NCBI GenBank assembly: GCA_029243545.1
Contig: JAQWRV010000008.1
Span: forward strand, 1-64,000
Length of the DNA: 64,000 nt
Source of the DNA: Rhodospirillaceae bacterium
GTDB taxonomy: Bacteria > Pseudomonadota > Alphaproteobacteria > Rhodospirillales > Rhodospirillaceae
Reading direction: 5' to 3'
Part shown: positions 1 through 64,000 of the stretch, piece after piece
Position numbering within the stretch: the stretch's first letter is position 1
How the letters are laid out: each line of letters starts with the position of its first letter
Notes under the pieces: model-generated
The model's database searches: none
The model's input: the letters and a program-made list of their open reading frames with translations, nothing else
What the model was told of the DNA's origin: nothing
Translations under genes and position numbers: made by a program

Positions 1-1
1 G

Positions 2-142
2 GAAATGGTGATGCCAGGAGATAATATCTCCATGACGGTGCAATTGATTGCCCCGATCGCCATGGATGACGGCCTGCGTTTCGCTATCCGTGAAGGCGGC
101 CGCACCGTCGGTGCAGGCGTCGTCGCTAAAGTCGTCGAATAG
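2..142 (+). CDS. tuf: Elongation factor Tu, C-terminal end (partial)
   Basis: The window opens inside this gene; 46 codons and a TAG stop remain. The peptide reads EMVMPGDN, then [17 protein letters not shown], the strongly conserved end of EF-Tu domain III, which helps deliver aminoacyl-tRNA to the ribosome. It lies 55 bp before rpsJ, the usual place for tuf at the end of the str operon in proteobacteria. Only the C-terminus can be judged. Confidence 0.95.
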
Positions 143-154
143 GACAATCAAGCA

Positions 155-180
155 ACGGCACCTTTAAAACGGCACCGTTT
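155..180 (+). repeat. Short direct and inverted repeat in the tuf-rpsJ spacer
   Basis: The octamer ACGGCACC occurs twice six bases apart, and the second copy sits inside the palindrome AAACGGCACCGTTT (167-180). The folded form would have a very tight loop and no strong T-run, so it is at most a weak attenuator between the str and S10 operons. Confidence 0.3.
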
Positions 181-197
181 CTTTCAGGAATGGACAG

Positions 198-509
198 ATG
201 TTAGATAACCAAAATATCCGTATTCGCCTCAAGGCTTTCGATCATCGCGTGCTCGATCAATCGACCCGTGAGATTGTATCCACCGCCAAGAGAACGGGTG
301 CTCAAGTCCGCGGGCCCATTCCTTTGCCTACTCGGATTGAGAAATTCTGTGTTAACCGGTCTCCGCATATTGACAAAAAGTCGCGGGAACAGTTTGAAAT
401 TCGCACTCACAAGCGGTTGCTCGACATTGTCGATCCAACTCCACAAACCGTGGATGCGCTAATGAAACTGGATCTTGCGTCTGGCGTCGACGTGGAAATC
501 AAGCTTTAG
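198..509 (+). CDS. rpsJ: 30S ribosomal protein S10
   Basis: The protein has 103 residues, the family length. The N-terminus ([15 protein letters not shown]), the GPIPLPT loop and the [12 protein letters not shown] segment are diagnostic. S10 belongs to the 30S head and doubles as the NusE antitermination factor. It is the first gene of the S10 cluster, and rplC follows after 9 bp. No strong promoter was seen in the 55 bp upstream, so transcription probably continues from tuf. Confidence 0.98.
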
Positions 510-518
510 GATAGACTG

Positions 519-1316
519 ATGCGTACCGGTCTTGTTGCACAAAAGATGGGAATGACCCGTGTCTTCAGCGAAGACGGGGAGCACCTACCTGTTACTGTTC
601 TAAAAGTAGACGGTGTTCACGTTGTTGCGCAGCGCACGATAGAGAAAGATGGCTATACCGCTGTCCAACTCGGTATTGGCGCGGCCAAAACCAATAGGAT
701 GACGAAGGCGCTGCGTGGTCACTTTGCCAAAGCAAAGGTTGAGCCTCGTAAAAAGCTTGTCGAGTTCCGTGTCGCTGAGGAAAACCTTATCGAAGTTGGC
801 GCTGAATTGTCCGCTGAGCATTTTCTGCCAGGCCAGTTTGTCGATGTCGTCGGCACGTCCATTGGTAAGGGATTCGCCGGCGCTATGAAACGCCATAACT
901 TTGCTGGTTTGGAGGCGTCTCACGGGGTATCCATCTCGCACCGTAGTCATGGATCGACCGGTCAATGCCAAGATCCAGGCAAGGTGTTCAAAGGCAAAAA
1001 GATGGCCGGTCACATGGGTGATCAGCGCACGACCATTCAGAACCTGCGGATTGTTTCAACTGACGCTGACCGGGGTTTGATTTTGGTTCGTGGAGCCGTA
1101 CCTGGTTCAGACAGCGGATACGTTTTGGTCAGTGATGCGGTAAAGCGGGCAGCTCCTGATGGCCTCCCAACACCCGCCGCTTTGAAGTCTGGCGGTGAAG
1201 TGGCTTCCGACGCAGATGAGCCAGCTGTAACCGCTGAAGAAGCTGCTTCCGAAGCGCCAGCAGAAAATGATGCACCGGCCGAAGCGTCCGCTGATGCGGA
1301 CAAGAAGGACGCATAA
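519..1316 (+). CDS. rplC: 50S ribosomal protein L3 with acidic tail
   Basis: The L3 core is clear: [13 protein letters not shown] at the start, and the [12 protein letters not shown] and [16 protein letters not shown] region that reaches towards the peptidyl-transferase centre. The protein has 265 residues, about 50 more than E. coli L3. The excess is one C-terminal tail after about residue 209, made almost wholly of Ala, Glu, Asp and Ser and ending in DKKDA. Such tails occur in some alphaproteobacterial L3 proteins and should be exposed at the ribosome surface. The gene is 3 bp before rplD. Confidence 0.97.
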
Positions 1317-1319
1317 GTT

Positions 1320-1940
1320 ATGAAATGCGATGTCATAAACCTCGACAGCAAGAATGTTGGATCGGTTGATTTGGCCGATGCAGTGTTTGGCCTCGACGTG
1401 CGGGAAGATATTCTCCACCGCGTGGTGCGGTGGCAATTGGCAAAACGCCAGTCAGGCAATCACAAGACAAAGTCACGTGGTGAAATAGCTGGAACAACCG
1501 CCAAACCATTCAAGCAAAAAGGAACCGGCCGGGCCCGTCAGGGTTCAAAAAAGGTCGGCCTTATGCGCAGCGGTGGCAAATCCTTTGGGCCGGTCGTTCG
1601 CAGTCATGCTCATGCGCTCCCCAAGAAGGTGCGTCGCTTAGGCTTGAAAACGGCCCTATCAGCCAAGGCGAAAGCAGGTAGCCTTATCATTATTGACGAG
1701 GCCAAGACCGCGGACGGCAAGACGAAAACTCTAGCCGCGCAGATTAATAAACTCGGTTGGACATCCGCCCTCATTCTCGATGGAGCAACGCCAGACGATG
1801 CTTTCTACCTGGCGATACGCAATCTGATCGGCATCGACGTTCTCCCGGAATTTGGGGCAAACGTCTACGATATTTTGCGGCGCGAGAAATTGGTGCTGAC
1901 GAAGTCTGCGATTGAGAAGCTTGAGGAGCGTTTGTCATGA
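1320..1940 (+). CDS. rplD: 50S ribosomal protein L4
   Basis: The 206-residue protein matches the L4/L1e family. The extended loop that lines the peptide exit tunnel is visible as [15 protein letters not shown], and the C-terminal half carries the globular [16 protein letters not shown] segment. L4 of E. coli also represses its own operon, but no leader could be tested here. Its TGA overlaps the ATG of rplW (ATGA), which suggests translational coupling. Confidence 0.97.
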
Positions 1941-2245
1941 GTGGGGGCAGGCTAGAAGCAGAACTTCTTTACGACGTGATTCAGTCACCACTGATCACTG
2001 AGAAATCAACCATGGCGTCTGAGTTTAATCAGGTCATGTTCCACGTGCCGCTGTGGGCGACAAAACCGCAGATCAAAAAAGCGGTGGAGACTTTGTTTAA
2101 GGTCGACGTCAAAGGCGTCAATACCTTGATTCAAAAGGGCAAGGTTAAGCGTTTTCGTGGTGAAATCGGGAAGCGCAGCAACACAAAGAAGGCGATGGTT
2201 ACATTGGCCGAAGGTCAATCGATTGATGTGACAACGGGACTGTAA
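1937..2245 (+). CDS. rplW: 50S ribosomal protein L23
   Basis: The protein has 102 residues. The family signature [15 protein letters not shown] near the N-terminus and the C-terminal [22 protein letters not shown] segment identify L23, the tunnel-exit protein that docks trigger factor and SRP. It starts four bases inside rplD and rplB follows after 4 bp. The first ten residues ([10 protein letters not shown]) go slightly beyond the usual start; an internal start is possible but lacks the ATGA coupling. Confidence 0.96.
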
Positions 2246-2249
2246 GGCA

Positions 2250-3092
2250 ATGGCACTTAAAAAATATAAGCCAGTTACAAATGGGATGCGCGGCCTCGTG
2301 CTCGTTGACCGCTCTGACTTGCACAAAGGCGGGCCGGTTAAAGCGCTGACTGAAGGGCTAACCAAATCAGGCGGACGTAATAACCACGGCCGTATGACCA
2401 TGCGTCACATTGGCGGCGGTCACAAACGCCGGTACCGTAAAATTGACTTCAAGCGGAGAAAGTTTGACGTCTCGGCGACGGTGGAGCGGATTGAGTATGA
2501 CCCCAACCGTACAGCGTTTATTGCGCTTATTAAGTATGATGATGGTGACCTGTCTTACATTGTGGCGCCGCAGCGTTTGCAGTTGGGTGATAAAGTCATC
2601 GCCTCTGAGGTGGCTGATATTAAGCCAGGCAACGCAATGCCGCTTAAGAATGTTCCAGTTGGCACGATCATTCACAATATTGAAATAAAACCCGGTAAGG
2701 GCGCGCAAATTGCGCGATCGGCAGGATGTTATGCTCAACTCATCGGTAAAGATGGTGGTTATGCACAGGTCCGCCTTTCCTCCGGTGAGTTGCGTCTCGT
2801 GCGCGGCGAATGCATGTGCTCGGTTGGCGCTGTTTCCAACCCTGATAATAAAAACCAGAAACTTGGTAAGGCAGGCCGAAAGCGGTGGATGGGCGTTCGC
2901 CCAACTGTGCGCGGTGTTGTCATGAACCCGGTTGACCACCCTCACGGTGGTGGTGAGGGTAAAACCTCGGGCGGTAGGCATCCGGTTACACCATGGGGTA
3001 AGCCGACTAAAGGCAAGAAAACCCGGTCTAATAAGCGCACTGACGGTTTGATCATGCGCAGCCGGCATCTCGCCAAAAAGAAACGTAAGTAA
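2250..3092 (+). CDS. rplB: 50S ribosomal protein L2
   Basis: The 280-residue length is typical. The N-terminal [14 protein letters not shown], the central RNA-binding [14 protein letters not shown] and the C-terminal [16 protein letters not shown] loop, with the histidine linked to peptidyl-transferase function, are all present. L2 is needed for subunit joining. The next gene, rpsS, starts 12 bp later behind a strong CGGAGGGC ribosome binding site. Confidence 0.98.
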
Positions 3093-3104
3093 CGGAGGGC
3101 GTAG

Positions 3105-3383
3105 GTGGTTCGTTCAGTTTGGAAAGGTCCGTTCGTCGACGGCTTTTTGCTTAAGAAAGCAGAAACCGCTCGCGCATCTGGCCGCAATGATGTGATCAAG
3201 ATCTGGTCACGCCGCTCGACGATACTCCCGCAGTTTGTGGGACTGACGTTTGGCGTGCACAACGGGCACAAATTCGTTCCTGTGCTGGTGACGGAAAACA
3301 TGATTGGTCATAAGTTCGGAGAGTTTTCCCCGACGCGAACCTACTACGGTCATACCGCAGATAAGAAAGCGAAGAGGAAGTAG
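3105..3383 (+). CDS. rpsS: 30S ribosomal protein S19
   Basis: The start codon is GTG, preceded by CGGAGGGC, and gives the expected [14 protein letters not shown]-terminus. The 92 residues include [19 protein letters not shown] and the C-terminal [15 protein letters not shown] motif. S19 pairs with S13 in the head of the small subunit. Two bases separate it from rplV. Confidence 0.97.
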
Positions 3384-3385
3384 TT

Positions 3386-3766
3386 ATGGGTAAGCCGAGC
3401 AGAGACCGGCGCCTGAGCGATACCGAAGCGCGGGCCTTCTCAAAATCAATCCGGACAAGTCCCCAGAAGCTTAATCTGGTTGCTCAATCTATTCGCGGAA
3501 AGTCTGCCGAAGCCGCCTTGGCCCAATTGGGCTTTTCAAGCCGGCGTATTTCGCAGGACGTCAAACGTGTGTTGGAGGCGGCCATCGCTAATGCTGAGAA
3601 CAATCATCAGCTTGATGTGGATAGTCTTGTCGTTTCGGAAGCCTTCGTCGGTAAAAGCTTGACGATGAAGCGCTGGCGCCCACGGGCTCGTGGCCGCGTC
3701 GGCAAAATTCTCAAGCCATTCAGTAATCTCACCATCATCGTGCGTGAGCGTGAGGAGGCAGTTTAA
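3386..3766 (+). CDS. rplV: 50S ribosomal protein L22
   Basis: The protein has 126 residues. The helical [17 protein letters not shown] segment and the C-terminal tunnel hairpin ([19 protein letters not shown]) are diagnostic; that hairpin is where macrolide-resistance mutations usually fall. Its stop shares one base with the rpsC start (TAATG). About ten extra N-terminal residues ([10 protein letters not shown]) precede the usual core. Confidence 0.97.
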
Positions 3767-4443
3767 TGGGGCAGAAAGTTAATCCGATCGGTCTACGCCT
3801 CGGCGTCAACCGCACATGGGACTCTCGCTGGTACGCTGGCAAAGCCAACTATGCGAATTTGCTGCATGAAGACATCGGTATTCGCAAGTATTTGCGCAAA
3901 CGCCTTGCTCAGGCCGGGGTTTCTAAAATCGTCATCGAACGGCCTGCAAAGAAGGCCCGTGTGACCATTCATACGGCGCGCCCCGGTGTTGTGATTGGCA
4001 AAAAGGGCCAAGACATCGAGAACATGCGTAAAGACTTGCAGAAGATGACGGGTAACGATGTCAGCCTCAACATCGTCGAAATTCGCAAGCCTGAAATCGA
4101 TGCTCAATTGGTCGCTGAAAACATTGCCCAGCAGCTTGAACGCCGCGTGGCGTTTCGCCGGGCTATGAAGCGAGCTGTCCAGTCAGCGATGCGTTTGGGA
4201 GCCGAAGGAATTCGGATTAACTGCGCGGGTCGGCTTGGCGGCGCGGAAATCGCCCGGACCGAATGGTACCGTGAGGGCCGGGTGCCATTGCATACGCTGA
4301 GAGCTGATATTGACTACGGCGAAGGCCGGGCAATAACCACCTATGGCATCTGCGGTGTCAAAGTGTGGATCTACAAAGGCGATATCATGGAGCATGATCC
4401 CATGGCACAGGATCGCCGTTCACAGGAGCAGGCGGCACGTTAA
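3766..4443 (+). CDS. rpsC: 30S ribosomal protein S3
   Basis: The 225-residue protein begins [14 protein letters not shown] and contains the KH-domain GxxG region ([14 protein letters not shown]) and the S3 C-terminal domain ([21 protein letters not shown] in pieces). S3 lies at the mRNA entry channel and contributes to helicase activity. A 40-bp gap to rplP follows, one of the longer gaps within the cluster. Confidence 0.98.
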
Positions 4444-4483
4444 TAAGCGCCCTGCTACACAAAAGTTTTAAGGAAGGTTCGGG

Positions 4484-4903
4484 ATGTTAAGTCCGAAACG
4501 TACAAAATTCAGAAAGGCTCATAAGGGACGCATTCACGGCGTCGCGCAGTCTGGTGCGCAACTTAATTTTGGTTCTTTTGGGCTCAAAGCATTGCAGCCG
4601 GAGCGGGTGACAGCCCGTCAGATTGAGGCAGCGCGCCGTGCTATGACGCGGCATATGAAACGTCAGGGCCGCGTCTGGATCCGCATCTTCCCGGATGTTC
4701 CAGTGTCAAAGAAGCCGGCAGAAGTACGCCAGGGTAAAGGTAAGGGATCAGTTGAGTATTGGGCCTGCCGCGTCAAGCCAGGCCGGATTATGTTCGAGGT
4801 TGATGGTGTGCCTGAAAACGTGGCCCGTGAAGCCTTTGAACTTGCGGCGGCAAAGTTACCGATCAAGACCAAGTTTGTGGCGCGCATCGGAGCGGAGGGC
4901 TAA
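4484..4903 (+). CDS. rplP: 50S ribosomal protein L16
   Basis: The protein has 139 residues, the standard length. It begins [16 protein letters not shown] and carries the signature RMGKGKG-like [19 protein letters not shown]16 sits near the A site and helps accommodate aminoacyl-tRNA. An AAGGAAGG ribosome binding site precedes the ATG. rpmC starts 3 bp after its stop. Confidence 0.98.
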
Positions 4904-4906
4904 ATC

Positions 4907-5122
4907 ATGGCGAAGGCGGAAGACATTCGCGCTAAGAGCGATGATGAGTTGTCGGGCCGTTTGCTCGACCTCAAGAAAGAGCAGTTCAATCTGCGTTTCC
5001 AACAGGCGTCTGGCCAGTTAGAAAACACGGCAGAGTTTAGACGGATGCGCCGTGAAATTGCGCAGATTAAAACTTTAATTCACCAACGCCGACACGCAGC
5101 GGCGAACGCAGCGCAGGCGTAA
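4907..5122 (+). CDS. rpmC: 50S ribosomal protein L29
   Basis: This 71-residue helical-hairpin protein has the L29 core [19 protein letters not shown] and [14 protein letters not shown]. It lies at the tunnel exit next to L23. A short Ala-rich tail ([11 protein letters not shown]) extends the end. The gap to rpsQ is 10 bp with a GGAGAG ribosome binding site. Confidence 0.96.
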
Positions 5123-5132
5123 GGAGAGACTG

Positions 5133-5372
5133 ATGCCCAAGCGTATTCTTCAAGGGGTTGTCGTCAGCGACAAGCAAGACAAGACCATTATGGTCAAAGT
5201 TGAGCGCCGCGTACGCCACCCTCTATATCAAAAATTCATCAAACGCTCGAAGAAGTACGCGGCGCATGACGAAGCTAATAATTGCAAGACCGGCGATATT
5301 GTTCGTATTCGCGAATGTGCGCCGATCTCAAAGAATAAATCCTGGGAAGTGGTAGCTGACGCTGTCCAATAA
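5133..5372 (+). CDS. rpsQ: 30S ribosomal protein S17
   Basis: The 79 residues form the small beta-barrel S17. The motifs [21 protein letters not shown] and [20 protein letters not shown] are complete when read in sequence. S17 is a primary binder of 16S rRNA in the body of the 30S subunit. It is followed by a 34-bp spacer and rplN. Confidence 0.97.
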
Positions 5373-5406
5373 GTGCGGAACAGGATGTTTTTAAGGACGT
5401 AATGCC

Positions 5407-5775
5407 ATGATTCAGATGCAAACAAATCTGGACGTTGCCGACAACTCTGGAGCTCGGCGTGTTCAATGCATCAAGGTTCTGGGCGGATCAAAGCGTAGAA
5501 CCGCGAGTGTCGGTGATGTGATCGTTGTTTCGGTCAAGGAAGCGATTCCAAGAGGCCGTGTAAAGAAGGGCGATGTACATCGCGCTGTTGTTGTTCGCAC
5601 GGCTAAAGAAGTGCGCCGCGCCGACGGTACGGCCATTCGCTTTGACCGCAACGCAGCTGTGTTGATCAGCAAGACTGGTGAGCCGATTGGAACGCGTATT
5701 TTTGGACCGGTGACTCGCGAACTTCGTGGCAAATCGTTCATGAAGATCGTGTCCTTGGCGCCGGAGGTGATCTGA
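5407..5775 (+). CDS. rplN: 50S ribosomal protein L14
   Basis: The 122-residue length is exactly that of the family. The signature [19 protein letters not shown] and the C-terminal [11 protein letters not shown] are present. L14 forms part of intersubunit bridges B5 and B8 and is the docking site for RsfS. Its TGA overlaps the rplX start by one base. Confidence 0.98.
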
Positions 5776-6089
5776 TGGCTAATAAGGTTAAAAAGGGGGA
5801 CAAGGTGATTGTCTTGACCGGTCGCGATAAGGGCAAGACCGGCGATATCGTTAAAGCCATTCCCGAGACAGGTAAAATAGTTATCCAAGGTATCAATATG
5901 GTGCGCCGCCATCAGCGTCCGTCAGGCACAGAAACGGGTGGTATTATTGAGAAAGAAGCACCGATACATCATTCCAACGTAGCCATTGTTGACCCTAAGG
6001 AAAATGTCGCAACTCGCGTCGGTTTTCGATTGCTCGACGATGGCACCAAAGTCCGGTTCGCTAAGCGTTCCGGCGAAGTGATTGACTGA
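5775..6089 (+). CDS. rplX: 50S ribosomal protein L24
   Basis: The protein has 104 residues with an N-terminal KOW motif ([20 protein letters not shown]), followed by [14 protein letters not shown]24 starts 50S assembly. Translation is probably coupled to rplN through TGATG. rplE starts 8 bp downstream. Confidence 0.97.
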
Positions 6090-6097
6090 GGCTCGCT

Positions 6098-6649
6098 ATG
6101 ACTGAACCGCGTTTTAAGGATCACTACAAGAAAGTCGTGAAGCCAGCTCTGCTAGAGGCGTTCTCTTATCAGAACCCCATGCAGGCGCCCAAGCTCGATA
6201 AAATTGTGATCAACATGGGTGTCGGTGAGGCATCTCAGGACAAGAAGAAGATGGACGGCGCTGTCGCCGACTTGACCAGCATTTCTGGGCAAAAGCCGAT
6301 TATCACAAAAGCAAAAAAGTCGGTCGCTGTATTCAAGCTGCGGGAAGGCATGATGGTGGGGACTTCTGTTACACTACGCCGGACCCGGATGTATGAATTC
6401 CTGGATCGCCTGATAACGATTGCACTGCCTCGTGTGCGTGATTTCCGTGGACTGTCAGACAAGAGTTTTGACGGAAAAGGCAATTACAACATGGGATTGA
6501 AGGAGCAGATTGTCTTTCCTGAAATTGACTACGACAAAGTTGATAAGGTTCGTGGTCTGAATATCACCATTTGTACAACGGCGACGAACGACGAAGAGGC
6601 CAAAGCGCTTCTCGAAGGGTTCGATTTGCCGTTCAACAAACCCTCGTAA
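6098..6649 (+). CDS. rplE: 50S ribosomal protein L5
   Basis: The 183-residue protein contains [18 protein letters not shown] and the motif [20 protein letters not shown] typical of L5, a 5S rRNA binder of the central protuberance. Length and ends fit the family. It lies between rplX and rpsN with short gaps, as in the bacterial spc operon. Confidence 0.98.
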
Positions 6650-6667
6650 CGCTGGGAGCACGCCAAT

Positions 6668-6973
6668 ATGGCAAAGAAGAGCGCTGTAGAACGCGATAAG
6701 AAACGCCGTCGCATGACGGACAAGGACGCCGCGCGCCGCGCAGCTTTGAAAGCGCAGGTTATGGATCGCACAGCGTCGCCAGAAGAACGGTTTGAGGCGG
6801 TGCTAAAGCTCGCCACTTTGCCGCGCAATGGCTCGAAGGTCCGTGTGCACAATAGGTGCGAAGTGACCGGCCGGCCGCGCGGTGTATATCGAAAGTTCAA
6901 GCTTGGCCGCGTAATGCTGCGGGAGTTGGCTTCTAAGGGCCAGCTTCCCGGCATGGTTAAGTCGAGCTGGTAA
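6668..6973 (+). CDS. rpsN: 30S ribosomal protein S14 (zinc-independent type)
   Basis: The 101-residue long form lacks the CxxC pairs of zinc-binding S14. The C-terminal motif [19 protein letters not shown] is diagnostic. S14 sits in the 30S head near S3 and S10. The spacing of 12 bp to rpsH includes an AAGGAGAG ribosome binding site. Confidence 0.97.
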
Positions 6974-6985
6974 GGAGAGAAGACT

Positions 6986-7384
6986 GTGGCTTTATCCGAC
7001 CCTATCGGTGATACGCTGACTCGTATTCGTAATGGACAACGGGCACGCAAAGGCAACATTACGGCACCTGCTTCCAAAATGCGGGAGAACGTGCTGAGCG
7101 TGCTACAACGCGAAGGCTATATTCGCGGTTTTGAACGTTATAATTTACGCCCGGGCGTTGACGAACTCCGCATCGAACTTAAATACAACGAAGGCGATCC
7201 GGTCATCAGCCGTATAACCCGTGTGTCAAAGCCGGGCCGGCGCGTATACGCCAAGATTAAGGACTTGCCCCGGGTCTTTAACGGCCTCGGTATTTCAATT
7301 CTGTCAACACCACGTGGTGTGATGTCTGACCAAGAAGCGCGTGCTGCCAATGTTGGTGGCGAAGTGCTTTGCCAGGTATTCTAG
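6986..7384 (+). CDS. rpsH: 30S ribosomal protein S8
   Basis: The gene starts with GTG behind AAGGAGAGA, giving the expected N-terminus [18 protein letters not shown]. The 132 residues end in the conserved [19 protein letters not shown] and GGEVLCQVF segments. S8 binds 16S helix 21 and represses the spc operon in E. coli; the matching rRNA mimic was not identified here. Confidence 0.97.
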
Positions 7385-7396
7385 GGAGACTGAGGC

Positions 7397-7930
7397 ATGT
7401 CACGCGTTGGAAAAAATCCTGTTGTCATTCCAGAGGGGGTCACGCTGACCCATGACGGCAGCAGGCTAATTGTTAAGGGAAAAAGAGGCGAGCTCAGTTT
7501 CCTCACCTCTAAGGATGTGGAAACCATCATTGCCGATAATGAATTAACCGTGAGACCGGCTAGCACGAGCGCTCGCTCCCTTTCTATGTGGGGAACCACG
7601 CGCTCGGTTATTCAGAACATGGTTACTGGCGTTAGTGAAGGGTTTACCAAGGTCTTGGAAATTCAAGGTGTCGGTTACAAAGCACAAGCTCAAGGCAAGA
7701 AATTAGTGCTGAGTCTCGGCTTTTCACATGATGTGAATTACCCGATTCCTAAAGGTATTGAAATCAAGACGCCGCAGCCGACACAGATTGAGATTACAGG
7801 GTCTGACAAACAGAAGGTCGGACAGGTTGCCTCGGAAATTCGTTCGTACCGCCCACCAGAGCCATACAAAGGCAAGGGCGTACGGTATGCAGGGGAATAC
7901 ATCCTCCGCAAAGAAGGTAAGAAGAAGTAG
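7397..7930 (+). CDS. rplF: 50S ribosomal protein L6
   Basis: The 177-residue protein has two repeated L6 domains. The start MSRVGKNPVVIPEGV and the C-terminal signature YKGKGVRYAGEYILRKEGKK are unmistakable. L6 lies near the factor-binding centre. It is 10 bp before rplR. Confidence 0.98.
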   Translation: MSRVGKNPVVIPEGVTLTHDGSRLIVKGKRGELSFLTSKDVETIIADNELTVRPASTSARSLSMWGTTRSVIQNMVTGVSEGFTKVLEIQGVGYKAQAQGKKLVLSLGFSHDVNYPIPKGIEIKTPQPTQIEITGSDKQKVGQVASEIRSYRPPEPYKGKGVRYAGEYILRKEGKKK

Positions 7931-7940
7931 GAATTGAACG

Positions 7941-8303
7941 ATGAGTTCTTCGCTCAAATTATTTAATCGGCGCAAAAACCGTACCAGGTTCAAGCTCCGT
8001 AAAATGAAGACCAACCGCCCTCGCTTGTCGGTTTTCCGTTCTGGGCGCCATATTTACGCCCAGGTCATAAACGACACTGAAGGTCAGACAGTGGTTGCCG
8101 CTTCGTCCCTCGATGTAGATGTCAGGACGCAGGCACCTAAAGGAAGCGGCGTAGACGCTGCGGCTGCTGTCGGCAAACTTGTCGCCGAACGGGCCAAAAA
8201 AGCAGGAGTAACAGACGTGGTCTTTGACCGCGGAGGCTACAAATACCATGGCCGCGTTAAGGCGTTAGCCGACGCAGCCAGGGAAGGCGGTCTGTCGTTC
8301 TGA
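7941..8303 (+). CDS. rplR: 50S ribosomal protein L18
   Basis: The 120-residue length is usual. [18 protein letters not shown] and the C-terminal [23 protein letters not shown] identify L18, which carries 5S rRNA onto the 50S subunit. A 26-bp gap with AGGAAGGA precedes rpsE. Confidence 0.98.
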
Positions 8304-8329
8304 CAGACGCCAAAGGAAGGACCAAGACT

Positions 8330-8908
8330 ATGGCACGTTCAGGATCAAACGCGGATAATAGACGCGATCGGGATAAAGACGACGATATCGTTGATAAGCT
8401 CGTTCACATCAACCGTGTCTCAAAGGTCGTGAAGGGGGGGCGGCGTTTTGCATTCGCGGCCCTCGTGGTTGTTGGTGATTCAAAAGGCCGGGTTGGCTAT
8501 GGATCGGGTAAGGCCCGGGAAGTGCCTGAAGCTATTCGGAAGGCTACTGAGCAAGCCAAGCGCACGTTGGTTCGTATCCCTCTGCGGGAAGGCCGGACAT
8601 TGCACCACGATGTAAACGGAAAGTTTGGCGCTGGTAAAGTGATCCTTCGTGCTGCACCCCCCGGAACAGGAATTATCGCTGGTGGCCCAATGCGTGCCGT
8701 GTTCGAGACTATGGGTGTGCAGGATGTGGTTGCCAAGAGCCAAGGGTCTAACAACCCTTACAACATGGTCAAAGCGACTTTCGAAGCGTTGAAGTCACTC
8801 CGGTCACCACGGATGATTGCCGCAAAACGTGGCAAGAAGGTTTCCGACATCGTTGGGCGCCGTGATGACGTTGTTCGTCGTGACGAAGCGGCTGCGAAGG
8901 AGGCTTAA
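8330..8908 (+). CDS. rpsE: 30S ribosomal protein S5
   Basis: The 192-residue protein holds the double-stranded-RNA-like S5 domain ([20 protein letters not shown]) and the [16 protein letters not shown]-terminal domain. It is some 25 residues longer than E. coli S5, mainly through a charged tail after GRRDD. S5 affects translational accuracy and mRNA unwinding. rpmD starts 2 bp later. Confidence 0.97.
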
Positions 8909-8910
8909 TC

Positions 8911-9114
8911 ATGGCGGCAAAGAAAAAATCAGACGCGACAGTTACTGTCACTCAGACTGGAAGTCCGATCGGTCGTCATCGGTCGCAACGTGCGACGTTA
9001 AAGGGGCTTGGCCTCAACAAAATGCATCGCACCCGTACTTTAGAAGACACGCAATCGGTACGTGGGATGATCAATAAGGTCAGTCACCTCGTTCGCGTCG
9101 AAGCTGCCGAATAG
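8911..9114 (+). CDS. rpmD: 50S ribosomal protein L30
   Basis: The 67-residue protein reads [25 protein letters not shown] and then [14 protein letters not shown], the whole L30 fold. An 11-residue Lys/Ala-rich N-terminus comes first. It is followed by a 47-bp gap before rplO. Confidence 0.96.
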
Positions 9115-9161
9115 ACATTAAAGAAGGTGGTTCCCAATTTAGGGGGTCAGGAAGGTTGGTT

Positions 9162-9710
9162 ATGCAACTGAATCAGTTAAGGGATAAGGCGGGCGCGACC
9201 AAAGAGCGTACGCGTGTTGGCCGTGGTGCAGGATCCGGCAAGGGCAAGACCGGCGGGCGCGGCATGAAGGGTCAAAAATCCCGTAGCGGGGTTGCAATTA
9301 AGGGCTTCGAAGGCGGGCAAATGCCAATTTACCGTCGCTTGCCCAAGCGCGGTTTCAATGTGCTGAATCCCAAGAAATTTTCCGTCGTAAATGTTGGCCG
9401 TCTACAACAAGCTATTGACGAGAAACGCCTTGATGCAAAGAAACCGGTGGACGGTTCTGCGCTCGAAGCAGCCGGTCTAGTTCGCACCAATCGCGATGGC
9501 ATTCGCCTCCTTGGGGACGGTGAACTTTCAGAAAAAGTCGAGATTTCGGTAGATTACGCAACCAAGGCAGCCGTTGCAGCTGTGGAAAAAGCAGGTGGGT
9601 CCGTCTCTCTGCCGGAACCTAAAGCGGTTAAGACCGGAAAACGGACTGAAAGATCACTAACGGCCAAGGCCAAAAGAGAAACCGCTAAAACTGAAGAGGC
9701 GGGCGATTAA
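9162..9710 (+). CDS. rplO: 50S ribosomal protein L15
   Basis: The ATG at 9162 is chosen because GAAGG (9151-9155) lies six bases before it and it gives [14 protein letters not shown]; a TTG two codons upstream is less likely. Conserved glycine-rich stretches ([21 protein letters not shown]) and [17 protein letters not shown] mark L15. The C-terminus runs about 30 residues beyond the core with many Lys, Thr and Glu. secY begins 5 bp downstream, as in other bacteria. Confidence 0.97.
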
Positions 9711-9715
9711 ACCAG

Positions 9716-11077
9716 ATGGCATCTGCCGCTGACCAATTGGCCGCCAACGTCAATCTTGGCGTTTTTGCGAAGGCCACCGATCTCAAGAAACGCATCTGGT
9801 TCACCCTGGGTGCGCTGATTGTGTATAGGCTTGGTACGTTTATCACTTTACCTGGTATCGATCCGCAGGTGATGGCCGACATCATGCAGCAGCAGAGCGG
9901 CGGCGTTTTAGGCATGTTTGACGTGTTCGCTGGCGGCGCGTTGTCCCGTATGAGCATCTTCGCGCTCAATATCATGCCTTACATCTCAGCCGCTATAATT
10001 ATGCAGCTTATGGGAGCCGTGAATCCCACCCTGGAGCAACTCAAAAAAGAAGGTGTGACGGGCCGCATCAAGATGAACCAGTACACGCGGTACCTAACCG
10101 TCGGTATTTGTGCGCTGCAGGCACTTGGAATTGCTTCTGGACTAGAAGGTGCAAGCAGCTCGACGGGAGCCCCGGCGGTAGTTACTCCGGGTGTGTTCTT
10201 CAAATTCACGACGGTGATTACCCTTGTTGGCGGGACTATGTTCCTGGTCTGGCTGGGCGAGCAAATCAGTGAACGCGGCGTCGGGCAGGGGGTCTCTCTT
10301 TTGATTTTCTCTGGCATCGTTGCCGGTCTTCCAGGCGCTATTGCGCAGACTCTGGAATTAGGACGTACCGGCGCCATGTCGCCATTAGTCATTGTTGGTC
10401 TGATTATCGGAATCGTGGCAACGATTTATCTAATCTGTTTCGTTGAACTCGCGCAGCGCAGGGTCATTGTTCAGTACCCTAAACGTCAGGTTGGGAACAA
10501 AATGTTTGGCGGTGAGAACTCCCACCTGCCGTTAAAACTGAACACTGCTGGTGTTATTCCTGCAATCTTTGCAAGTTCCATTCTCCTCATGCCATTGACT
10601 GTCGCGGGTCTTCAAGGCGGCGCGGTTGATCCCAGTGGGGAAGGCGGATTTTTAAACACGATAGGTGTACTGCTTGGGCGTGGTCAGCCGCTGTATCTCA
10701 TTCTTTACTCTGTGTTTATTGCCTTCTTTGCGTTCTTCTATACGGCCTTGGTTTTTAATCCGGCTGACACCGCTGAAAATCTAAGAAAACAAGGCGGGTT
10801 TGTTCCAGGGATCCGGCCCGGAAAAAACACGGCTGAATATATTGATTACGTTCTTACCCGTCTCACGACGGTCGGATGTATTTATCTCATTATTGTCTGT
10901 CTTCTGCCGGAGATGCTGATTTCGAGGCTGAACGTCACGTTCTATTTTGGCGGCACGAGTCTGCTCATTGTTGTCAATGTGACGCTCAACACGATGCAGC
11001 AAATTCAATCGCATCTTCTGGCTCATCAATATGAGGGGTTGATCAAGAAATCTAAACTGAGGGGGCGCAATCGATGA
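9716..11077 (+). CDS. secY: Preprotein translocase subunit SecY
   Basis: This 453-residue inner-membrane protein forms the SecYEG channel. Ten hydrophobic segments can be followed. Recognisable motifs include LGTFITLPGID near TM1, FDVFAGGALSRMSIFALNIMPYI around the plug and TM2, and the cytosolic loop QRRVIVQYPKRQVG. Its TGA overlaps the adk ATG by four bases, so the two are probably coupled. It should export the many leader-bearing proteins of this window. Confidence 0.98.
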   Translation: MASAADQLAANVNLGVFAKATDLKKRIWFTLGALIVYRLGTFITLPGIDPQVMADIMQQQSGGVLGMFDVFAGGALSRMSIFALNIMPYISAAIIMQLMGAVNPTLEQLKKEGVTGRIKMNQYTRYLTVGICALQALGIASGLEGASSSTGAPAVVTPGVFFKFTTVITLVGGTMFLVWLGEQISERGVGQGVSLLIFSGIVAGLPGAIAQTLELGRTGAMSPLVIVGLIIGIVATIYLICFVELAQRRVIVQYPKRQVGNKMFGGENSHLPLKLNTAGVIPAIFASSILLMPLTVAGLQGGAVDPSGEGGFLNTIGVLLGRGQPLYLILYSVFIAFFAFFYTALVFNPADTAENLRKQGGFVPGIRPGKNTAEYIDYVLTRLTTVGCIYLIIVCLLPEMLISRLNVTFYFGGTSLLIVVNVTLNTMQQIQSHLLAHQYEGLIKKSKLRGRNR

Positions 11078-11730
11078 GTGGCACCCGCATAGTCATTATG
11101 GGGCCGCCCGGCTGTGGAAAAGGTACCCAGGCGAAGCAGCTTGAAACAGCCTTTAGTTTTGTTCAGCTGTCAACCGGAGACATGCTCCGTGCCGCCATTA
11201 GCTCCCGAACAGAAATTGGCTTGAAAGCTAAGACTGTCATGGACGCGGGCCAGCTTGTCTCCGACGATATTATGATTGATATGATTTCAAAGCGGTTGGA
11301 CGAGCCCGACTGTGCAAACGGATTTATTCTTGATGGCTTTCCCCGCACCGTGGCGCAGGCAGAAGGGCTGGAGTCCATGTTGAGCAAAAAAGAAATAGCG
11401 CTCGATGCTGTTGTTGAAGTCCGGGTGCCAGACGAAAAGCTCGTTGAGCGTATCACCGGGCGGTTCACCTGCTCGAAGTGCGGTGAAGGGTATCATGATA
11501 CCTTTAAGAAGCCTATTTCTGAAGGAGCGTGCGACAAATGCAAGGGAACTGAGTTTTCCCGGCGATCCGACGACAACGAAGAAACTGTGAAATCACGCCT
11601 CAAGGCGTATCACGACCAAACGGCGCCTCTTTTGCCATTTTATGAGGAGAAGGGGTTTTTGAGGGTGGTCGACGGCGACCAGGGCATGGACGCCGTAACT
11701 ACTGAGATTAAAAGGGTTTTTGAGGGTTGA
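11074..11730 (+). CDS. adk: Adenylate kinase with zinc-type LID
   Basis: The 218-residue enzyme converts ATP and AMP to two ADP. The P-loop GPPGCGKGTQ lies at residues 10-19, and the NMP-binding DGFPRT and the RLKAYHDQT motif follow. The LID carries two cysteine pairs (CSKC and CDKC about 20 residues apart), a structural zinc site absent from E. coli Adk but common in other bacteria. It overlaps secY, as usual in this class. Confidence 0.98.
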   Translation: MSGTRIVIMGPPGCGKGTQAKQLETAFSFVQLSTGDMLRAAISSRTEIGLKAKTVMDAGQLVSDDIMIDMISKRLDEPDCANGFILDGFPRTVAQAEGLESMLSKKEIALDAVVEVRVPDEKLVERITGRFTCSKCGEGYHDTFKKPISEGACDKCKGTEFSRRSDDNEETVKSRLKAYHDQTAPLLPFYEEKGFLRVVDGDQGMDAVTTEIKRVFEG

Positions 11731-11737
11731 GGGCGAG

Positions 11738-11765
11738 TTGACAGGGGCAAGAGCCTGCCTATAAT
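11738..11765 (+). promoter_or_regulatory. Near-consensus sigma-70 promoter before rpsM
   Basis: TTGACA (11738-11743) and TATAAT (11760-11765) match both hexamers perfectly with a 16-base spacer. It lies in the 101-bp gap between adk and rpsM, so it can drive rpsM-rpsK-rpoA-rplQ apart from the upstream operon. This is read from sequence only; the transcription start is not known. Confidence 0.8.
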
Positions 11766-11831
11766 GGCGCGCTTTTCCAGCTGGACACAGCGCTCTCGAC
11801 TACAATTGATCACGAAGAAGGAGTACGGGCG

Positions 11832-12209
11832 TTGGCGCGTATTGCAGGCGTAAATATACCGACACATAAGCGGGTTCCGATTGCGTTGACCTATATCTTT
11901 GGCATCGGCAGAACCCGTGCCTTAAGCATTTGTGCCAAAGCGGGTATCGATCTCGCTTTGCGCGTCAATCAGTTATCTGATGAAGAAGTGATGCGGGTGC
12001 GAGATATTATCGACCAGGATTTCGTGTGCGAAGGGGATCTCCGCCGGGAAACAGCAATGAACATTAAGCGGTTGATGGACCTTGGGTGCTACCGGGGTTT
12101 GCGTCATCGCAAGGGTTTACCCGTGCGCGGTCAGCGAACGCATACAAACGCGCGAACTCGTAAGGGGCCAGCCAAAGCAGTCGCTGGCAAGAAAAAGATA
12201 ACCAAATAA
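11832..12209 (+). CDS. rpsM: 30S ribosomal protein S13
   Basis: The start is TTG, supported by AAGGAG (11818-11823) eight bases upstream and by the exact S13 N-terminus [15 protein letters not shown]. The 125 residues include the C-terminal [21 protein letters not shown] signature in pieces. S13 contacts the P-site tRNA and bridges to L5. A TTG start may set a lower translation rate, despite the strong promoter. Confidence 0.97.
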
Positions 12210-12224
12210 CGGACACAAGAACAC

Positions 12225-12614
12225 ATGGCCAAGCCAGCGACACGCACGCGTAAAAAAGAACGGAAGAATATTAGTTCCGGGATTGCGCACGTCAATTCGA
12301 CCTTTAACAATACTTTGATCACCATTACAGATGTTCAAGGCAATGCGATCTCTTGGGGGTCTGCCGGTGGGCAGGGTTTCAAAGGGTCGAGAAAATCCAC
12401 ACCGTATGCTGCGCAAGTTGCGGCGGAAGATGCGGGCAAGAAAGCCATGGAGCACGGCATGAAGACCTTAGCTGTGCAAGTCAAAGGCCCAGGAAGTGGT
12501 CGCGAATCTGCGCTACGCGCGCTGCAGACTGTCGGTTTTAATATTACATCGATTAAGGATGTTACGCCCATTCCGCACAATGGGTGCCGGCCGCGAAAGC
12601 GTCGCCGGGTCTAG
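12225..12614 (+). CDS. rpsK: 30S ribosomal protein S11
   Basis: The 129-residue protein carries [35 protein letters not shown] and the C-terminal [16 protein letters not shown]11 forms the platform with S18 and S21. No rpsD follows, as usual in alphaproteobacteria; a 96-bp spacer with a hairpin precedes rpoA. Confidence 0.98.
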
Positions 12615-12659
12615 TCACTTAAGTTTATCGCCCTACCGGATAACGGTATGGCTCGTTTC

Positions 12660-12682
12660 GAGTGCTTCATGAGTGAGCACTC
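12660..12682 (+). promoter_or_regulatory. Hairpin in the rpsK-rpoA spacer
   Basis: GAGTGCT and AGCACTC form a perfect seven-base inverted repeat around a nine-base loop, about 30 bases before the rpoA start. There is no T-run, so it is not an intrinsic terminator. It could stabilise or process the mRNA, or serve as a regulatory target. Confidence 0.5.
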
Positions 12683-12710
12683 TTCACCTTCAGAATAGCG
12701 GGATCAAGCC

Positions 12711-13727
12711 GTGATACAGAAGAATTGGCAAGAGCTGATTAAGCCTAACAAGCTTAACGTTGAAACAGGCGAAGACGACCGCCGCTCGGCAACTATTGTC
12801 GCGGAGCCGCTGGAGCGCGGTTTCGGGATTACCCTAGGGAACGCATTGCGTCGCATTCTGTTATCTTCGTTGCAGGGCGCCGCCATCACATCAATTCGGA
12901 TTGATGGAGTGTTGCACGAATTCTCGTCCATCACCGGTGTGCGTGAGGACGTGACGGACTTGATTTTGAACATCAAGCAGATTGCATTGTCGATGCATGC
13001 TGAGGGGCCGAAGCGCATGACATTATCGGTCCAGGGCCCTGCAGAAGTGACGGCTGGTCAGATCGATGTGCCGACCGACATCGAAATCATGAATCCCGAG
13101 CTTGTAATTTGTCACCTCGACGATGGTGCAAAACTTGAAGTCGAGTTGGAAGTGAGCACAGGTAAGGGGTATGTGCCAGCGTCTCAGAACCGTAAGGAAG
13201 ACGATGCCATTGGGGTCGTTCCCATTGACGCTATTTTCAGCCCTGTACGTCGCGTTTCGTACTCCGTTGACAATACGCGTGTTGGCCAGGTGACTGACTA
13301 CGACAAACTGTCCATGAAGGTCGAAACCAATGGCTCGGTTACGCCTGATGATGCAGTCGCATTGGCGGCTCGTATCCTCCAGGATCAGCTGCAGCTGTTC
13401 ATCAACTTTGAAGAGCCTTCCCAGGCATCCCATGACCGGCCTGAAGCAGATCTGCCGTTCAACAAACATCTACTACGCAAGGTAGATGAACTGGAATTAT
13501 CCGTCCGGTCTGCCAATTGTCTCAAGAACGACAACATCATTTACATCGGTGATTTAGTACAGAAGACGGAATCGGAAATGCTCCGCACGCCTAACTTTGG
13601 CCGGAAGTCACTCAACGAAATCAAGGAAGTGTTGGCGCAAATGGGCCTCCACCTCGGTATGGAAGTGGCCAGCTGGCCGCCTGAAAATATCGAAGACCTG
13701 GCCAAGAAGCTCGAAGAACCGTTTTAG
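12711..13727 (+). CDS. rpoA: DNA-directed RNA polymerase subunit alpha
   Basis: The 338-residue protein begins at GTG ([15 protein letters not shown]). The N-terminal assembly domain includes [23 protein letters not shown], and the C-terminal domain (roughly residues 250-325, [15 protein letters not shown] and [14 protein letters not shown]) binds UP elements and activators. It is preceded by a spacer hairpin and followed by a 121-bp spacer to rplQ. Confidence 0.98.
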
Positions 13728-13733
13728 AAAACA

Positions 13734-13748
13734 CGCTATTTAATAGCG
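13734..13748 (+). promoter_or_regulatory. Palindrome after rpoA
   Basis: CGCTATTTAATAGCG starts seven bases after the rpoA stop. It folds as a five-base stem with a five-base loop and has no T-run. It probably affects mRNA stability rather than termination. Confidence 0.4.
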
Positions 13749-13807
13749 AATGGAGTCATGAGGGCTCCGCCCTTTTGTACAGACATCTGGCAGAAGGATA
13801 TGCAATC

Positions 13808-13825
13808 AGTCTCGTGCGCGAGACT
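13808..13825 (+). promoter_or_regulatory. Hairpin upstream of rplQ
   Basis: AGTCTCG and CGAGACT pair perfectly around TGCG, about 23 bases before the rplQ ATG. The stem is followed by the strong GAGAAGGAGG ribosome binding site, so folding could affect access to it. Confidence 0.45.
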
Positions 13826-13848
13826 CTGTTTGAGAAGGAGGATGAGCG

Positions 13849-14289
13849 ATGCGACATGGAATGAGTGGCCGCAAGTTTAACCGCAAGAGTCAGCACCGTC
13901 GCGCAATGTTCGCCAATATGGCCAACGCTTTGTTTAAGCATGAGCAGATCACAACAACGTTGCCCAAAGCCAAGGATTTGCGCCCTTACGCTGAGAAGCT
14001 CATTACCCTAGCAAAACGGGGTGATCTTCATGCGCGCCGATTAGCTATGGCGAAGCTGCGTGATAAGTCTGTGGTGTCTAAATTGTTCTCGGCCATAGCT
14101 GAGCGTTACGCGGATAGGTCTGGTGGGTATACACGCGTTCTCAAAGCTGGCTTTCGCTATGGTGATGCTGCGCCGATGGCCGTGATCGAGTTGGTTGATC
14201 GCGATACAGCAGCTAAGGGGCTGGATTCTGGTCCGGTCGAGGAGCGTCCCGTCGACGACGAAGAAGAAAGGGCGGCGATACTAGGCTAA
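13849..14289 (+). CDS. rplQ: 50S ribosomal protein L17
   Basis: The 146-residue protein begins [17 protein letters not shown] and contains [21 protein letters not shown] and [19 protein letters not shown]. The last 25 or so residues ([16 protein letters not shown]) form an acidic tail. It is the last gene of the ribosomal block and a terminator follows directly. Confidence 0.98.
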
Positions 14290-14315
14290 GCCAATCGTTA
14301 CAACGCAATGTCTTT

Positions 14316-14347
14316 TAAAAAGGCGGGCTTTAGAGCCCGTTTTTTTG
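14316..14347 (+). terminator. Intrinsic terminator of the ribosomal cluster
   Basis: CGGGCT (14324-14329) and AGCCCG (14334-14339) form a stem with a four-base loop, followed by seven T residues. An A-rich flank precedes the stem. It is well placed 35 bp after rplQ. Confidence 0.9.
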
Positions 14348-14507
14348 TGAGTCCAGTGATAGGGTTCGCTTAAATTTAGTGGTCCGGATCACCCAAATAT
14401 AGTGTTCGGGTTGATTCGAAGTCAGCATTCAGTTTCATCTGAGATCGATACATGAGTTTGCCGTTAAATTGGCTATACTATCCTTACAGAATTTGAGGAG
14501 TTACCCG

Positions 14508-15923
14508 GTGCGTATCTATCGGATTATTTTGGTGCTGACGGCTGTTCTTGTGGCCTGGCCTCCACAGTCTTTTGCTCAAACGGCACAGATCCCTACGTCT
14601 GACGGTGAAATCAAGCTCACCTTCGCGCCTATTGTGAAGCGGACGGCACCGTCTGTCGTGAACATATACACCCGGCGTGTCGTCAAGCAGCGCAGGCCAA
14701 GCCTGTTTAATGATCCTTTCTTTCAGCGCTTTTTTGGTGACGACTTTAACCAGCGTTTCGGTATGCCGCGGGAGCGTATCCAGAATTCACTGGGGTCGGG
14801 TGTCATCGTGCGTGATGACGGTATTGTCATCACCAATAATCACGTCATACAGAATTCCGATGAAATAAAGGTGGCCTTGTCCGATCGCCGTGAGTTCGAT
14901 GCAGAAATCGTCGGTGCGGACGAGCGTACAGACTTGGCCGTACTAAAGATCAGAAATGCCCCCAATGATCTCCCCGCACTTACCATTGGTGATGCGGATG
15001 CATTAGAAGTCGGAGACTTGGTTCTCGCCATCGGTAACCCCTTTGGTGTGGGGCAAACGGTGACCAGTGGCATTGTGTCGGCTGTGGCCCGCTCTAATGT
15101 AGGCATCACAGATTTCCGCTCCTTCATTCAAACCGATGCTGCGATTAATCCTGGTAATTCAGGCGGTGCGCTGGTGACCTTGGACGGGAGTTTGGTCGGT
15201 ATCAATACAGCGATTTATTCGCAAGATGGCAGCAGTGTAGGTATTGGGTTTGCGATTCCGACACCCATGGTCCGTGTGGTTCTCAACAGTATACTTCAAG
15301 AGGGCAAAGCGGTGCGGGCTTGGCTCGGGGCTAGCGGGCAATCCATTTCATCAGAGATTGCAGAAGCTCTTGGTCTGGACCGTCCGCTCGGCGTCATCGT
15401 CAATAAGGTCTATGAGGGCAGCCCGGCTGAGGATGCGGGTATTCAGGCCGGGGATGTGCTGACCAGTATGAACGGCCAGGAAATTTTAGACTCTGAGAAC
15501 ATGCGTTATCGTTTGGCCACTCTGGTTGTGGGTGAAGAGGCGCAGGTTGAACTCATGCGAGATGGGCGTTCAAAACAAGTGCGCGTTCGCCTCATCCCGC
15601 CGCCTGAGACACCGGCACGAAATGAAACCCAACTGTCCGGTCAGTTCCCGCCTTTCGGTGGGGCTACCGTCGCCAACGTAAACCCGGCCCTTGCGGAGGA
15701 GCTGGGGATTGAACCAGAAGGCGGTGTGATCGTTATGAGCCTGAAACGCCGTAGTTTTGCCCGCCGCGCCGGCCTGGCACCCGGAGATTTGCTATTGGCA
15801 CTTAACGGCCGTGAAATTACCAGCGTGCGCAGCCTCGAGACGGAACTTGGCCGGCCAACAAGTCAGTGGACCTACTCCGTTAAGCGCGGCGGCCGGGTCA
15901 TTCAAAGATCAATCCAATTGTGA
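14508..15923 (+). CDS. DegP/HtrA-family periplasmic serine protease
   Basis: The GTG at 14508 is chosen because GAGGAG (14495-14500) lies seven bases before it and it opens a clean Sec signal peptide ending SFAQ-TAQ. The mature protease has the chymotrypsin-like triad His112 (NNHVI), Asp142 (RTDLAV) and Ser218 (GNSGG), then two PDZ domains (from about residues 285 and 385). It degrades or refolds damaged envelope proteins. The 218 bp upstream hold the ribosomal terminator and no firm promoter; TATACT at 14474 is a possible -10. It overlaps rarA. DegP, DegQ and MucD types cannot be separated from sequence alone. Confidence 0.92.
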   Translation: MRIYRIILVLTAVLVAWPPQSFAQTAQIPTSDGEIKLTFAPIVKRTAPSVVNIYTRRVVKQRRPSLFNDPFFQRFFGDDFNQRFGMPRERIQNSLGSGVIVRDDGIVITNNHVIQNSDEIKVALSDRREFDAEIVGADERTDLAVLKIRNAPNDLPALTIGDADALEVGDLVLAIGNPFGVGQTVTSGIVSAVARSNVGITDFRSFIQTDAAINPGNSGGALVTLDGSLVGINTAIYSQDGSSVGIGFAIPTPMVRVVLNSILQEGKAVRAWLGASGQSISSEIAEALGLDRPLGVIVNKVYEGSPAEDAGIQAGDVLTSMNGQEILDSENMRYRLATLVVGEEAQVELMRDGRSKQVRVRLIPPPETPARNETQLSGQFPPFGGATVANVNPALAEELGIEPEGGVIVMSLKRRSFARRAGLAPGDLLLALNGREITSVRSLETELGRPTSQWTYSVKRGGRVIQRSIQL

Positions 15924-17266
15924 ATTCACTATTCGAAGATTTGGACTCTTCTGGGCCGTCCGCGGGCCCTGGACCGAATCAACCACTTGCAGACCGTCTG
16001 AGGCCAGGCGGATTGGATGCCGTCGTCGGTCAGGATCATCTGCTACAGGAGAATGGTCCCGTCGGTCGTATGCTTGCGGCAGGGCGCATATCCTCCATCG
16101 TGCTGTGGGGGCCGCCGGGCTGCGGCAAGACGACCATCGCCAGGTTATTGGCAGGTCAGACCGACCTTTATTTTGAACCCCTCTCAGCTGTCTTCTCCGG
16201 CGTGGCAGATCTCAAGAAAGTTTTTGCCGCCGCTCGTGACCGTATTCGTATAGGGCAGGGTACCCTTTTATTCGTCGATGAAATTCATCGCTTCAACCGG
16301 GCGCAGCAAGATGCCTTTTTGCCGGTGGTGGAAGACGGCACCATCGTCCTTGTCGGCGCGACAACCGAGAACCCGTCTTTTGAACTTAACGCCGCGTTGT
16401 TGTCACGCTGTCAGGTCTTGGTGCTCCATAGGCTTGACGATGAAGCGCTGGAAACCTTGCTGCAGCGGGCCGAGCAAGAAGCCGGGGAGCCCTTGCCGCT
16501 GACCGACGAAGCGCGTGTGTCTCTGCGCGCCATGGCCGACGGAGATGGCCGGCATATATTTGCCTTGGCTGAAGAATTACTGGCGTTAAACCCCTCTCCA
16601 AAAGATCCATTATCGCCGAAGGACTTGGCAGCCATGTTGCAGCGCCGGGCCCCAGTTTACGACAAAGACCGCGATGGCCACTACAACCTCATTAGCGCCG
16701 TGCACAAGTCTCTGCGTGGCTCCGATGCAGATGCGGCCCTGTATTGGGTATCGCGTATGCTCGATGGCGGCGAAGATCCGATCTACATTCTCCGGCGTCT
16801 AACCCGCTTTGCCGTGGAAGACATCGGTCTGGCAGACCCGCAGGCCATCGCCCAAGCACTGGCAGCCTGGGATACCTATGACAGGCTTGGCTCGCCGGAA
16901 GGGGATTTGGCGATTGCCCAATTGGTGATTTACTTGGGAACGGCACCTAAATCCAACGCCGCGTATCGCGCCTTTAGCCAGTCTATGAAGGCGGCGCGTA
17001 AAACAGGCTCCTTGATGCCGCCCAAGCATATTCTCAACGCGCCGACAGGCTTGATGGAAGATCTGGGATACGGAAAAGACTATGCCTACGACCATAACGC
17101 CGAAGAAGGTTTCTCCGGTCAGCACTATTTTCCCGACGACATGCCGCATGAACCCTATTATGACCCTCCCGAACGTGGTTTCGAGCGTGACATTCGCAAG
17201 CGTCTTGCCTATTGGAAGAAGCTGCGCCAAAAGCGTGGTAACGCTGGAAATGGAGGCAACCCATGA
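15920..17266 (+). CDS. rarA: Replication-associated recombination protein RarA (MgsA)
   Basis: The 448-residue AAA+ ATPase has Walker A GPPGCGKTT, Walker B LLFVDEIHRFN and sensor-1 GATTENPSFELN, followed by the RarA C-terminal tetramerisation part (KSLRGSDADAALYW and PKSNAAYRA). It acts at stalled replication forks. Its GTG start lies inside the TGA of the protease gene, and its end overlaps crcB, which suggests one transcript. Confidence 0.95.
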   Translation: MNSLFEDLDSSGPSAGPGPNQPLADRLRPGGLDAVVGQDHLLQENGPVGRMLAAGRISSIVLWGPPGCGKTTIARLLAGQTDLYFEPLSAVFSGVADLKKVFAAARDRIRIGQGTLLFVDEIHRFNRAQQDAFLPVVEDGTIVLVGATTENPSFELNAALLSRCQVLVLHRLDDEALETLLQRAEQEAGEPLPLTDEARVSLRAMADGDGRHIFALAEELLALNPSPKDPLSPKDLAAMLQRRAPVYDKDRDGHYNLISAVHKSLRGSDADAALYWVSRMLDGGEDPIYILRRLTRFAVEDIGLADPQAIAQALAAWDTYDRLGSPEGDLAIAQLVIYLGTAPKSNAAYRAFSQSMKAARKTGSLMPPKHILNAPTGLMEDLGYGKDYAYDHNAEEGFSGQHYFPDDMPHEPYYDPPERGFERDIRKRLAYWKKLRQKRGNAGNGGNP

Positions 17267-17649
17267 ATTGGACCGTGCTTGCCGCAGTGGCTGCCGGAGG
17301 CGCTGTCGGATCAGCGGCGCGGTACATCGTGACTGTTCTGATTCAGCGCACATTTGGCACAGGATTTCCATGGTGGACGATGTCCGTCAATGTCACCGGT
17401 TCTTTCATTATGGGCGTTATAGTTACCAGCATTGCCTTACGCTGGTCGGTGGGCCAGGTCGGGCAGGCTTTTCTTATGATCGGTATTCTCGGCGGATTTA
17501 CAACGTTCTCAGCCTTCTCGCTTGATGTCGCGACCTTGGTGGAGCGCAATGCAACCGCTGCAGCCGGAGGCTATGTCTTAACCTCGGTGCTGCTGAGTAT
17601 CGGCGCGCTTTTTGGCGGCATAGCGCTGACCCGGGCAGTTCTTGTATGA
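17263..17649 (+). CDS. crcB: Fluoride exporter CrcB/Fluc
   Basis: The 128-residue membrane protein has four hydrophobic helices and the family motifs SVNVTGSFIMG and GGFTTFSAFS, which line the dual-topology fluoride pore. One gene means a homodimer is likely. It overlaps rarA and the following pseudouridine-synthase gene by ATGA. There is no room for a private fluoride riboswitch. Confidence 0.95.
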   Translation: MNWTVLAAVAAGGAVGSAARYIVTVLIQRTFGTGFPWWTMSVNVTGSFIMGVIVTSIALRWSVGQVGQAFLMIGILGGFTTFSAFSLDVATLVERNATAAAGGYVLTSVLLSIGALFGGIALTRAVLV

Positions 17650-18629
17650 GCGGAGTCCAACACAGAACTGTCAGAGATGATGAAGGCGATCTGCGCTTAG
17701 ACCGCTGGTTCAAGCGTCATTTCCCGGCTCTAACCCATGGCCGATTGGAAAAACTCCTACGCAAAGGCCAAGTGCGGGTTGACGGCAAGCGGGCCAAATC
17801 AAACCTACGTCTTGAACCGGGGCAGGAACTGCGCATTCCTCCACTGCCCATATCCGACGAAGACCCGCGGCCACGGTCGTCTCACCAGGCTGAACCTGAT
17901 CGTGATTTGGTCCAGAGTCTTCTCAACGGCATTCTTTACGAAGACAAAGACATTTTGGTCATCAATAAGCCCGCTGGTGTGGCATCGCAAGGCGGGAGCG
18001 GCGTAACCCAGCATATCGATGGTGCATTAGACGTATTAAAGCGCGGAGCATCCGAACGTCCGAAACTCGTTCATCGCCTTGATAAAGATACGGCGGGTGT
18101 CATGGTCCTGGCACGCTCTGCTAAGGCGGCAGCGGAATTGACCAAAGCCTTTCGTGACCGGGAAACGCAAAAGCTCTACTGGGCCATTGTTGTCGGCTGC
18201 CCCGAAGTGCCGGACGGTACCATCGAAGGAGCAGTCGCCAAAAGTGAAGGGCCAAGTGGCGAACAGATGAGAATTGTTGCGGACGCTGGGAAGGATGCCA
18301 TCACCGATTTTAAAGTGATATCCAGCGCCGCTGGTAAAGTGTCTTGGCTTGATCTTCGTCCCCGCACGGGCCGGACCCACCAATTGCGGGTCCACTGCAC
18401 GGGAATAGGGACAGCCATTTTGGGCGACGGGAAATATGGCGGGCGGACTGCTTTCTTAGCAGACCTTCCAGGCGCCAAGACGCTTCACCTGTTTGCCCGC
18501 TCAATATGCTTATCCCGGTCCGGCAAGAAAGCCTTAACGGTTACAGCGCCGATTCCGCCCCACATGGTCGAAACGTTTCGCTACTTTGGGTTCGAAGAAT
18601 CCGAAGGAGAAGGATTAGACAGCCCGTAA
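17646..18629 (+). CDS. rluC: RluC/RluD-type 23S rRNA pseudouridine synthase
   Basis: The 327-residue enzyme has an N-terminal S4 RNA-binding domain (HGRLEKLLRKGQVRVDGKR) and a catalytic domain with the nucleophilic Asp in HRLDKDTAGVMVLAR. RTGRTHQLRVH, also conserved, lies further on. It isomerises uridines in 23S rRNA. The exact target (RluC or RluD type) is inferred from overall similarity and gene context. Confidence 0.9.
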   Translation: MSGVQHRTVRDDEGDLRLDRWFKRHFPALTHGRLEKLLRKGQVRVDGKRAKSNLRLEPGQELRIPPLPISDEDPRPRSSHQAEPDRDLVQSLLNGILYEDKDILVINKPAGVASQGGSGVTQHIDGALDVLKRGASERPKLVHRLDKDTAGVMVLARSAKAAAELTKAFRDRETQKLYWAIVVGCPEVPDGTIEGAVAKSEGPSGEQMRIVADAGKDAITDFKVISSAAGKVSWLDLRPRTGRTHQLRVHCTGIGTAILGDGKYGGRTAFLADLPGAKTLHLFARSICLSRSGKKALTVTAPIPPHMVETFRYFGFEESEGEGLDSP

Positions 18630-18772
18630 TGACGGCCATGCCTAAAGATTACCGCATGACGCTGGTCATTTTTGCAACAGGCGGCGCGTCTTTGCTGGGA
18701 GAAGGGGTGCTAGAACGTGGTGCGTCACCAGACGACAGTTGTGAAGCAGCGCGGACCTGGCATCTTGCATAA
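18629..18772 (+). pseudogene. Possible relic of a HAD-family hydrolase gene
   Basis: A 47-codon reading frame overlaps the rluC stop and the ATP12 start. From the internal ATG at 18656 it reads MTLVIFATGG, close to the start of HAD phosphatases (MxLVIFDxDGT) but without the catalytic aspartates. Many alphaproteobacteria have a HAD gene exactly between the pseudouridine synthase and ATP12 genes. The similarity is six residues long, so this is a suggestion only. Confidence 0.3.
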
Positions 18773-19547
18773 AACTAATACGCCAACCGCCGCGGAAAAA
18801 GACGCGCGATCCGCCCAGAAAAAGGACGCGCGATCCCTGCAGAAAAAAGAACTGCGCAAGCGGGTTTATTCAGAGGTCTCTGTCATCGAAACTGACAATG
18901 GATTTGGCATTGCTCTGGATGGCCGCCCTCTCAATACGCCGGGACGGTTTCCAATGACTACGGCCTCAAAATCTTTGGCTGAGGCCGTTGCATTGGAATG
19001 GAACTCCCAAGATGAGAACGTTGATCCGGCCTCAATGCCTCTATCGAAACTCCTGAACACATCCTTAGACCGTGTTGCACCCAATAGAGGCGCGATCACT
19101 GCAGAGTTGTTGCGTTACGTTGATACCGATCTGTTGTGCTACCGCGTGGACTCGCCAGAGTCTTTGGCTGAACGCCAAGGTGTGGTTTGGCAACCCATTC
19201 TGGATTGGCTGACGGCGATCCATGGTGTCACTTTGCAAACGGGCTCCGGGCTCATGCCACTGAAACAGCCAGAAGACGCCTCTGATAAAATGGAGTTGGC
19301 CATATCGGCCTGTGACGATGTCACGCTAACCGCTGTTCAAGCCGCCGCCGCGTTGACCGGTTCGCTTGCGCTTAGTCTAGCCTTGGTAGGCCGCAAACTT
19401 AGCGGGCAGGAAACCTTTGCCGCTTCTCAGCTGGATGAAACCTGGCAAATGGAAAAATGGGGTGAGGATTCCGAAGCCGTCGCCCGCCGGGCTCAATTGG
19501 AATTAGATTTACGCGCTGTAGAACAGTTCATCACGCTGACCTGGTAA
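18717..19547 (+). CDS. ATP12-family F1-ATPase assembly chaperone
   Basis: The 276-residue protein matches the ATP12 chaperone family, which guards F1 alpha subunits before hexamer assembly in mitochondria and alphaproteobacteria. The core starts RVYSEVSVIETDNGFGIALDG and includes EWNSQDENVDPASMPLSKL and LLCYR. Two adjacent GTG codons can serve as start. A lysine-rich N-terminal extension holds an eight-residue tandem repeat (KDARSAQK, KDARSLQK) before the core, so initiation inside the extension is also possible. Confidence 0.85.
   Translation: MVRHQTTVVKQRGPGILHKTNTPTAAEKDARSAQKKDARSLQKKELRKRVYSEVSVIETDNGFGIALDGRPLNTPGRFPMTTASKSLAEAVALEWNSQDENVDPASMPLSKLLNTSLDRVAPNRGAITAELLRYVDTDLLCYRVDSPESLAERQGVVWQPILDWLTAIHGVTLQTGSGLMPLKQPEDASDKMELAISACDDVTLTAVQAAAALTGSLALSLALVGRKLSGQETFAASQLDETWQMEKWGEDSEAVARRAQLELDLRAVEQFITLTW
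18798..18845 (+). repeat. 24-bp tandem duplication inside the ATP12 gene
   Basis: Two in-frame 24-bp units with 20 identical positions encode KDARSAQK and KDARSLQK. They lie in the non-conserved N-terminal extension. Confidence 0.85.
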
Positions 19548-19556
19548 ATAGGCGAC

Positions 19557-20114
19557 TTAGTCTTTTTTGGTCTCCGGCAACTCAATGGCGTGCTTAGTAA
19601 TCACCGGTACTAAAGCAATGCTGAACACAAGTGTGAGCGGCATAATGCCGAATACTTTGAACGTCACCCAGGCATCGGTGGATACCGAACGCCAAACGAT
19701 TTCATTCAAAATAGCCAGGACAACGAAAAACCCGATCCAGGCGCGGGTCATGATGGTCCAGCCGGTATCGGTCAGGGCCATGGCGGAATCCAAAACCATT
19801 TTGAGGAAGAGGCGGCCCGTCATCAGGCCGAAGGTCAGAATGGAGGCAAACAGCATGTTGACGATGGTCGGCTTCACTTTGATGAACGTCTCGTTCTGCA
19901 GCCAGATGGTCAGCCCGCCAAAGATCATCACGAAAACCCCGGTCACCAGCGGCATGGTCGGGATCGTCCGGTTGATGGCGTAAGAAATAGCCAGAGAAAC
20001 GGCCGTCGCGGCCATGAAGACCATGGTGGCGGCAAAAATGCCGAACTGGCTGTTAGACAGGAAAAAGACCACCAGGGGCCCCATTTCCAGCGCGAGTTTG
20101 AGTAAGGGGTTCAT
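19557..20114 (-). CDS. yciB: YciB/IspA-type septation protein (inner membrane)
   Basis: The 185-residue protein is largely hydrophobic, with five or more membrane segments. The N-terminus ([22 protein letters not shown]), the [21 protein letters not shown] segment and the C-terminal [19 protein letters not shown] are typical of the YciB (intracellular septation protein A) family, linked to envelope synthesis. It is convergent with ATP12 and divergent from pccB. Confidence 0.92.
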
Positions 20115-20324
20115 AACCCAGGTGTATACGGAGGCCAGGCCCTGTATGTCTATGATTCTTGGGTATTTTTTGCCCTAAACGCGCGCTTTTTCAGGCATTT
20201 TTTTGTCTCCCGCCGCGTTCCTGTATGGTATCTCGTAAGCCATCATAAGAATGTAACCGGGCCCAAGGAGCACTCGCGGAGAGCAAGTGGGGCTGACCGG
20301 GGCGGCAGAGGGGAAAAACACGGC

Positions 20325-21857
20325 ATGAGCGCAATTGTCCAAAAATTGGAAGAGAAACGGGCTGAGGCTCGCATTGGCGGCGGCCAGCGGCGCATCGACG
20401 CCCAGCACAAAAAGGGCAAGTTGACGGCACGTGAACGGATCGATGTTCTGTTTGACGAGGGTTCCTTCGAAGAATGGGACATGTTTGTCGAGCACCGCTC
20501 CGTCGATTTTGGTATGGCGGAACAAAGAGTCCCGGGCGACGGGGTGATTACGGGCTATGGCACCGTTAACGGCCGGCCTATGTTCGTCTTCAGTCAGGAT
20601 TTCACGGTCTTTGGCGGATCGCTCTCTGAATCTCACGCCAAAAAAATTCTCAAGGTTATGGAAAAGGCCATGCAGGTGGGAGCACCGGTTATCGGTTTGA
20701 ATGATTCCGGCGGTGCCCGCATTCAAGAAGGCGTGGCCTCCCTCGCAGGTTATGCCGATGTCTTCCTGCAAAACGTGATGGCCTCCGGCGTTGTCCCGCA
20801 AATTTCTATGGTCATGGGGCCCTGTGCCGGTGGGGCTGTGTATTCACCGGCCATGACCGACTTCATCTTCATGGTGAAAGATTCCTCTTACATGTACGTC
20901 ACGGGTCCTGATGTCGTGAAGACTGTTACGCATGAAGTTGTGACTCATGAAGAGCTGGGCGGCGCGATGACTCATGCGTCCAAGTCCGGTGTGGCCGATG
21001 GCGTATTCGAAAACGATGTAGAAGCGCTTATTCAATTGCGCCGTCTCCTGGACTTCTTCCCGTTGAATAACAAAGAAAAACCGCCTGTGATTCCGACCAC
21101 CGATCCTGCCGACCGTGATGACTTCTCGCTTGATACGCTGGTGCCGGAAAATCCTAACAAGCCCTACGACATGAAGGAGCTGATCACCAAGATGGTCGAT
21201 GAGGGGGATTTCTTTGAAATCGCCGAACACTTTGCCAAGAACATGATCATTGGTTTCGCCCGCATGGAAGGGCAGCCGGTCGGTATCGTTGCCAATCAGC
21301 CCATGGTGCTCGCCGGTTGTCTCGATATTGAATCCAGCCGCAAGGCCGCGCGCTTTGTGCGCTTCTGTGATTGCTTCAGCATTCCGCTGCTGACACTGGT
21401 GGATGTGCCGGGCTTCATGCCCGGTGTGGATCAGGAATACGGCGGTATTATTAAACACGGCGCCAAGCTGTTGTTCGCTTTTGCCGAAGCCACGGTGCCC
21501 AAGATCACCCTCATCACTCGCAAGGCCTACGGTGGTGCTTACGACGTTATGAATTCCAAACACATCCGCGGCGACATAAACTTCGCCTGGCCGACCGCCG
21601 AAATCGCGGTTATGGGCGCAAAGGGCGCGGTGGAAATTATCTTTCGCCAGGATATCGGTGATCCGAAAAAGATTGAAGCGCGCACCAAGGAATACGAAGA
21701 AAACTTCGCCAATCCATTCCGCGCCGCCAATCTCGGGTTCATTGATGATGTCATCAAGCCGCACGGCACCCGCCGCCGAATTTGCAACGCGCTGGCTATG
21801 CTGCGCACCAAAGATGTCAGAAACCCTTGGAAGAAACACGGGAACATTCCGCTGTAA
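20325..21857 (+). CDS. pccB: Propionyl-CoA carboxylase beta subunit (carboxyltransferase)
   Basis: The 510-residue protein is the acyl-CoA carboxyltransferase half of the biotin enzyme. The N-terminal [21 protein letters not shown], the oxyanion-forming GGARIQEGV and [13 protein letters not shown], and the C-terminal [13 protein letters not shown] and [14 protein letters not shown] are all present. It turns propionyl-CoA into methylmalonyl-CoA together with pccA 24 bp downstream. Substrate choice (propionyl rather than acetyl) is inferred from the PccB-like length and pairing. Confidence 0.95.
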
Positions 21858-21881
21858 CGCAGCGGTATTGGGGATACACGT

Positions 21882-23870
21882 ATGTTCGATAAAATTCTCA
21901 TCGCCAATCGCGGAGAAATCGCCTGCCGGGTCATCAAGACGGCCCGCAAGATGGGTGTCAAAACTGTAGCGGTCTATTCCGATGCGGACAAAAATGCTCT
22001 GCATGTGGAAATGGCTGACGAGGCCGTGCACATCGGCAAGCCGGCCTCGGCCAAGAGTTATCTGCGCGCCGACCGCATAATCAGGGCATGCAAGAAGACC
22101 AAAGCCCAGGCGGTGCATCCCGGCTATGGCTTTCTCTCTGAGAACAAAGACTTTCAACTGGCTTTGAAGAAGGCCGGCATTGCCTTCATTGGCCCTAATT
22201 CCAAGGCCATCGAGGCCATGGGCGATAAAATCACCTCGAAGAAACTGGCTGGCAAAGCGGGGGTGCCCACGGTACCCGGTCACATGGGCATCATCAAAGA
22301 CACTGACGAGGCAGTTAAAATTGCCAAGGAAATCGGCTATCCGGTGATGCTGAAAGCGTCAGCGGGTGGTGGCGGTAAAGGCATGCGCGTCGCCTACAAT
22401 AACGCCGAAGCCCGCGAAGGGTTTGAGCGCGCCACATCGGAAGCCAAGTCATCCTTCGGCGACGACCGGGTGTTTATCGAGAAATTTGTTGAGCAGCCCC
22501 GCCATATTGAAATTCAAATACTGGCCGACAGCCATGGTCATTGCATCTACGTGGGTGAGCGCGAATGTTCTATTCAGCGCCGTCATCAAAAGGTCATTGA
22601 AGAAGCGCCGAGCCCGTTCATCGACGAGAAAACCCGCAAGGCCATGGGCAAGCAGGCGGTCGCCATGGCCAAAGCGGTGGATTATGTCTCCGCCGGTACA
22701 GTCGAATTCATCGTCGATGCCAAGCGCAATTTCTACTTCCTAGAAATGAATACCCGCCTACAGGTGGAACACCCCGTAACCGAGCTGATCACCGGGCTTG
22801 ATCTGGTGGAATGGATGATCCGCGTCGCCGATGGGGAAAAGCTCACCGTCAAGCAGTCCGACGTGAAGCTCAATGGCTGGGCCATGGAAAGCCGTATCTA
22901 CGCCGAAGATCCGTACCGCAACTTCCTGCCGTCCACCGGTCGTCTGGTTAGTTACCGCCTGCCTGAAGAGAGCAAACACGTGCGCGTGGATACCGGTGTC
23001 TACGAAGGTGGCGAGATTTCCATGTTCTACGATCCCATGGTCGCCAAGCTGTGTACCTGGGGCAAAACCCGTAAGCAGGCCATCGCCCACATGCGCGATG
23101 CCCTGGATCACTATTACATTCGCGGCATCAGCCACAACATCCCATTTCTTGCTTCCGTTATGAGCAAAAAACGTTTTGTCGATGGCAAATTAACAACCAA
23201 TTTCATCGCCGAAGAATATCCGGATGGTTTTTCTGATAAGGACCTGCCCGCCGATGACCCGGTTCCTCTCATTGCCGTCGCAGCGCTTATACATCGGGCG
23301 TATTCCGCGCGCGCTGGGCAGATCAGTGGCAGTCTCAAGGGGCACGAAATACGACTGTCCAACCATTGGGTGGTGGATATCGCTGGCAAGCAACGGGCTG
23401 TCAAAATTTCCGATGCGAACTGCGCCAGCGGGTCGGTCAAAATCGGCCGCCGCAAAATCACCGTTGAAAGTGACTGGACCTATGGCGAGCCGCTGTTCAA
23501 CGGTACCGTCGGTGGTGACAGCGTGTGCGTCCAGGTGGACCGCAATGGCATTGGCTATCGCTTATCCCACAATGGCGCACATGTTGAGGCGACGGTTTAC
23601 ACCGCCCGTGATGCAGAGCTGGCCAAGCTCATGCCTCACAAAATTCCACCTGATATGTCCAGATTCTTGCTTTCGCCCATGCCGGGTCTGTTGGTCGCGG
23701 TCGAAGTGACTGTCGGCCAAGAGGTCAAGGCCGGCGAAACGCTGGCCATCGTCGAAGCCATGAAAATGGAAAATGTACTGAAAGCCGAGCGCGACGGCAC
23801 CGTGAAAGTGATTCCCGAAGAAGCGGGAGCTTCCCTCGCGGTAGACCAGGTGATTATGGAATTCGAATAA
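21882..23870 (+). CDS. pccA: Propionyl-CoA carboxylase alpha subunit (biotin carboxylase and carrier)
   Basis: The 662-residue protein begins MFDKILIANRGEIACRVI, with ATP-grasp motifs KASAGGGGKGMR and FLEMNTRLQVEHPVTE in the biotin carboxylase part. A BT linker domain follows. The C-terminal carrier domain has the biotinyl lysine in EAMKMENV. It carboxylates its biotin with bicarbonate and ATP and hands the group to PccB. Propionyl-CoA could come from odd-chain fatty acids or side chains; PHA storage (phaC) is also in the window. Confidence 0.96.
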   Translation: MFDKILIANRGEIACRVIKTARKMGVKTVAVYSDADKNALHVEMADEAVHIGKPASAKSYLRADRIIRACKKTKAQAVHPGYGFLSENKDFQLALKKAGIAFIGPNSKAIEAMGDKITSKKLAGKAGVPTVPGHMGIIKDTDEAVKIAKEIGYPVMLKASAGGGGKGMRVAYNNAEAREGFERATSEAKSSFGDDRVFIEKFVEQPRHIEIQILADSHGHCIYVGERECSIQRRHQKVIEEAPSPFIDEKTRKAMGKQAVAMAKAVDYVSAGTVEFIVDAKRNFYFLEMNTRLQVEHPVTELITGLDLVEWMIRVADGEKLTVKQSDVKLNGWAMESRIYAEDPYRNFLPSTGRLVSYRLPEESKHVRVDTGVYEGGEISMFYDPMVAKLCTWGKTRKQAIAHMRDALDHYYIRGISHNIPFLASVMSKKRFVDGKLTTNFIAEEYPDGFSDKDLPADDPVPLIAVAALIHRAYSARAGQISGSLKGHEIRLSNHWVVDIAGKQRAVKISDANCASGSVKIGRRKITVESDWTYGEPLFNGTVGGDSVCVQVDRNGIGYRLSHNGAHVEATVYTARDAELAKLMPHKIPPDMSRFLLSPMPGLLVAVEVTVGQEVKAGETLAIVEAMKMENVLKAERDGTVKVIPEEAGASLAVDQVIMEFE

Positions 23871-23871
23871 G

Positions 23872-24222
23872 ATGCCGCTAGAGCAAGGTCTACGTGGTGA
23901 CATCACCACAGTCCGCCTCGGCATTACCGGTCGCGTGCAGGGCGTGTGGTATCGCGGTTGGACGGTGGGCAAAGCGCAAGAACTCGGCCTAGCCGGCTGG
24001 GTGCGCAATATCACCGACGGTTCGGTGGAAGCGCTGATCAACGGTCCCAAAGAAACCGTCGATGCGTTGGTTGCCTTGTGCCGTTCCGGTCCGCCTGCCG
24101 CCCGGGTCGATGATATCGAGGTCACGGTGATTGATCCGCCGGGGAAGGGCGGGGCTTTTCCCTCTACCGAATTTCAGCCTCTAGGTACGTTTGACCCCTC
24201 GGAAATGCCGGAAAAGCGCTAA
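23872..24222 (+). CDS. acyP: Acylphosphatase
   Basis: The enzyme hydrolyses acyl phosphates such as 1,3-bisphosphoglycerate. The active-site loop GRVQGVWYRGW contains the catalytic Arg, and the Asn of GWVRNITDGSVE is also conserved. The 116 residues include 15 extra at the N-terminus and a Pro-rich tail. It begins one base after pccA, so it is probably co-transcribed. Confidence 0.93.
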   Translation: MPLEQGLRGDITTVRLGITGRVQGVWYRGWTVGKAQELGLAGWVRNITDGSVEALINGPKETVDALVALCRSGPPAARVDDIEVTVIDPPGKGGAFPSTEFQPLGTFDPSEMPEKR

Positions 24223-24310
24223 CCGCGGATTGCTGAGGTCGAAGCGGGCCGTGGTCATACCAAGCCTGGAGGCGTATCCTTTCCCGTGCATTTTGGGAAA
24301 GGACGCAATC

Positions 24311-25042
24311 ATGGACACCAAAGATCACGGTCTGGCAAGGCGCAAGGCTCTCACCACAGTTGGCGTTGGCGCAGCAGCGGCGCTAGCCGGGTCTTTCTCT
24401 GACGCTCAAGCTGCCGATGCAGCACCGGTCTTCGCCGGGCAACACAAACCTGTACCGCTGTCCTTTGATGCTGCCAAGCTCGAGGGTTTGTCAGAGAAGC
24501 TAATCACATCTCACTGGCAGAACAACTACATCGGTTCGGTCAACGCGCTGAACATGATCGAAGGTAAGCTGGCAGCGGCCATGCAGGACCCTGATACCCA
24601 TCCCCTGGTATATAACGGACTGAAGCGGGAAGAATTGCACCGTACGGGATCGGTCATTCTGCACGAGCTTTATTTCGGCGCGCTCGGCGGTGACGGTAAA
24701 CCCGGTGGAGATATTGCCGGCGCGTTGTCAGCCGCGTTCGGTTCCGTTGACGCGTGGCAGGCGGAATTTCTGCGCATTTCAGTCGGGCTCGGCGGCGGCT
24801 CCGGTTGGGTGATGCTGTCGTTCAACCTGCACACCAACAGCCTGCATAGCTATTGGGCGCCTGATCACCTGCACAACGCCACCACCGGTGTGCCGTTGCT
24901 GGCGCTGGATATGTACGAGCACTCCTATCACATGGACTACGGCACAGCGGCGCGGCGCTATGTGGAAGCATTCATGAGCAACACCGATTGGGAAGTGGTT
25001 GACCAGCGCTATCAGCGTGCCCTGCGTATGGCAGCTGCCTAG
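24311..25042 (+). CDS. Exported Fe/Mn superoxide dismutase-like protein
   Basis: The ATG at 24311 has AAAGGA eight bases upstream. The 243-residue protein has a Tat-like leader (Arg10-Arg11, then a long Ala-rich stretch ending SDAQA-AD). The body aligns with Fe/Mn SOD: candidate metal ligands His68 (TSHWQNNY), His118 (ILHELYF), Asp200 and His204 (LDMYEHSYHMDYG). The first ligand needs a three-residue gap in a mental alignment with E. coli SodB. Tat export would mean the metal is loaded in the cytoplasm. It may remove superoxide or do another redox job in the periplasm. Confidence 0.8.
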   Translation: MDTKDHGLARRKALTTVGVGAAAALAGSFSDAQAADAAPVFAGQHKPVPLSFDAAKLEGLSEKLITSHWQNNYIGSVNALNMIEGKLAAAMQDPDTHPLVYNGLKREELHRTGSVILHELYFGALGGDGKPGGDIAGALSAAFGSVDAWQAEFLRISVGLGGGSGWVMLSFNLHTNSLHSYWAPDHLHNATTGVPLLALDMYEHSYHMDYGTAARRYVEAFMSNTDWEVVDQRYQRALRMAAA

Positions 25043-25065
25043 GCTACGAATTCCTGGAGCATACA

Positions 25066-26028
25066 ATGGCCCAACCTATCCTAACGTCGCCGGCTTGCAT
25101 GACCTATGCCTGTTCGGAGCCCGAAAAGATGGCAACCTTGTTGTCGGACGTCTTTGGCTGGAAAACCCTGTGCGAAGGTGTTGTAAATACGCACCTTGAG
25201 TCTCTTTGGGGCATTGGGCCGGGCAGCGCTGGTGAATCGTTCTCCGTCCTCCGCTCTCCCGGCTCCGATCGTGGCATGATCCGCGTCGTCTCTGGTGAAG
25301 ACCGCACACGCACCTCACCCATGAGTACGCGATGGAGCGGCGTTGAGATTGTGGTCATGGAAGACATCGAGGGGCTCCACGAGAAACTTGAATCCCATCC
25401 AGATTTCACTGTCGGCCGTGTGCCCAAGACCATCGACTTCACCGAGGCAGGTGCCAACATTCACACCTATTTCTATGTCTACCCGCCGGGCGGCACCCAC
25501 TTCATGATGACCATGGCGAGAACGGAATGCCGGGATTACGTATTCCCATACTCGCCTAATCCGGTGGGACACATCTTCGACATTCATTTGGACATCGACA
25601 AAGACGGTCCCAGCCGCGGCTTTTATGAAAAGACATTAGGTCTCACCGCGGTCTTCGACGAGGACATCACAGAAGGTTTGTTTTACGAGACCTGGGATAT
25701 ACCTGCAGGGTCGCCCGCCAATCTGACTCTGTTTAAGGGCGACGCACCTAAATTCGGTCTCGACGGAATCGAAATGCGCATTTTCGAAAAAGCGGTGATG
25801 GACCCCCTACCAGCAGTGGCAGATAAATTTGACCCCGGCTGTTGTATGACGACTTATGCCTGCACGGATATTGATGCTGTTTTCCGCGCCGTCTCCAAAA
25901 GTGATCTCGCCACCATTCTTTCCGAACCCCAATCCATTGACACTGAACCTTACGCCGGTGCTGCAGCATTCACCTTTCTCGGTCCTGACGGCGAACGGGT
26001 AGAAATCTGCAGTAGTCTTTGGGGGTAA
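25066..26028 (+). CDS. VOC (glyoxalase/dioxygenase-fold) family protein
   Basis: The 320-residue protein looks like tandem VOC modules. The repeated pattern (MTYACSEPEKMATLLSDVFGW near residue 11, HIFDIHLDIDKDGPSRGFYEK near 168, MTTYACTDIDAVFRAV near 262, then FLGPDGERVEIC) is typical. VOC proteins are metal-dependent lyases, isomerases or dioxygenases. No substrate can be named. It has no signal peptide and lies 23 bp after the SOD-like gene. Confidence 0.75.
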   Translation: MAQPILTSPACMTYACSEPEKMATLLSDVFGWKTLCEGVVNTHLESLWGIGPGSAGESFSVLRSPGSDRGMIRVVSGEDRTRTSPMSTRWSGVEIVVMEDIEGLHEKLESHPDFTVGRVPKTIDFTEAGANIHTYFYVYPPGGTHFMMTMARTECRDYVFPYSPNPVGHIFDIHLDIDKDGPSRGFYEKTLGLTAVFDEDITEGLFYETWDIPAGSPANLTLFKGDAPKFGLDGIEMRIFEKAVMDPLPAVADKFDPGCCMTTYACTDIDAVFRAVSKSDLATILSEPQSIDTEPYAGAAAFTFLGPDGERVEICSSLWG

Positions 26029-26045
26029 CGCTTACCGGTCGGCGT

Positions 26046-26255
26046 TTAGTCTTCCGGCTCAAAGTCCAGCAGATCACCGGGCACGCAATCGAGTGTCGCG
26101 TATATTTTCTCAAGAGTGCTGAACCTTACGCCGCGCACTTTGCCCGTGCGCAACAGGGACATATTTGCTTCGGTGATGCCGACCTCCTGGGCCAGTTCGC
26201 GCGCCGTCATACCTTGCTCCGATAGAACCTGATCAAGCGTGATGCGGATGGGCAT
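26046..26255 (-). CDS. Small XRE/Cro-type HTH regulator (YozG-like)
   Basis: This 69-residue protein is almost only a helix-turn-helix (TARELAQEVGITEANMSLLRTGKVRGVRFSTLEKI read in pieces), ending DLLDFEPED. Such regulators are normally encoded right after a DUF2975 membrane protein. Here the stop of a broken DUF2975 frame lies 10 bp upstream on the same strand, so the pair is recognisable but disrupted. Confidence 0.85.
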   Translation of the reverse strand: MPIRITLDQVLSEQGMTARELAQEVGITEANMSLLRTGKVRGVRFSTLEKIYATLDCVPGDLLDFEPED

Positions 26256-26265
26256 TGGTTAGACC

Positions 26266-26520
26266 TCAAACAAACGATTTGTTTTCGTCTGCCAACTTGG
26301 CCGCTTCACCCATGATCCAGGCAATCACCAGGATCATCGTGCCAGCCAGACCTAACCATATTTCAGTACTACCCACAGCAACCACAAGATGCCCTTGTCC
26401 TTCGGTTTGTTTGACGGTGTCGATAGATAAGGCCAACGAAAACAGCGTGCCGCCGAAGGCCCGGAGTGCACCTCAGCCAGCCGCGACAACCCTATTGGCC
26501 ACTAGGAAACTAAGGTTTTC
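26266..26520 (-). pseudogene. Broken DUF2975 membrane protein gene
   Basis: The reverse strand encodes a C-terminal DUF2975-like segment: GALRAFGGTLFSLALS, then LGLAGTMILVIAWIMGEAAKL and ADENKSFV before the TGA. An in-frame TGA at 26473-26475 interrupts it after ANRVVAAG, and the N-terminal membrane helices are absent further upstream. The stop lies 10 bp before the HTH gene, as in intact pairs. The rest of the 382-bp stretch 26256-26637 shows no other gene. Confidence 0.65.
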
Positions 26521-26637
26521 TAGCCCCACTTCTAACCGTCTCTCTCTAACCACTGTGTGAAAGCCGGGGACATCGGGCCATAGACGCCCGGCGCGCACTT
26601 CTGTCTGATACGCATCTGTTATTTCAGAGGAGCTTTC

Positions 26638-27495
26638 ATGCCACAAAACGCACCAACTCTATCCCGCAGATCCCTGCTCGCCAGTGCGACGGCCGGCGCC
26701 GTGATCATCAGCGCCGGACGACCGGCGCAGGCTGCACTTAATCTGGAGGACCCATCTGAGTACCTCACCACAGTCCTTAAGATGCGCGGATGCGTCGACG
26801 GCAGTCTCAGCCTGGGTTGGATCATGGGCCAGCGTTACGCGATCGTCGACGGCAAGGCCACACCCATGTACGGCCTGCTCGCCAGTACCTTTGCCAATTA
26901 CACCCGCATCGACGCTGAGAATTTTGAAATGCGCTCCTTCGAGGTGGCTTACTTCACTGACCTCAAAACCGGCAAGCTGCTTGAGAAATGGGAGAACCCG
27001 TTCACCGGCAAGGTCGTCGATGTGCCGCAGACCCGTATGGGCCCGAGCATCGTGCCTGTTATGCCCGGTGGCTTTGACCTTTCAGACAACCCGCGCATGC
27101 GGACGATGAGCGCCAACCACATGTTCCGGCCAGCCGTCACGTTGCGCGATGACATCTGGATCACGGAAGAGATTAAGATTGCCGGTGACCCGCCTAACAG
27201 TGGACCCAATCCTTTCCGGTACAATGAAATGACCACCTACAATGCAAGCCTAAGGGATCTCGAAAAGCCGGATCTCGCTACCGTACCGACAAAAATTCAG
27301 TACCAAAGCGCCGTTGGCTTTTCGCCGTGGAACGCCATGGGCGATATCGATGCCATCAACATGGGCCGGGGCTCGGGCACCCGCGTTGCCAGGGTGGAGG
27401 ATTTCCCACCGTACTATTTGGAACTCACGGAGAAATATCACGCAGATGTTTTGAATGACCCCATGGCCATATTGTATGGCCCGCGTCACAACTAA
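26638..27495 (+). CDS. DUF1838 family protein, Tat-type leader (copy 1)
   Basis: The 285-residue protein opens with a twin-arginine leader (LSRRSLLASATAG, ending AQAA). The body matches DUF1838: FEVAYFTDLKTGKLLEKW, NPFTGKVVDVPQTRMGPS and FRYNEMTTYNAS. The family has no established function; it is inferred to be a periplasmic or outer-leaflet protein. An AGAGGAG ribosome binding site precedes the ATG. It is 38 bp before a second copy and the two probably form an operon. Confidence 0.85.
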   Translation: MPQNAPTLSRRSLLASATAGAVIISAGRPAQAALNLEDPSEYLTTVLKMRGCVDGSLSLGWIMGQRYAIVDGKATPMYGLLASTFANYTRIDAENFEMRSFEVAYFTDLKTGKLLEKWENPFTGKVVDVPQTRMGPSIVPVMPGGFDLSDNPRMRTMSANHMFRPAVTLRDDIWITEEIKIAGDPPNSGPNPFRYNEMTTYNASLRDLEKPDLATVPTKIQYQSAVGFSPWNAMGDIDAINMGRGSGTRVARVEDFPPYYLELTEKYHADVLNDPMAILYGPRHN

Positions 27496-27533
27496 AGCTA
27501 ACGTCCACGACTAATGCTCAAAGGAATTCCAAT

Positions 27534-28415
27534 ATGACTGATATCGACCCCATCGTTGGCAGCCTGTCCCGCCGGTCCTTACTGGGTGGTGTTGGTGCCG
27601 CTGGTCTTTTGGCTGCGTCACCTGCTTTCGCGGACAATCACGCCATGGTGCACGCAGGTCTCGACTTCTCCGACAAAAAAGACCGCATGAAAGCGTTGAT
27701 CAAAATGCGCGCTTCCATGGATAACCGCATCGTCATGGGCGGGGTCCAAGGGCTTTACTACGGCGTAGTCAACAACAAGATCGCGCCGCTTTACGGCGTC
27801 TTGGCCGGCACCATGGCCCGCTACAAGCAGCTTGATGAATGGCGTTATGAAGGCACGTCCTTCGAAGTCGCCTATTTCACCGATTGGGAAACCGGCGAAG
27901 TGATGGAGACGTTTGACAACCCTTACACAGGCGAAACCGTCGATGTGCCGCATACGCGCATGGGCCCAAGTAAGATCATCATCGGCATCGATGGCCGGGA
28001 AATTCCGTCAGATAACCCGGCGCTCGCAGGCATGGATATCAGCCACCGTTTCATTCCGCCGCGTATTCACAATGGCACCGTGATTTTGGTTGAAGAAGTT
28101 CACGCCGGCACGCCGGACGGCTTCAAAGGCCCGAACTTCCATTACAACGAAGTCACCACCTACCGGGCCCGTGCGGAAGATGTTGCTAATCCGGATGTCA
28201 AGCTGGCCAATGACAGCACCCACTTCAACGGCATCGTCACCTGGCGCCCCTGGCTCAAGATGACAGGGCACCCGGGCCACTTGTTCGGCACCGCCACCGG
28301 TGGGCGTTACGCCTCGGTCGAAGAGTACCCGACGTATTATGTGGAGATGACCAACAAGTATCACCCCGATGTCTTTGGCGATACCGCAGCCCTTCTGGCC
28401 AGCGCCGACCATTAA
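27534..28415 (+). CDS. DUF1838 family protein, Tat-type leader (copy 2)
   Basis: The 293-residue paralogue of the preceding gene has its own twin-arginine leader (LSRRSLLGGVGAAG, ending AFA-DN). It shares FEVAYFTDWETGEVME, NPYTGETVDVPHTRMGPS and FHYNEVTTYRA with copy 1. Conserved Tyr, Arg and His residues in these blocks could be functional, but no catalytic set is known. It is convergent with lipB. Confidence 0.87.
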   Translation: MTDIDPIVGSLSRRSLLGGVGAAGLLAASPAFADNHAMVHAGLDFSDKKDRMKALIKMRASMDNRIVMGGVQGLYYGVVNNKIAPLYGVLAGTMARYKQLDEWRYEGTSFEVAYFTDWETGEVMETFDNPYTGETVDVPHTRMGPSKIIIGIDGREIPSDNPALAGMDISHRFIPPRIHNGTVILVEEVHAGTPDGFKGPNFHYNEVTTYRARAEDVANPDVKLANDSTHFNGIVTWRPWLKMTGHPGHLFGTATGGRYASVEEYPTYYVEMTNKYHPDVFGDTAALLASADH

Positions 28416-28444
28416 GGCGGACCAAAAGAAATTGGCGTGGCGTT

Positions 28445-29137
28445 CTAACGCTCCGGCGTGAGAGTCACGCTAAACGTCTTTTCAAATTCCTTTTTGAGTA
28501 CGTCATCCACCGCAGTCATGTCGGCACTTTTGCCCAGGTCGTTTAGTGACGTTACATCGTGATCTGATACGCCGCAGGGCACAATGCCGCCGTAGTGGCT
28601 CAGGTCAGGGGCGACGTTCAGCGCGATACCGTGAAAAGCGATCCACTTGCGCACCCGCACGCCCAACGCCCCAATTTTATCTTCTCCGCCGAGTGCATTA
28701 CTGTTGGGGTAGCCCATAACACCAGCCGGACGCTTGACCCAAATGCCGACCCGGTCTGCCCGGCATTCGCCAACCACATCGAAGTGGGCGAGGGAGCGGA
28801 TCAGCCACTGTTCCAGTGCGCTCACATAAGCGCGCACATCCTTTTTCATGCGGCGCAGGTCGAGCATCACATAGGCCACGCGCTGGCCAGGTCCGTGATA
28901 GGTGTATTGGCCGCCCCGTCCGGTCTTGAACACCGGGAAGCGGTCTGGGTCGATGAGGTCCGTATCCTTTGCGCTGGTGCCTGCAGTATACAGCGGCGGG
29001 TGCTCCAGGAACCACAATAACTCTGGCGCCTCTCCGGCCTGTATGGCGGCGACACGGGCCTTCATTTCGGCGATGGTGGCCTCATAGGGTTGCGGTGCGT
29101 CGCTCTGCCGGAAGGCGATGTTGCTCGACATATCCAT
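28445..29137 (-). CDS. lipB: Octanoyl-[acyl-carrier-protein] transferase LipB
   Basis: LipB moves octanoate from ACP to lipoyl domains, the first step of lipoate synthesis. [38 protein letters not shown] and the catalytic Cys in [13 protein letters not shown] are present. ATG at 29137 or 29131 is likely; AAGGGG (29142-29147) lies upstream of both. A longer frame upstream lacks similarity. No lipA is in the window. Confidence 0.93.
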
Positions 29138-29258
29138 AGGGCCCCTTATAGCCCCGAATAGGAGCCTCTGCAGCACTTCCCTCCATTCGCCGCTCTTGCG
29201 CCTAGAGCGCGGGTTTGGTATCTCCCAGCCTCCTCAGGCGGGTGTGTCATAATCCGCC

Positions 29259-29333
29259 GGGCCGGATGGCTCAGATGCACCCCGGGCTGAAAGCCCAAAT
29301 GTGCGCCTGGGCGGAACGCCCAAATGTGCGGTC
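29259..29333 (+). repeat. Three tandem 25-bp hairpin units before tRNA-Leu
   Basis: Units start at 29259, 29284 and 29309, exactly 25 bp apart. Each begins GGGC, folds as a five-base stem over a short GAA/GGA-type loop, and ends with a CAAATGTGCG-like stretch (CAGATGCAC in unit 1). Stem changes are compensated (T-A in unit 2, G-C in unit 3). The last unit runs into the first bases of the tRNA. The period is not a multiple of three, so it is not coding. Confidence 0.75.
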
Positions 29334-29414
29334 GTGGCGGAATTGGTAGACGCGCAGCGTTGAGGTCGCTGTGGGAGAAATCCCGTGGAGGTTCAAGTCC
29401 TCTCGACCGCACCA
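29328..29414 (+). tRNA. tRNA-Leu (anticodon GAG)
   Basis: The acceptor stem is GCGGTCG paired with CGACCGC, followed by A and an encoded CCA. The anticodon stem CAGCG/CGCTG encloses TTGAGGT, so the anticodon is GAG. A long variable arm (GTGGGAGAAATCCCGT) and the GGTTCAAGTCC T arm confirm a class II leucine tRNA. A T-run follows the gene. Confidence 0.97.
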
Positions 29415-29532
29415 TTTTTTGAGCGAGCTACTAACTCTTCTCGGTTCATTTTTGGGACGAAAGCGGATATTTACCGAAGTTAATTGCATGTACGCTTTAG
29501 GGGCAACAGGTGACATCGCACCAAGGTTTTTG

Positions 29533-30885
29533 TCAGCTTGTCTCTTCTAAATCAAACTTGGTCAGCAGCAGCGCACCGGCGACGTTAAATAACGCCGGTA
29601 GCACCGATGACAGCAACAAGATCGCAACGATGGCGGACTGCGGTTGTTCGGTTGGCATGTCGCCGCCCGCCGCGCTGATGAAACCGGCCGCCTCCAGGGC
29701 AAATCCGGCAGTCAACGGGCCGAACGCCGCCGTGCCTTTTTCCACCATGCTGTATATGCCCGCCAGCGTGCCTTCCTGGGCGACGCCGCTGGTCTTGGTG
29801 TTGTGTTCCATGGTGTCGGGCAATATCGAGAAGCCCATGACCAGAATGCCCGACAATCCAACGCCGATTAGAAAGATACGTGTATTGGTCACGAACGATG
29901 GTTCACCCAGTGCCGCGATGACCCACGACAACACCACCAGGGCATAAAAAAGTCCGGCACCCATATAAGAGTTGCGTTTGCCGTAACGTTTACCGATCCA
30001 GCTCCACGCCGGGAGCGACAGCATCGTGCCTGCGGTTTGATAGATGACGAAGCGGATGAGAAACTCTTCACCTTCGCCAATGACGTAGCGCGCTAGGTAG
30101 AGCATGGATACGCCGACCATGGCCGTCGACATCAACTGACAAAACTTCGTGCCCATATAAATTTTGAAAGGCCCGTTGCGCCACACGATTTTGAGTTGCG
30201 CCAGAAAGCTATCCTGAGAGGGTTTGCTCCTTGTCACCACCGGTGCGCGCGCCACCACCACCGCACAAAATGCCATGGCGGCTGTGATGATCGTTGCAAA
30301 ACTGAATCCCATGCCCATGTACCCGGGGCGGCCGCCGCCAAAGCGTTCAATTAACACTGGCCCGAGCCCGGCGATGACCATACTGGCGACCGTCATGGCC
30401 ACCACCCGGTACGACATCATGGTGGTGCGTTGTTCCGGCACGCCGGTGATTTCCGCCGGTACCGCAAGATAGGGGACTACAAACAACGTATACCCGGTGG
30501 AGAACAGCAACAGCGCCGCCAGCACATAGGCGTTTAAACTCATGCCAGTGAGTCCATGGGGTATGGCGAACAGCGCGGCGAAGGAAATCCCGGCGAGGGG
30601 CGCACCCATCATCAGATAGGGCGCGCGACGTCCCCAACGCTGGCTCCAACGACCCTGTGTGTGGTCACTCCATTGTCCCACCAGTAAACACGCACCGATG
30701 TCCCACAGCCGGGACAGAAAAATCAGTGTGCCTGCTACAGCTGGAGGGATGCCCAGGTATTCCGTCAAGTAAAATAGTACCAGCAGGGTCATGGCGCCGA
30801 GCATGATGCTCGAGCCGATGGTGCCGCTGGCCCAACCGGCAGATGTCGCCTTGGAAACGCCTAAAACAGAGTGTGGGTCGCTCAA
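29533..30885 (-). CDS. GPH-type MFS sugar/cation symporter-like transporter
   Basis: The 450-residue protein has about twelve hydrophobic segments. Loop motifs such as RLWDIGACLLVGQWSDHTQGRWSQRWGRR (read in pieces) are typical of the MelB/GPH branch of the major facilitator superfamily, which brings in glycosides or other compounds with a cation. The substrate is unknown. It lies 3 bp after the PAP/fibrillin-like gene on the same strand, so the two may share a transcript. Confidence 0.85.
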   Translation of the reverse strand: MSDPHSVLGVSKATSAGWASGTIGSSIMLGAMTLLVLFYLTEYLGIPPAVAGTLIFLSRLWDIGACLLVGQWSDHTQGRWSQRWGRRAPYLMMGAPLAGISFAALFAIPHGLTGMSLNAYVLAALLLFSTGYTLFVVPYLAVPAEITGVPEQRTTMMSYRVVAMTVASMVIAGLGPVLIERFGGGRPGYMGMGFSFATIITAAMAFCAVVVARAPVVTRSKPSQDSFLAQLKIVWRNGPFKIYMGTKFCQLMSTAMVGVSMLYLARYVIGEGEEFLIRFVIYQTAGTMLSLPAWSWIGKRYGKRNSYMGAGLFYALVVLSWVIAALGEPSFVTNTRIFLIGVGLSGILVMGFSILPDTMEHNTKTSGVAQEGTLAGIYSMVEKGTAAFGPLTAGFALEAAGFISAAGGDMPTEQPQSAIVAILLLSSVLPALFNVAGALLLTKFDLEETS

Positions 30886-30888
30886 AGT

Positions 30889-31626
30889 TTAGGTAGCCGG
30901 GAAGGCGGGCGGGTTAATGGCATTTCCCTTGGCGTGCTCAACGGAATACAGGGGCGCGTCTTTGCGGAACATAATGTAGTGACCGCCGAGTTGACCTAAT
31001 TGAATGCGCATGTGGTCATCCATGTAGGCGATATCTGAATACAGTTTGGGGGAGGGCGACAACTCCGCCACCAAATCGCTCGGGCTGTCGATGCCGGTGG
31101 CCTTGCAATAGGCCTCGACCGACATGGTCGGATCCACCGGCGCGATTTCAAACTTATCGAACAGCACGTTGAACCGGTCCGGGTGTTCGTCTTTGCGCTC
31201 GAAGCGCCCGTAGGTGAAATGATGAGAGTCGATCTGCGCTTCGCCCACCAGAAGGCGGCCATAGAAGTTGTAGATCCCGTTCTGGGGGTCGATCTCCAAT
31301 GCACTGCCCGCATGAGTGGCGGGTACATCGGGCATGCGCCCCATGGAAAATGCCTTCAGGGTTGCGGTCACGCCCGTGCCTTGGTCTGTTGTGCCGTCAC
31401 CGCCCACCAGCCGCCCGAAGTTGTAGTACTCCCCGGCCCAGTGGCCGCCATACACATCCACATGGTCCAGCGCACGCGGGTAGGGGGTCAAGGCAGCCAG
31501 TTCGTCAATGACCTCATTGATGCGCTTGGATTCCGGCGTGCCTGAGGCAAAACCTTCCTTATGGGTGCCAATGGTCTCAACCAGTTCCGCCCGCAGGGCC
31601 AAACGCCTTTCTTCATCCCGGCTCAT
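30889..31626 (-). CDS. PAP/fibrillin-like lipid-associated protein
   Basis: ATG at 31626 is chosen because GGAGG lies just upstream; a longer frame is not supported. The 245-residue protein has the pattern of the PAP/fibrillin fold, a lipocalin-like domain best known from plastids: ALRAELVETIGTHKEGF and INEVIDELAALTPYPRAL at the start, GHWAGEYYNFGR, and near the end YMDDHMRIQLGQLGGHYIMFRK. It has no signal peptide. It may bind a hydrophobic small molecule. The assignment rests on motif recognition only. Confidence 0.55.
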   Translation of the reverse strand: MSRDEERRLALRAELVETIGTHKEGFASGTPESKRINEVIDELAALTPYPRALDHVDVYGGHWAGEYYNFGRLVGGDGTTDQGTGVTATLKAFSMGRMPDVPATHAGSALEIDPQNGIYNFYGRLLVGEAQIDSHHFTYGRFERKDEHPDRFNVLFDKFEIAPVDPTMSVEAYCKATGIDSPSDLVAELSPSPKLYSDIAYMDDHMRIQLGQLGGHYIMFRKDAPLYSVEHAKGNAINPPAFPAT

Positions 31627-31724
31627 TGTTCGCCTCCACCATTTACACTTCTTTGGCTGTGGTGATCTTAAAGTATTCAATGCACACTGAGAATGGCTTG
31701 CGGGGGTTATAACGGGGACCACTC

Positions 31725-32651
31725 ATGAAAAGACGCACTCTGCTCAGCGGAGCGGCAACGCTAACTGCTTCCATCACTGGCGCGCTGGCTACGATGCGTG
31801 GGGCGCCGGCAACGGCCCAGCCTCTGTCGCCTACACCGGGTGGAAATAACGCGCTGGAATCGGGCGCAAAAACAATGTCGGTTGAGGGGGCAACGGTTCT
31901 GGTGACCGGCTCCAACCGGGGGATTGGCCTAGGCTTTGTCAAAGTCCTGCTCGGCCGGGGGGCCAAGCGCGTTTATGCCACGGCGCGCAATCCCGACAAT
32001 CTGCCCGATGTGATCGCGCTCGATCCTCAACGGGTCGTTGGTCTCGAATTGGATGTGAACAATGAGGAGCAACGCCTTGCGGCTGCGGAAGCGGCGACCG
32101 ACGTCACCTGGCTGATCAATAATGCCGGTACGCCGGGCACTTTCACCGCAGAAGACCGGCGCATAGCTTCGGCGTCGACCCTGGACGATGCCAAGTTTGT
32201 TATGGAAACCAATTGCTGGTCGCCGGCGGAACTCGCACGGCTTTTCATTCCCATCATCCTGGCCAACGGCGGCGGCGCTATCACCAATATCTTGTCGGTC
32301 GGTGCCTGGTTCTGTTTGCCCGAATACACCAGCTACAGCATGTCGAAATCGGCAGCGGCGATGATGACTGCGGGATTGCGGGCGGAGTTGGACCGCGAAC
32401 CGGTTCTGGTGTCCGGGGTCTTTACCGGCGGCGTGCAGACTCGCCTGTCACCACCCGGATATACCGGCGGTGTGTCTGCGGTGGATCACGGCCTTGAAGT
32501 GGTCGAGGCCATGTCCCAGGGCGTGACCGATGTGTTTGCCGGTGGCGGGTCTGAAGCCATGCGCGCCCAAATTTTGCAAGACTCGCAAGCCTTCGAGCGC
32601 GGTGTCATTGAGCGCTTCCATACCAGCCCCCTAGCGATAGCGCCGTTCTAA
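31725..32651 (+). CDS. Short-chain dehydrogenase/reductase with Tat-like leader
   Basis: The 308-residue protein begins MKRRTLLSGAATLTASITG, a twin-arginine-like leader, with the Rossmann fold starting only about residue 55 (TVLVTGSNRGIGLG). NNAG, the catalytic Ser region and YSMSK (Tyr-x3-Lys) are in place, so it should be an active NAD(P)-dependent oxidoreductase. If exported, Tat would carry it folded with its cofactor. It diverges from the PAP/fibrillin-like gene. Confidence 0.8.
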   Translation: MKRRTLLSGAATLTASITGALATMRGAPATAQPLSPTPGGNNALESGAKTMSVEGATVLVTGSNRGIGLGFVKVLLGRGAKRVYATARNPDNLPDVIALDPQRVVGLELDVNNEEQRLAAAEAATDVTWLINNAGTPGTFTAEDRRIASASTLDDAKFVMETNCWSPAELARLFIPIILANGGGAITNILSVGAWFCLPEYTSYSMSKSAAAMMTAGLRAELDREPVLVSGVFTGGVQTRLSPPGYTGGVSAVDHGLEVVEAMSQGVTDVFAGGGSEAMRAQILQDSQAFERGVIERFHTSPLAIAPF

Positions 32652-32929
32652 AGAGAGATAGCGCCGTTTTGAATTTTTCTTTGTCATGCCCCGATCCACC
32701 CATCAGGTCGCAAGAACCCTCAAGATCTCAACGCCTGTGCGGATGAACAGTGGATTGCCCCAACCAAGTAAGGCACTGACAGATCAATGCTGCATTCTCA
32801 GGCCGACAGTGCGGTGATTTGAAACACGATACTCTGGGATGAGGGCAACACGAACCTGTTGATGGTGAAGGCCTTTTAAGGCCGGTTGGAGCCGTATAGG
32901 ATTTGCTACCCCATATGGAGGATGCCGTC

Positions 32930-33658
32930 ATGCCGACTGTTTTAGTCACCGGAGCGAACCGCGGGATTGGTCTGGGCTTCGTCCGCCAATACGCAACGGA
33001 AGGGTGGGAGGTCATTGCCTGTTGCCGCAGTCCGCAGAGTGCTGATGACCTAAACGCACTCGCCACACAAAGCGCCACATCAAGCGGGGGTCGGGTGCAG
33101 GTTGAACAGATGGATGTTGCTGATCACGCCAGCGTTGATGCGTTGGCCAAGAAATATGCGGGCAAGCCCATGGATGTTCTCATTAATAACGCTGGTGTGC
33201 CCGGTCCGCGTGGCGACAATCGAGAATTCATATTCAAGCAGATGTTCGGCACCATTGATTATGCGGCCTGGGACGATGTGTTTCGCATCAACACCATGGG
33301 CGCGCTCAAAGTCTCTGAAGCGTTCGCGGAGAATGTGGCGGCCAGTGCAGAGAAAAAGATTGTCGCGGTTTCCAGCACCATGGGGTCCATCCAGGAAGGA
33401 ACGATGCCGGTTTTTATCTATGGGTCAAGCAAGGCGGCCAGCAACTGGGTCGTCTCCATGATGGCCCATGAACTGAAAGATCGCGGCATTATTGCGATGA
33501 CTTTTTGTCCCGGACATGTGCGAACCGATATGGGCGGGCCCGAAGCCCCGGTTGAAGTGGAAGACAGTGTCTCCGGTATGCGGAAGATCATCGCCGGCCT
33601 GACACTCGACGACACGGGCAGCTTCAAACGGTTCGACGGGGAAACTGTCGCTTGGTAG
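32930..33658 (+). CDS. Short-chain dehydrogenase/reductase, tandem copy A
   Basis: ATG at 32930 follows GGAGG (32917-32921) with eight bases between. The 242-residue SDR has TGANRGIGLGF, NNAG and YGSSK (catalytic Tyr and Lys), and is most like the C-factor/sniffer branch. The 278-bp stretch before it shows no gene. Its substrate is unknown. Confidence 0.9.
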   Translation: MPTVLVTGANRGIGLGFVRQYATEGWEVIACCRSPQSADDLNALATQSATSSGGRVQVEQMDVADHASVDALAKKYAGKPMDVLINNAGVPGPRGDNREFIFKQMFGTIDYAAWDDVFRINTMGALKVSEAFAENVAASAEKKIVAVSSTMGSIQEGTMPVFIYGSSKAASNWVVSMMAHELKDRGIIAMTFCPGHVRTDMGGPEAPVEVEDSVSGMRKIIAGLTLDDTGSFKRFDGETVAW

Positions 33659-33716
33659 CCCAGGTCTGCTCACAGAATTCGATAGGCTATGCCCACCCTG
33701 GACGGAGGATAGGTTC

Positions 33717-34445
33717 ATTCCGACTGTTTTAATTACCGGAGCAAACCGCGGCATTGGACTGGGGTTTTCCCGCCGGTATGCGGGAGAGGGGTGGAATGTC
33801 ATTGCCTGCTGCCGCAATCCGCAACAGGCAGACGAACTGAACACACTGGCCACACAATGCGGCACATCAAGCGGGGGCCGGGTGCAGGTTGAACCCATGG
33901 ACGTGGCCGATCACGCCAGTATCGATGCGCTGGCCCAAAAATACGTTGGCACGGCGATGGATGTGCTCATTAACAATGCCGGTGTGTCTGTTCCGCGCAG
34001 CGCCAACGGAGAACATCGGCTTAAGCAAACGTTCGGCACCCTTGATTACACGGCTTGGGATAATATTTTTCAGGTTAACGTCAAGGGATTACTCAAAGTC
34101 TCTGAAGCCTTCGTGGAAAACGTGTCCGCCAGTTCAGACAAAACCATCGTTGCGCTTTCCAGCACCATGGGGTCAATCCAGGAAGGGGCGTTGCCCGTCT
34201 TTCTCTATGGATCAAGTAAGGCGGCCGGCAATTGGATCATCTCCATGCTGGCGAAAGAGCTGAAAGAGCGCGGCATTATAACAGTGAGCCTGTGTCCGGG
34301 GCATGTAAAAACTGCCATGGGTGGCCCGATCGCCCCGATCGAGGTGGACGACAGCGTCGCCGGTATGCGGAAGACCATCGCCGGCCTGACCCTGGACGAT
34401 ACGGGCAGCTTCAAACGGTTCAACGGGGAAACTGTTGCCTGGTAG
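33717..34445 (+). CDS. Short-chain dehydrogenase/reductase, tandem copy B (AUU start)
   Basis: This copy aligns end to end with copy A, also 243 codons, with TGANRGIGLGF, NNAG and YGSSK intact. At the position of copy A's ATG it has ATT (33717), behind GGAGG (33704-33708) at the same eight-base distance. No in-frame ATG, GTG or TTG occurs nearby. Either ATT is used as a start, as in infC, or translation is weak and the copy is decaying. The reading frame is otherwise open. Confidence 0.7.
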   Translation: MPTVLITGANRGIGLGFSRRYAGEGWNVIACCRNPQQADELNTLATQCGTSSGGRVQVEPMDVADHASIDALAQKYVGTAMDVLINNAGVSVPRSANGEHRLKQTFGTLDYTAWDNIFQVNVKGLLKVSEAFVENVSASSDKTIVALSSTMGSIQEGALPVFLYGSSKAAGNWIISMLAKELKERGIITVSLCPGHVKTAMGGPIAPIEVDDSVAGMRKTIAGLTLDDTGSFKRFNGETVAW

Positions 34446-34662
34446 CCCGAGAGCCAAATTGATTTGTAACAACCACAAGGTTCCCTGACACGCGGGCATG
34501 CTATGCGGGCTAGAAACCCATACCGGTAGAGTCAGTCACACCTAAACCAATTTTCTCTTCGTCCCAATTCTAGATTGCATTGCGGCTTATGTATGCAGTT
34601 ATACTGACGAGGCGTGCTGCTTTTGGTCGTGTTTGTTGAAATCAAGATGCAGGACATAAACC

Positions 34663-34719
34663 GTGTTCATTTTTCTCGGAATTGCAGCTGTCGTTCTCCT
34701 CGTTCTGTACATCATGTAG
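34663..34719 (+). CDS. Possible 18-residue hydrophobic peptide (LemA-like start)
   Basis: GTG at 34663 follows AGGA by eight bases and opens a short hydrophobic peptide (MFIFLGIAAVVLLVLYIM) closed by TAG. It resembles the N-terminal helix of LemA-type membrane proteins, but nothing follows. It may be a relic or a chance frame. The rest of 34446-34752 shows no gene; TATACT at 34600 may be a -10 box. Confidence 0.2.
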   Translation: MFIFLGIAAVVLLVLYIM

Positions 34720-34752
34720 GCTACCATGCCACAACGGCCATAGGAGGACACC

Positions 34753-35907
34753 ATGAGTTCTCATCCAGGTTATCCGTCACACCCAGGGCATCACGCATTG
34801 CTGCCTTGTCCGTCGCATGACGAAGCCGCTCGGCAGACCTTCGTACGCGACCTGCGCACGCATCTAGCCGTGGAAGTTTTTCCCGGCAACCGCTTGGCCT
34901 ACGCCCATCGTGTCGAACCCGCATTTCACAAACACAACAAGCGCACGCCCAAGGACCGTCATGAAATCCGCAAGGCTATGGCACATGATTCCTACTATCA
35001 GATGTGGAGCGCTATGCAGCGCAACAGTCAGGAATTGATGTGGGATTCCGTTGTCGATACGGTCGAGCGCGCCTTGCCGGACCTCATCGCCACTCCGCAA
35101 CCCGGTAACGCCAAGGGATCTTTGACTCTAGATGTAGACCTGTCCATGCCGGACTATCTGACGTCTTACGACATTCACCTACAGCCGGGCGGCTATCATT
35201 CGGAAGTCTGCGCCCAAGATATCGCCGCAGGTGCGGTCTACGACGGCGGCTTGCCCATCTATGCCATGGATTCCCTCGGGCCGCTCAATGATGACCTGGG
35301 CTGGACCACGGTCGAATGCTACCAGGAGCACTTCCCTGGCCGCAAACCAGCCCGTGTGCTTGACCTCGGCTGTTCCGTTGGGCACTCAACTCTGCCCTGG
35401 TCCGAAGCGTTTCCGGACGCTGACGTGCATGCCATCGACGTCGGGGCGCCGCTGTTGCGTTACGGCCATGGCCGGGCAGAAGCGCTGGGCCGCTCCGCTC
35501 ATTTCAGTCAGCAAAACGCGGAGCAAACCAATTTTCATGCGGGATCGTTCGACGTTATCGTCTCGCACTTCTTCATGCATGAAACATCGCGCAAGGCCTT
35601 GCCGCGCGTGTTCGCCGAATGCCGCCGGTTGCTGTCACCGGGCGGGATCATGCTGCATCTCGATCTGGAGCAAGACCGGGATCTTGATCCGCTGACTTCA
35701 TTTCTCATGGAATGGGAAGTCTACAACAATAATGAAAGTTTCATGGGTCAGTTGCGCAGCCTCGATTTAGAAGCGCTGGCAGTCGAGGCGGGGTTTGCAG
35801 AGGCTAAAGTGGAACGTATACAACAACCCAGTCACGCAAGTTCTGATCAAACCGGCGACGGTTACGTTAATTTCTTCACTTGGCCGGTTCTAACAGCTTC
35901 GGCCTGA
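34753..35907 (+). CDS. Class I SAM-dependent methyltransferase
   Basis: The 384-residue protein has an extended N-terminal part of about 190 residues without recognised domain, then the Rossmann methyltransferase motifs: VLDLGCSVGHSTLPW (motif I), VHAIDVGAPLL, FDVIVSHFFMHE and LLSPGGIMLHLDLE. A GGAGG ribosome binding site precedes the ATG. The substrate is not known; the neighbouring SDR and hydrolase genes suggest small-molecule metabolism. Confidence 0.8.
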   Translation: MSSHPGYPSHPGHHALLPCPSHDEAARQTFVRDLRTHLAVEVFPGNRLAYAHRVEPAFHKHNKRTPKDRHEIRKAMAHDSYYQMWSAMQRNSQELMWDSVVDTVERALPDLIATPQPGNAKGSLTLDVDLSMPDYLTSYDIHLQPGGYHSEVCAQDIAAGAVYDGGLPIYAMDSLGPLNDDLGWTTVECYQEHFPGRKPARVLDLGCSVGHSTLPWSEAFPDADVHAIDVGAPLLRYGHGRAEALGRSAHFSQQNAEQTNFHAGSFDVIVSHFFMHETSRKALPRVFAECRRLLSPGGIMLHLDLEQDRDLDPLTSFLMEWEVYNNNESFMGQLRSLDLEALAVEAGFAEAKVERIQQPSHASSDQTGDGYVNFFTWPVLTASA

Positions 35908-35926
35908 ATAAAACTTAGGGATACAT

Positions 35927-36064
35927 ATGATGAACGCTAAGTGCTGGAGGGGCGCTCTCGCGCTCGGCTTTTCCCTTCTGATATCGGGGGCATGTTACGC
36001 AGGGGCGATTGCCGTCATCGGCACGGAGTTGACAAATGTCAGTAGCGTTAGGTTGGCCAAATGA
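35927..36064 (+). CDS. Small secreted peptide coupled to the MBL-fold gene
   Basis: ATG at 35927 (or 35930), behind AGGGAT, opens 45 codons: a basic start (MNAKCWRGALALGF), a hydrophobic core and ACYAG, a possible signal-peptidase site or weak lipobox, followed by about 20 residues. Its TGA overlaps the ATG of the next gene (ATGA), which supports real translation. No family is recognised. Confidence 0.55.
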   Translation: MMNAKCWRGALALGFSLLISGACYAGAIAVIGTELTNVSSVRLAK

Positions 36065-36999
36065 AAATATTACTCACAGTTCTTGCGGCCCTGTGCTTTG
36101 CGGCAGTTGCAAGTGCACAAGACTATGTTCCCAACGAAGTCTATCGCAGCGCTGACGGCGCGGCCTCCGTTGAGGACTTGGGAGAGGGGGTCTATCTCTT
36201 CCGCTGGTGGCCTGGGTTTTATGTCAGCCCTTTTGTCGTCGGCGATGATGTAGTTTTAGCGGTCGATCCGGTGAGCCGTGACGTAGCCGTGCTCTATCGC
36301 GATGCCGTTGCTGCCGTGACGGATTTACCGATCACCAAGATTGTCTACAGTCATGACCACCGCGATCACATCGTTGGTGCCGATGTGTTGTCCCCAGACG
36401 CTGAGGTTATTGCCCATCCTGGCACGCTGGCGTCACTGCAACGCCGCAGTGACCCAGATATTCCGTTGCCGCAAACTCTGGTCGACAACGGTGACACCAT
36501 AGAGATCAGTGGGCGCACCGTCGGTGTGCACTACTTCGGACCCAACCACGGTGACAGCAACATCGGTCTGACGTTTCAAACCGGTATGGGGTCCATGCTG
36601 GTCTTCGTTGATACGTTGGAGATCGGCATCGTGCCCTATCGCACCCTGCCGGATACCAACGTCCACGGCTACATTGCGACGCTTCGTGGGGCGTCCCAGC
36701 TGGGCGTCGACTGGGCTCTTGGCGGACACAGCGGCCCAGGCCCTGGCATTTGGATCGACAATTATCTCAATTATTTTCTCGACATGGAACAGGCCCTGAT
36801 CAAAGCCGAAGCTGAAGTCGTCCAGCTGCCGTCAGACTCTGTGGAGGACGTTATTGCCCAAGGTGAGCGCTATACTGACGCTGTCATCGCAAGGGCAGTT
36901 GATGACCTTCGGCCTGCCTATGGTCAATGGCGCGGCTTTGAAGCCTGGGCCCCGCTCAATGCCCAGACCGTGCGCATGTACATCATTACCGGGAACTGA
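36061..36999 (+). CDS. Exported metallo-beta-lactamase-fold hydrolase
   Basis: The 312-residue protein has a Sec signal peptide ending ASAQ-DY. The zinc-binding set is complete: His98, His100, Asp102 and His103 (SHDHRDH), His163 (NHGDS), Asp184 (FVDTLE) and His223 (GGHSG). Family members include beta-lactamases, lactonases and other hydrolases; this one looks closer to the quinoprotein-relay and alkylsulfatase-like environmental group than to drug-resistance enzymes, but the substrate is unknown. It is coupled to the small upstream peptide gene. Confidence 0.83.
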   Translation: MKILLTVLAALCFAAVASAQDYVPNEVYRSADGAASVEDLGEGVYLFRWWPGFYVSPFVVGDDVVLAVDPVSRDVAVLYRDAVAAVTDLPITKIVYSHDHRDHIVGADVLSPDAEVIAHPGTLASLQRRSDPDIPLPQTLVDNGDTIEISGRTVGVHYFGPNHGDSNIGLTFQTGMGSMLVFVDTLEIGIVPYRTLPDTNVHGYIATLRGASQLGVDWALGGHSGPGPGIWIDNYLNYFLDMEQALIKAEAEVVQLPSDSVEDVIAQGERYTDAVIARAVDDLRPAYGQWRGFEAWAPLNAQTVRMYIITGN

Positions 37000-37010
37000 G
37001 GGGCGGAGCG

Positions 37011-37757
37011 TTATTCTCCACCCTCCCGTTCCGGACGCATCCCAACAAAGCTGTCATCTGCGGCGTGATAAATTTTGCCCATGCAGTCGGGGTTATCCAT
37101 GCAGCTGACAGACAAAGCGGCGAGATCAGTGCGGGTGATGCGGCCAAATGAGTTCATGTCTTGAGACAGGTAGCCTTTGCCGGTCGGTTCAACGGGCTCG
37201 AACTCAAGCAGGCCGTTACGGATGATGGTGAAGCCCACGCCGCTGTTCTCGAGATAGATCTCGGCTTGGCCCTTGTCGCGAATGTTGGAGCTTTCCGTAT
37301 CAAAACCGAATTGCTCTTTGAGAATATTCTTGGCGCTGCCGCGCACACCAACCGAACTATGGATGATGATTTGCTTCACACGGTTGGCTCTTGAGGCGTT
37401 AACGATGTTCTCCATCGCTTGGGTATAGAAATCCTGACCACTGGTCATCTGTTCGCCGCGGCGGGCGGAGGTATCTATGACAACACGTGGTCTGGTTTGT
37501 TTTATAGCATCTGTCACAGACCTGGCGTCCAACAGGTCACCGACGGCGTACCTTACGCCATCCATGCCTTGAAGCCTGTGCCGGGAGGACGTGGGCCTTA
37601 TGAACGCTGTCACTGTTTCCCCTTTTTCCAACAGCATGCGCACATGTGGAGCGCCCAGCTGGCCGGTTGCGCCAAAGACGAGCACGCCATCTGCCTGAGC
37701 TATCGAGCTAACGGTTAAGCTGCAGGCAAACGCTACTATAGAAAACAAACGGGTCAT
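37011..37757 (-). CDS. NmrA/atypical-SDR Rossmann protein with signal peptide
   Basis: The 248-residue protein begins with a Sec-like leader (MTRLFSIVAFACSLTV, ending IAQA-DG) directly followed by the Rossmann start VLVFGATGQLG, an atypical SDR nucleotide motif. SSVGVR and the later GKGYLSQDM fit NAD(P)-binding NmrA-like proteins. Export of a nucleotide-binding protein would be unusual. Its ATG overlaps the stop of the FAD oxidoreductase gene by one base, so the two are co-transcribed. Confidence 0.75.
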   Translation of the reverse strand: MTRLFSIVAFACSLTVSSIAQADGVLVFGATGQLGAPHVRMLLEKGETVTAFIRPTSSRHRLQGMDGVRYAVGDLLDARSVTDAIKQTRPRVVIDTSARRGEQMTSGQDFYTQAMENIVNASRANRVKQIIIHSSVGVRGSAKNILKEQFGFDTESSNIRDKGQAEIYLENSGVGFTIIRNGLLEFEPVEPTGKGYLSQDMNSFGRITRTDLAALSVSCMDNPDCMGKIYHAADDSFVGMRPEREGGE

Positions 37758-38857
37758 TAAAGGATTTGCTCCGCCAGATAATCCGCAATCGCCAGACTAG
37801 ACGTTAATCCAGGGGATTCTATGCCGTAAAGGGTCCAATATCCCCTTATCCCTGTTTCTTGCGGCCCCTGAATCTCAAAATCATGCATCGGCTCACCTCG
37901 AGCTTGGAGTTTTGGCCGAATTCCGGCGTATCCGGGCCGCAAAGCACCATCCGGCAGGTCGGGCCAATACATACGGATAGCGTCGTAAAACTGGTCTGCA
38001 CGTTCGAGACTGACCTCATAAGACAGAGAGTCTGTCCATTCTATATCGGGACCAAAACGCGCCTGGCCAGCCATATCAAGCGTGTAATGCAGCCCCAGGC
38101 TTGCCGTGCCGGGCAGTGGGTATATGAGCCGTGAAAAAGGCGCCTTTCCTGACAGATAAAAATATGAGCCTTTGGCGTAATGCAGAGGTGGGATCGAACC
38201 GCCGTCGACACCAGCAATGGCATGACTGATCATTTGCGCCCCGAGTCCGGCGCAATTCACGATCGTTGAGCTGCATAGAACCATCGCCTCTGAGCCGCCA
38301 ACGGTTAGGTGAATCCCATCGTCCTCTGAAACGCCGCTTGTCACCGTGCTCTTAAAAGCAATGGTAGCGCCGTGCGCCTCTGCATCCCCTTGCAGGGCCA
38401 GCATGAATCCGTGGCTGTCAACGATTCCTGAGTCTGGGGACAGCAGGGCGGCACTGCATTTCAGGTTGGGTTCAAGTTGACGGACTTGTTTTGCGTCGAG
38501 CCAGTCCAATGTGACTCCAAGCATGACCGCATGGTCTTGGAGTGCTTTCAATTGATCAATTTCAGTGTCGTCTGCGGCAAAAACGAGTTTGGTTATTTTT
38601 TTTGCGTTGACACCGTGACTTTGGCAAAAGTCATACATTTTCTTGCGGCCTTCGATGCAAAGACGCGCTTTAAGACTGCCTACTGGATAATAAATACCAG
38701 CATGGATGACTTCGCTATTGCGGGAACTGGTCGCCATGCCAATGGCATCCTCTGATTCAAGGATAATTACGTCTCGGCCAGCCATCGCCAAGGCGCGAGA
38801 AACAGCCAATCCGATGACGCCCGCGCCAATAACAACACAATCTATGTGTTCAGCCAT
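37757..38857 (-). CDS. FAD-dependent oxidoreductase, L-2-hydroxyglutarate oxidase-like
   Basis: The 366-residue protein has the dinucleotide motif VVIGAGVIGLAVSRALA at the N-terminus, then SSRNSEVIHAGIYYP, typical of the LhgO/L2HGDH group of DAO-type flavoenzymes. GIRPKLQ near the C-terminus is also conserved. It may oxidise L-2-hydroxyglutarate or a similar 2-hydroxy acid to the keto acid at the membrane. Its upstream flank meets the truncated mipZ. Confidence 0.83.
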   Translation of the reverse strand: MAEHIDCVVIGAGVIGLAVSRALAMAGRDVIILESEDAIGMATSSRNSEVIHAGIYYPVGSLKARLCIEGRKKMYDFCQSHGVNAKKITKLVFAADDTEIDQLKALQDHAVMLGVTLDWLDAKQVRQLEPNLKCSAALLSPDSGIVDSHGFMLALQGDAEAHGATIAFKSTVTSGVSEDDGIHLTVGGSEAMVLCSSTIVNCAGLGAQMISHAIAGVDGGSIPPLHYAKGSYFYLSGKAPFSRLIYPLPGTASLGLHYTLDMAGQARFGPDIEWTDSLSYEVSLERADQFYDAIRMYWPDLPDGALRPGYAGIRPKLQARGEPMHDFEIQGPQETGIRGYWTLYGIESPGLTSSLAIADYLAEQIL

Positions 38858-38995
38858 GGAATTCAGACTAACTCGAAATTATTGAGGGACGCATCAAACA
38901 TTCGATAGCAAGTCTGAGACATTTCGTACATGGCTGTCTGGGTTCTGCCGCAATTCTGATAAGGAGTCTGATTCATAACCTTAGGATTATGGTCT

Positions 38996-39361
38996 ATGAT
39001 AGGGATATTAAGTTCGATAGTTCGGCCAAACCAGTGCGCCGAATCGGTCTGGACAGCGTGCCAGGCGCGGGCAGCCTGGGCCGGAGGGTCAATTGCATGG
39101 GTTGTTCTCCGTGATCGCTTAAGCGCACTTGATGCTAACAATAAGTGCATGATGGCTGATGTATTGGGGGAAACAGCTGATCGCCTCGAATTTACGGCAG
39201 GGCCTGGATTTGGCGAAAGAGTAATTTTCCGGGAGCTATTTCTGCAAGGGCTGACGCTGTCAGATTTTGAAGATCGGACCGCCGGACTGGCCTGGACTGA
39301 TTCGCATGTCGCGGCCCGGCAGGAATTGAGAGATCTCCTTGAACGCAGTCTTGATGGTTGA
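38996..39361 (+). pseudogene. mipZ: Truncated MipZ (C-terminal part only)
   Basis: From about residue 11 (PNQCAESVW) to the stop the frame matches the C-terminal third of MipZ, the ParA-like ATPase that positions the division site: GGSIAWVVLRDRLSALDANNK, APGFGERVIFRELF-like and DSHVAARQELRDLL. The N-terminal part with Walker A and the nucleotide site is missing; the reverse-strand oxidoreductase lies where it should be. The remnant frame is open and may still be expressed, but cannot bind ATP. A full copy may exist elsewhere. Confidence 0.75.
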
Positions 39362-39399
39362 AGGGCTGCAGTGATGGCCATGACACGGTAAGATTAGGG

Positions 39400-40104
39400 A
39401 TGCCCAATAAAACTCTTAAACCAGGTGCCGTAAGTCAGACTGTCGCGGCGTTTCTAGATACGGCCAAGGCTGTGTCCGTGCAAACAGGCCAGACATTGGG
39501 CCATCTCATATTTGCTATGGATGCGACCGCAAGCCGGGCGCCATCCTGGGACGTGGCCATGAGCATCCAGGCCGATATGTTTGCGGAATCTGCCGCTCTT
39601 GGCGGGCTCGAAGTCCAACTCGTATTTTACCGGGGTTTGCTCGAGTGCCAGTCGAGCGGGTGGACTAGAGATGCGGCAGAACTTGGTCGTCTTATGAGCA
39701 CAGTTGGTTTTCTTGCAGGACGCACTCAGATTGAGCGGGTATTGCGCCATGCTCTGAAAGAGTCGAACCAAAAAAAGGTCAATGCACTCGTGTTCATCGG
39801 AGATGCCATGGAAGAAAACGTTGATCTCCTTGCCGATGCAGCTGGGCAGCTCGGGATCCGCGGCGTGCCCGTCTTTATGTTCCAAGAAGGGGGCGGTGAG
39901 CCTGCTGCAGCCGCATTTAAACACATCGCCAAAGTGTCGGGTGGGGCTTATTGCCCATTTGATTCCTCAAGTCCCGGCGCTTTAAGTGCTCTGCTGAGAG
40001 CCGTTGCAGCCTTTGTCTCTGGTGGCGCAAAAGCGTTAGAGGACTATGAAAACAGACACGGCGGGTCTCTGATGCGTCTCACCGACCAAATGGCGAAGCG
40101 TTAG
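39400..40104 (+). CDS. VWA-like domain protein (conserved in alphaproteobacteria)
   Basis: The 234-residue protein (ATG at 39400) has LIFAMDATASRAPSWDVAM, a DxTxS-like metal-site pattern of von Willebrand A domains, then NALVFIGDAMEENVD and a C-terminal HIAKVSGGAYCPFDSS. It is probably cytoplasmic. It lies between the mipZ remnant and the DnaJ gene, a neighbourhood seen in related bacteria. The function is unknown. Confidence 0.7.
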   Translation: MPNKTLKPGAVSQTVAAFLDTAKAVSVQTGQTLGHLIFAMDATASRAPSWDVAMSIQADMFAESAALGGLEVQLVFYRGLLECQSSGWTRDAAELGRLMSTVGFLAGRTQIERVLRHALKESNQKKVNALVFIGDAMEENVDLLADAAGQLGIRGVPVFMFQEGGGEPAAAAFKHIAKVSGGAYCPFDSSSPGALSALLRAVAAFVSGGAKALEDYENRHGGSLMRLTDQMAKR

Positions 40105-40107
40105 CCT

Positions 40108-40863
40108 ATGTTGCTTTCCGCCATACTCGGTATTGGTCTGCTTGTTGCCGCCATCTTTTTGATGCGCTGGTATGTCAACGCCGACCCAGCCGTCCTGAGG
40201 CGGGTTTTGAAATGGACCGCCATTTGGCTGCTTGCACTGGTCGCCATATTTCTAGCACTGACCGGCCGGTTCGCGGCTGCTTTCGGCATGGTCATGGGGA
40301 TTGTTGCTTTTGGCTGGCGCCTGCTCAACATGATGGCGATGGCGCAGCAAATGCGCGGCATGTTTAGTGGTCTCGGCGGCGGGTTTGGTGGATCAGGACA
40401 AGCAGCCGCGGGTCAGTCGTCACAAGTCGAATCTCATTTCCTACGCATGCGCCTTGATCACGATACAGGATCTATGGACGGCGATGTCCTGATAGGGCAG
40501 TTTCAGGGTCGCGTCTTATCGGCCATGTCAGTTGCAGACTTGCTCGAACTGTGTAGCGAGGTGAGTGGTGATTCAGACTCCCTGGGGCTCCTTGAAGCCT
40601 ATTTAGACCGTGCGCATGTCGGCTGGCGAGAAGAGGCAGGTGCGGAGGCGTCCGGCGCGCGTGACTCTAGCCCGTCGCGATCATCGGGGCCAATGACGCG
40701 GAACGAGGCCCATCTCGCACTCGGATTGGAGCCCGGCGCGAGTCGGCGCGAGATCAAAGCGGCCTACCGCCAGTTGATGGCCAAGGTCCACCCTGACCGT
40801 GGCGGTTCTGCCTATTTGGCGGCAAAGATCAACGAGGCCAAGGACCTGCTCCTGAGTGACTAG
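40108..40863 (+). CDS. Membrane-anchored DnaJ-domain protein
   Basis: The 251-residue protein has two hydrophobic helices near the N-terminus, a Gly-rich linker, a middle region ([22 protein letters not shown]) found in alphaproteobacterial DnaJ-like proteins, and a C-terminal J domain with the essential HPD (KVHPDRGG). It should stimulate DnaK at the membrane. It is 3 bp after the VWA-like gene, so the two are probably one transcript. Confidence 0.88.
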
Positions 40864-40985
40864 CTCGCATAGGGAACGGTGTTGCAACGCCAGGTTCTCC
40901 ATGGCACAAAGCGCCGACGTCGCTTCTCGCGAAGTGGCGGCAAACCAACATTTTCTTCACGAAAGATATTAGGGGGGCAAAGGTT

Positions 40986-41858
40986 GTGGCGGGACGGGTA
41001 CGCAAAGCTGTCTTTCCTGTTGCTGGACTGGGAACGCGGTTTTTACCGGCGACCAAGGTCATCGCCAAGGAAATGCTTCCTGTGGTCGATAAACCCCTCA
41101 TCCAGTATGCCGTGGAAGAAGCCGCTGCCGCCGGCATCGAATATTTCATTTTTATAACCGGGCGCGGCAAGTCCGTGCTGGTCGATCATTTTGACCATGC
41201 GCCTGAGCTTGAAACTCTATTGGGCTCCCGCGGCAGGGAAGAGGAACTCGAATCACTTCTCGCCTCTATGCCCGAACCTGGCCGAGTTGCCGCGGTGCGC
41301 CAACAAGAACCGCTGGGTTTAGGGCATGCGGTTTGGTGTGCCCGTGCCAATCTTGGTAATGAGCCCTTTGCGGTGCTATTGCCCGACGAGTTGTTGATGT
41401 CTGACCCGCCATGTCTGAGGCAACTTATAAACGTGCACGAGAAAGTAGGGGGCAATGTTGTAGCTGTTACGCAGGTGCCTCAGGAACAGACCAATCGATA
41501 CGGCATCCTTGATGTTGAATCCGACGATGGAAAAGTAGCCAAGGCCAAGGGGATGGTCGAAAAACCTGATCCCGCATCTGCACCGTCCAGATTGGCGAAC
41601 ATTGGCCGGTACATTCTCGACCCAGCTGTATTTCATCATCTGGATAAACAAATCAAAGGTGTGGGTGGTGAAATTCAGCTCACCGATGCAATAGATGCGA
41701 CCACTGATACAATTCCGTTTCACGGTGTGCGCTTTGAAGGCGACCGATTCGATTGTGGCGATAAAGTTGGCTTCCTAACCGCAAACATAGCCTTCGCTCT
41801 TAAACGGCCTGAGATGGCGGATCGCGTTCGGGAAGCGGTTGGCGCACTGCTCGCCTAA
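40986..41858 (+). CDS. galU: UTP-glucose-1-phosphate uridylyltransferase
   Basis: The 290-residue enzyme makes UDP-glucose. The nucleotide motif FPVAGLGTRFLPATKVIAKEMLP, then DKPLIQYAVEEA and VEKPDP, are characteristic. The start is GTG behind AGGGGGGC. UDP-glucose feeds ugd 33 bp downstream and hence uronic-acid-containing polysaccharides. Confidence 0.96.
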   Translation: MAGRVRKAVFPVAGLGTRFLPATKVIAKEMLPVVDKPLIQYAVEEAAAAGIEYFIFITGRGKSVLVDHFDHAPELETLLGSRGREEELESLLASMPEPGRVAAVRQQEPLGLGHAVWCARANLGNEPFAVLLPDELLMSDPPCLRQLINVHEKVGGNVVAVTQVPQEQTNRYGILDVESDDGKVAKAKGMVEKPDPASAPSRLANIGRYILDPAVFHHLDKQIKGVGGEIQLTDAIDATTDTIPFHGVRFEGDRFDCGDKVGFLTANIAFALKRPEMADRVREAVGALLA

Positions 41859-41891
41859 ACATCACCTCATACATAGAGGAATTTCTGCAAT

Positions 41892-43217
41892 ATGCGCATT
41901 GCAATGATAGGAACCGGATACGTTGGCTTAGTATCCGGAACCTGCTTCTCAGAGTTCGGCCTTGACGTTGTTTGCGTTGACATGGACGAAGGCAAAATAG
42001 ATCGGTTAAAGCAGGGTGAGATTCTCATTTTTGAACCCGGTCTGGATCAATTGGTTAAAACCAATGCGGCCTCCGGACGTTTGAGTTTTTCAACAGACCT
42101 CAAGTCAGCCGTCAAAGATGCGGACGCAGTCTTTATTGCGGTTGGAACACCGAGCCGTCGTGGCGATGGGCATGCGGACTTGTCCTATGTCTACGCCGCC
42201 GCGGAAGAAATTGCGCATGCGATCGATGGGTATACGGTGATTGTGACGAAATCGACCGTGCCGGTTGGCACTGGCCGTGAAGTGCAGCGCATTATTAAAG
42301 AAACACGCCCTGATGCCAACTTTGACGTCGTATCCAATCCGGAATTTCTTCGCGAAGGGTCTGCCATCAATGACTTCATGCGGCCAGACCGCGTTGTGAT
42401 TGGTGCTGAAACTGACCGCGCGAAAGAAATCATGCGCCAGCTTTACCGCGTTTTGTACATCATTGAGACGCCAATACTTTTTACATCGCTTGAAACGTCT
42501 GAATTGATCAAATATGCGGCAAACACATTCTTGGCCGCGAAAATTACATTCATCAATGAGGTGGCCGATCTTTGTGAGAAGGTGGGTGCTGATGTGCACG
42601 ATGTTGCCAAAGGCATCGGTTTGGATGGTCGCATCGGTAAAAAGTTTTTGCACCCTGGGCCGGGGTATGGGGGCTCCTGTTTCCCAAAAGATGCGCTTGC
42701 TTTGGTCAAGACAGCGCAGGACTACGGCTCTCCCTTGCGCATAATTGAAACCGTTGTTGATATTAACGACAAGCGTAAAACGGCGATGGCTGATCGAATC
42801 ATGGCCGCTTGCGGCGGTTCTGTTGATGGAAAAACCGTAGCGATTCTGGGGCTCACATTCAAGCCCAATACCGATGACATGCGCGACAGCCCGTCACTTG
42901 CAATCGTGTCAGCGCTCCTGGACGCAGGCGCAACGATCAAGGCCTATGACCCTGAGGGGATGGACGAAGCCAAGCGGATGATGCCCGACGTCATCTATTG
43001 CGAAGACACTTACGCCACTATGGACGGTGCAGATGTTCTGGTGATCGTTACAGAGTGGAATGAGTTTCGCAGTTTAGACTTTGCCCGCATCAAAGGATTG
43101 CTATCAGCGCCGATCCTAGTTGACCTTCGAAATATTTACACACCGGAAGACTTGGCGCAGGCTGGTTTCTCGTACCACTGTATCGGCCGTGCGACCCGCA
43201 AACCTGGTCCGCGGTAG
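41892..43217 (+). CDS. ugd: UDP-glucose 6-dehydrogenase
   Basis: The 441-residue enzyme oxidises UDP-glucose twice to UDP-glucuronate using NAD. The N-terminal MIGTGYVGLVSGTCFSEFG binds NAD, and the catalytic cysteine lies in GPGYGGSCFPKD. The C-terminal LGLTFKPNTDDMRDSP motif is intact. It sits between galU and a phosphohexomutase gene, forming a sugar-nucleotide cassette. Confidence 0.97.
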   Translation: MRIAMIGTGYVGLVSGTCFSEFGLDVVCVDMDEGKIDRLKQGEILIFEPGLDQLVKTNAASGRLSFSTDLKSAVKDADAVFIAVGTPSRRGDGHADLSYVYAAAEEIAHAIDGYTVIVTKSTVPVGTGREVQRIIKETRPDANFDVVSNPEFLREGSAINDFMRPDRVVIGAETDRAKEIMRQLYRVLYIIETPILFTSLETSELIKYAANTFLAAKITFINEVADLCEKVGADVHDVAKGIGLDGRIGKKFLHPGPGYGGSCFPKDALALVKTAQDYGSPLRIIETVVDINDKRKTAMADRIMAACGGSVDGKTVAILGLTFKPNTDDMRDSPSLAIVSALLDAGATIKAYDPEGMDEAKRMMPDVIYCEDTYATMDGADVLVIVTEWNEFRSLDFARIKGLLSAPILVDLRNIYTPEDLAQAGFSYHCIGRATRKPGPR

Positions 43218-43223
43218 AATATT

Positions 43224-44600
43224 ATGGGGCATACCTTTCATCCTAATATTCTGCGCGAATACGATATCCGCGGCATTGTCGGTGAAACCCTTAGCACGGA
43301 CGATGCCCAAGCAATCGGGCGTGCCTTTGGGTCACTCATCGTTGAAAACGGCGGGATGCGTGTTTGTGTCGGCTATGACGGCCGGCAAAGCTCTCCGGAT
43401 ATGGAATCCGCACTTGTTGAGGGCCTCGTAGGGACTGGCATTGTTGTTGACCGTATCGGGCGCGGCCCGACACCGATGCTTTACTTCGCGACGGTAGAAA
43501 GCGGAGCTGACGGCGGTATCATGGTGACAGGGTCACACAATCCGCCGACTCATAATGGCTTTAAAATTATGCGGGGCCGGAAACCGTTTTACGGTGAAGC
43601 GATCAAGGACCTTGGCCGTCGTGCTGCCGAAGGTGCTTTTGTGGGTGGAAAAGGCAATGCGGTCGAGGTCCCTACGTTCGATCGGTATATCAATCGTGTT
43701 GTAGAGAATTTTGACGGAGATAAACCACTCTCCGCCATATGGGATCCTGGCAATGGTGCGGCTGGAGAGGCCGTTGTCGCTGCGATTAAGCATCTACCTG
43801 GCCACCATAGCGTCATCAATGGCGACATCGATGGAACGTTCCCGCACCATCACCCAGACCCCACAGTCCCTGAAAACTTGGTGCAGCTGCAGGCGGCTGT
43901 AGCAGAGGCGGGGGCGGATGTTGGCTTTGCCTTTGATGGAGACGGTGACCGGATTGGTGTCATCGATGGCGAAGGAAATATTCTTTGGGGTGATCAGATC
44001 ATGATGATCCTGGCAGACGATGTCCTGTCTGAACTGCCAGGCTCATTTGTTATCGCCGATGTTAAAGCCAGTCAGGTCTTGTTCGATGAAATCACCCGGC
44101 TTGGCGGCAAACCCGTCATGGCCAAGACGGGCCATTCCTTGATCAAAGCGAAGATGGCCGAGCTTGACGCTCCACTGGCAGGAGAGATGAGCGGGCATAT
44201 CTTTTTTGCTGATCACTACTACGGTTTCGATGATGCGCTATACGCCGCTATCCGGTTCTTCTCGATCCTATGCCGGATGGATCAAAGCCTTTCGGACCGC
44301 TATGCTAGTATGCCTAAAGCGTTGAACACGGCTGAACTCCGCTTTGAGTGCGCGGATGAACGCAAGTTTGTAGTGATAGAAGAGGTTAAGGCGAGGCTCG
44401 CTGAATCGGGAGATGATGTTAATGACGTTGATGGCGTACGTGTGCGTGGTGAAGACGGTGGGTGGTGGCTTTTGCGGGCATCAAACACGCAAGCCGTTTT
44501 AGTTGCCAGGTGTGAAGCAGATACGGAAGAAGCGCTAACAGCGGTCAAAGCTAAATTGGCAGATCAACTTGAGCAAAGCGGTCTTTCACTGCCCTCCTAA
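43224..44600 (+). CDS. Phosphomannomutase/phosphoglucomutase
   Basis: The 458-residue alpha-D-phosphohexomutase has the active serine in MVTGSHNPPTHNG, the Mg loop DGDGDRIGVID and the sugar-specificity loop GEMSGHIFF, which in AlgC-type enzymes gives dual mannose/glucose specificity. It interconverts hexose 6- and 1-phosphates and thus supplies galU. It starts 6 bp after ugd. Confidence 0.94.
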   Translation: MGHTFHPNILREYDIRGIVGETLSTDDAQAIGRAFGSLIVENGGMRVCVGYDGRQSSPDMESALVEGLVGTGIVVDRIGRGPTPMLYFATVESGADGGIMVTGSHNPPTHNGFKIMRGRKPFYGEAIKDLGRRAAEGAFVGGKGNAVEVPTFDRYINRVVENFDGDKPLSAIWDPGNGAAGEAVVAAIKHLPGHHSVINGDIDGTFPHHHPDPTVPENLVQLQAAVAEAGADVGFAFDGDGDRIGVIDGEGNILWGDQIMMILADDVLSELPGSFVIADVKASQVLFDEITRLGGKPVMAKTGHSLIKAKMAELDAPLAGEMSGHIFFADHYYGFDDALYAAIRFFSILCRMDQSLSDRYASMPKALNTAELRFECADERKFVVIEEVKARLAESGDDVNDVDGVRVRGEDGGWWLLRASNTQAVLVARCEADTEEALTAVKAKLADQLEQSGLSLPS

Positions 44601-44603
44601 TTC

Positions 44604-44618
44604 GCAATTAATTATTGC
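44604..44618. other. Small hairpin between convergent genes
   Basis: GCAAT and ATTGC flank TAATT in the 23-bp gap between the phosphohexomutase gene and the carboxypeptidase gene. The stem is short and without a clear T-run, so any terminator role is weak. Confidence 0.3.
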
Positions 44619-44623
44619 TAGCT

Positions 44624-45886
44624 TTATCCAGCACTGTCTTGCACTGCGGCACGCGCAACTTCTGGTGAAACGACGAGGCATTGGTGGGGCGGCTTATCCA
44701 TGAGACGGCATGCTGTTCGGGTTTCTGCTTCCTTCAATCCTAGAATTTGTGCCCTGAAGAGTTGCTTTCCGCTCACGATAACGGGTTCAATGTGACTGAA
44801 CGCGGCGTCATAGGTTTTTTTAATTATACTTTCGGCTTCATTGGCCTTTTTTTGTGCGACGTCACTAATCGAATACGCCCCGATTTGTATGCCCCATGCT
44901 TCGGCCCTTAGAAGCTCAAGGTCAGGTTTGGTTCGTGGTCTTACACTGAACTCTGCAGGGGTTAGCTCCCCATTAGCGGCGGCAACCATGAGCGGCTTGC
45001 GCGCAGGGTAGGGCGGTAAGCCGTACTCTGCAGCGTCGACAAAGCCCTTATCCATAAGCGTTGCAAGATGGCCGTCTCGCTGCTTGGCAGACTTGCCTCC
45101 AAAGACCACGCCGATGAGACGGTCGTCGTCACGGCGGGCCGAAGCGGCCAGGTTAAAACCCGAGGCGCTAGTGTAACCCGTTTTAAGACCGTCGGCACCT
45201 TTATAACGTTCCATGAACTTGTTGTGGCCGCGAAAGCTCTTGCCATCGTATGAGAATCTCTTGCGCGAAAAATAATCATAGAACTGAGGAAAATCATTCA
45301 TTAGCCGTTGGGCTAAAATTGCGATATCACGCGCGGTTGAAAGTTGAGCGCGGTTTGGCAAACCTGAGGCGTTGCGAAAATTTGTCCGGGTCATACCCAG
45401 TTCATTAGCCTTCGCAGTCATTTGCCGGCCGAATTTACGCTCGGTTTTGCCTAGGTGCTCTGCAACGACCACAGCCACGTCGTTCGCTGACCTTACGACT
45501 AAAGCCAGGATCGCGGTTTCAGCCGTGATCGTGCTGCCAGGGGCAAGCCACATTTTTGAGCGGGGCTGGCGGGACGCCCGCGCTGATACCTTCATTTTCG
45601 ACTTGAGTGTCATGTCACCCTGTTCGATCTGCTCGAAAAGCAGGTAAAGGGTCATCATTTTGGTTAATGAGGCGGGGTAATTACGGGTATCCGCATTGAC
45701 CTCGTGGTACACGCGGCCCGTCTGCGCATCCATGATAATCGACGCATATTTGGCCGATACAGGCCAAGCCATTGATATTGTTAATGAAAAAATAAGAGCA
45801 GCCAGTGCAGGCCAGTCTATGAGCCGTCTTTTTACTAAAGCCGCCACTCTATAAATCCACCCCTTAACCCGGACATGTGAGGCCAA
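44624..45886 (-). CDS. dacA: D-alanyl-D-alanine carboxypeptidase with SPOR domain
   Basis: The 420-residue penicillin-binding protein has a membrane/signal segment near residues 26-45, then the SxxK nucleophile Ser73-Lys76 (PASLTKMM), the SAN motif (RSANDVAV) and KTG (LKTGYTSASG). The C-terminal part (WGIQIGAYSISDVAQ to the end) is a SPOR domain, which binds denuded peptidoglycan at the septum. It trims stem peptides in the periplasm. Several upstream starts are possible; residues 1-20 are not conserved. Confidence 0.93.
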   Translation of the reverse strand: MASHVRVKGWIYRVAALVKRRLIDWPALAALIFSLTISMAWPVSAKYASIIMDAQTGRVYHEVNADTRNYPASLTKMMTLYLLFEQIEQGDMTLKSKMKVSARASRQPRSKMWLAPGSTITAETAILALVVRSANDVAVVVAEHLGKTERKFGRQMTAKANELGMTRTNFRNASGLPNRAQLSTARDIAILAQRLMNDFPQFYDYFSRKRFSYDGKSFRGHNKFMERYKGADGLKTGYTSASGFNLAASARRDDDRLIGVVFGGKSAKQRDGHLATLMDKGFVDAAEYGLPPYPARKPLMVAAANGELTPAEFSVRPRTKPDLELLRAEAWGIQIGAYSISDVAQKKANEAESIIKKTYDAAFSHIEPVIVSGKQLFRAQILGLKEAETRTACRLMDKPPHQCLVVSPEVARAAVQDSAG

Positions 45887-46090
45887 AATACTGAATTAAG
45901 ATATCGCAGCTAAGCTGGGAGTGTCCAGCCATGTCATTGATTCTCAACACTATTTAATCACGGTTACGAAGTCGTTTACGGATTCAGATCATATAGGGTG
46001 TGCTGTATCCTATTGCTGATGGTTGGGGCAAAAGCATACTCCCCCTTTTTTTGCCCGCGTGGGCACCCCATATTTGGTAATATCTTAGCA

Positions 46091-46486
46091 ATGGTTCATA
46101 CGAAGATGATTAATGCACATAGAAAATTTGCAATTATGAAGCCGGCCTGGGCAGCGGATGAGGACGATGACAATCGCGATGGCGATGGCGGCCCCGATAC
46201 CGGGGTGGCCATCAAGACCCGCCCCAAGGTCAAAAAGCCATCTATGTACAAAGTGCTCATGTTAAACGACGATTACACACCCATGGAGTTCGTCGTTCAT
46301 ATTTTGGAGCGGGTTTTTAGCAAGAATGCAGATGAAGCGACCCAGATCATGTTGCATGTGCATCAGAAAGGCGTCGGGGTGTGTGGTGTATATACTTATG
46401 AGGTGGCCGAGACAAAAGTCACACAAACCATGGATCTCGCTAAAAAGCACCAACACCCGCTGCAATGCACATTAGAAAAAGAATAG
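46091..46486 (+). CDS. clpS: ClpS adaptor of the ClpAP protease
   Basis: The core ([24 protein letters not shown], then [21 protein letters not shown] and [11 protein letters not shown]) is a textbook ClpS, which hands N-degron substrates to ClpA. In-frame ATGs at 46091, 46106 and 46136 all lack a strong ribosome binding site, so the start is uncertain; the earliest gives 131 residues with a non-conserved N-terminus. clpA follows after 34 bp. The 204 bp upstream of 46091 show no gene. Confidence 0.93.
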
Positions 46487-46520
46487 ACTGCCAACTCCTT
46501 AGGAAAGGCGAGTTTTACGT

Positions 46521-48857
46521 ATGCTATCTCAGAACCTCGAAAAAACGCTTCACCACGCACTAGCGCTCGCGTCTGATCGTGATCATGAGTACGCGACTTT
46601 GGAACACTTGTTGCTCGCTCTTTGCGAAGACCAAGATGCCATAGCCGTTATGCGCGCATGTAATATTGAAGTGGAAGAATTATCGAAAGTTTTGACAGAT
46701 TTTGTTGACGACGACTTGAGCGAATTGACTTCTTCTGAAGGCGCTGACCCCAAACCGACCGCAGGTTTTCAGCGTGTTGTACAAAGGGCTGCCATCCATG
46801 TGCAGTCGTCCAACCGTGAAGAAGTGACTGGAGCAAATGTTCTCGTCGCATTATTTTCTGAGCGTGAAAGTCACGCCGTCTATTTTCTTCAAACCCAGGA
46901 TATGACCCGTCTTGATGCTGTGAACTACATTTCACACGGCATCGCAAAACGCCCGGGTGAAGCTCGCGCCCGCCCGGTTCAAGGTGCTGAAGGTGAAGCG
47001 CCTGGAAGTAACGAAGACGCTAAAGGCGGTCAGGAAGCCCTCACAGCCTACTGCGTGGACCTCAATGAGAAGGCTGCTGAAGGCAAAATTGACCCACTCA
47101 TCGGGCGCGAGTTGGAGATTGAACGGACCATTCAGATTCTCTGCCGGCGGACCAAGAACAATCCACTTTACGTTGGAGATTCAGGCGTCGGTAAAACAGC
47201 CCTCGCTGAGGGGCTGGCGCGGCGCATCGTCAATAAAGAAGTCCCCGCAGTTCTTGAGAATGCGATTATTTTTTCCCTTGATATGGGTTCCCTTCTAGCA
47301 GGAACCCGTTACCGGGGTGATTTTGAGGAACGCCTTAAAGCCGTTGTCTCTGAATTAGAGCAAACTGAAGGTGCTGTTTTATTCATCGACGAAATTCATA
47401 CAGTAATTGGTGCCGGGGCAACGTCCGGCGGTGCGATGGACGCGTCTAATTTACTTAAACCGGCTTTAGCGTCAGGGTCACTTCGCTGTATGGGGTCGAC
47501 GACTTACAAAGAGTTTCGCAATCACTTTGAAAAAGACCGTGCCTTGGTGCGGCGGTTTCAGAAGATTGATGTGATCGAACCGTCTGTTGAGGACACGATT
47601 AAAATTCTCAAAGGTCTTAAGCCATATTACGAAGAGTATCATCATGTCCGCTATACGGCAGACGCTATTCGTACCGCCGTAGAGCTTGCAGCCAAGTATA
47701 TCAATGACCGTAAATTGCCCGACAAAGCAATAGACGTAATTGACGAAAGTGGTGCTGCCCAAATGCTGGTGCCAGAGGCGAAACGCCGTAAAACTATTTC
47801 AGTGAAAGAAGTTGAAGCTGTCGTTGCCAAAATGGCCCGGATTCCGCCTAAGTCCGTTTCGCGCGACGACAAGAAAGCCCTTCAGAGTCTTGAACGCGAT
47901 CTGAAAACGATGGTCTTTGGCCAAGATCAAGCCATTATCGCATTATCAAGTTCGATCAAGTTGTCCCGCGCGGGACTACGCGAACCGGAAAAGCCCATCG
48001 GAAGTTATCTGTTCTCGGGGCCGACGGGTGTCGGCAAAACCGAAGTGGCGCGACAGCTGGCGGCTAGTCTCGGTATCGAGTTGCACCGGTTTGACATGTC
48101 TGAGTACATGGAACGGCATTCTATTTCCCGCTTGATCGGAGCGCCGCCGGGCTATGTCGGTTTTGACCAGGGCGGATTGCTCACCGATTCTGTCGATCAG
48201 CATCCTCACAGTGTGTTGTTGCTTGATGAAATAGAAAAAGCGCATCCCGATCTATTCAACATTTTACTGCAAGTAATGGATCACGGAAAGCTCACCGATC
48301 ACAACGGTAAAAGTATAGATTTCCGCAATACCATACTGATTATGACCACGAATGCCGGCGCTTCGGAATTGGCAAAAAATGCGATCGGCTTTGAACGCGA
48401 AGAGCGGCAAGGCGAAGATCAAGAAGCGATTGAGCGGATGTTCACGCCGGAATTCCGCAATCGCCTCGACGCAACTATTCCATTCTCGGCTCTTTCAACA
48501 GACGTCGTTGAAAAAGTAGTGGAGAAATTCGTCATGCAACTTGAAGCACAGTTGTCTGATCGTAACGTGACAATCGAATTGTCGGTTAAAGCGCAGGCCT
48601 ACCTGGCACGCAGAGGCTATGATAAGAAAATGGGTGCCCGACCCTTGGCGAGACTGATCCAGAACGAAATCAAAAAGCCGCTGGCCGAAGAGCTTTTATT
48701 CGGTAAGTTGGTCGATGGTGGTCTGGTGAGGGTTGGGCATAAAGAGGGCAAGCTGAGTTTCGTGATCGAAGCTCAAGTTAAAGCTGCCCCGCCCCAAAGA
48801 AAGAAAAAGAAAAAGGGTTCGGGTGGACCGTCCCGAATTCCTGAAACCGTTAAGTAA
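46521..48857 (+). CDS. clpA: ATP-dependent Clp protease ATP-binding subunit ClpA
   Basis: The 778-residue AAA+ unfoldase has the N-terminal Clp_N domain (LHHALALASDRDHEYATLEHLL), D1 with Walker A GDSGVGKTA and Walker B LFIDEIHTVIGAG, and D2 with GPTGVGKTE and LLDEIEKAHPD. An acidic linker follows the Clp_N domain. The C-terminus is Lys/Pro-rich. ClpP is not in the window. It is convergent with glnA. Confidence 0.97.
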   Translation: MLSQNLEKTLHHALALASDRDHEYATLEHLLLALCEDQDAIAVMRACNIEVEELSKVLTDFVDDDLSELTSSEGADPKPTAGFQRVVQRAAIHVQSSNREEVTGANVLVALFSERESHAVYFLQTQDMTRLDAVNYISHGIAKRPGEARARPVQGAEGEAPGSNEDAKGGQEALTAYCVDLNEKAAEGKIDPLIGRELEIERTIQILCRRTKNNPLYVGDSGVGKTALAEGLARRIVNKEVPAVLENAIIFSLDMGSLLAGTRYRGDFEERLKAVVSELEQTEGAVLFIDEIHTVIGAGATSGGAMDASNLLKPALASGSLRCMGSTTYKEFRNHFEKDRALVRRFQKIDVIEPSVEDTIKILKGLKPYYEEYHHVRYTADAIRTAVELAAKYINDRKLPDKAIDVIDESGAAQMLVPEAKRRKTISVKEVEAVVAKMARIPPKSVSRDDKKALQSLERDLKTMVFGQDQAIIALSSSIKLSRAGLREPEKPIGSYLFSGPTGVGKTEVARQLAASLGIELHRFDMSEYMERHSISRLIGAPPGYVGFDQGGLLTDSVDQHPHSVLLLDEIEKAHPDLFNILLQVMDHGKLTDHNGKSIDFRNTILIMTTNAGASELAKNAIGFEREERQGEDQEAIERMFTPEFRNRLDATIPFSALSTDVVEKVVEKFVMQLEAQLSDRNVTIELSVKAQAYLARRGYDKKMGARPLARLIQNEIKKPLAEELLFGKLVDGGLVRVGHKEGKLSFVIEAQVKAAPPQRKKKKKGSGGPSRIPETVK

Positions 48858-48893
48858 AGATCAGCTCAGAACCTTACGCAGGTTATTATAGCT

Positions 48894-48926
48894 AAAAAAA
48901 GAGCCCCCCGCCAAAAGGCGGAGGGT
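48894..48926 (-). terminator. Intrinsic terminator of glnA
   Basis: Read on the minus strand, CCCTCCGCC and GGCGGGGGG form a GC-rich stem with one mismatch around TTTT, followed by a seven-T run (48900-48894). It lies 60 bp beyond the glnA stop. Confidence 0.88.
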
Positions 48927-48984
48927 TCCCTGCGCGATGATCTTTCCGGGTAACAGCCTGGTCCGGAAAGACCTGTAGGATTTG

Positions 48985-50394
48985 TTAGACCGAGTAGTAC
49001 ATATCAAACTCAACAGGATGGGGTGTGGTGTCTAGACGCGCGACCTCTTCCATTTTGAGTTCGATATAAGCATCGATCATATCGTCGGTGAACGCGTCAC
49101 CTTTCTTGAGGAAGTCACGGTCTGCGTCCAATGCATCTAGCGCTTCCCGAAGAGAACTTGCGACTGTTGGTACGCCTTCCAGTTCTTCAGGGGGAAGATT
49201 GTAAAGATCCTTATCCATAGGATCGCCTGGGTGGATCTTATTCTCGATGCCATCGATACCGGCCAGAAGCATCGATGAGAACGTCAGATACGGATTGCCT
49301 GACGCGTCTGGGAACCGCACTTCGACACGCTTTCCATTAGGGTTTGCCACGTGTGGAATACGACAAGATGCAGAGCGGTTGCGTGCTGAGTAAGCAAGCA
49401 ATACCGGCGCTTCAAATCCTGGAACCAATCGCTTGTAGCTATTGGTTGATGCATTTGAGAAGGCGTTTAAGGCACGAGCGTGCTTGATGATCCCGCCAAT
49501 ATAATACAAGCAGGTTTCAGATAAATCTGCATAACCAGATCCTGCGAACAGGTTCTTGCCGTCTTTCCATAAAGACTGGTGGGTATGCATACCCGAGCCG
49601 TTGTCATTTACGATAGGCTTTGGCATGAACGTACAGGTCTTGCCGTAGGAATGGGCGACCATATGACATACGAACTTGTAGATCTGCATGTTGTCACCAG
49701 AGCGAACAAGGGTATCGAACTTGAGTCCGAGTTCATGTTGTGACGGTGCAACTTCATGGTGATGCTTTTCCATGTTGAGGCCCATTTCTGCCATCACAGA
49801 AACCATTTCGGCACGAATATCCGTGCCACTATCTACAGGTGGTACCGGAAAATACCCGCCTTTAGCCTTGGGGCGGTGACCGTAATTGCCTTCTTCGTAG
49901 GGGCGCCATGAATTATAGGGGCCCTCTTCACTGTCTACTTGATAGGCCATCAAGTGTTGATCCGTGTTGAATCGAACATCGTCAAACACGAAGAATTCCG
50001 CTTCAGGGCCGAAGTATGCAGTATCCGCAATTCCACTCGACTGCATGTATGCGAGTGCGGCATTGGCAATACTTCTGGGGTCGCGATGGTAAGGCTGGCC
50101 GGTTGACGGTTCATGGACATTACAGAACAGAATGAGTTGTGGCTGGGCCGTGAATGGGTCCATAACTGCCGTCGAAAGGTCTGGCACAAGTGTCATGTCC
50201 GATTCATTGATGCTCTTCCATCCGGCGATTGACGAGCCATCGAACATGATGCCTTCTTCGAGCATTTCTTCGTCGACAGTGTCGACATGCTGAGCCGTGT
50301 GCTGCCATTTCCCAGCGGGGTTGGTGAATCGGAAATCGACGTATTTTACGTCGTTCTCCTTCATCATATTCAATACGTGTTTAGCGTCCGACAT
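48985..50394 (-). CDS. glnA: Glutamine synthetase type I
   Basis: ATG at 50394 gives 469 residues, the exact family length. [34 protein letters not shown], the metal site region [13 protein letters not shown] and [15 protein letters not shown] are present. [10 protein letters not shown] holds the tyrosine adenylylated by GlnE. It makes glutamine from glutamate, ammonia and ATP. It is downstream of glnB on the same strand, 126 bp apart. Confidence 0.98.
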
Positions 50395-50520
50395 TGTCTT
50401 TTCCCATCCTTGCAAGTGTGGAGTAGAAACTGTGCTGCTTCCTAAAAAGCAGCATTCAACAGAGCCAGTATTGCGCAAACATACCGGCTCAACTGTACTT
50501 GAGAAGCGTGTCGCTGGTGT

Positions 50521-50934
<414 letters not shown>

Positions 50935-50948
50935 CTATACTTTCTCTA

Positions 50949-50964
50949 TCCAAAAACCGTGCCA
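50949..50964 (-). promoter_or_regulatory. Sigma-54-type promoter upstream of glnB-glnA
   Basis: On the minus strand TGGCACGGTTTTTGGA matches the sigma-54 consensus TGGCACGNNNNTTGCW at all fixed positions but one. The spacing of the -24 and -12 elements is exact. It lies about 85 bases before the glnB start. RpoN and NtrC control of glnBA is known in Azospirillum and Rhodospirillum. The surrounding 50866-51177 holds no gene; a weak GCAC...TGC element near 51075-51095 could be an NtrC half-site. Confidence 0.7.
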
Positions 50965-51177
50965 GTTTTTCTCAATTCCATGAATCCAATAGAATCAAGG
51001 ACATAACTCTTTCTGAGGTCCCAAAGTAGACTAGGGTGCTGCTTATATCCCCAGCAAGTTGCCCAAAATATGGGCAGCATTAGAGGTGTGCAACTTATAA
51101 TATTTGTTTTGGAAAAAAGCGTCTTTAGCCCATTTGTTGACTGAGTCCTGGGAAGGCGGTAGACGACGCAATGTTGT

Positions 51178-51255
51178 GGCGGGTGTAGCTCAGTTGGTTA
51201 GAGCGCCTGGTTGTGGTTCAGGAGGTCGTGGGTTCAATCCCCATCACTCGCCCCA
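51178..51255 (+). tRNA. tRNA-His (anticodon GTG)
   Basis: The acceptor stem GCGGGTG/CACTCGC, with the extra G at -1 (51178) facing C73 that marks tRNA-His, is followed by an encoded CCA. The anticodon stem CCTGG/TCAGG encloses TTGTGGT, so the anticodon is GTG. D arm (AGCTCAGTTGGTTAGAGC) and T arm (GTGGGTTCAATCCCCAT) are normal. Confidence 0.97.
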
Positions 51256-51394
51256 GTTTTCTTCCTTCGTTTGCTTTTCCGTATATATGCCTAGTTGGCG
51301 GTAACCTCGTCGGCGCAGTCCCACAGTACAATGGTACTTTAGAGGTATTATAATACCATCATTGCAAATAGCTGTTTTTACAGTGTTTTTCGAG

Positions 51395-51423
51395 TTGACT
51401 TGACGTTTTCCTTGCCATAGATA
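51395..51423 (+). promoter_or_regulatory. Sigma-70-type promoter before rplM
   Basis: TTGACT (51395-51400) and TAGATA (51418-51423) are 17 bases apart, about 95 bases before the rplM ATG. The -10 box differs from consensus at two positions. The rest of 51256-51517 shows no gene. Confidence 0.55.
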
Positions 51424-51517
51424 GCCGTTCTAGTGGACGTACTCTGCAGATGGCACTTAGCCATCGAGACTTTTTGCAGCGGTTTACCGTCCAAAATGAT
51501 TTGCTCAAGAGGATACC

Positions 51518-51982
51518 ATGGGAACCTATTCCGCTCGTCCGAGCGAAGTTCAGCGCAAGTGGTATGTCATAGACGCCGAAGATTTAGTTCTTGGGCGTAT
51601 GGCAGCTGAAATCGCTAAAATATTGCGTGGTAAACATAAGACCATGTTCACCCCGCATATCGATACCGGGGATAACGTCATCGTTATTAATGCGGCGAAA
51701 GTCCGCCTGACCGGGAATAAGCACGCCAATAAGACCTATTACTGGCATACAGGCTATCCGGGTGGAATCAAGAAGCGGACGGCCGGTCAGATTCTAAATG
51801 GTAAGTTCCCTGAGCGCGTCGTCGAAAAAGCCATCGAGCGAATGATGCCTAGAGGGCCTCTATCACGGGCACAGTTCAAGAAACTCAAAATTTATCCCGG
51901 CGCTGAGCATCCTCATGAGGCTCAGAACCCTGAAGTACTGGACATTGCGTCGCGCAATCCAAAGAACAAGAGGAGCGCCTAA
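51518..51982 (+). CDS. rplM: 50S ribosomal protein L13
   Basis: The 154-residue protein has [20 protein letters not shown], the family motif [14 protein letters not shown] and [21 protein letters not shown]13 is an early assembly protein of the 50S subunit. AAGAGGA precedes the ATG. rpsI starts 3 bp after its stop. Confidence 0.98.
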
Positions 51983-51985
51983 CCC

Positions 51986-52456
51986 ATGGCGGAGAACGCA
52001 ACGTCATTAGAAGACCTCAAGGAGGTCGTGGCTGAGGCCGCCGCGCCGCTTGAGCCGAAAAAAGACGAGTTTGGTCGGTCATATGCAACGGGTAAACGTA
52101 AAGATGCTGTTGCCCGCGTATGGATTAAGCCTGGCACCGGCAAAATCACGGTTAACAAGCGTGAGGTTGAAAACTATTTTCCACGGCCTGTTCTGCGCAT
52201 GATGATTAATCAGCCCTTCCAGGTGACTAACCGTGAAGGCCAATTTGATGTGATCTGCACGGTGTCTGGTGGCGGATTATCTGGTCAGGCCGGTGCACTA
52301 CGGCACGGCATTTCCAAGGCGCTGTCATTGTTTGAGCCCGACCTCCGGCCGGTTCTCAAGAAGGGTGGATTTCTCACCCGTGACTCCCGTGTGGTTGAGC
52401 GGAAAAAATATGGCCGCCGTAAAGCGCGCCGCAGCTTCCAGTTCTCAAAACGGTAA
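51986..52456 (+). CDS. rpsI: 30S ribosomal protein S9
   Basis: The 156-residue protein has the S9 core from [20 protein letters not shown] to the C-terminal [17 protein letters not shown], whose last residues reach the P-site tRNA. An N-terminal extension of about 28 residues (Glu/Ala-rich, [18 protein letters not shown]) is also seen in other alphaproteobacterial S9 proteins. Confidence 0.98.
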
Positions 52457-52486
52457 TACGAAAACTATAAAATTACCATTTTTATT

Positions 52487-52516
52487 AAGGGGTTATCTTC
52501 GGATAATCCCTTTTCC
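52487..52516 (+). terminator. Intrinsic terminator of rplM-rpsI
   Basis: AAGGGGTTATC (52487-52497) pairs with GATAATCCCTT (52502-52512), with one G-T pair, around the stable tetraloop TTCG; a short T-run follows. It lies 30 bp after rpsI. Confidence 0.88.
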
Positions 52517-52668
52517 ATGTTCACCTTCTATTCACAGACGGTTGATTTTATTGATTTCGCCTCACAGGCCAGGACGAAGTTCTAGATATCGGGTGTGCTT
52601 ATGGTGTCGCCAGACACGCCCGCCTTCGGCTGCTATAGTTTTTCTTTTTCCTAAATATGGAGTTTCCA

Positions 52669-53631
52669 ATGCTACGTCGTAATTTTCTTGTAGGAGGGGC
52701 TGGATTGGCCGCGGCCGGGGCGGTCACACAGGCCAATGCCGCCGATGCGCCGACGCTGACAGGACCGTACATCGATCTCACTACCGGCAAGGGCAACATG
52801 ATCTTGCGGGCCCGCATGGGCGGGGACTTGGACGAAAGCAAAGTCAAGTACGGCAGCGTCACGGGTATAGTGTCCGGCGTGCGGCCGGGCGAAAAGATCA
52901 AAGATCTCTTCGGTTTTGAAGTAGTCAGTGTCAGCAGGAACGAACGCCAACCGGATGGCACATACCGGAACTTGCACCGTGAATCCATTCTATACACAGA
53001 CCTCGCGACCGGAGATATTCTGACCGACTACGTGAATCCCTATATGGACGAGAAAGTCCGCGTGGTCGACGTGACCAACGACCCGTGGAATATCCATATC
53101 GCCGAATACGTCAATATGGGCGGACCGTCCTACGGCGGGCTCAACGAAGAGGCGAATGCCGGCCGCAGAGAATACATTTTGAATTGGTCTCACGCGGGCA
53201 ATGGGCTGATTACGGCTTTGACGAATATCAACCTGTACTACCCGTCTGCGCTGCAGCCGGACAAGTGGCTGCGTGAAAGCTCAGGCGCGATGAATCGGGT
53301 CTCCGAGTGTTATACCCATGTGGTCAGTCTCGCCGACGCGCAAAACGAGAATCTGACGACTGTGAAAAAGACGGGGACGTGGTCACGCGTGACGCCCTGG
53401 CTGCCGTGGATGCTTATGGGGCAGGCGCCGGGTCACTGTCTCTATCAATCAACAGTCACGACCTTGGACGGGATCGACGGTTTCAAGAAACCCGTGCTGG
53501 CCCACATGGAGAAGCATCATCCCCATATGCTGGAAGCGCCGCCGCCGGAATCCTGGGACAAACCGAACCTGTCGAGCATCGAATGGTATGCCCGGACTGA
53601 AGAGCCCGCGCCGATGAAGGCGGGGTCCTGA
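52669..53631 (+). CDS. DUF1838 family protein with exported leader (copy 3)
   Basis: ATG at 52669 follows GGAG by six bases (another in-frame ATG at 52657 is possible). The 320-residue protein has a leader (MLRRNFLVGGAGLAAAGAV, ending ANAADA) of Tat type. YTDLATGDILTDYVNPYMDEKV and WNIHIAEYVNMGGPSYGG match the DUF1838 layout of the copies near 27 kb, but more distantly. The function is unknown. It lies between rpsI and argC. Confidence 0.75.
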   Translation: MLRRNFLVGGAGLAAAGAVTQANAADAPTLTGPYIDLTTGKGNMILRARMGGDLDESKVKYGSVTGIVSGVRPGEKIKDLFGFEVVSVSRNERQPDGTYRNLHRESILYTDLATGDILTDYVNPYMDEKVRVVDVTNDPWNIHIAEYVNMGGPSYGGLNEEANAGRREYILNWSHAGNGLITALTNINLYYPSALQPDKWLRESSGAMNRVSECYTHVVSLADAQNENLTTVKKTGTWSRVTPWLPWMLMGQAPGHCLYQSTVTTLDGIDGFKKPVLAHMEKHHPHMLEAPPPESWDKPNLSSIEWYARTEEPAPMKAGS

Positions 53632-53709
53632 GGAGCAGCCACGGTCTAGCAGCAGTGGCCGATGGTCACGCCGCTAAGGATATAGAAAGGATGATAAAGC
53701 TTTGAACCA

Positions 53710-54840
53710 ATGCTAGTGGTATTCGGGGATTCGCATTCGCTCATTTGGCGTGGACAGCTAGCGTCTGACACATCGGACGCGTCGGTCTTCCCAAATGTTC
53801 GTGTGAACCATTTAGGACCTGCGCTGACCTATAACCTCATGGGTGAAAACTCCGAGGTCGGAAAATGGGGCGAGGCGATTCTCAGTCATGGAGACATTAC
53901 CAATCCGGACACGTCAGCAATTATGCTGTGCTTTGGTGAAATCGATTGCAGAACACAGGTGATACGCCGGGCCATAAGCCAGAAACTAAGTATTAGAGAA
54001 GTCTGCATTCGAATCGCTGACCGATATTTTGAATTTGTGGAGCGCTTGCAAACAATTGTCGACGTTCCCATAGTCGTTTGTGGCCCGACGGCGACGGCAT
54101 CCACAACGCGAAACTGGGACATTCATTTTCCGAGTGTGGGCACAGAAATTGAGCGCAACACTGCGACACGCGAGTTCACCGCTCTTCTTTATGGTGGGGC
54201 GGAAAGCAGAGAAAATGTCTTCGCTATAAGTGTATTTGAGAAAATGGTCAGTCGTGCTGGTGCGACATTAGACAAGTACACTGATGATGGATGCCACTTG
54301 AACTTTGAAGGCTTGGATTTGGCCATTGAAGCTTTCCGTGAGGTTGCAAGAAACTTTTCCAACACAGCAATCGACTATTTTTTTACCGATCCCGTTTGTT
54401 CAGATGGCGTGCCGCGGATGCGCGATATTTCAGACTTCGCAAAAATCATAGAAATTAGTTCCAGTGAGCTCTATCCCAGATCATTCTCTATACTGAGAAA
54501 TGGCAATGATGATATCTTTGTCGTAGACGGTGAAGGCTTGCCCTGGGTAATAGTGGATATAGGATTCGGTGCGCTTGTGGAGAGAATTGAGATATTCAGA
54601 TCCACAGTCGACACGTCACCAAACGTACTGTCATTTGAAGTTTATGGTGGAGTAGACCATCGGAATCTTGATTTGATTTATCAACATGATGGCATGGAGT
54701 TTGGCATCCTTGGAATTGGACTCCCTATCTCGAACCCTAGTCCAAATGTGCCTCTTAGATTCTTGAAAATAGGTCTACGGACGGTGGGGCCATTTCATCT
54801 TGCAGGAATTAAGATCTACGCAAAGACCTTTATGGTCTGA
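53710..54840 (+). CDS. SGNH-hydrolase-like protein with C-terminal beta domain
   Basis: The 376-residue protein begins MLVVFGDSHSLIWRG, a block I-like GDSH of the SGNH/GDSL fold. GEIDCR (block-III position) and DDGCHLNFEGL near residue 200 (D..H pair) fit the fold as well. About residues 235-376 form a beta-rich, discoidin-like region (GLPWVIVDIGFGALVERIEI). It may act on acylated surface glycans. Base composition looks more A/T-rich than its neighbours. No signal peptide is evident. Confidence 0.6.
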   Translation: MLVVFGDSHSLIWRGQLASDTSDASVFPNVRVNHLGPALTYNLMGENSEVGKWGEAILSHGDITNPDTSAIMLCFGEIDCRTQVIRRAISQKLSIREVCIRIADRYFEFVERLQTIVDVPIVVCGPTATASTTRNWDIHFPSVGTEIERNTATREFTALLYGGAESRENVFAISVFEKMVSRAGATLDKYTDDGCHLNFEGLDLAIEAFREVARNFSNTAIDYFFTDPVCSDGVPRMRDISDFAKIIEISSSELYPRSFSILRNGNDDIFVVDGEGLPWVIVDIGFGALVERIEIFRSTVDTSPNVLSFEVYGGVDHRNLDLIYQHDGMEFGILGIGLPISNPSPNVPLRFLKIGLRTVGPFHLAGIKIYAKTFMV

Positions 54841-54901
54841 TTGTGCTTCGTGCCCCATTCTCATCCACTTGGGTTTCTCTTCATTAAAAAAATGACGGAC
54901 T

Positions 54902-56515
54902 ATGAGTGATCAAGTTGAACTTTCAGTAGAATTGAACAAGGCCGCAGAATGCTACCGCAACCATGATTTCGGAGCAGCAAAATCTGTTTGCGAATCTATC
55001 CTCGCCCATATCCCCGACCATCCTGATGCTCTTAACGTTCTTGCCTTGGCTGAACGGGCGAAAAAAAAATGGGGTAAAGCCGAAGAAATTGTACGCCACG
55101 GAATCAATGTGCACGATCGGTACGCTCCGCTTCATAACACGTTAGGTCTCATCGCACTCGACCAAAGGCGTCTTCCGGAAGCAGAGGCAGCCTTTAGACA
55201 AGCTGTGGAGTGCAAGCCAAACAAACAAGACTTTCGCATCAATTTGTCTCGTGTCCTTCACGAAATGGGAAACCTCGATGACGCGAAAGCCATGCTCACG
55301 TCAATTATTGACGAAGGTTCTTTATTAGCGAACCCGTTTGTATTGCGCGCTTCAATTTCCGCTGAGCTTGGAAAATTTGATAAGGCCTGTGCGGACATAG
55401 CATTGGCTGAGGAGAATGGAGCCGACGCCGGTGATTTAGCAACAGTAAAAGCGCAATGTGCTTTTGCTGATAGTGATTTTGAGCGGGCCTATAGCTACTA
55501 CGATGAAGCGGTGACCCATACCACAGATGTCGCAGACGCGCGTGTCAATCGTGGCATGGTCCGATTGTTGCAGGGGCGGATAAGAGAAGGCTGGAATGAT
55601 TATAGAATGCGCCATCAGCGGCGCTGGGGCCGCTCAGTTGCCCGGCCGTTCACTTGTTCTCAATGGCAGGGTGAAGATCTGGCCGGAAAATCATTACTGT
55701 TGTGGGCTGAGCAAGGCCTAGGCGAAGCTATTCTATGCGGGACACTCATTCCAGTTGTGCTGACGGAAGCCAAAAGCGTCACACTTGAGTGTGGCGAAAG
55801 GCTCGCAGTGCTCTTGCGCCGCTCATTTCCACAAATCACTATTGCACCTCAGGTCAATCCACCCCACACAGTAATAGAAGGGGCAAAGCCTGACTATCAA
55901 GCAAGTCTACTAGATCTCATTCGATATCGAGGGGCTGACGCTGCCGAGAATACCCCAAGACCGGCTTGTCTTAAACCTGATGCTGATCACGCCGCAGAAC
56001 TGAAGGCTAAATATTGCACTCAAGCCAAGGAGTGCCGTTTGGTGGGTTTATCCTGGTCCAGCCCGCAAGCTGTTGGCGGCCGTATGAAAAAGATCGATGC
56101 GGAGTTCTGGAGGGCTGTTCTGTCTGTCCCTGGTGTTTGCTTCGTCAACCTTCAATACGGTGATGATCGGCAAGACTTGAATGAAATAGCTGAATCATGT
56201 GGGGCGACATTTATCAACGATACTTCGATTGATCCCGCTGGCGCCCTCGACAGGCTCTCCGATCAAATTGCGGTTTTGGACCTGGTTGTCTCTGTTTCAA
56301 CCACGACGGCCCATCTTGCAGGCGCACTCGGGGTGCCAACATGGGTCATCGTGCCGCCACTCGGCCCTGCGGCGATGTGGTACTGGTTTACAGATCGAAC
56401 TGATTCACCCTGGTATCCCGCAATACGCTTGATCCGCCGTCAATATGGTGACGGCCAGGATAAAGCCCTGATAGAGGACGTTGCCCGCGACCTAGCCACT
56501 TGGTCCACCGCATAA
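54902..56515 (+). CDS. TPR protein with glycosyltransferase-9-like C-terminus
   Basis: The 537-residue protein has several TPR units in the N-terminal 240 residues (for example HIPDHPDALNVLALAERAKKKWGKAEEI) and a C-terminal half resembling heptosyltransferase family 9 (GLSWSSPQAVGGRMKKID, VSVSTTTAHLAGALGVPTWVIVPP). Such TPR-GT proteins often join glycosylation of surface structures. It follows the SGNH-like gene by 61 bp. It is probably cytoplasmic. Confidence 0.7.
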   Translation: MSDQVELSVELNKAAECYRNHDFGAAKSVCESILAHIPDHPDALNVLALAERAKKKWGKAEEIVRHGINVHDRYAPLHNTLGLIALDQRRLPEAEAAFRQAVECKPNKQDFRINLSRVLHEMGNLDDAKAMLTSIIDEGSLLANPFVLRASISAELGKFDKACADIALAEENGADAGDLATVKAQCAFADSDFERAYSYYDEAVTHTTDVADARVNRGMVRLLQGRIREGWNDYRMRHQRRWGRSVARPFTCSQWQGEDLAGKSLLLWAEQGLGEAILCGTLIPVVLTEAKSVTLECGERLAVLLRRSFPQITIAPQVNPPHTVIEGAKPDYQASLLDLIRYRGADAAENTPRPACLKPDADHAAELKAKYCTQAKECRLVGLSWSSPQAVGGRMKKIDAEFWRAVLSVPGVCFVNLQYGDDRQDLNEIAESCGATFINDTSIDPAGALDRLSDQIAVLDLVVSVSTTTAHLAGALGVPTWVIVPPLGPAAMWYWFTDRTDSPWYPAIRLIRRQYGDGQDKALIEDVARDLATWSTA

Positions 56516-56672
56516 TCATAAGTAATGCGGTTTTCCCGCCGCTCGACTTGGTGTAAAGGATGGCCGCCTATGGTCAATAACGGGCTTGAGCGGTAGCAGA
56601 GCAAAGTTCGCACCGGCGGTTTTGCGACAATCGGCGTATATAGCGCAGGATTATTAGTGAAGGACGAGTCAG

Positions 56673-57635
56673 ATGACCGCCAAAGTGTTCATCGATGGAG
56701 AGGCCGGAACGACGGGTCTACAGATCCGGCAGCGTCTAGAGAATCATGCGGGCATAGAAATCGTTTCTATTGATCCTGCAAGGCGGAAGGATCGCGTTGC
56801 CAGGGCGGAGCTGTTGAATAGTGTCGACGTTGCTATCCTCTGTTTACCTGACGACGGAGCACGGGAGGCTATATCGCTGATCGAGACTGATACCGTGCGG
56901 GTTATCGATGCGTCCACCGCATTTCGCACGGCACCGGGCTGGGTCTACGGATTTCCAGAAATGACACAGACGCAGCGCCATGACATCGCCGGTGCCAGCC
57001 GCGTTACTAATGCGGGTTGCTACGCGACCGGGTCTGTTGCAATTTTGCGCCCCCTTGTCGACGCGGAAATCGTGCCGGGTGACGGTGCGGTCAGCATCAT
57101 TGGAGTGAGCGGATACTCAGGTGGCGGGCGCGGCATGATCGCGGAGTTCGAAGACAGCAGCAGCCCTATCTATACCACTGTGCCCTTCAGACTCTATGGA
57201 CTCGGGCTTACTCATAAGCATGTACCCGAAATTCAAGCGCATGCCGGGCTTGAGCGCCCGCCTCTGTTCGCGCCTGCCGTTGGCCGTTTTGCCCAAGGCA
57301 TGATCGTAGAAGTACCATTAGACCTCAATGTCCTGCCAGGCACGCCCTGTATGGCCGACGTGCATGCGACATTAGCGGATGCTTATGCGAATGAGCCCTT
57401 CGTCACCGTCGTCCCCCTAGCAGAGTCCGGTGCGCTCGCCACCCTTTCACCGGAGGCGCTAAACGGTACGAACAATATGCACCTTCATGTATTCGGGTCA
57501 GCTGAAAACAGCCAAATACTCGTGGTCTCTACCCTCGACAACCTTGGCAAGGGTGCTTCAGGTCAAGCTGTGCAGAACCTCAACATCATGCTCGATCTGC
57601 CTGAAGCAGATGGCCTTTTGTTGTACGCGGCTTAA
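56673..57635 (+). CDS. argC: N-acetyl-gamma-glutamyl-phosphate reductase (short type)
   Basis: The 320-residue enzyme of arginine synthesis has an NADP-binding start (KVFIDGEAGTTGLQI), catalytic Cys116 in TNAGCYATG and GYSGGGRGMI. The length fits the shorter type 2 ArgC. In many alphaproteobacteria it follows rpsI directly; here three genes lie between them. Confidence 0.95.
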   Translation: MTAKVFIDGEAGTTGLQIRQRLENHAGIEIVSIDPARRKDRVARAELLNSVDVAILCLPDDGAREAISLIETDTVRVIDASTAFRTAPGWVYGFPEMTQTQRHDIAGASRVTNAGCYATGSVAILRPLVDAEIVPGDGAVSIIGVSGYSGGGRGMIAEFEDSSSPIYTTVPFRLYGLGLTHKHVPEIQAHAGLERPPLFAPAVGRFAQGMIVEVPLDLNVLPGTPCMADVHATLADAYANEPFVTVVPLAESGALATLSPEALNGTNNMHLHVFGSAENSQILVVSTLDNLGKGASGQAVQNLNIMLDLPEADGLLLYAA

Positions 57636-57637
57636 CC

Positions 57638-58183
57638 GTGAAACCCCCATTGCAGACACCAATCATCTTGCCCTGGAATGGCGTCATGCCGACGATTGCA
57701 AAGGATGCCTTTGTCGCGCCAAATGCAACGCTCGTTGGTGCCATGACAATCGGTGCTCTATCCAGCGTTTGGTTCAACGTTGTTTTACGTGGCGACGTTA
57801 ATTTCATACGTGTGGGAGAGCGGACGAACATTCAAGACGGGACGATTGTGCACGTGTCTTCAAGAAAGGATCATCCTACTGTGATAGGAAGCGATGTGCT
57901 TATCGGACACATGGCAATGATCCACGCCTGCATATTAGAAGACGGCTGTTTCGTCGGCATGTCAGCCACGGTTATGGACGGAGCTGTGATCGAGGCGGGC
58001 GCTATGGTTGCAGCAGGAGCATTGGTTCCGCCGGGCAAAAAGGTCGGAGCCGGCCAGCTGTGGGCCGGAACACCGGCAAAGTATGTCCGCGACCTCACGG
58101 ATATTGAAAAGTCAGCATTTCCTCAGCAAATTCAGCGCTATGTGGATCTCGGCCAAACCTATCGCGCTCTAACCACGGAATAA
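57638..58183 (+). CDS. Gamma-class carbonic anhydrase-like hexapeptide protein
   Basis: The 181-residue protein begins at GTG and folds as a left-handed beta helix: FVAPNATLVGAMTIG, SSVWFNVVLRGDVNFIRVGERTNIQDG, IGHMAMIHAC. The histidines of the zinc site are at GTIVHVSS, GHMAMIH (two). It may hydrate CO2, or act in another role, as many family members show little activity. It begins 2 bp after argC. Confidence 0.88.
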   Translation: MKPPLQTPIILPWNGVMPTIAKDAFVAPNATLVGAMTIGALSSVWFNVVLRGDVNFIRVGERTNIQDGTIVHVSSRKDHPTVIGSDVLIGHMAMIHACILEDGCFVGMSATVMDGAVIEAGAMVAAGALVPPGKKVGAGQLWAGTPAKYVRDLTDIEKSAFPQQIQRYVDLGQTYRALTTE

Positions 58184-58266
58184 TTCGTTTCTCAGAATCT
58201 TGCCATGCAATTAGATGCTGGAGTCTCTAAGCTGAGAGCTATCCTTCGGGCTTAATGGAGCAACGT

Positions 58267-59235
58267 ATGAGGCTGTTCTCTTCTCTTCTGATTGCACTCA
58301 TTCCTCTATTGAGTCTGATTTCCAGTCCTGTGTATGCCCAGGAGGAGTGTCCGCGCGGAACTCTCGATCCCAGATATTGCGACAGAGATCGCGACCTTAT
58401 CGCCGATCTGCCGCTTGATGAGGACGACTGGCTCGATCCATCAGCGCTCATATTTTCCTACACTCCGGTGGAAGATCCAGCTGTGTATGAGCAGGTATGG
58501 GCAGGTTTTATTGCTCACCTCGAAGAGGTGATCGACAAACGAATTTTATTTTTCCCTGTGCAATCCTACGCAGCGCAATACGAAGCAATGCGCTCCGGCC
58601 GCCTTCATGTTGCGGGGGTTAACACAGGAGGAACGCCAGTCGCCGTGAACTGCGCCGGCTTCGTTCCTTTCACCATGATGGCCGGTGAAGACGGTATGTT
58701 CGGCTATGAGATGGAAATCATTGTGCCGGCGCAGTCAGGAATCCAAACGGTAGGTGATCTGAAAGGGCATACCCTGACATTTACATCGCCGACGTCTAAC
58801 TCGGGATTCAAAGCGCCGTCGGCTATTTTAAAGGCTGAGTTTGGGTTGATTGCGGGAGAAGATTTTAAAACGTCTTACTCCGGCAAACATGAGAACTCCA
58901 TTCTTGGCGTAGTAAACGCAGACTATGAGGCCGCCGCCATCGCAAACTCTGTTTTGGGTCGCATGATTTATCGGAAAACTGCAGATGGCAACTCCATACG
59001 GTCGATTTACACGTCACAAACGTTTCCTACCACAGCCTATGGACATGCCTACAACTTGCATCCTGCTGTCGCCGCAAAAATTGAGCAGGCGTTTTTCACC
59101 TTTCCGTGGGAGGGCTCAGCTTTAATAGAAGAGTTTGATGGAGAAGACCGTTTTATCGCGATCGACTACAAATCGGACTGGGACGTCATCCGTAAGATCG
59201 ATACCGCCTCAGGCGTATCCTACGATTGCCGCTGA
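58267..59235 (+). CDS. phnD: Phosphonate/phosphite-type ABC transporter substrate-binding protein
   Basis: ATG at 58267 follows GGAG by six bases and opens a Sec signal peptide ending VYAQ-EE. The 322-residue protein matches the PhnD/PtxB periplasmic family (SYAAQYEAMRSGRLHVAGVNTGG, then LTFTSPTSNSGFKAPSAIL). It should bind phosphonate, phosphite or another phosphorus oxyanion. The ATPase gene starts after a 208-bp gap with no gene in it. Confidence 0.85.
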   Translation: MRLFSSLLIALIPLLSLISSPVYAQEECPRGTLDPRYCDRDRDLIADLPLDEDDWLDPSALIFSYTPVEDPAVYEQVWAGFIAHLEEVIDKRILFFPVQSYAAQYEAMRSGRLHVAGVNTGGTPVAVNCAGFVPFTMMAGEDGMFGYEMEIIVPAQSGIQTVGDLKGHTLTFTSPTSNSGFKAPSAILKAEFGLIAGEDFKTSYSGKHENSILGVVNADYEAAAIANSVLGRMIYRKTADGNSIRSIYTSQTFPTTAYGHAYNLHPAVAAKIEQAFFTFPWEGSALIEEFDGEDRFIAIDYKSDWDVIRKIDTASGVSYDCR

Positions 59236-59443
59236 GTCGTCATTCACCTCATAAAAAACTAATCGGCGCAAAATACATGACATGATTGGGTAAGATGAAA
59301 CGGTCAGTGGATGGCAAGGGGCTCAGGAGATGGAGTGGATTGATATTGGGTTTGGTATTCCGGGCCAGGCGCCGCTGTATCGGTGAACTTCTCGTTAGCG
59401 CCCTCCGCATTGCGCCCAGCGCCTTCCCGAGCGATAAAGACCC

Positions 59444-60280
59444 ATGCCGTCACTCTTTCTTGAAAACCTGACAAAACGCTATCCAACCGGCGATCTTGCC
59501 CTCGATTCTGTGTGGCTTGAGGTTCCCGAAGGGCAAGTGGTCGCGCTCATTGGGCCGTCCGGCGCAGGTAAAAGTACGCTCATTCGGTGCGTTAACCGCC
59601 TTGTCGAACCTACCTCTGGCCGGGTGTTACTCGCTGATGAAGAGATAACGGCATTGAGGCCACGCAGATTGCGGAGAATTCGCCGCCGTATGGGTATGAT
59701 TTTCCAGGAATATGCATTGGTGGAGCGCCTCACTGTGATGGAAAACGTTCTATCTGGACGTCTTGGGTATGTCGGTTTTTGGTCGAGCTGGTTCCGGCGT
59801 TTTCCGCGCGACGATATCGCCACAGCATTCTCTCTACTGGAGCGGGTCGGTCTTACTGGAATGGAAGACAAGCGTGCCGATGCACTATCCGGCGGGCAAA
59901 GGCAACGGGTAGGTATCGCCCGTGCGCTCATCCAAGACCCCGACTTGCTGTTGGTCGATGAGCCTACCGCGAGTCTTGATCCAAAAACGTCACGGCAAAT
60001 CATGCGTCTTATTACCGAACTTTGCTCAGAGCGTGCCCTAACAGCGGTGGTAAATATTCACGACGTCCCATTGGCACGAATGTTTGCCCAACGTGTCGTT
60101 GGTCTTCAGGCCGGAAAAATCGTCTATGATGGACTACCGGACGGGCTGACGCCTGACGTCCTAACTCAGATTTACGGCGAAGAGGACTGGCTTGCGGCGG
60201 ACCGCGAATACGCTCCGACCGGAAACAACCTGGTCAAGAGCGAGCTTCAGGACCAGGGTCGGCTGGCAGGAGAGGGGTGA
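59444..60280 (+). CDS. phnC: Phosphonate/phosphite-type ABC transporter ATPase
   Basis: The 278-residue ATPase has Walker [13 protein letters not shown], signature [15 protein letters not shown] and Walker [13 protein letters not shown]. The [15 protein letters not shown] and [17 protein letters not shown] segments fit the PhnC subfamily. Its TGA overlaps the permease ATG. No C-P lyase genes are near. Confidence 0.92.
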
Positions 60281-61092
60281 TGGCCTCTCCTGCGCTCTCG
60301 CAGGAAACTGCAAGGTGGCGCCCGCCGCCGCTAATTAAAAGCCGCCGTGTGCGCTGTTTTCTCGCGCTCATTGTTGGCCTGTACGTCGCAGCCGCATTCG
60401 GCACATTAGATATCAATTGGGCTAGGGTGGCCGACGGCGGGCCCCGGGCACTGCGTTTCTTTAGTGGGTTCTTCCCGCCAGATTTTGCCGCACGGTGGAC
60501 TGCAATCGTCGATGGGTTGCTTGAAAGTTTATGGATGACGATCGTTGCCACGGCTTTGGGCGTATTGATTTCTATTCCAATTGCGGTGGGTGGCGCACGA
60601 AACGTTGCGCCGCTGCCCGTCTATTTCTTTTGCCGATCGATAATGGCAGCCTCAAGAACCTTTCACGAAGTCTTAATCGCCATATTCTTCGTTAAGCTGT
60701 TCGGTTTTGGTCCGTTTGCCGGTGTCATCACGCTCACATTCGCGACCCTCGGTTTTTACGCTAAACTTTTGGCGGAGGACATTGAAGCGATCGATCCCGC
60801 TCAGGCGGAGGCTATCAAGGCGACGGGAGCCGGCTGGCTGCAGTGGCTCGATTTTGCCATTCGACCACAGGTGCGGCCGCGAGCCATTGGCTTGGCGGTC
60901 TATCGTCTGGACATTAATTTTCGGGAATCGGCTGTCATCGGCATAGTTGGCGCCGGCGGAATTGGGGCTACGCTCAATACGGCTTTTGATCGTTACGAAT
61001 TTGATACGGCTGCGGCCATTCTTCTTATAATTATAGGTATCGTCATGGCGGCCGAGTATGCATCTGGCGTCATCCGTCATCGGTTGCAGTGA
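60280..61092 (+). CDS. phnE: Phosphonate/phosphite-type ABC transporter permease 1
   Basis: The 270-residue membrane protein has six hydrophobic segments and the EAA-like loop (DIEAIDPAQAEAIKATGAGWLQ) that contacts the ATPase, as in PhnE. NFRESAVIGIVGAGGIG is typical of this family. It overlaps both neighbours by one base. Confidence 0.9.
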   Translation: MASPALSQETARWRPPPLIKSRRVRCFLALIVGLYVAAAFGTLDINWARVADGGPRALRFFSGFFPPDFAARWTAIVDGLLESLWMTIVATALGVLISIPIAVGGARNVAPLPVYFFCRSIMAASRTFHEVLIAIFFVKLFGFGPFAGVITLTFATLGFYAKLLAEDIEAIDPAQAEAIKATGAGWLQWLDFAIRPQVRPRAIGLAVYRLDINFRESAVIGIVGAGGIGATLNTAFDRYEFDTAAAILLIIIGIVMAAEYASGVIRHRLQ

Positions 61093-61907
61093 TGGCCGTG
61101 TTTGAAGGTCAAAATGGACAGGATTGGCGCCAACGCACGCGTCTAGTTGATGTTTTCGTGTGGTTCTGCTGGCTTATCGGTTTGAGCATTGTCGTCGCCT
61201 GCCTGTCTTTCATCTCCGACAAAACCATCTGGGCGTTTGTGCTTAGCGCTCCTCAAGAAGCAGGTGATTTAGGTGGCCGCATGTTTCCACCCGATTGGGC
61301 CTATAGCAACACGCTGTGGCGCCCTTTATGGGATACCTTCAACATAGCTACCTTAGGCACAGCGATAGCGCTGATGATCTCCGTTCCTGTCGCATTCTGC
61401 GCGGCGCGCAACACCACGCCGAGCATTGTATTTGTCAGGCCCATTGCGTTGTTCATTATCGCTGCATCACGCTCAATCAACTCTCTGATTTGGGCGCTGC
61501 TGTTGGTGGTCATCGTAGGCCCAGGTGTATTCGCCGGTGTAATTGCCATTGCGTTCCGTTCCGTCGGCTTTTGCGGCAAGCTGCTTTATGAAGCCATTGA
61601 AGAGATTGCTGTTGAACCTGTTGAGGCTGTAACGGCTACAGGCGCATCGTCAGGGCAAGTTTTAACTTACGGCGTTGTTCCCCAAATCATGCCCGCCTTC
61701 GCCGGTATTTCCGTGTTTCGCTGGGACATCAATATTCGCGAATCAACTATTCTTGGCCTAGTTGGTGCCGGCGGAATTGGGCTGCAACTCAGTGCATCCA
61801 TCAATAACTTGGATTGGTCGCGGGTCGCGGTGATCCTCATTGCCATACTCGGCACGGTCATCGTGTCAGAATGGCTTTCGGCAAAAGTTCGTGCTGCGTT
61901 GATTTAG
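61092..61907 (+). CDS. phnE: Phosphonate/phosphite-type ABC transporter permease 2
   Basis: The second 271-residue permease is related to the first. EIAVEPVEAVTATGASSGQVL is its EAA-like loop and INIRESTILGLVGAGGIG closes the family pattern. Two different permeases suggest a heterodimeric channel. It is convergent with phaC, 10 bp apart. Confidence 0.9.
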   Translation: MAVFEGQNGQDWRQRTRLVDVFVWFCWLIGLSIVVACLSFISDKTIWAFVLSAPQEAGDLGGRMFPPDWAYSNTLWRPLWDTFNIATLGTAIALMISVPVAFCAARNTTPSIVFVRPIALFIIAASRSINSLIWALLLVVIVGPGVFAGVIAIAFRSVGFCGKLLYEAIEEIAVEPVEAVTATGASSGQVLTYGVVPQIMPAFAGISVFRWDINIRESTILGLVGAGGIGLQLSASINNLDWSRVAVILIAILGTVIVSEWLSAKVRAALI

Positions 61908-61917
61908 GCTAGGGGGT

Positions 61918-63717
61918 CTATTCGGGCCGAATAGCGCAATAAGACCCCGGAGCATCCTCAATAACTTTGAGACCGCCATCACCTGGCACGCGCGCTTTGG
62001 TCTGCTTGCCAGATTGCGGCTTGAGCCAGGCATCCCAATCGATCCACCAAGACCCTGAATGTTCTTTGCTATCTGCGAGCCACTTGTCCGCTGATTTTGG
62101 GTTCTTGGTGTTAGTCCAATAGCAGTATTTATTGGCAGCGGGTGGATTAGCCACACCGGCAATATGTCCGGAGGCTGACAAAACAAAGCGTACTTTGCCT
62201 TTAAAAAGCTTGGTTGCCTCATAGGTCGAAGCCCATGGCGCAATATGATCTTCTTTACAGGAAATCATATACGTCGGCCGATCGACGGTACGGAGGTCAA
62301 TGGGCACGCCATCCAGGGAAAGGCCGCCTGGCTTAACCAAATTGTTTTCCAGATACATGTTATGCAGATAAAAACTATGCATGGCCTTGGGCATCCGTGT
62401 TGAGTCCGCATTCCAGTACAATAGATCAAACGGGAAGGGGTCCTTACCCAGCAGATAATTGTTGACCACGAAAGACCAGATCAAATCGTTTGAGCGCAGC
62501 ATGTTGAATGTTGAGGCCATTTCGGTGCCTTCCAAAAAGCCGCCACTTTCATCCATCTTCTTTTCAAGACCTTCGACCTGTTCTTCATCGATGAATACGC
62601 GGATATCCCCGACTTCTTTAAAATCGGTCAGGGCTGTCATTAAAGTAGCAGTTTTGACGCTGCTATCGCCTTTCTCTTTCAAGTAGGCCAAAGTCGCGGC
62701 CAGTAATGTGCCGCCGATGCAGTATCCAGTGGCATGAATTTCTTTGACATTGCAGGCTTTTTTTACGGCCTCAATGGCGCCGATTGCTCCTTCAATCATG
62801 TAATCATCGAAACGCTTGTCGGCGTGGCGTTCATCTGGGTTGACCCATGACACGACGAACGTGGTGTAGCCTTGGTCTGTTAGCCACTTCATCATCGAGT
62901 TCTTTTCCCGTAAATCGAGAATGTAATATTTATTGATCCATGGCGGGATGATCAGCAGAGGCGTCGCGTGTTGCTGCTCTGTCGTTGGTTCATATTGAAT
63001 GAGCTGAATAAGGTTGTTTTGAAAGACCACTTTCCCGGGTGTAACGGCGACGTTGACGCCTAGCTCGAAGGCGTCTTCGTCGGCCATGGAAATACGGAGT
63101 TTGCCCTTGCCCTTCTCCAGGTCTTTGAGCATGTTCTCCAGGCCTTTGAGCAGGTTTTCTCCACCGCTTTCTGCCGTAACGCGGAGAACTTCGGGGTTGG
63201 TCATGGCAAAGTTTGTCGGGGCAATCGCATCAGCAAATTGCCGCGTATAGAAGTCGACCTTGCGGGCGGTTTGCGGTTCTAAGCCCTCAACCTCGCTGAC
63301 TGTCGCATTCATCCAGCGCGCGGTAAGCAAATATGACTGCTTAATGAAATTAAAGACTTCGTTTTTCTGCCAAGTGTCATCCTTGAAGCGCCGGTCACCT
63401 TTTTCAGGCTCGATGACTGTCTCGGACTCTTCCCCGAGCATACGCAACGTCGTATTGCGCCAAAGGTCCATATAGTCGTTCCACAAAGAGAACTGGGCTT
63501 CGACAAGTTTGGCCGGGTCTTGCATCATCTTTTGGGTCAGCTCCATGAACGCAGCGCCAATATGGGCCGAGTCACTCTTGTCGAGTGCCCGCCCAGAAGC
63601 ATTGCGTGCTATGAAATCCGATACCAATCTTTGCGAGCGATCGGCGATACTGGCCATGATTCTGGCTATTTCTGGGGTCTTTTTTGTGGACCCCTGATCT
63701 TGCGTTTGTGGCGCCAT
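61918..63717 (-). CDS. phaC: Class I poly(3-hydroxyalkanoate) synthase
   Basis: The 599-residue enzyme joins 3-hydroxyacyl-CoA units into polyester granules. The lipase-like box GYCIGG has nucleophile Cys333, with Asp and His partners in the CKEDHIAPW and ASGHIAGVANPP regions. PWINKYYILDLREKNSMMKWL is a family hallmark, and length fits class I. phaA and phaB are not present. It shows that the cell stores carbon. Confidence 0.96.
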   Translation of the reverse strand: MAPQTQDQGSTKKTPEIARIMASIADRSQRLVSDFIARNASGRALDKSDSAHIGAAFMELTQKMMQDPAKLVEAQFSLWNDYMDLWRNTTLRMLGEESETVIEPEKGDRRFKDDTWQKNEVFNFIKQSYLLTARWMNATVSEVEGLEPQTARKVDFYTRQFADAIAPTNFAMTNPEVLRVTAESGGENLLKGLENMLKDLEKGKGKLRISMADEDAFELGVNVAVTPGKVVFQNNLIQLIQYEPTTEQQHATPLLIIPPWINKYYILDLREKNSMMKWLTDQGYTTFVVSWVNPDERHADKRFDDYMIEGAIGAIEAVKKACNVKEIHATGYCIGGTLLAATLAYLKEKGDSSVKTATLMTALTDFKEVGDIRVFIDEEQVEGLEKKMDESGGFLEGTEMASTFNMLRSNDLIWSFVVNNYLLGKDPFPFDLLYWNADSTRMPKAMHSFYLHNMYLENNLVKPGGLSLDGVPIDLRTVDRPTYMISCKEDHIAPWASTYEATKLFKGKVRFVLSASGHIAGVANPPAANKYCYWTNTKNPKSADKWLADSKEHSGSWWIDWDAWLKPQSGKQTKARVPGDGGLKVIEDAPGSYCAIRPE

Positions 63718-63938
63718 AAATTCTGTGTCTCATTGGTTTGCTAGGCTTTTAGCGGTCATCTGGATGGGATTCACAGGGCAGAATGGAGTGTTCCGCTTCT
63801 TCGGCACGTCAAACCCCGGCTTTAGAGGTTTTTTTCTGGTCGAAGTCGCGCTATGCAATAGGCGCTGGGGCATGGCTTGTCTAGCGTATTTAGGGTCTGT
63901 GCATAGGTCACATAGCAGGCTAGAGCATGGTTTAAGTG

Positions 63939-63960
63939 AAGAACCTTATTTAGAGTTCTT
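63939..63960. repeat. Inverted repeat in the phaC upstream region
   Basis: AAGAAC and GTTCTT flank a ten-base AT-rich centre in the 265-bp region between phaC and the next start codon. It could be an operator; no further gene is visible in the region. Confidence 0.35.
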
Positions 63961-63982
63961 GCACTGAAAAGGGGGGCTATCA

Positions 63983-64000
63983 ATGAGCGGTACCGAAAAT
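63983..64000 (+). CDS. Start of an unidentified gene (partial)
   Basis: ATG at 63983, preceded by GGGGGG at good distance, opens six codons (MSGTEN) before the window ends. The product cannot be recognised. Confidence 0.45.

Follow-up and report, generated by a model that had tools for sequence, protein, structure and literature searches.

The window, by which we mean the whole stretch of 64,000 nucleotides analysed here, carries three genes for proteins of the family DUF1838 (PF08894), referred to as W1, W2 and W3 (Table 1). W1 and W2 lie on the same strand, separated by 38 bases, and their products are 38% identical, the identity between W2 and W3 being 23%. All three score above the curated Pfam gathering cut-off of 25 bits, by which membership of the family was defined, and the match covers most of the domain in each. 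The open reading frames, Pfam scores and leaders agree with the first-pass annotation, which had reported a tandem of Tat-leader DUF1838 genes at 26638-28415 with a third gene at 52.7 kb. The tandem is not a chance arrangement, since the pair is conserved side by side in three other alphaproteobacterial MAGs (L021-L023), with each gene about 69% identical to its counterpart. An orthologue of W3, 89% identical, is present in genome G023. A PDB sequence search returned no solved structure related to DUF1838, and a search of viral contigs found no relatives of the family. No paper on DUF1838 function was found in an open-access literature search; the family is named in a table entry for ArtU, a DUF1838 protein of the aurantimycin cluster (PMC5031334).

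Table 1. Features of the window and related features at other loci. Positions without a prefix refer to the window; prefixes name other loci.
Feature	Position	Strand	Remarks
Two-domain VOC/glyoxalase-fold protein	25066..26028	+	relatives near the DUF1838/methyltransferase system in the window's own genome (G000), Novosphingobium and G215
W1, DUF1838 protein	26638..27495	+	285 aa, Tat leader SRRSLLASATAGAVIISAGRPAQA; 52.4 bits
W2, DUF1838 protein	27534..28415	+	293 aa, Tat leader SRRSLLGGVGAAGLLAASPAFA; 58.8 bits
W2 residues 111-134, motif E-x3-Y/F-x-D-x2-T-G...N-P-x-T-G-E	27864..27935	+	from family alignment
W2 residues 237-248, motif W-x-P-W-M/L-x-M-x4-G	28242..28277	+	from family alignment
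GPH-type (MFS_2) transporter, accessory	29533..30885	-	family enriched near DUF1838 and methyltransferases
Weakly PAP_fibrillin-like protein, below Pfam cut-off	30889..31629	-	near DUF1838 in two genomes
Class I SAM-methyltransferase with uncharacterised N-terminal domain (DxHxxPGGY)	34753..35907	+	accompanies DUF1838
W3, DUF1838 protein, Pfam-typical subgroup	52657..53631	+	324 aa, Tat leader LRRNFLVGGAGLAAAGAVTQANA; 128.7 bits
Tat-leader methyltransferases	L131:4807-11058, L142:7688-11948, L045:7837-9036, L030:13603-14790, L031:10117-11322		
SUMF1/FGE-like genes near DUF1838	L028:7153-7965, L029:9348-10430, L042:1170-1982, L045:4406-5341, L153:36343-37050		

The N-termini of the three window proteins combine a twin-arginine motif, a hydrophobic stretch and an A-x-A site, as read directly from the sequence (SRRSLL...AQA in W1, SRRSLL...AFA in W2, LRRNFL...ANA in W3). 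By the same kind of reading, twin-arginine leaders are found on 27-30 of the 34 DUF1838 copies in the window's own genome (G000, 3.48 Mb), the range depending on the criterion, and the family as a whole is predicted to be mostly Tat-exported. Such a leader indicates export in the folded state and not a cofactor, as had initially been suggested. An alignment of 149 sequences, comprising 148 true copies and one Tat-type methyltransferase collected through its leader, shows two conserved motifs (Table 1). In W2 numbering, N129 and P130 are conserved at 97%, D117 at 87%, T120 at 85% and E111 at 82% in the first motif, and M243 at 95%, G248 at 93%, W240 at 90%, P239 at 83% and W237 at 82% in the second. 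The core profile of the family was rebuilt after removal of this single false positive. Of the blocks previously proposed as conserved, VDVPxTRMGPS is restricted to the W1/W2 subgroup and is not family-wide; near-invariant across the alignment are N129-P130, D117, T120, E111 and W237-x-P-W-x-x-M243...G248.

The immediate surroundings of the tandem vary between relatives. In L021-L023, the left flank consists of a carboxylase pair (only the second gene on the L022 contig) and an acylphosphatase gene, and lipB forms the right flank. In the window, the segment to the right of lipB and a tRNA-Leu gene holds the GPH transporter, the PAP-like protein, SDRs, the methyltransferase and a metallo-hydrolase. 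The GPH-SDR-methyltransferase block (29.5-37 kb) is missing at the tandem locus in L021 and L023, and the VOC gene is missing there in all three relatives, so that the apparent local pathway is accessory and not fixed to the tandem. A local pathway of SDR, VOC, GPH and methyltransferase genes was therefore discarded as a fixed unit, the SDRs also being unenriched within 3 kb of DUF1838 genes. Within 28445-37010 of the window, the tRNA-Leu(gag) gene at 29328 borders the segment that L021 and L023 lack here, and this tRNA site may be an insertion site.

Three paralogues in one window, correct as a local count, proved to be an understatement for the genome, which has 41 profile matches and about 34 intact DUF1838 genes. 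Six genomes of family f1, including G000, have 41, 46, 37, 41, 40 and 20 matches, and two more of the same family have 6 and 3, with none in the remaining 33 of the 41 near genomes. Beyond these near relatives, DUF1838 was found in 2 of 189 other genomes of the class and 3 of 397 other genomes of the phylum, at 1-3 copies each, and most other Proteobacteria sampled do not encode it. The 34 paralogues of G000 have a mean identity of only 22%, and just 10 of 561 pairs exceed 40%. For about 23 of the 34, an orthologue in another genome is at least 10 percentage points closer than any paralogue in the same genome, which indicates that the copies are old and have been retained. The expansion is thus, judging from these identities, an old and retained diversification. 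Another copy lies within 2 kb for 15 of the 34. Broken copies with in-frame stops also occur in G000 (C27:110519-110791, with a TAG, and C14:20494-20754, with two TAA codons). SUMF1/FGE-like genes lie within three genes of 16 DUF1838 copies in five expanded genomes, and near DUF1838 in Novosphingobium as well (Table 1).

The window genes resemble other PF08894 members, including ArtU, in matching the profile above the curated cut-off. They differ in being putatively exported, in belonging to a set of about 34 copies and in their association with a methyltransferase family, whereas a Streptomyces copy (L025:10001-10789) lacks an export leader. This Streptomyces gene adjoins genes for a class III lanthipeptide synthetase and gas vesicles. 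Old expansions of paralogues in a single bacterial lineage have also been described for the catabolic enzymes of SAR202, where they were proposed to widen the range of organic compounds oxidised (PMC5395668, PMC6946804). That expansion lies in a different phylum and involves families unlike those found here, flavin monooxygenases among them, and the enzyme chemistry of those families is known.

AlphaFold models of W2 and W3 were built from a nine-sequence alignment and compared with known structures by VIA-align and Foldseek. The W2 model is one antiparallel beta-barrel with an N-terminal helix (pLDDT 74.8 overall and 81-92 over most of the core). Its best VIA-align score among the matches listed is to BFA1 (5yvf; Z 11.1, 139 residues, 2.6 A), and it also aligns with the CpeS bilin lyase (4tq2; Z 10.7, 156 residues, 3.7 A, 8% identity) and DUF3598 (2o62; Z 10.3, 132 residues, 2.8 A). 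Lower matches listed include Ycf58, Rv2717c (2fr2), nitrobindin (2a13) and OssO (7sfp, Z 8.7). The W3 model, of lower confidence (64.5), has the same barrel and order of elements, with Z scores of 9.4 and 9.1 and with much the same leading matches. The two models agree despite 23% identity, as a fold shared among the paralogues would predict; both were built on a single alignment, however, and do not count as independent predictions. Outer-membrane barrels match the W2 model almost as well (VIA-align Z up to 10.2), and designed barrels are also interspersed among the matches, which makes a calycin-like fold likely and not proven. We therefore consider DUF1838 likely to be a calycin-like single beta-barrel, as modelled from a shallow alignment of nine sequences. 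Compared with the calycin barrels named above (Z 8.7-11.1 for CpeS, BFA1, DUF3598, nitrobindin, Rv2717c and OssO), sequence identity is 4-11%, and DUF1838 proteins are longer (about 250 aa when mature) and carry a Tat leader. The lipocalin GxW motif at the first strand is absent from W1-W3 in the alignment, which places them outside the kernel lipocalins, and profile comparison detected no homology of DUF1838 to DUF3598_N or to the DUF3108-like and PAP_fibrillin-like neighbours.

Clustering of the genes around the 149 collected DUF1838 copies revealed a methyltransferase family of about 400 aa, to which the window gene belongs. Its C-terminal domain, with motif I (DLGCSVG in the window copy, with conserved glycines), the acidic end of strand 2 and a Methyltransf_25 match (E 4e-19), is shared with class I SAM-methyltransferases such as the UbiE/BioC-like enzymes and PMT, and class I SAM-methyltransferase activity is predicted for the window protein from motif I and the profile. 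Unlike those enzymes, the partner adds an N-terminal domain of about 190 aa, for which profile and PDB searches gave no Pfam match and no convincing PDB relative, and part of the family has Tat leaders. G000 encodes 69 copies by the N-domain profile. The N-domain is found in exactly the 8 of 41 relatives that have DUF1838 and in both other DUF1838-positive genomes of the class. Its four carriers among 398 phylum genomes, with seven initial candidates scored per genome, are likewise those with DUF1838. All 13 DUF1838-positive proteobacterial genomes tested encode the methyltransferase, and copy numbers of the two families are correlated (Spearman 0.83, n=8). The methyltransferase also has an operon partner of about 120 aa, which lacks any Pfam match and marks the same eight relatives out of 41. 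Of eight plasmid records that bear the methyltransferase, six have DUF1838 as well.

The reverse association does not hold. Of 190 class genomes, 7 encode the methyltransferase and lack DUF1838, and two of these (G069 and G200, from another alphaproteobacterial family) have at least 16 copies each. DUF1838 is therefore dispensable for the methyltransferase. Among the proteobacterial genomes tested, those with DUF1838 always have the methyltransferase and not vice versa, and the notion that the two families always occur together was dropped. In actinobacterial and cyanobacterial DUF1838 records, no methyltransferase of the partner family was found within the same record. Within G000, the methyltransferases are no nearer to DUF1838 than expected by chance, with 6 of the 69 lying within 5 kb where 5.5 would be expected, and the link therefore rests on co-occurrence, copy-number correlation and pairing in other genomes. 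This pairing, in which DUF1838 is divergent from, or beside and opposed to, the operon of the methyltransferase and its companion, is found on several plasmids of the sphingomonad Novosphingobium and in G215, which belong to other families of the same class, and in G306 and G499, which belong to other classes.

A large methyltransferase subgroup has clear twin-arginine leaders (MLDRRTLFGAT...AKA) and retains the SAM-binding motif (Table 1). This combination is odd, since the periplasm is not a compartment where SAM would be expected. Arrays of five methyltransferase genes each occur at L130:4560-15159 and L131:4807-11058, with the small companion beside several of the genes in L130. Plasmid pJE1 of Sphingomonas JE1 (L154:15277-29274) and Sphingobium TomTYG65 (L155) have a block of genes of near-identical length in common, comprising methyltransferase, HapK-like, MmgE/PrpD and TonB genes, with HyuA/B additionally in pJE1. 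The gene content of this block, located on plasmids of different genera, suggests that it is a mobile catabolic block.

Genes within ten genes of DUF1838 or the methyltransferase were compared across seven lineages, as raw counts. An allantoinase-like deacetylase occurs in 6 of 7 lineages; TonB receptors, LeuC, isochorismatase-fold hydrolases and zinc alcohol dehydrogenases in 5 each; LeuD, PrpB-like lyases, SDRs and FAD oxidases in 4 each; and HyuA/HyuB, HapK-like, MmgE/PrpD and AMDase/EutA-like proteins in 3 each. LeuC and LeuD are usually present in one or two copies per genome. Active-site residues are kept in the isochorismatase-fold group (D32-K122-C155) and in the PrpB-like group (KxCGH). 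Around DUF1838 in G000, GPH transporters are enriched: 3 of the 8 lie within 3 kb, where 0.4 would be expected. SDRs are not, with 4 lying within 3 kb where 3.1 would be expected and a borderline value at 5 kb (p = 0.04). Enrichment of TonB receptors is not significant near DUF1838 alone and marginal near DUF1838 or methyltransferase jointly (p = 0.03-0.04). Neither outcome that the first-pass annotation had named as refuting was observed: the two modelled folds agree, and DUF1838 is co-located with oxidoreductases, and with catabolic-looking genes, in other genomes. The catabolic interpretation of that annotation is partly supported: the GPH enrichment, the strong methyltransferase link and the recurrence of VOC relatives speak for uptake and turnover of a compound, and the SDRs, unenriched at close range, do not.

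As judged from their families, these neighbours would suit the uptake and breakdown of cyclic amides or imides and of branched diacids. The reading that we favour, tentatively and at somewhat less than even confidence, is that DUF1838 proteins are Tat-exported, single-domain calycin-like barrels that handle small organic compounds. Together with the methyltransferase and its companion they would make up a catabolic system diversified by substrate, in which they act outside the cytoplasm. Substrates would enter through TonB receptors, and DUF1838, as binder or enzyme, would bind and probably convert them in the periplasm, each paralogue presumably serving a different compound. GPH/MFS carriers would then import the product for processing in the cytosol with the methyltransferase. 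Rings or amides could be opened by the allantoinase-like and isochorismatase-fold hydrolases or by hydantoinase-like HyuA/B, after which LeuC/LeuD and the PrpB-like lyase might hydrate and then cleave a branched diacid of the maleate/malate type. We would like to emphasize that this order of steps, and the role given to the methyltransferase, are inferred from gene families.

Several other scenarios are to be weighed against this one. Both families could belong to the general repertoire of catabolism-rich organisms and share an ecology while serving separate pathways. The chance-level spacing in G000, the seven class genomes with the methyltransferase alone and the placement of the two families on different contigs in G496 are consistent with this explanation; the divergent pairing conserved in Novosphingobium, G215, G306 and G499 and the absence of both families from all other relatives, including those with genomes of 4-5.5 Mb, argue against it, and we regard it as unlikely.

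Exported biosynthetic enzymes, namely cyclases or isomerases of specialised metabolites comparable to the calycin-fold proteins OssO and DynF, would be a non-catabolic role for DUF1838. The fold matches do include the OssO spirocyclase (Z 8.7) and DynF (Foldseek probability 1.0), ArtU sits in the aurantimycin cluster (PMC5031334), and methyltransferases are frequent in biosynthesis. However, the neighbourhoods read showed neither PKS nor NRPS genes and instead contain receptors, hydrolases, dehydrogenases and acid-cleaving lyases, making a biosynthetic role rather improbable.

A more specific catabolic scenario concerns pyrrole-derived compounds such as breakdown products of chlorophyll, bilins or haem, with DUF1838 binding a tetrapyrrole-type ligand and substituted maleimides being converted to maleates, malates, pyruvate and a short acid. 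The top fold matches include CpeS (a bilin lyase), Ycf58 and nitrobindin (a haem protein), a HapK/REDY-like gene occurs in three lineages, and the allantoinase-like and isochorismatase-fold hydrolases recur with LeuC/LeuD and the PrpB-like lyase. The order of hydrolase, LeuC/LeuD and PrpB-like lyase is known from nicotinate fermentation. The nicotinate/maleamate systems, which we take to be represented by NicF and NicE and by DmdAB and 2,3-dimethylmalate lyase, resemble the system neighbourhoods in having an isochorismatase-fold amidase, a maleate-isomerase/EutA-like protein, a LeuC/LeuD-type hydratase and an ICL/PEP-mutase lyase; they differ in nicotinate hydroxylase and ring-cleavage genes, which were not identified in the system neighbourhoods. 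Of the candidate substrates, a pyrrole or imide type is the most specific that agrees with the fold neighbours as well as with the set of hydrolases, hydratase and lyase. Calycin folds bind many ligands, however, the same set fits hydantoins, lactams or ureides equally well, HyuA is caprolactamase-like, and nothing usable was found in the literature that would connect the system with an imidase, dimethylmaleate or tetrapyrroles. An undescribed catabolic system of three families, with some methyltransferases Tat-exported and more than 100 genes in some alphaproteobacteria, that takes up and dismantles pyrrole/imide compounds such as tetrapyrrole breakdown products is a bold proposal with a low probability, and degradation of pyrrole-derived compounds through a tetrapyrrole-binding DUF1838 is, if anything, slightly more doubtful. 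Finally, neutral or selfish amplification of DUF1838 with little function, to which the broken copies (C27:110519 and C14:20494) and the close spacing of 15 of the 34 genes could point, is weakened by retention across genera, by orthologues 70-89% identical across genomes, by near-invariant residues and by the scarcity of broken copies, and is very improbable.

New here is that three uncharacterised families have expanded together and are found in the same genomes. Three families without assigned function travel together, amounting to well over a hundred genes in the window's own genome, which argues that they are linked to one process, and the apparent export of SAM-methyltransferases would be an enzymological puzzle in itself. 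The Novosphingobium plasmids provide cultivable carriers, such as N. resinovorum SA1 and N. humi KACC 19094, in which the DUF1838/methyltransferase system can be tested. If the favoured catabolic reading is true, these genes would expose a large unread part of the bacterial breakdown of complex organic matter.
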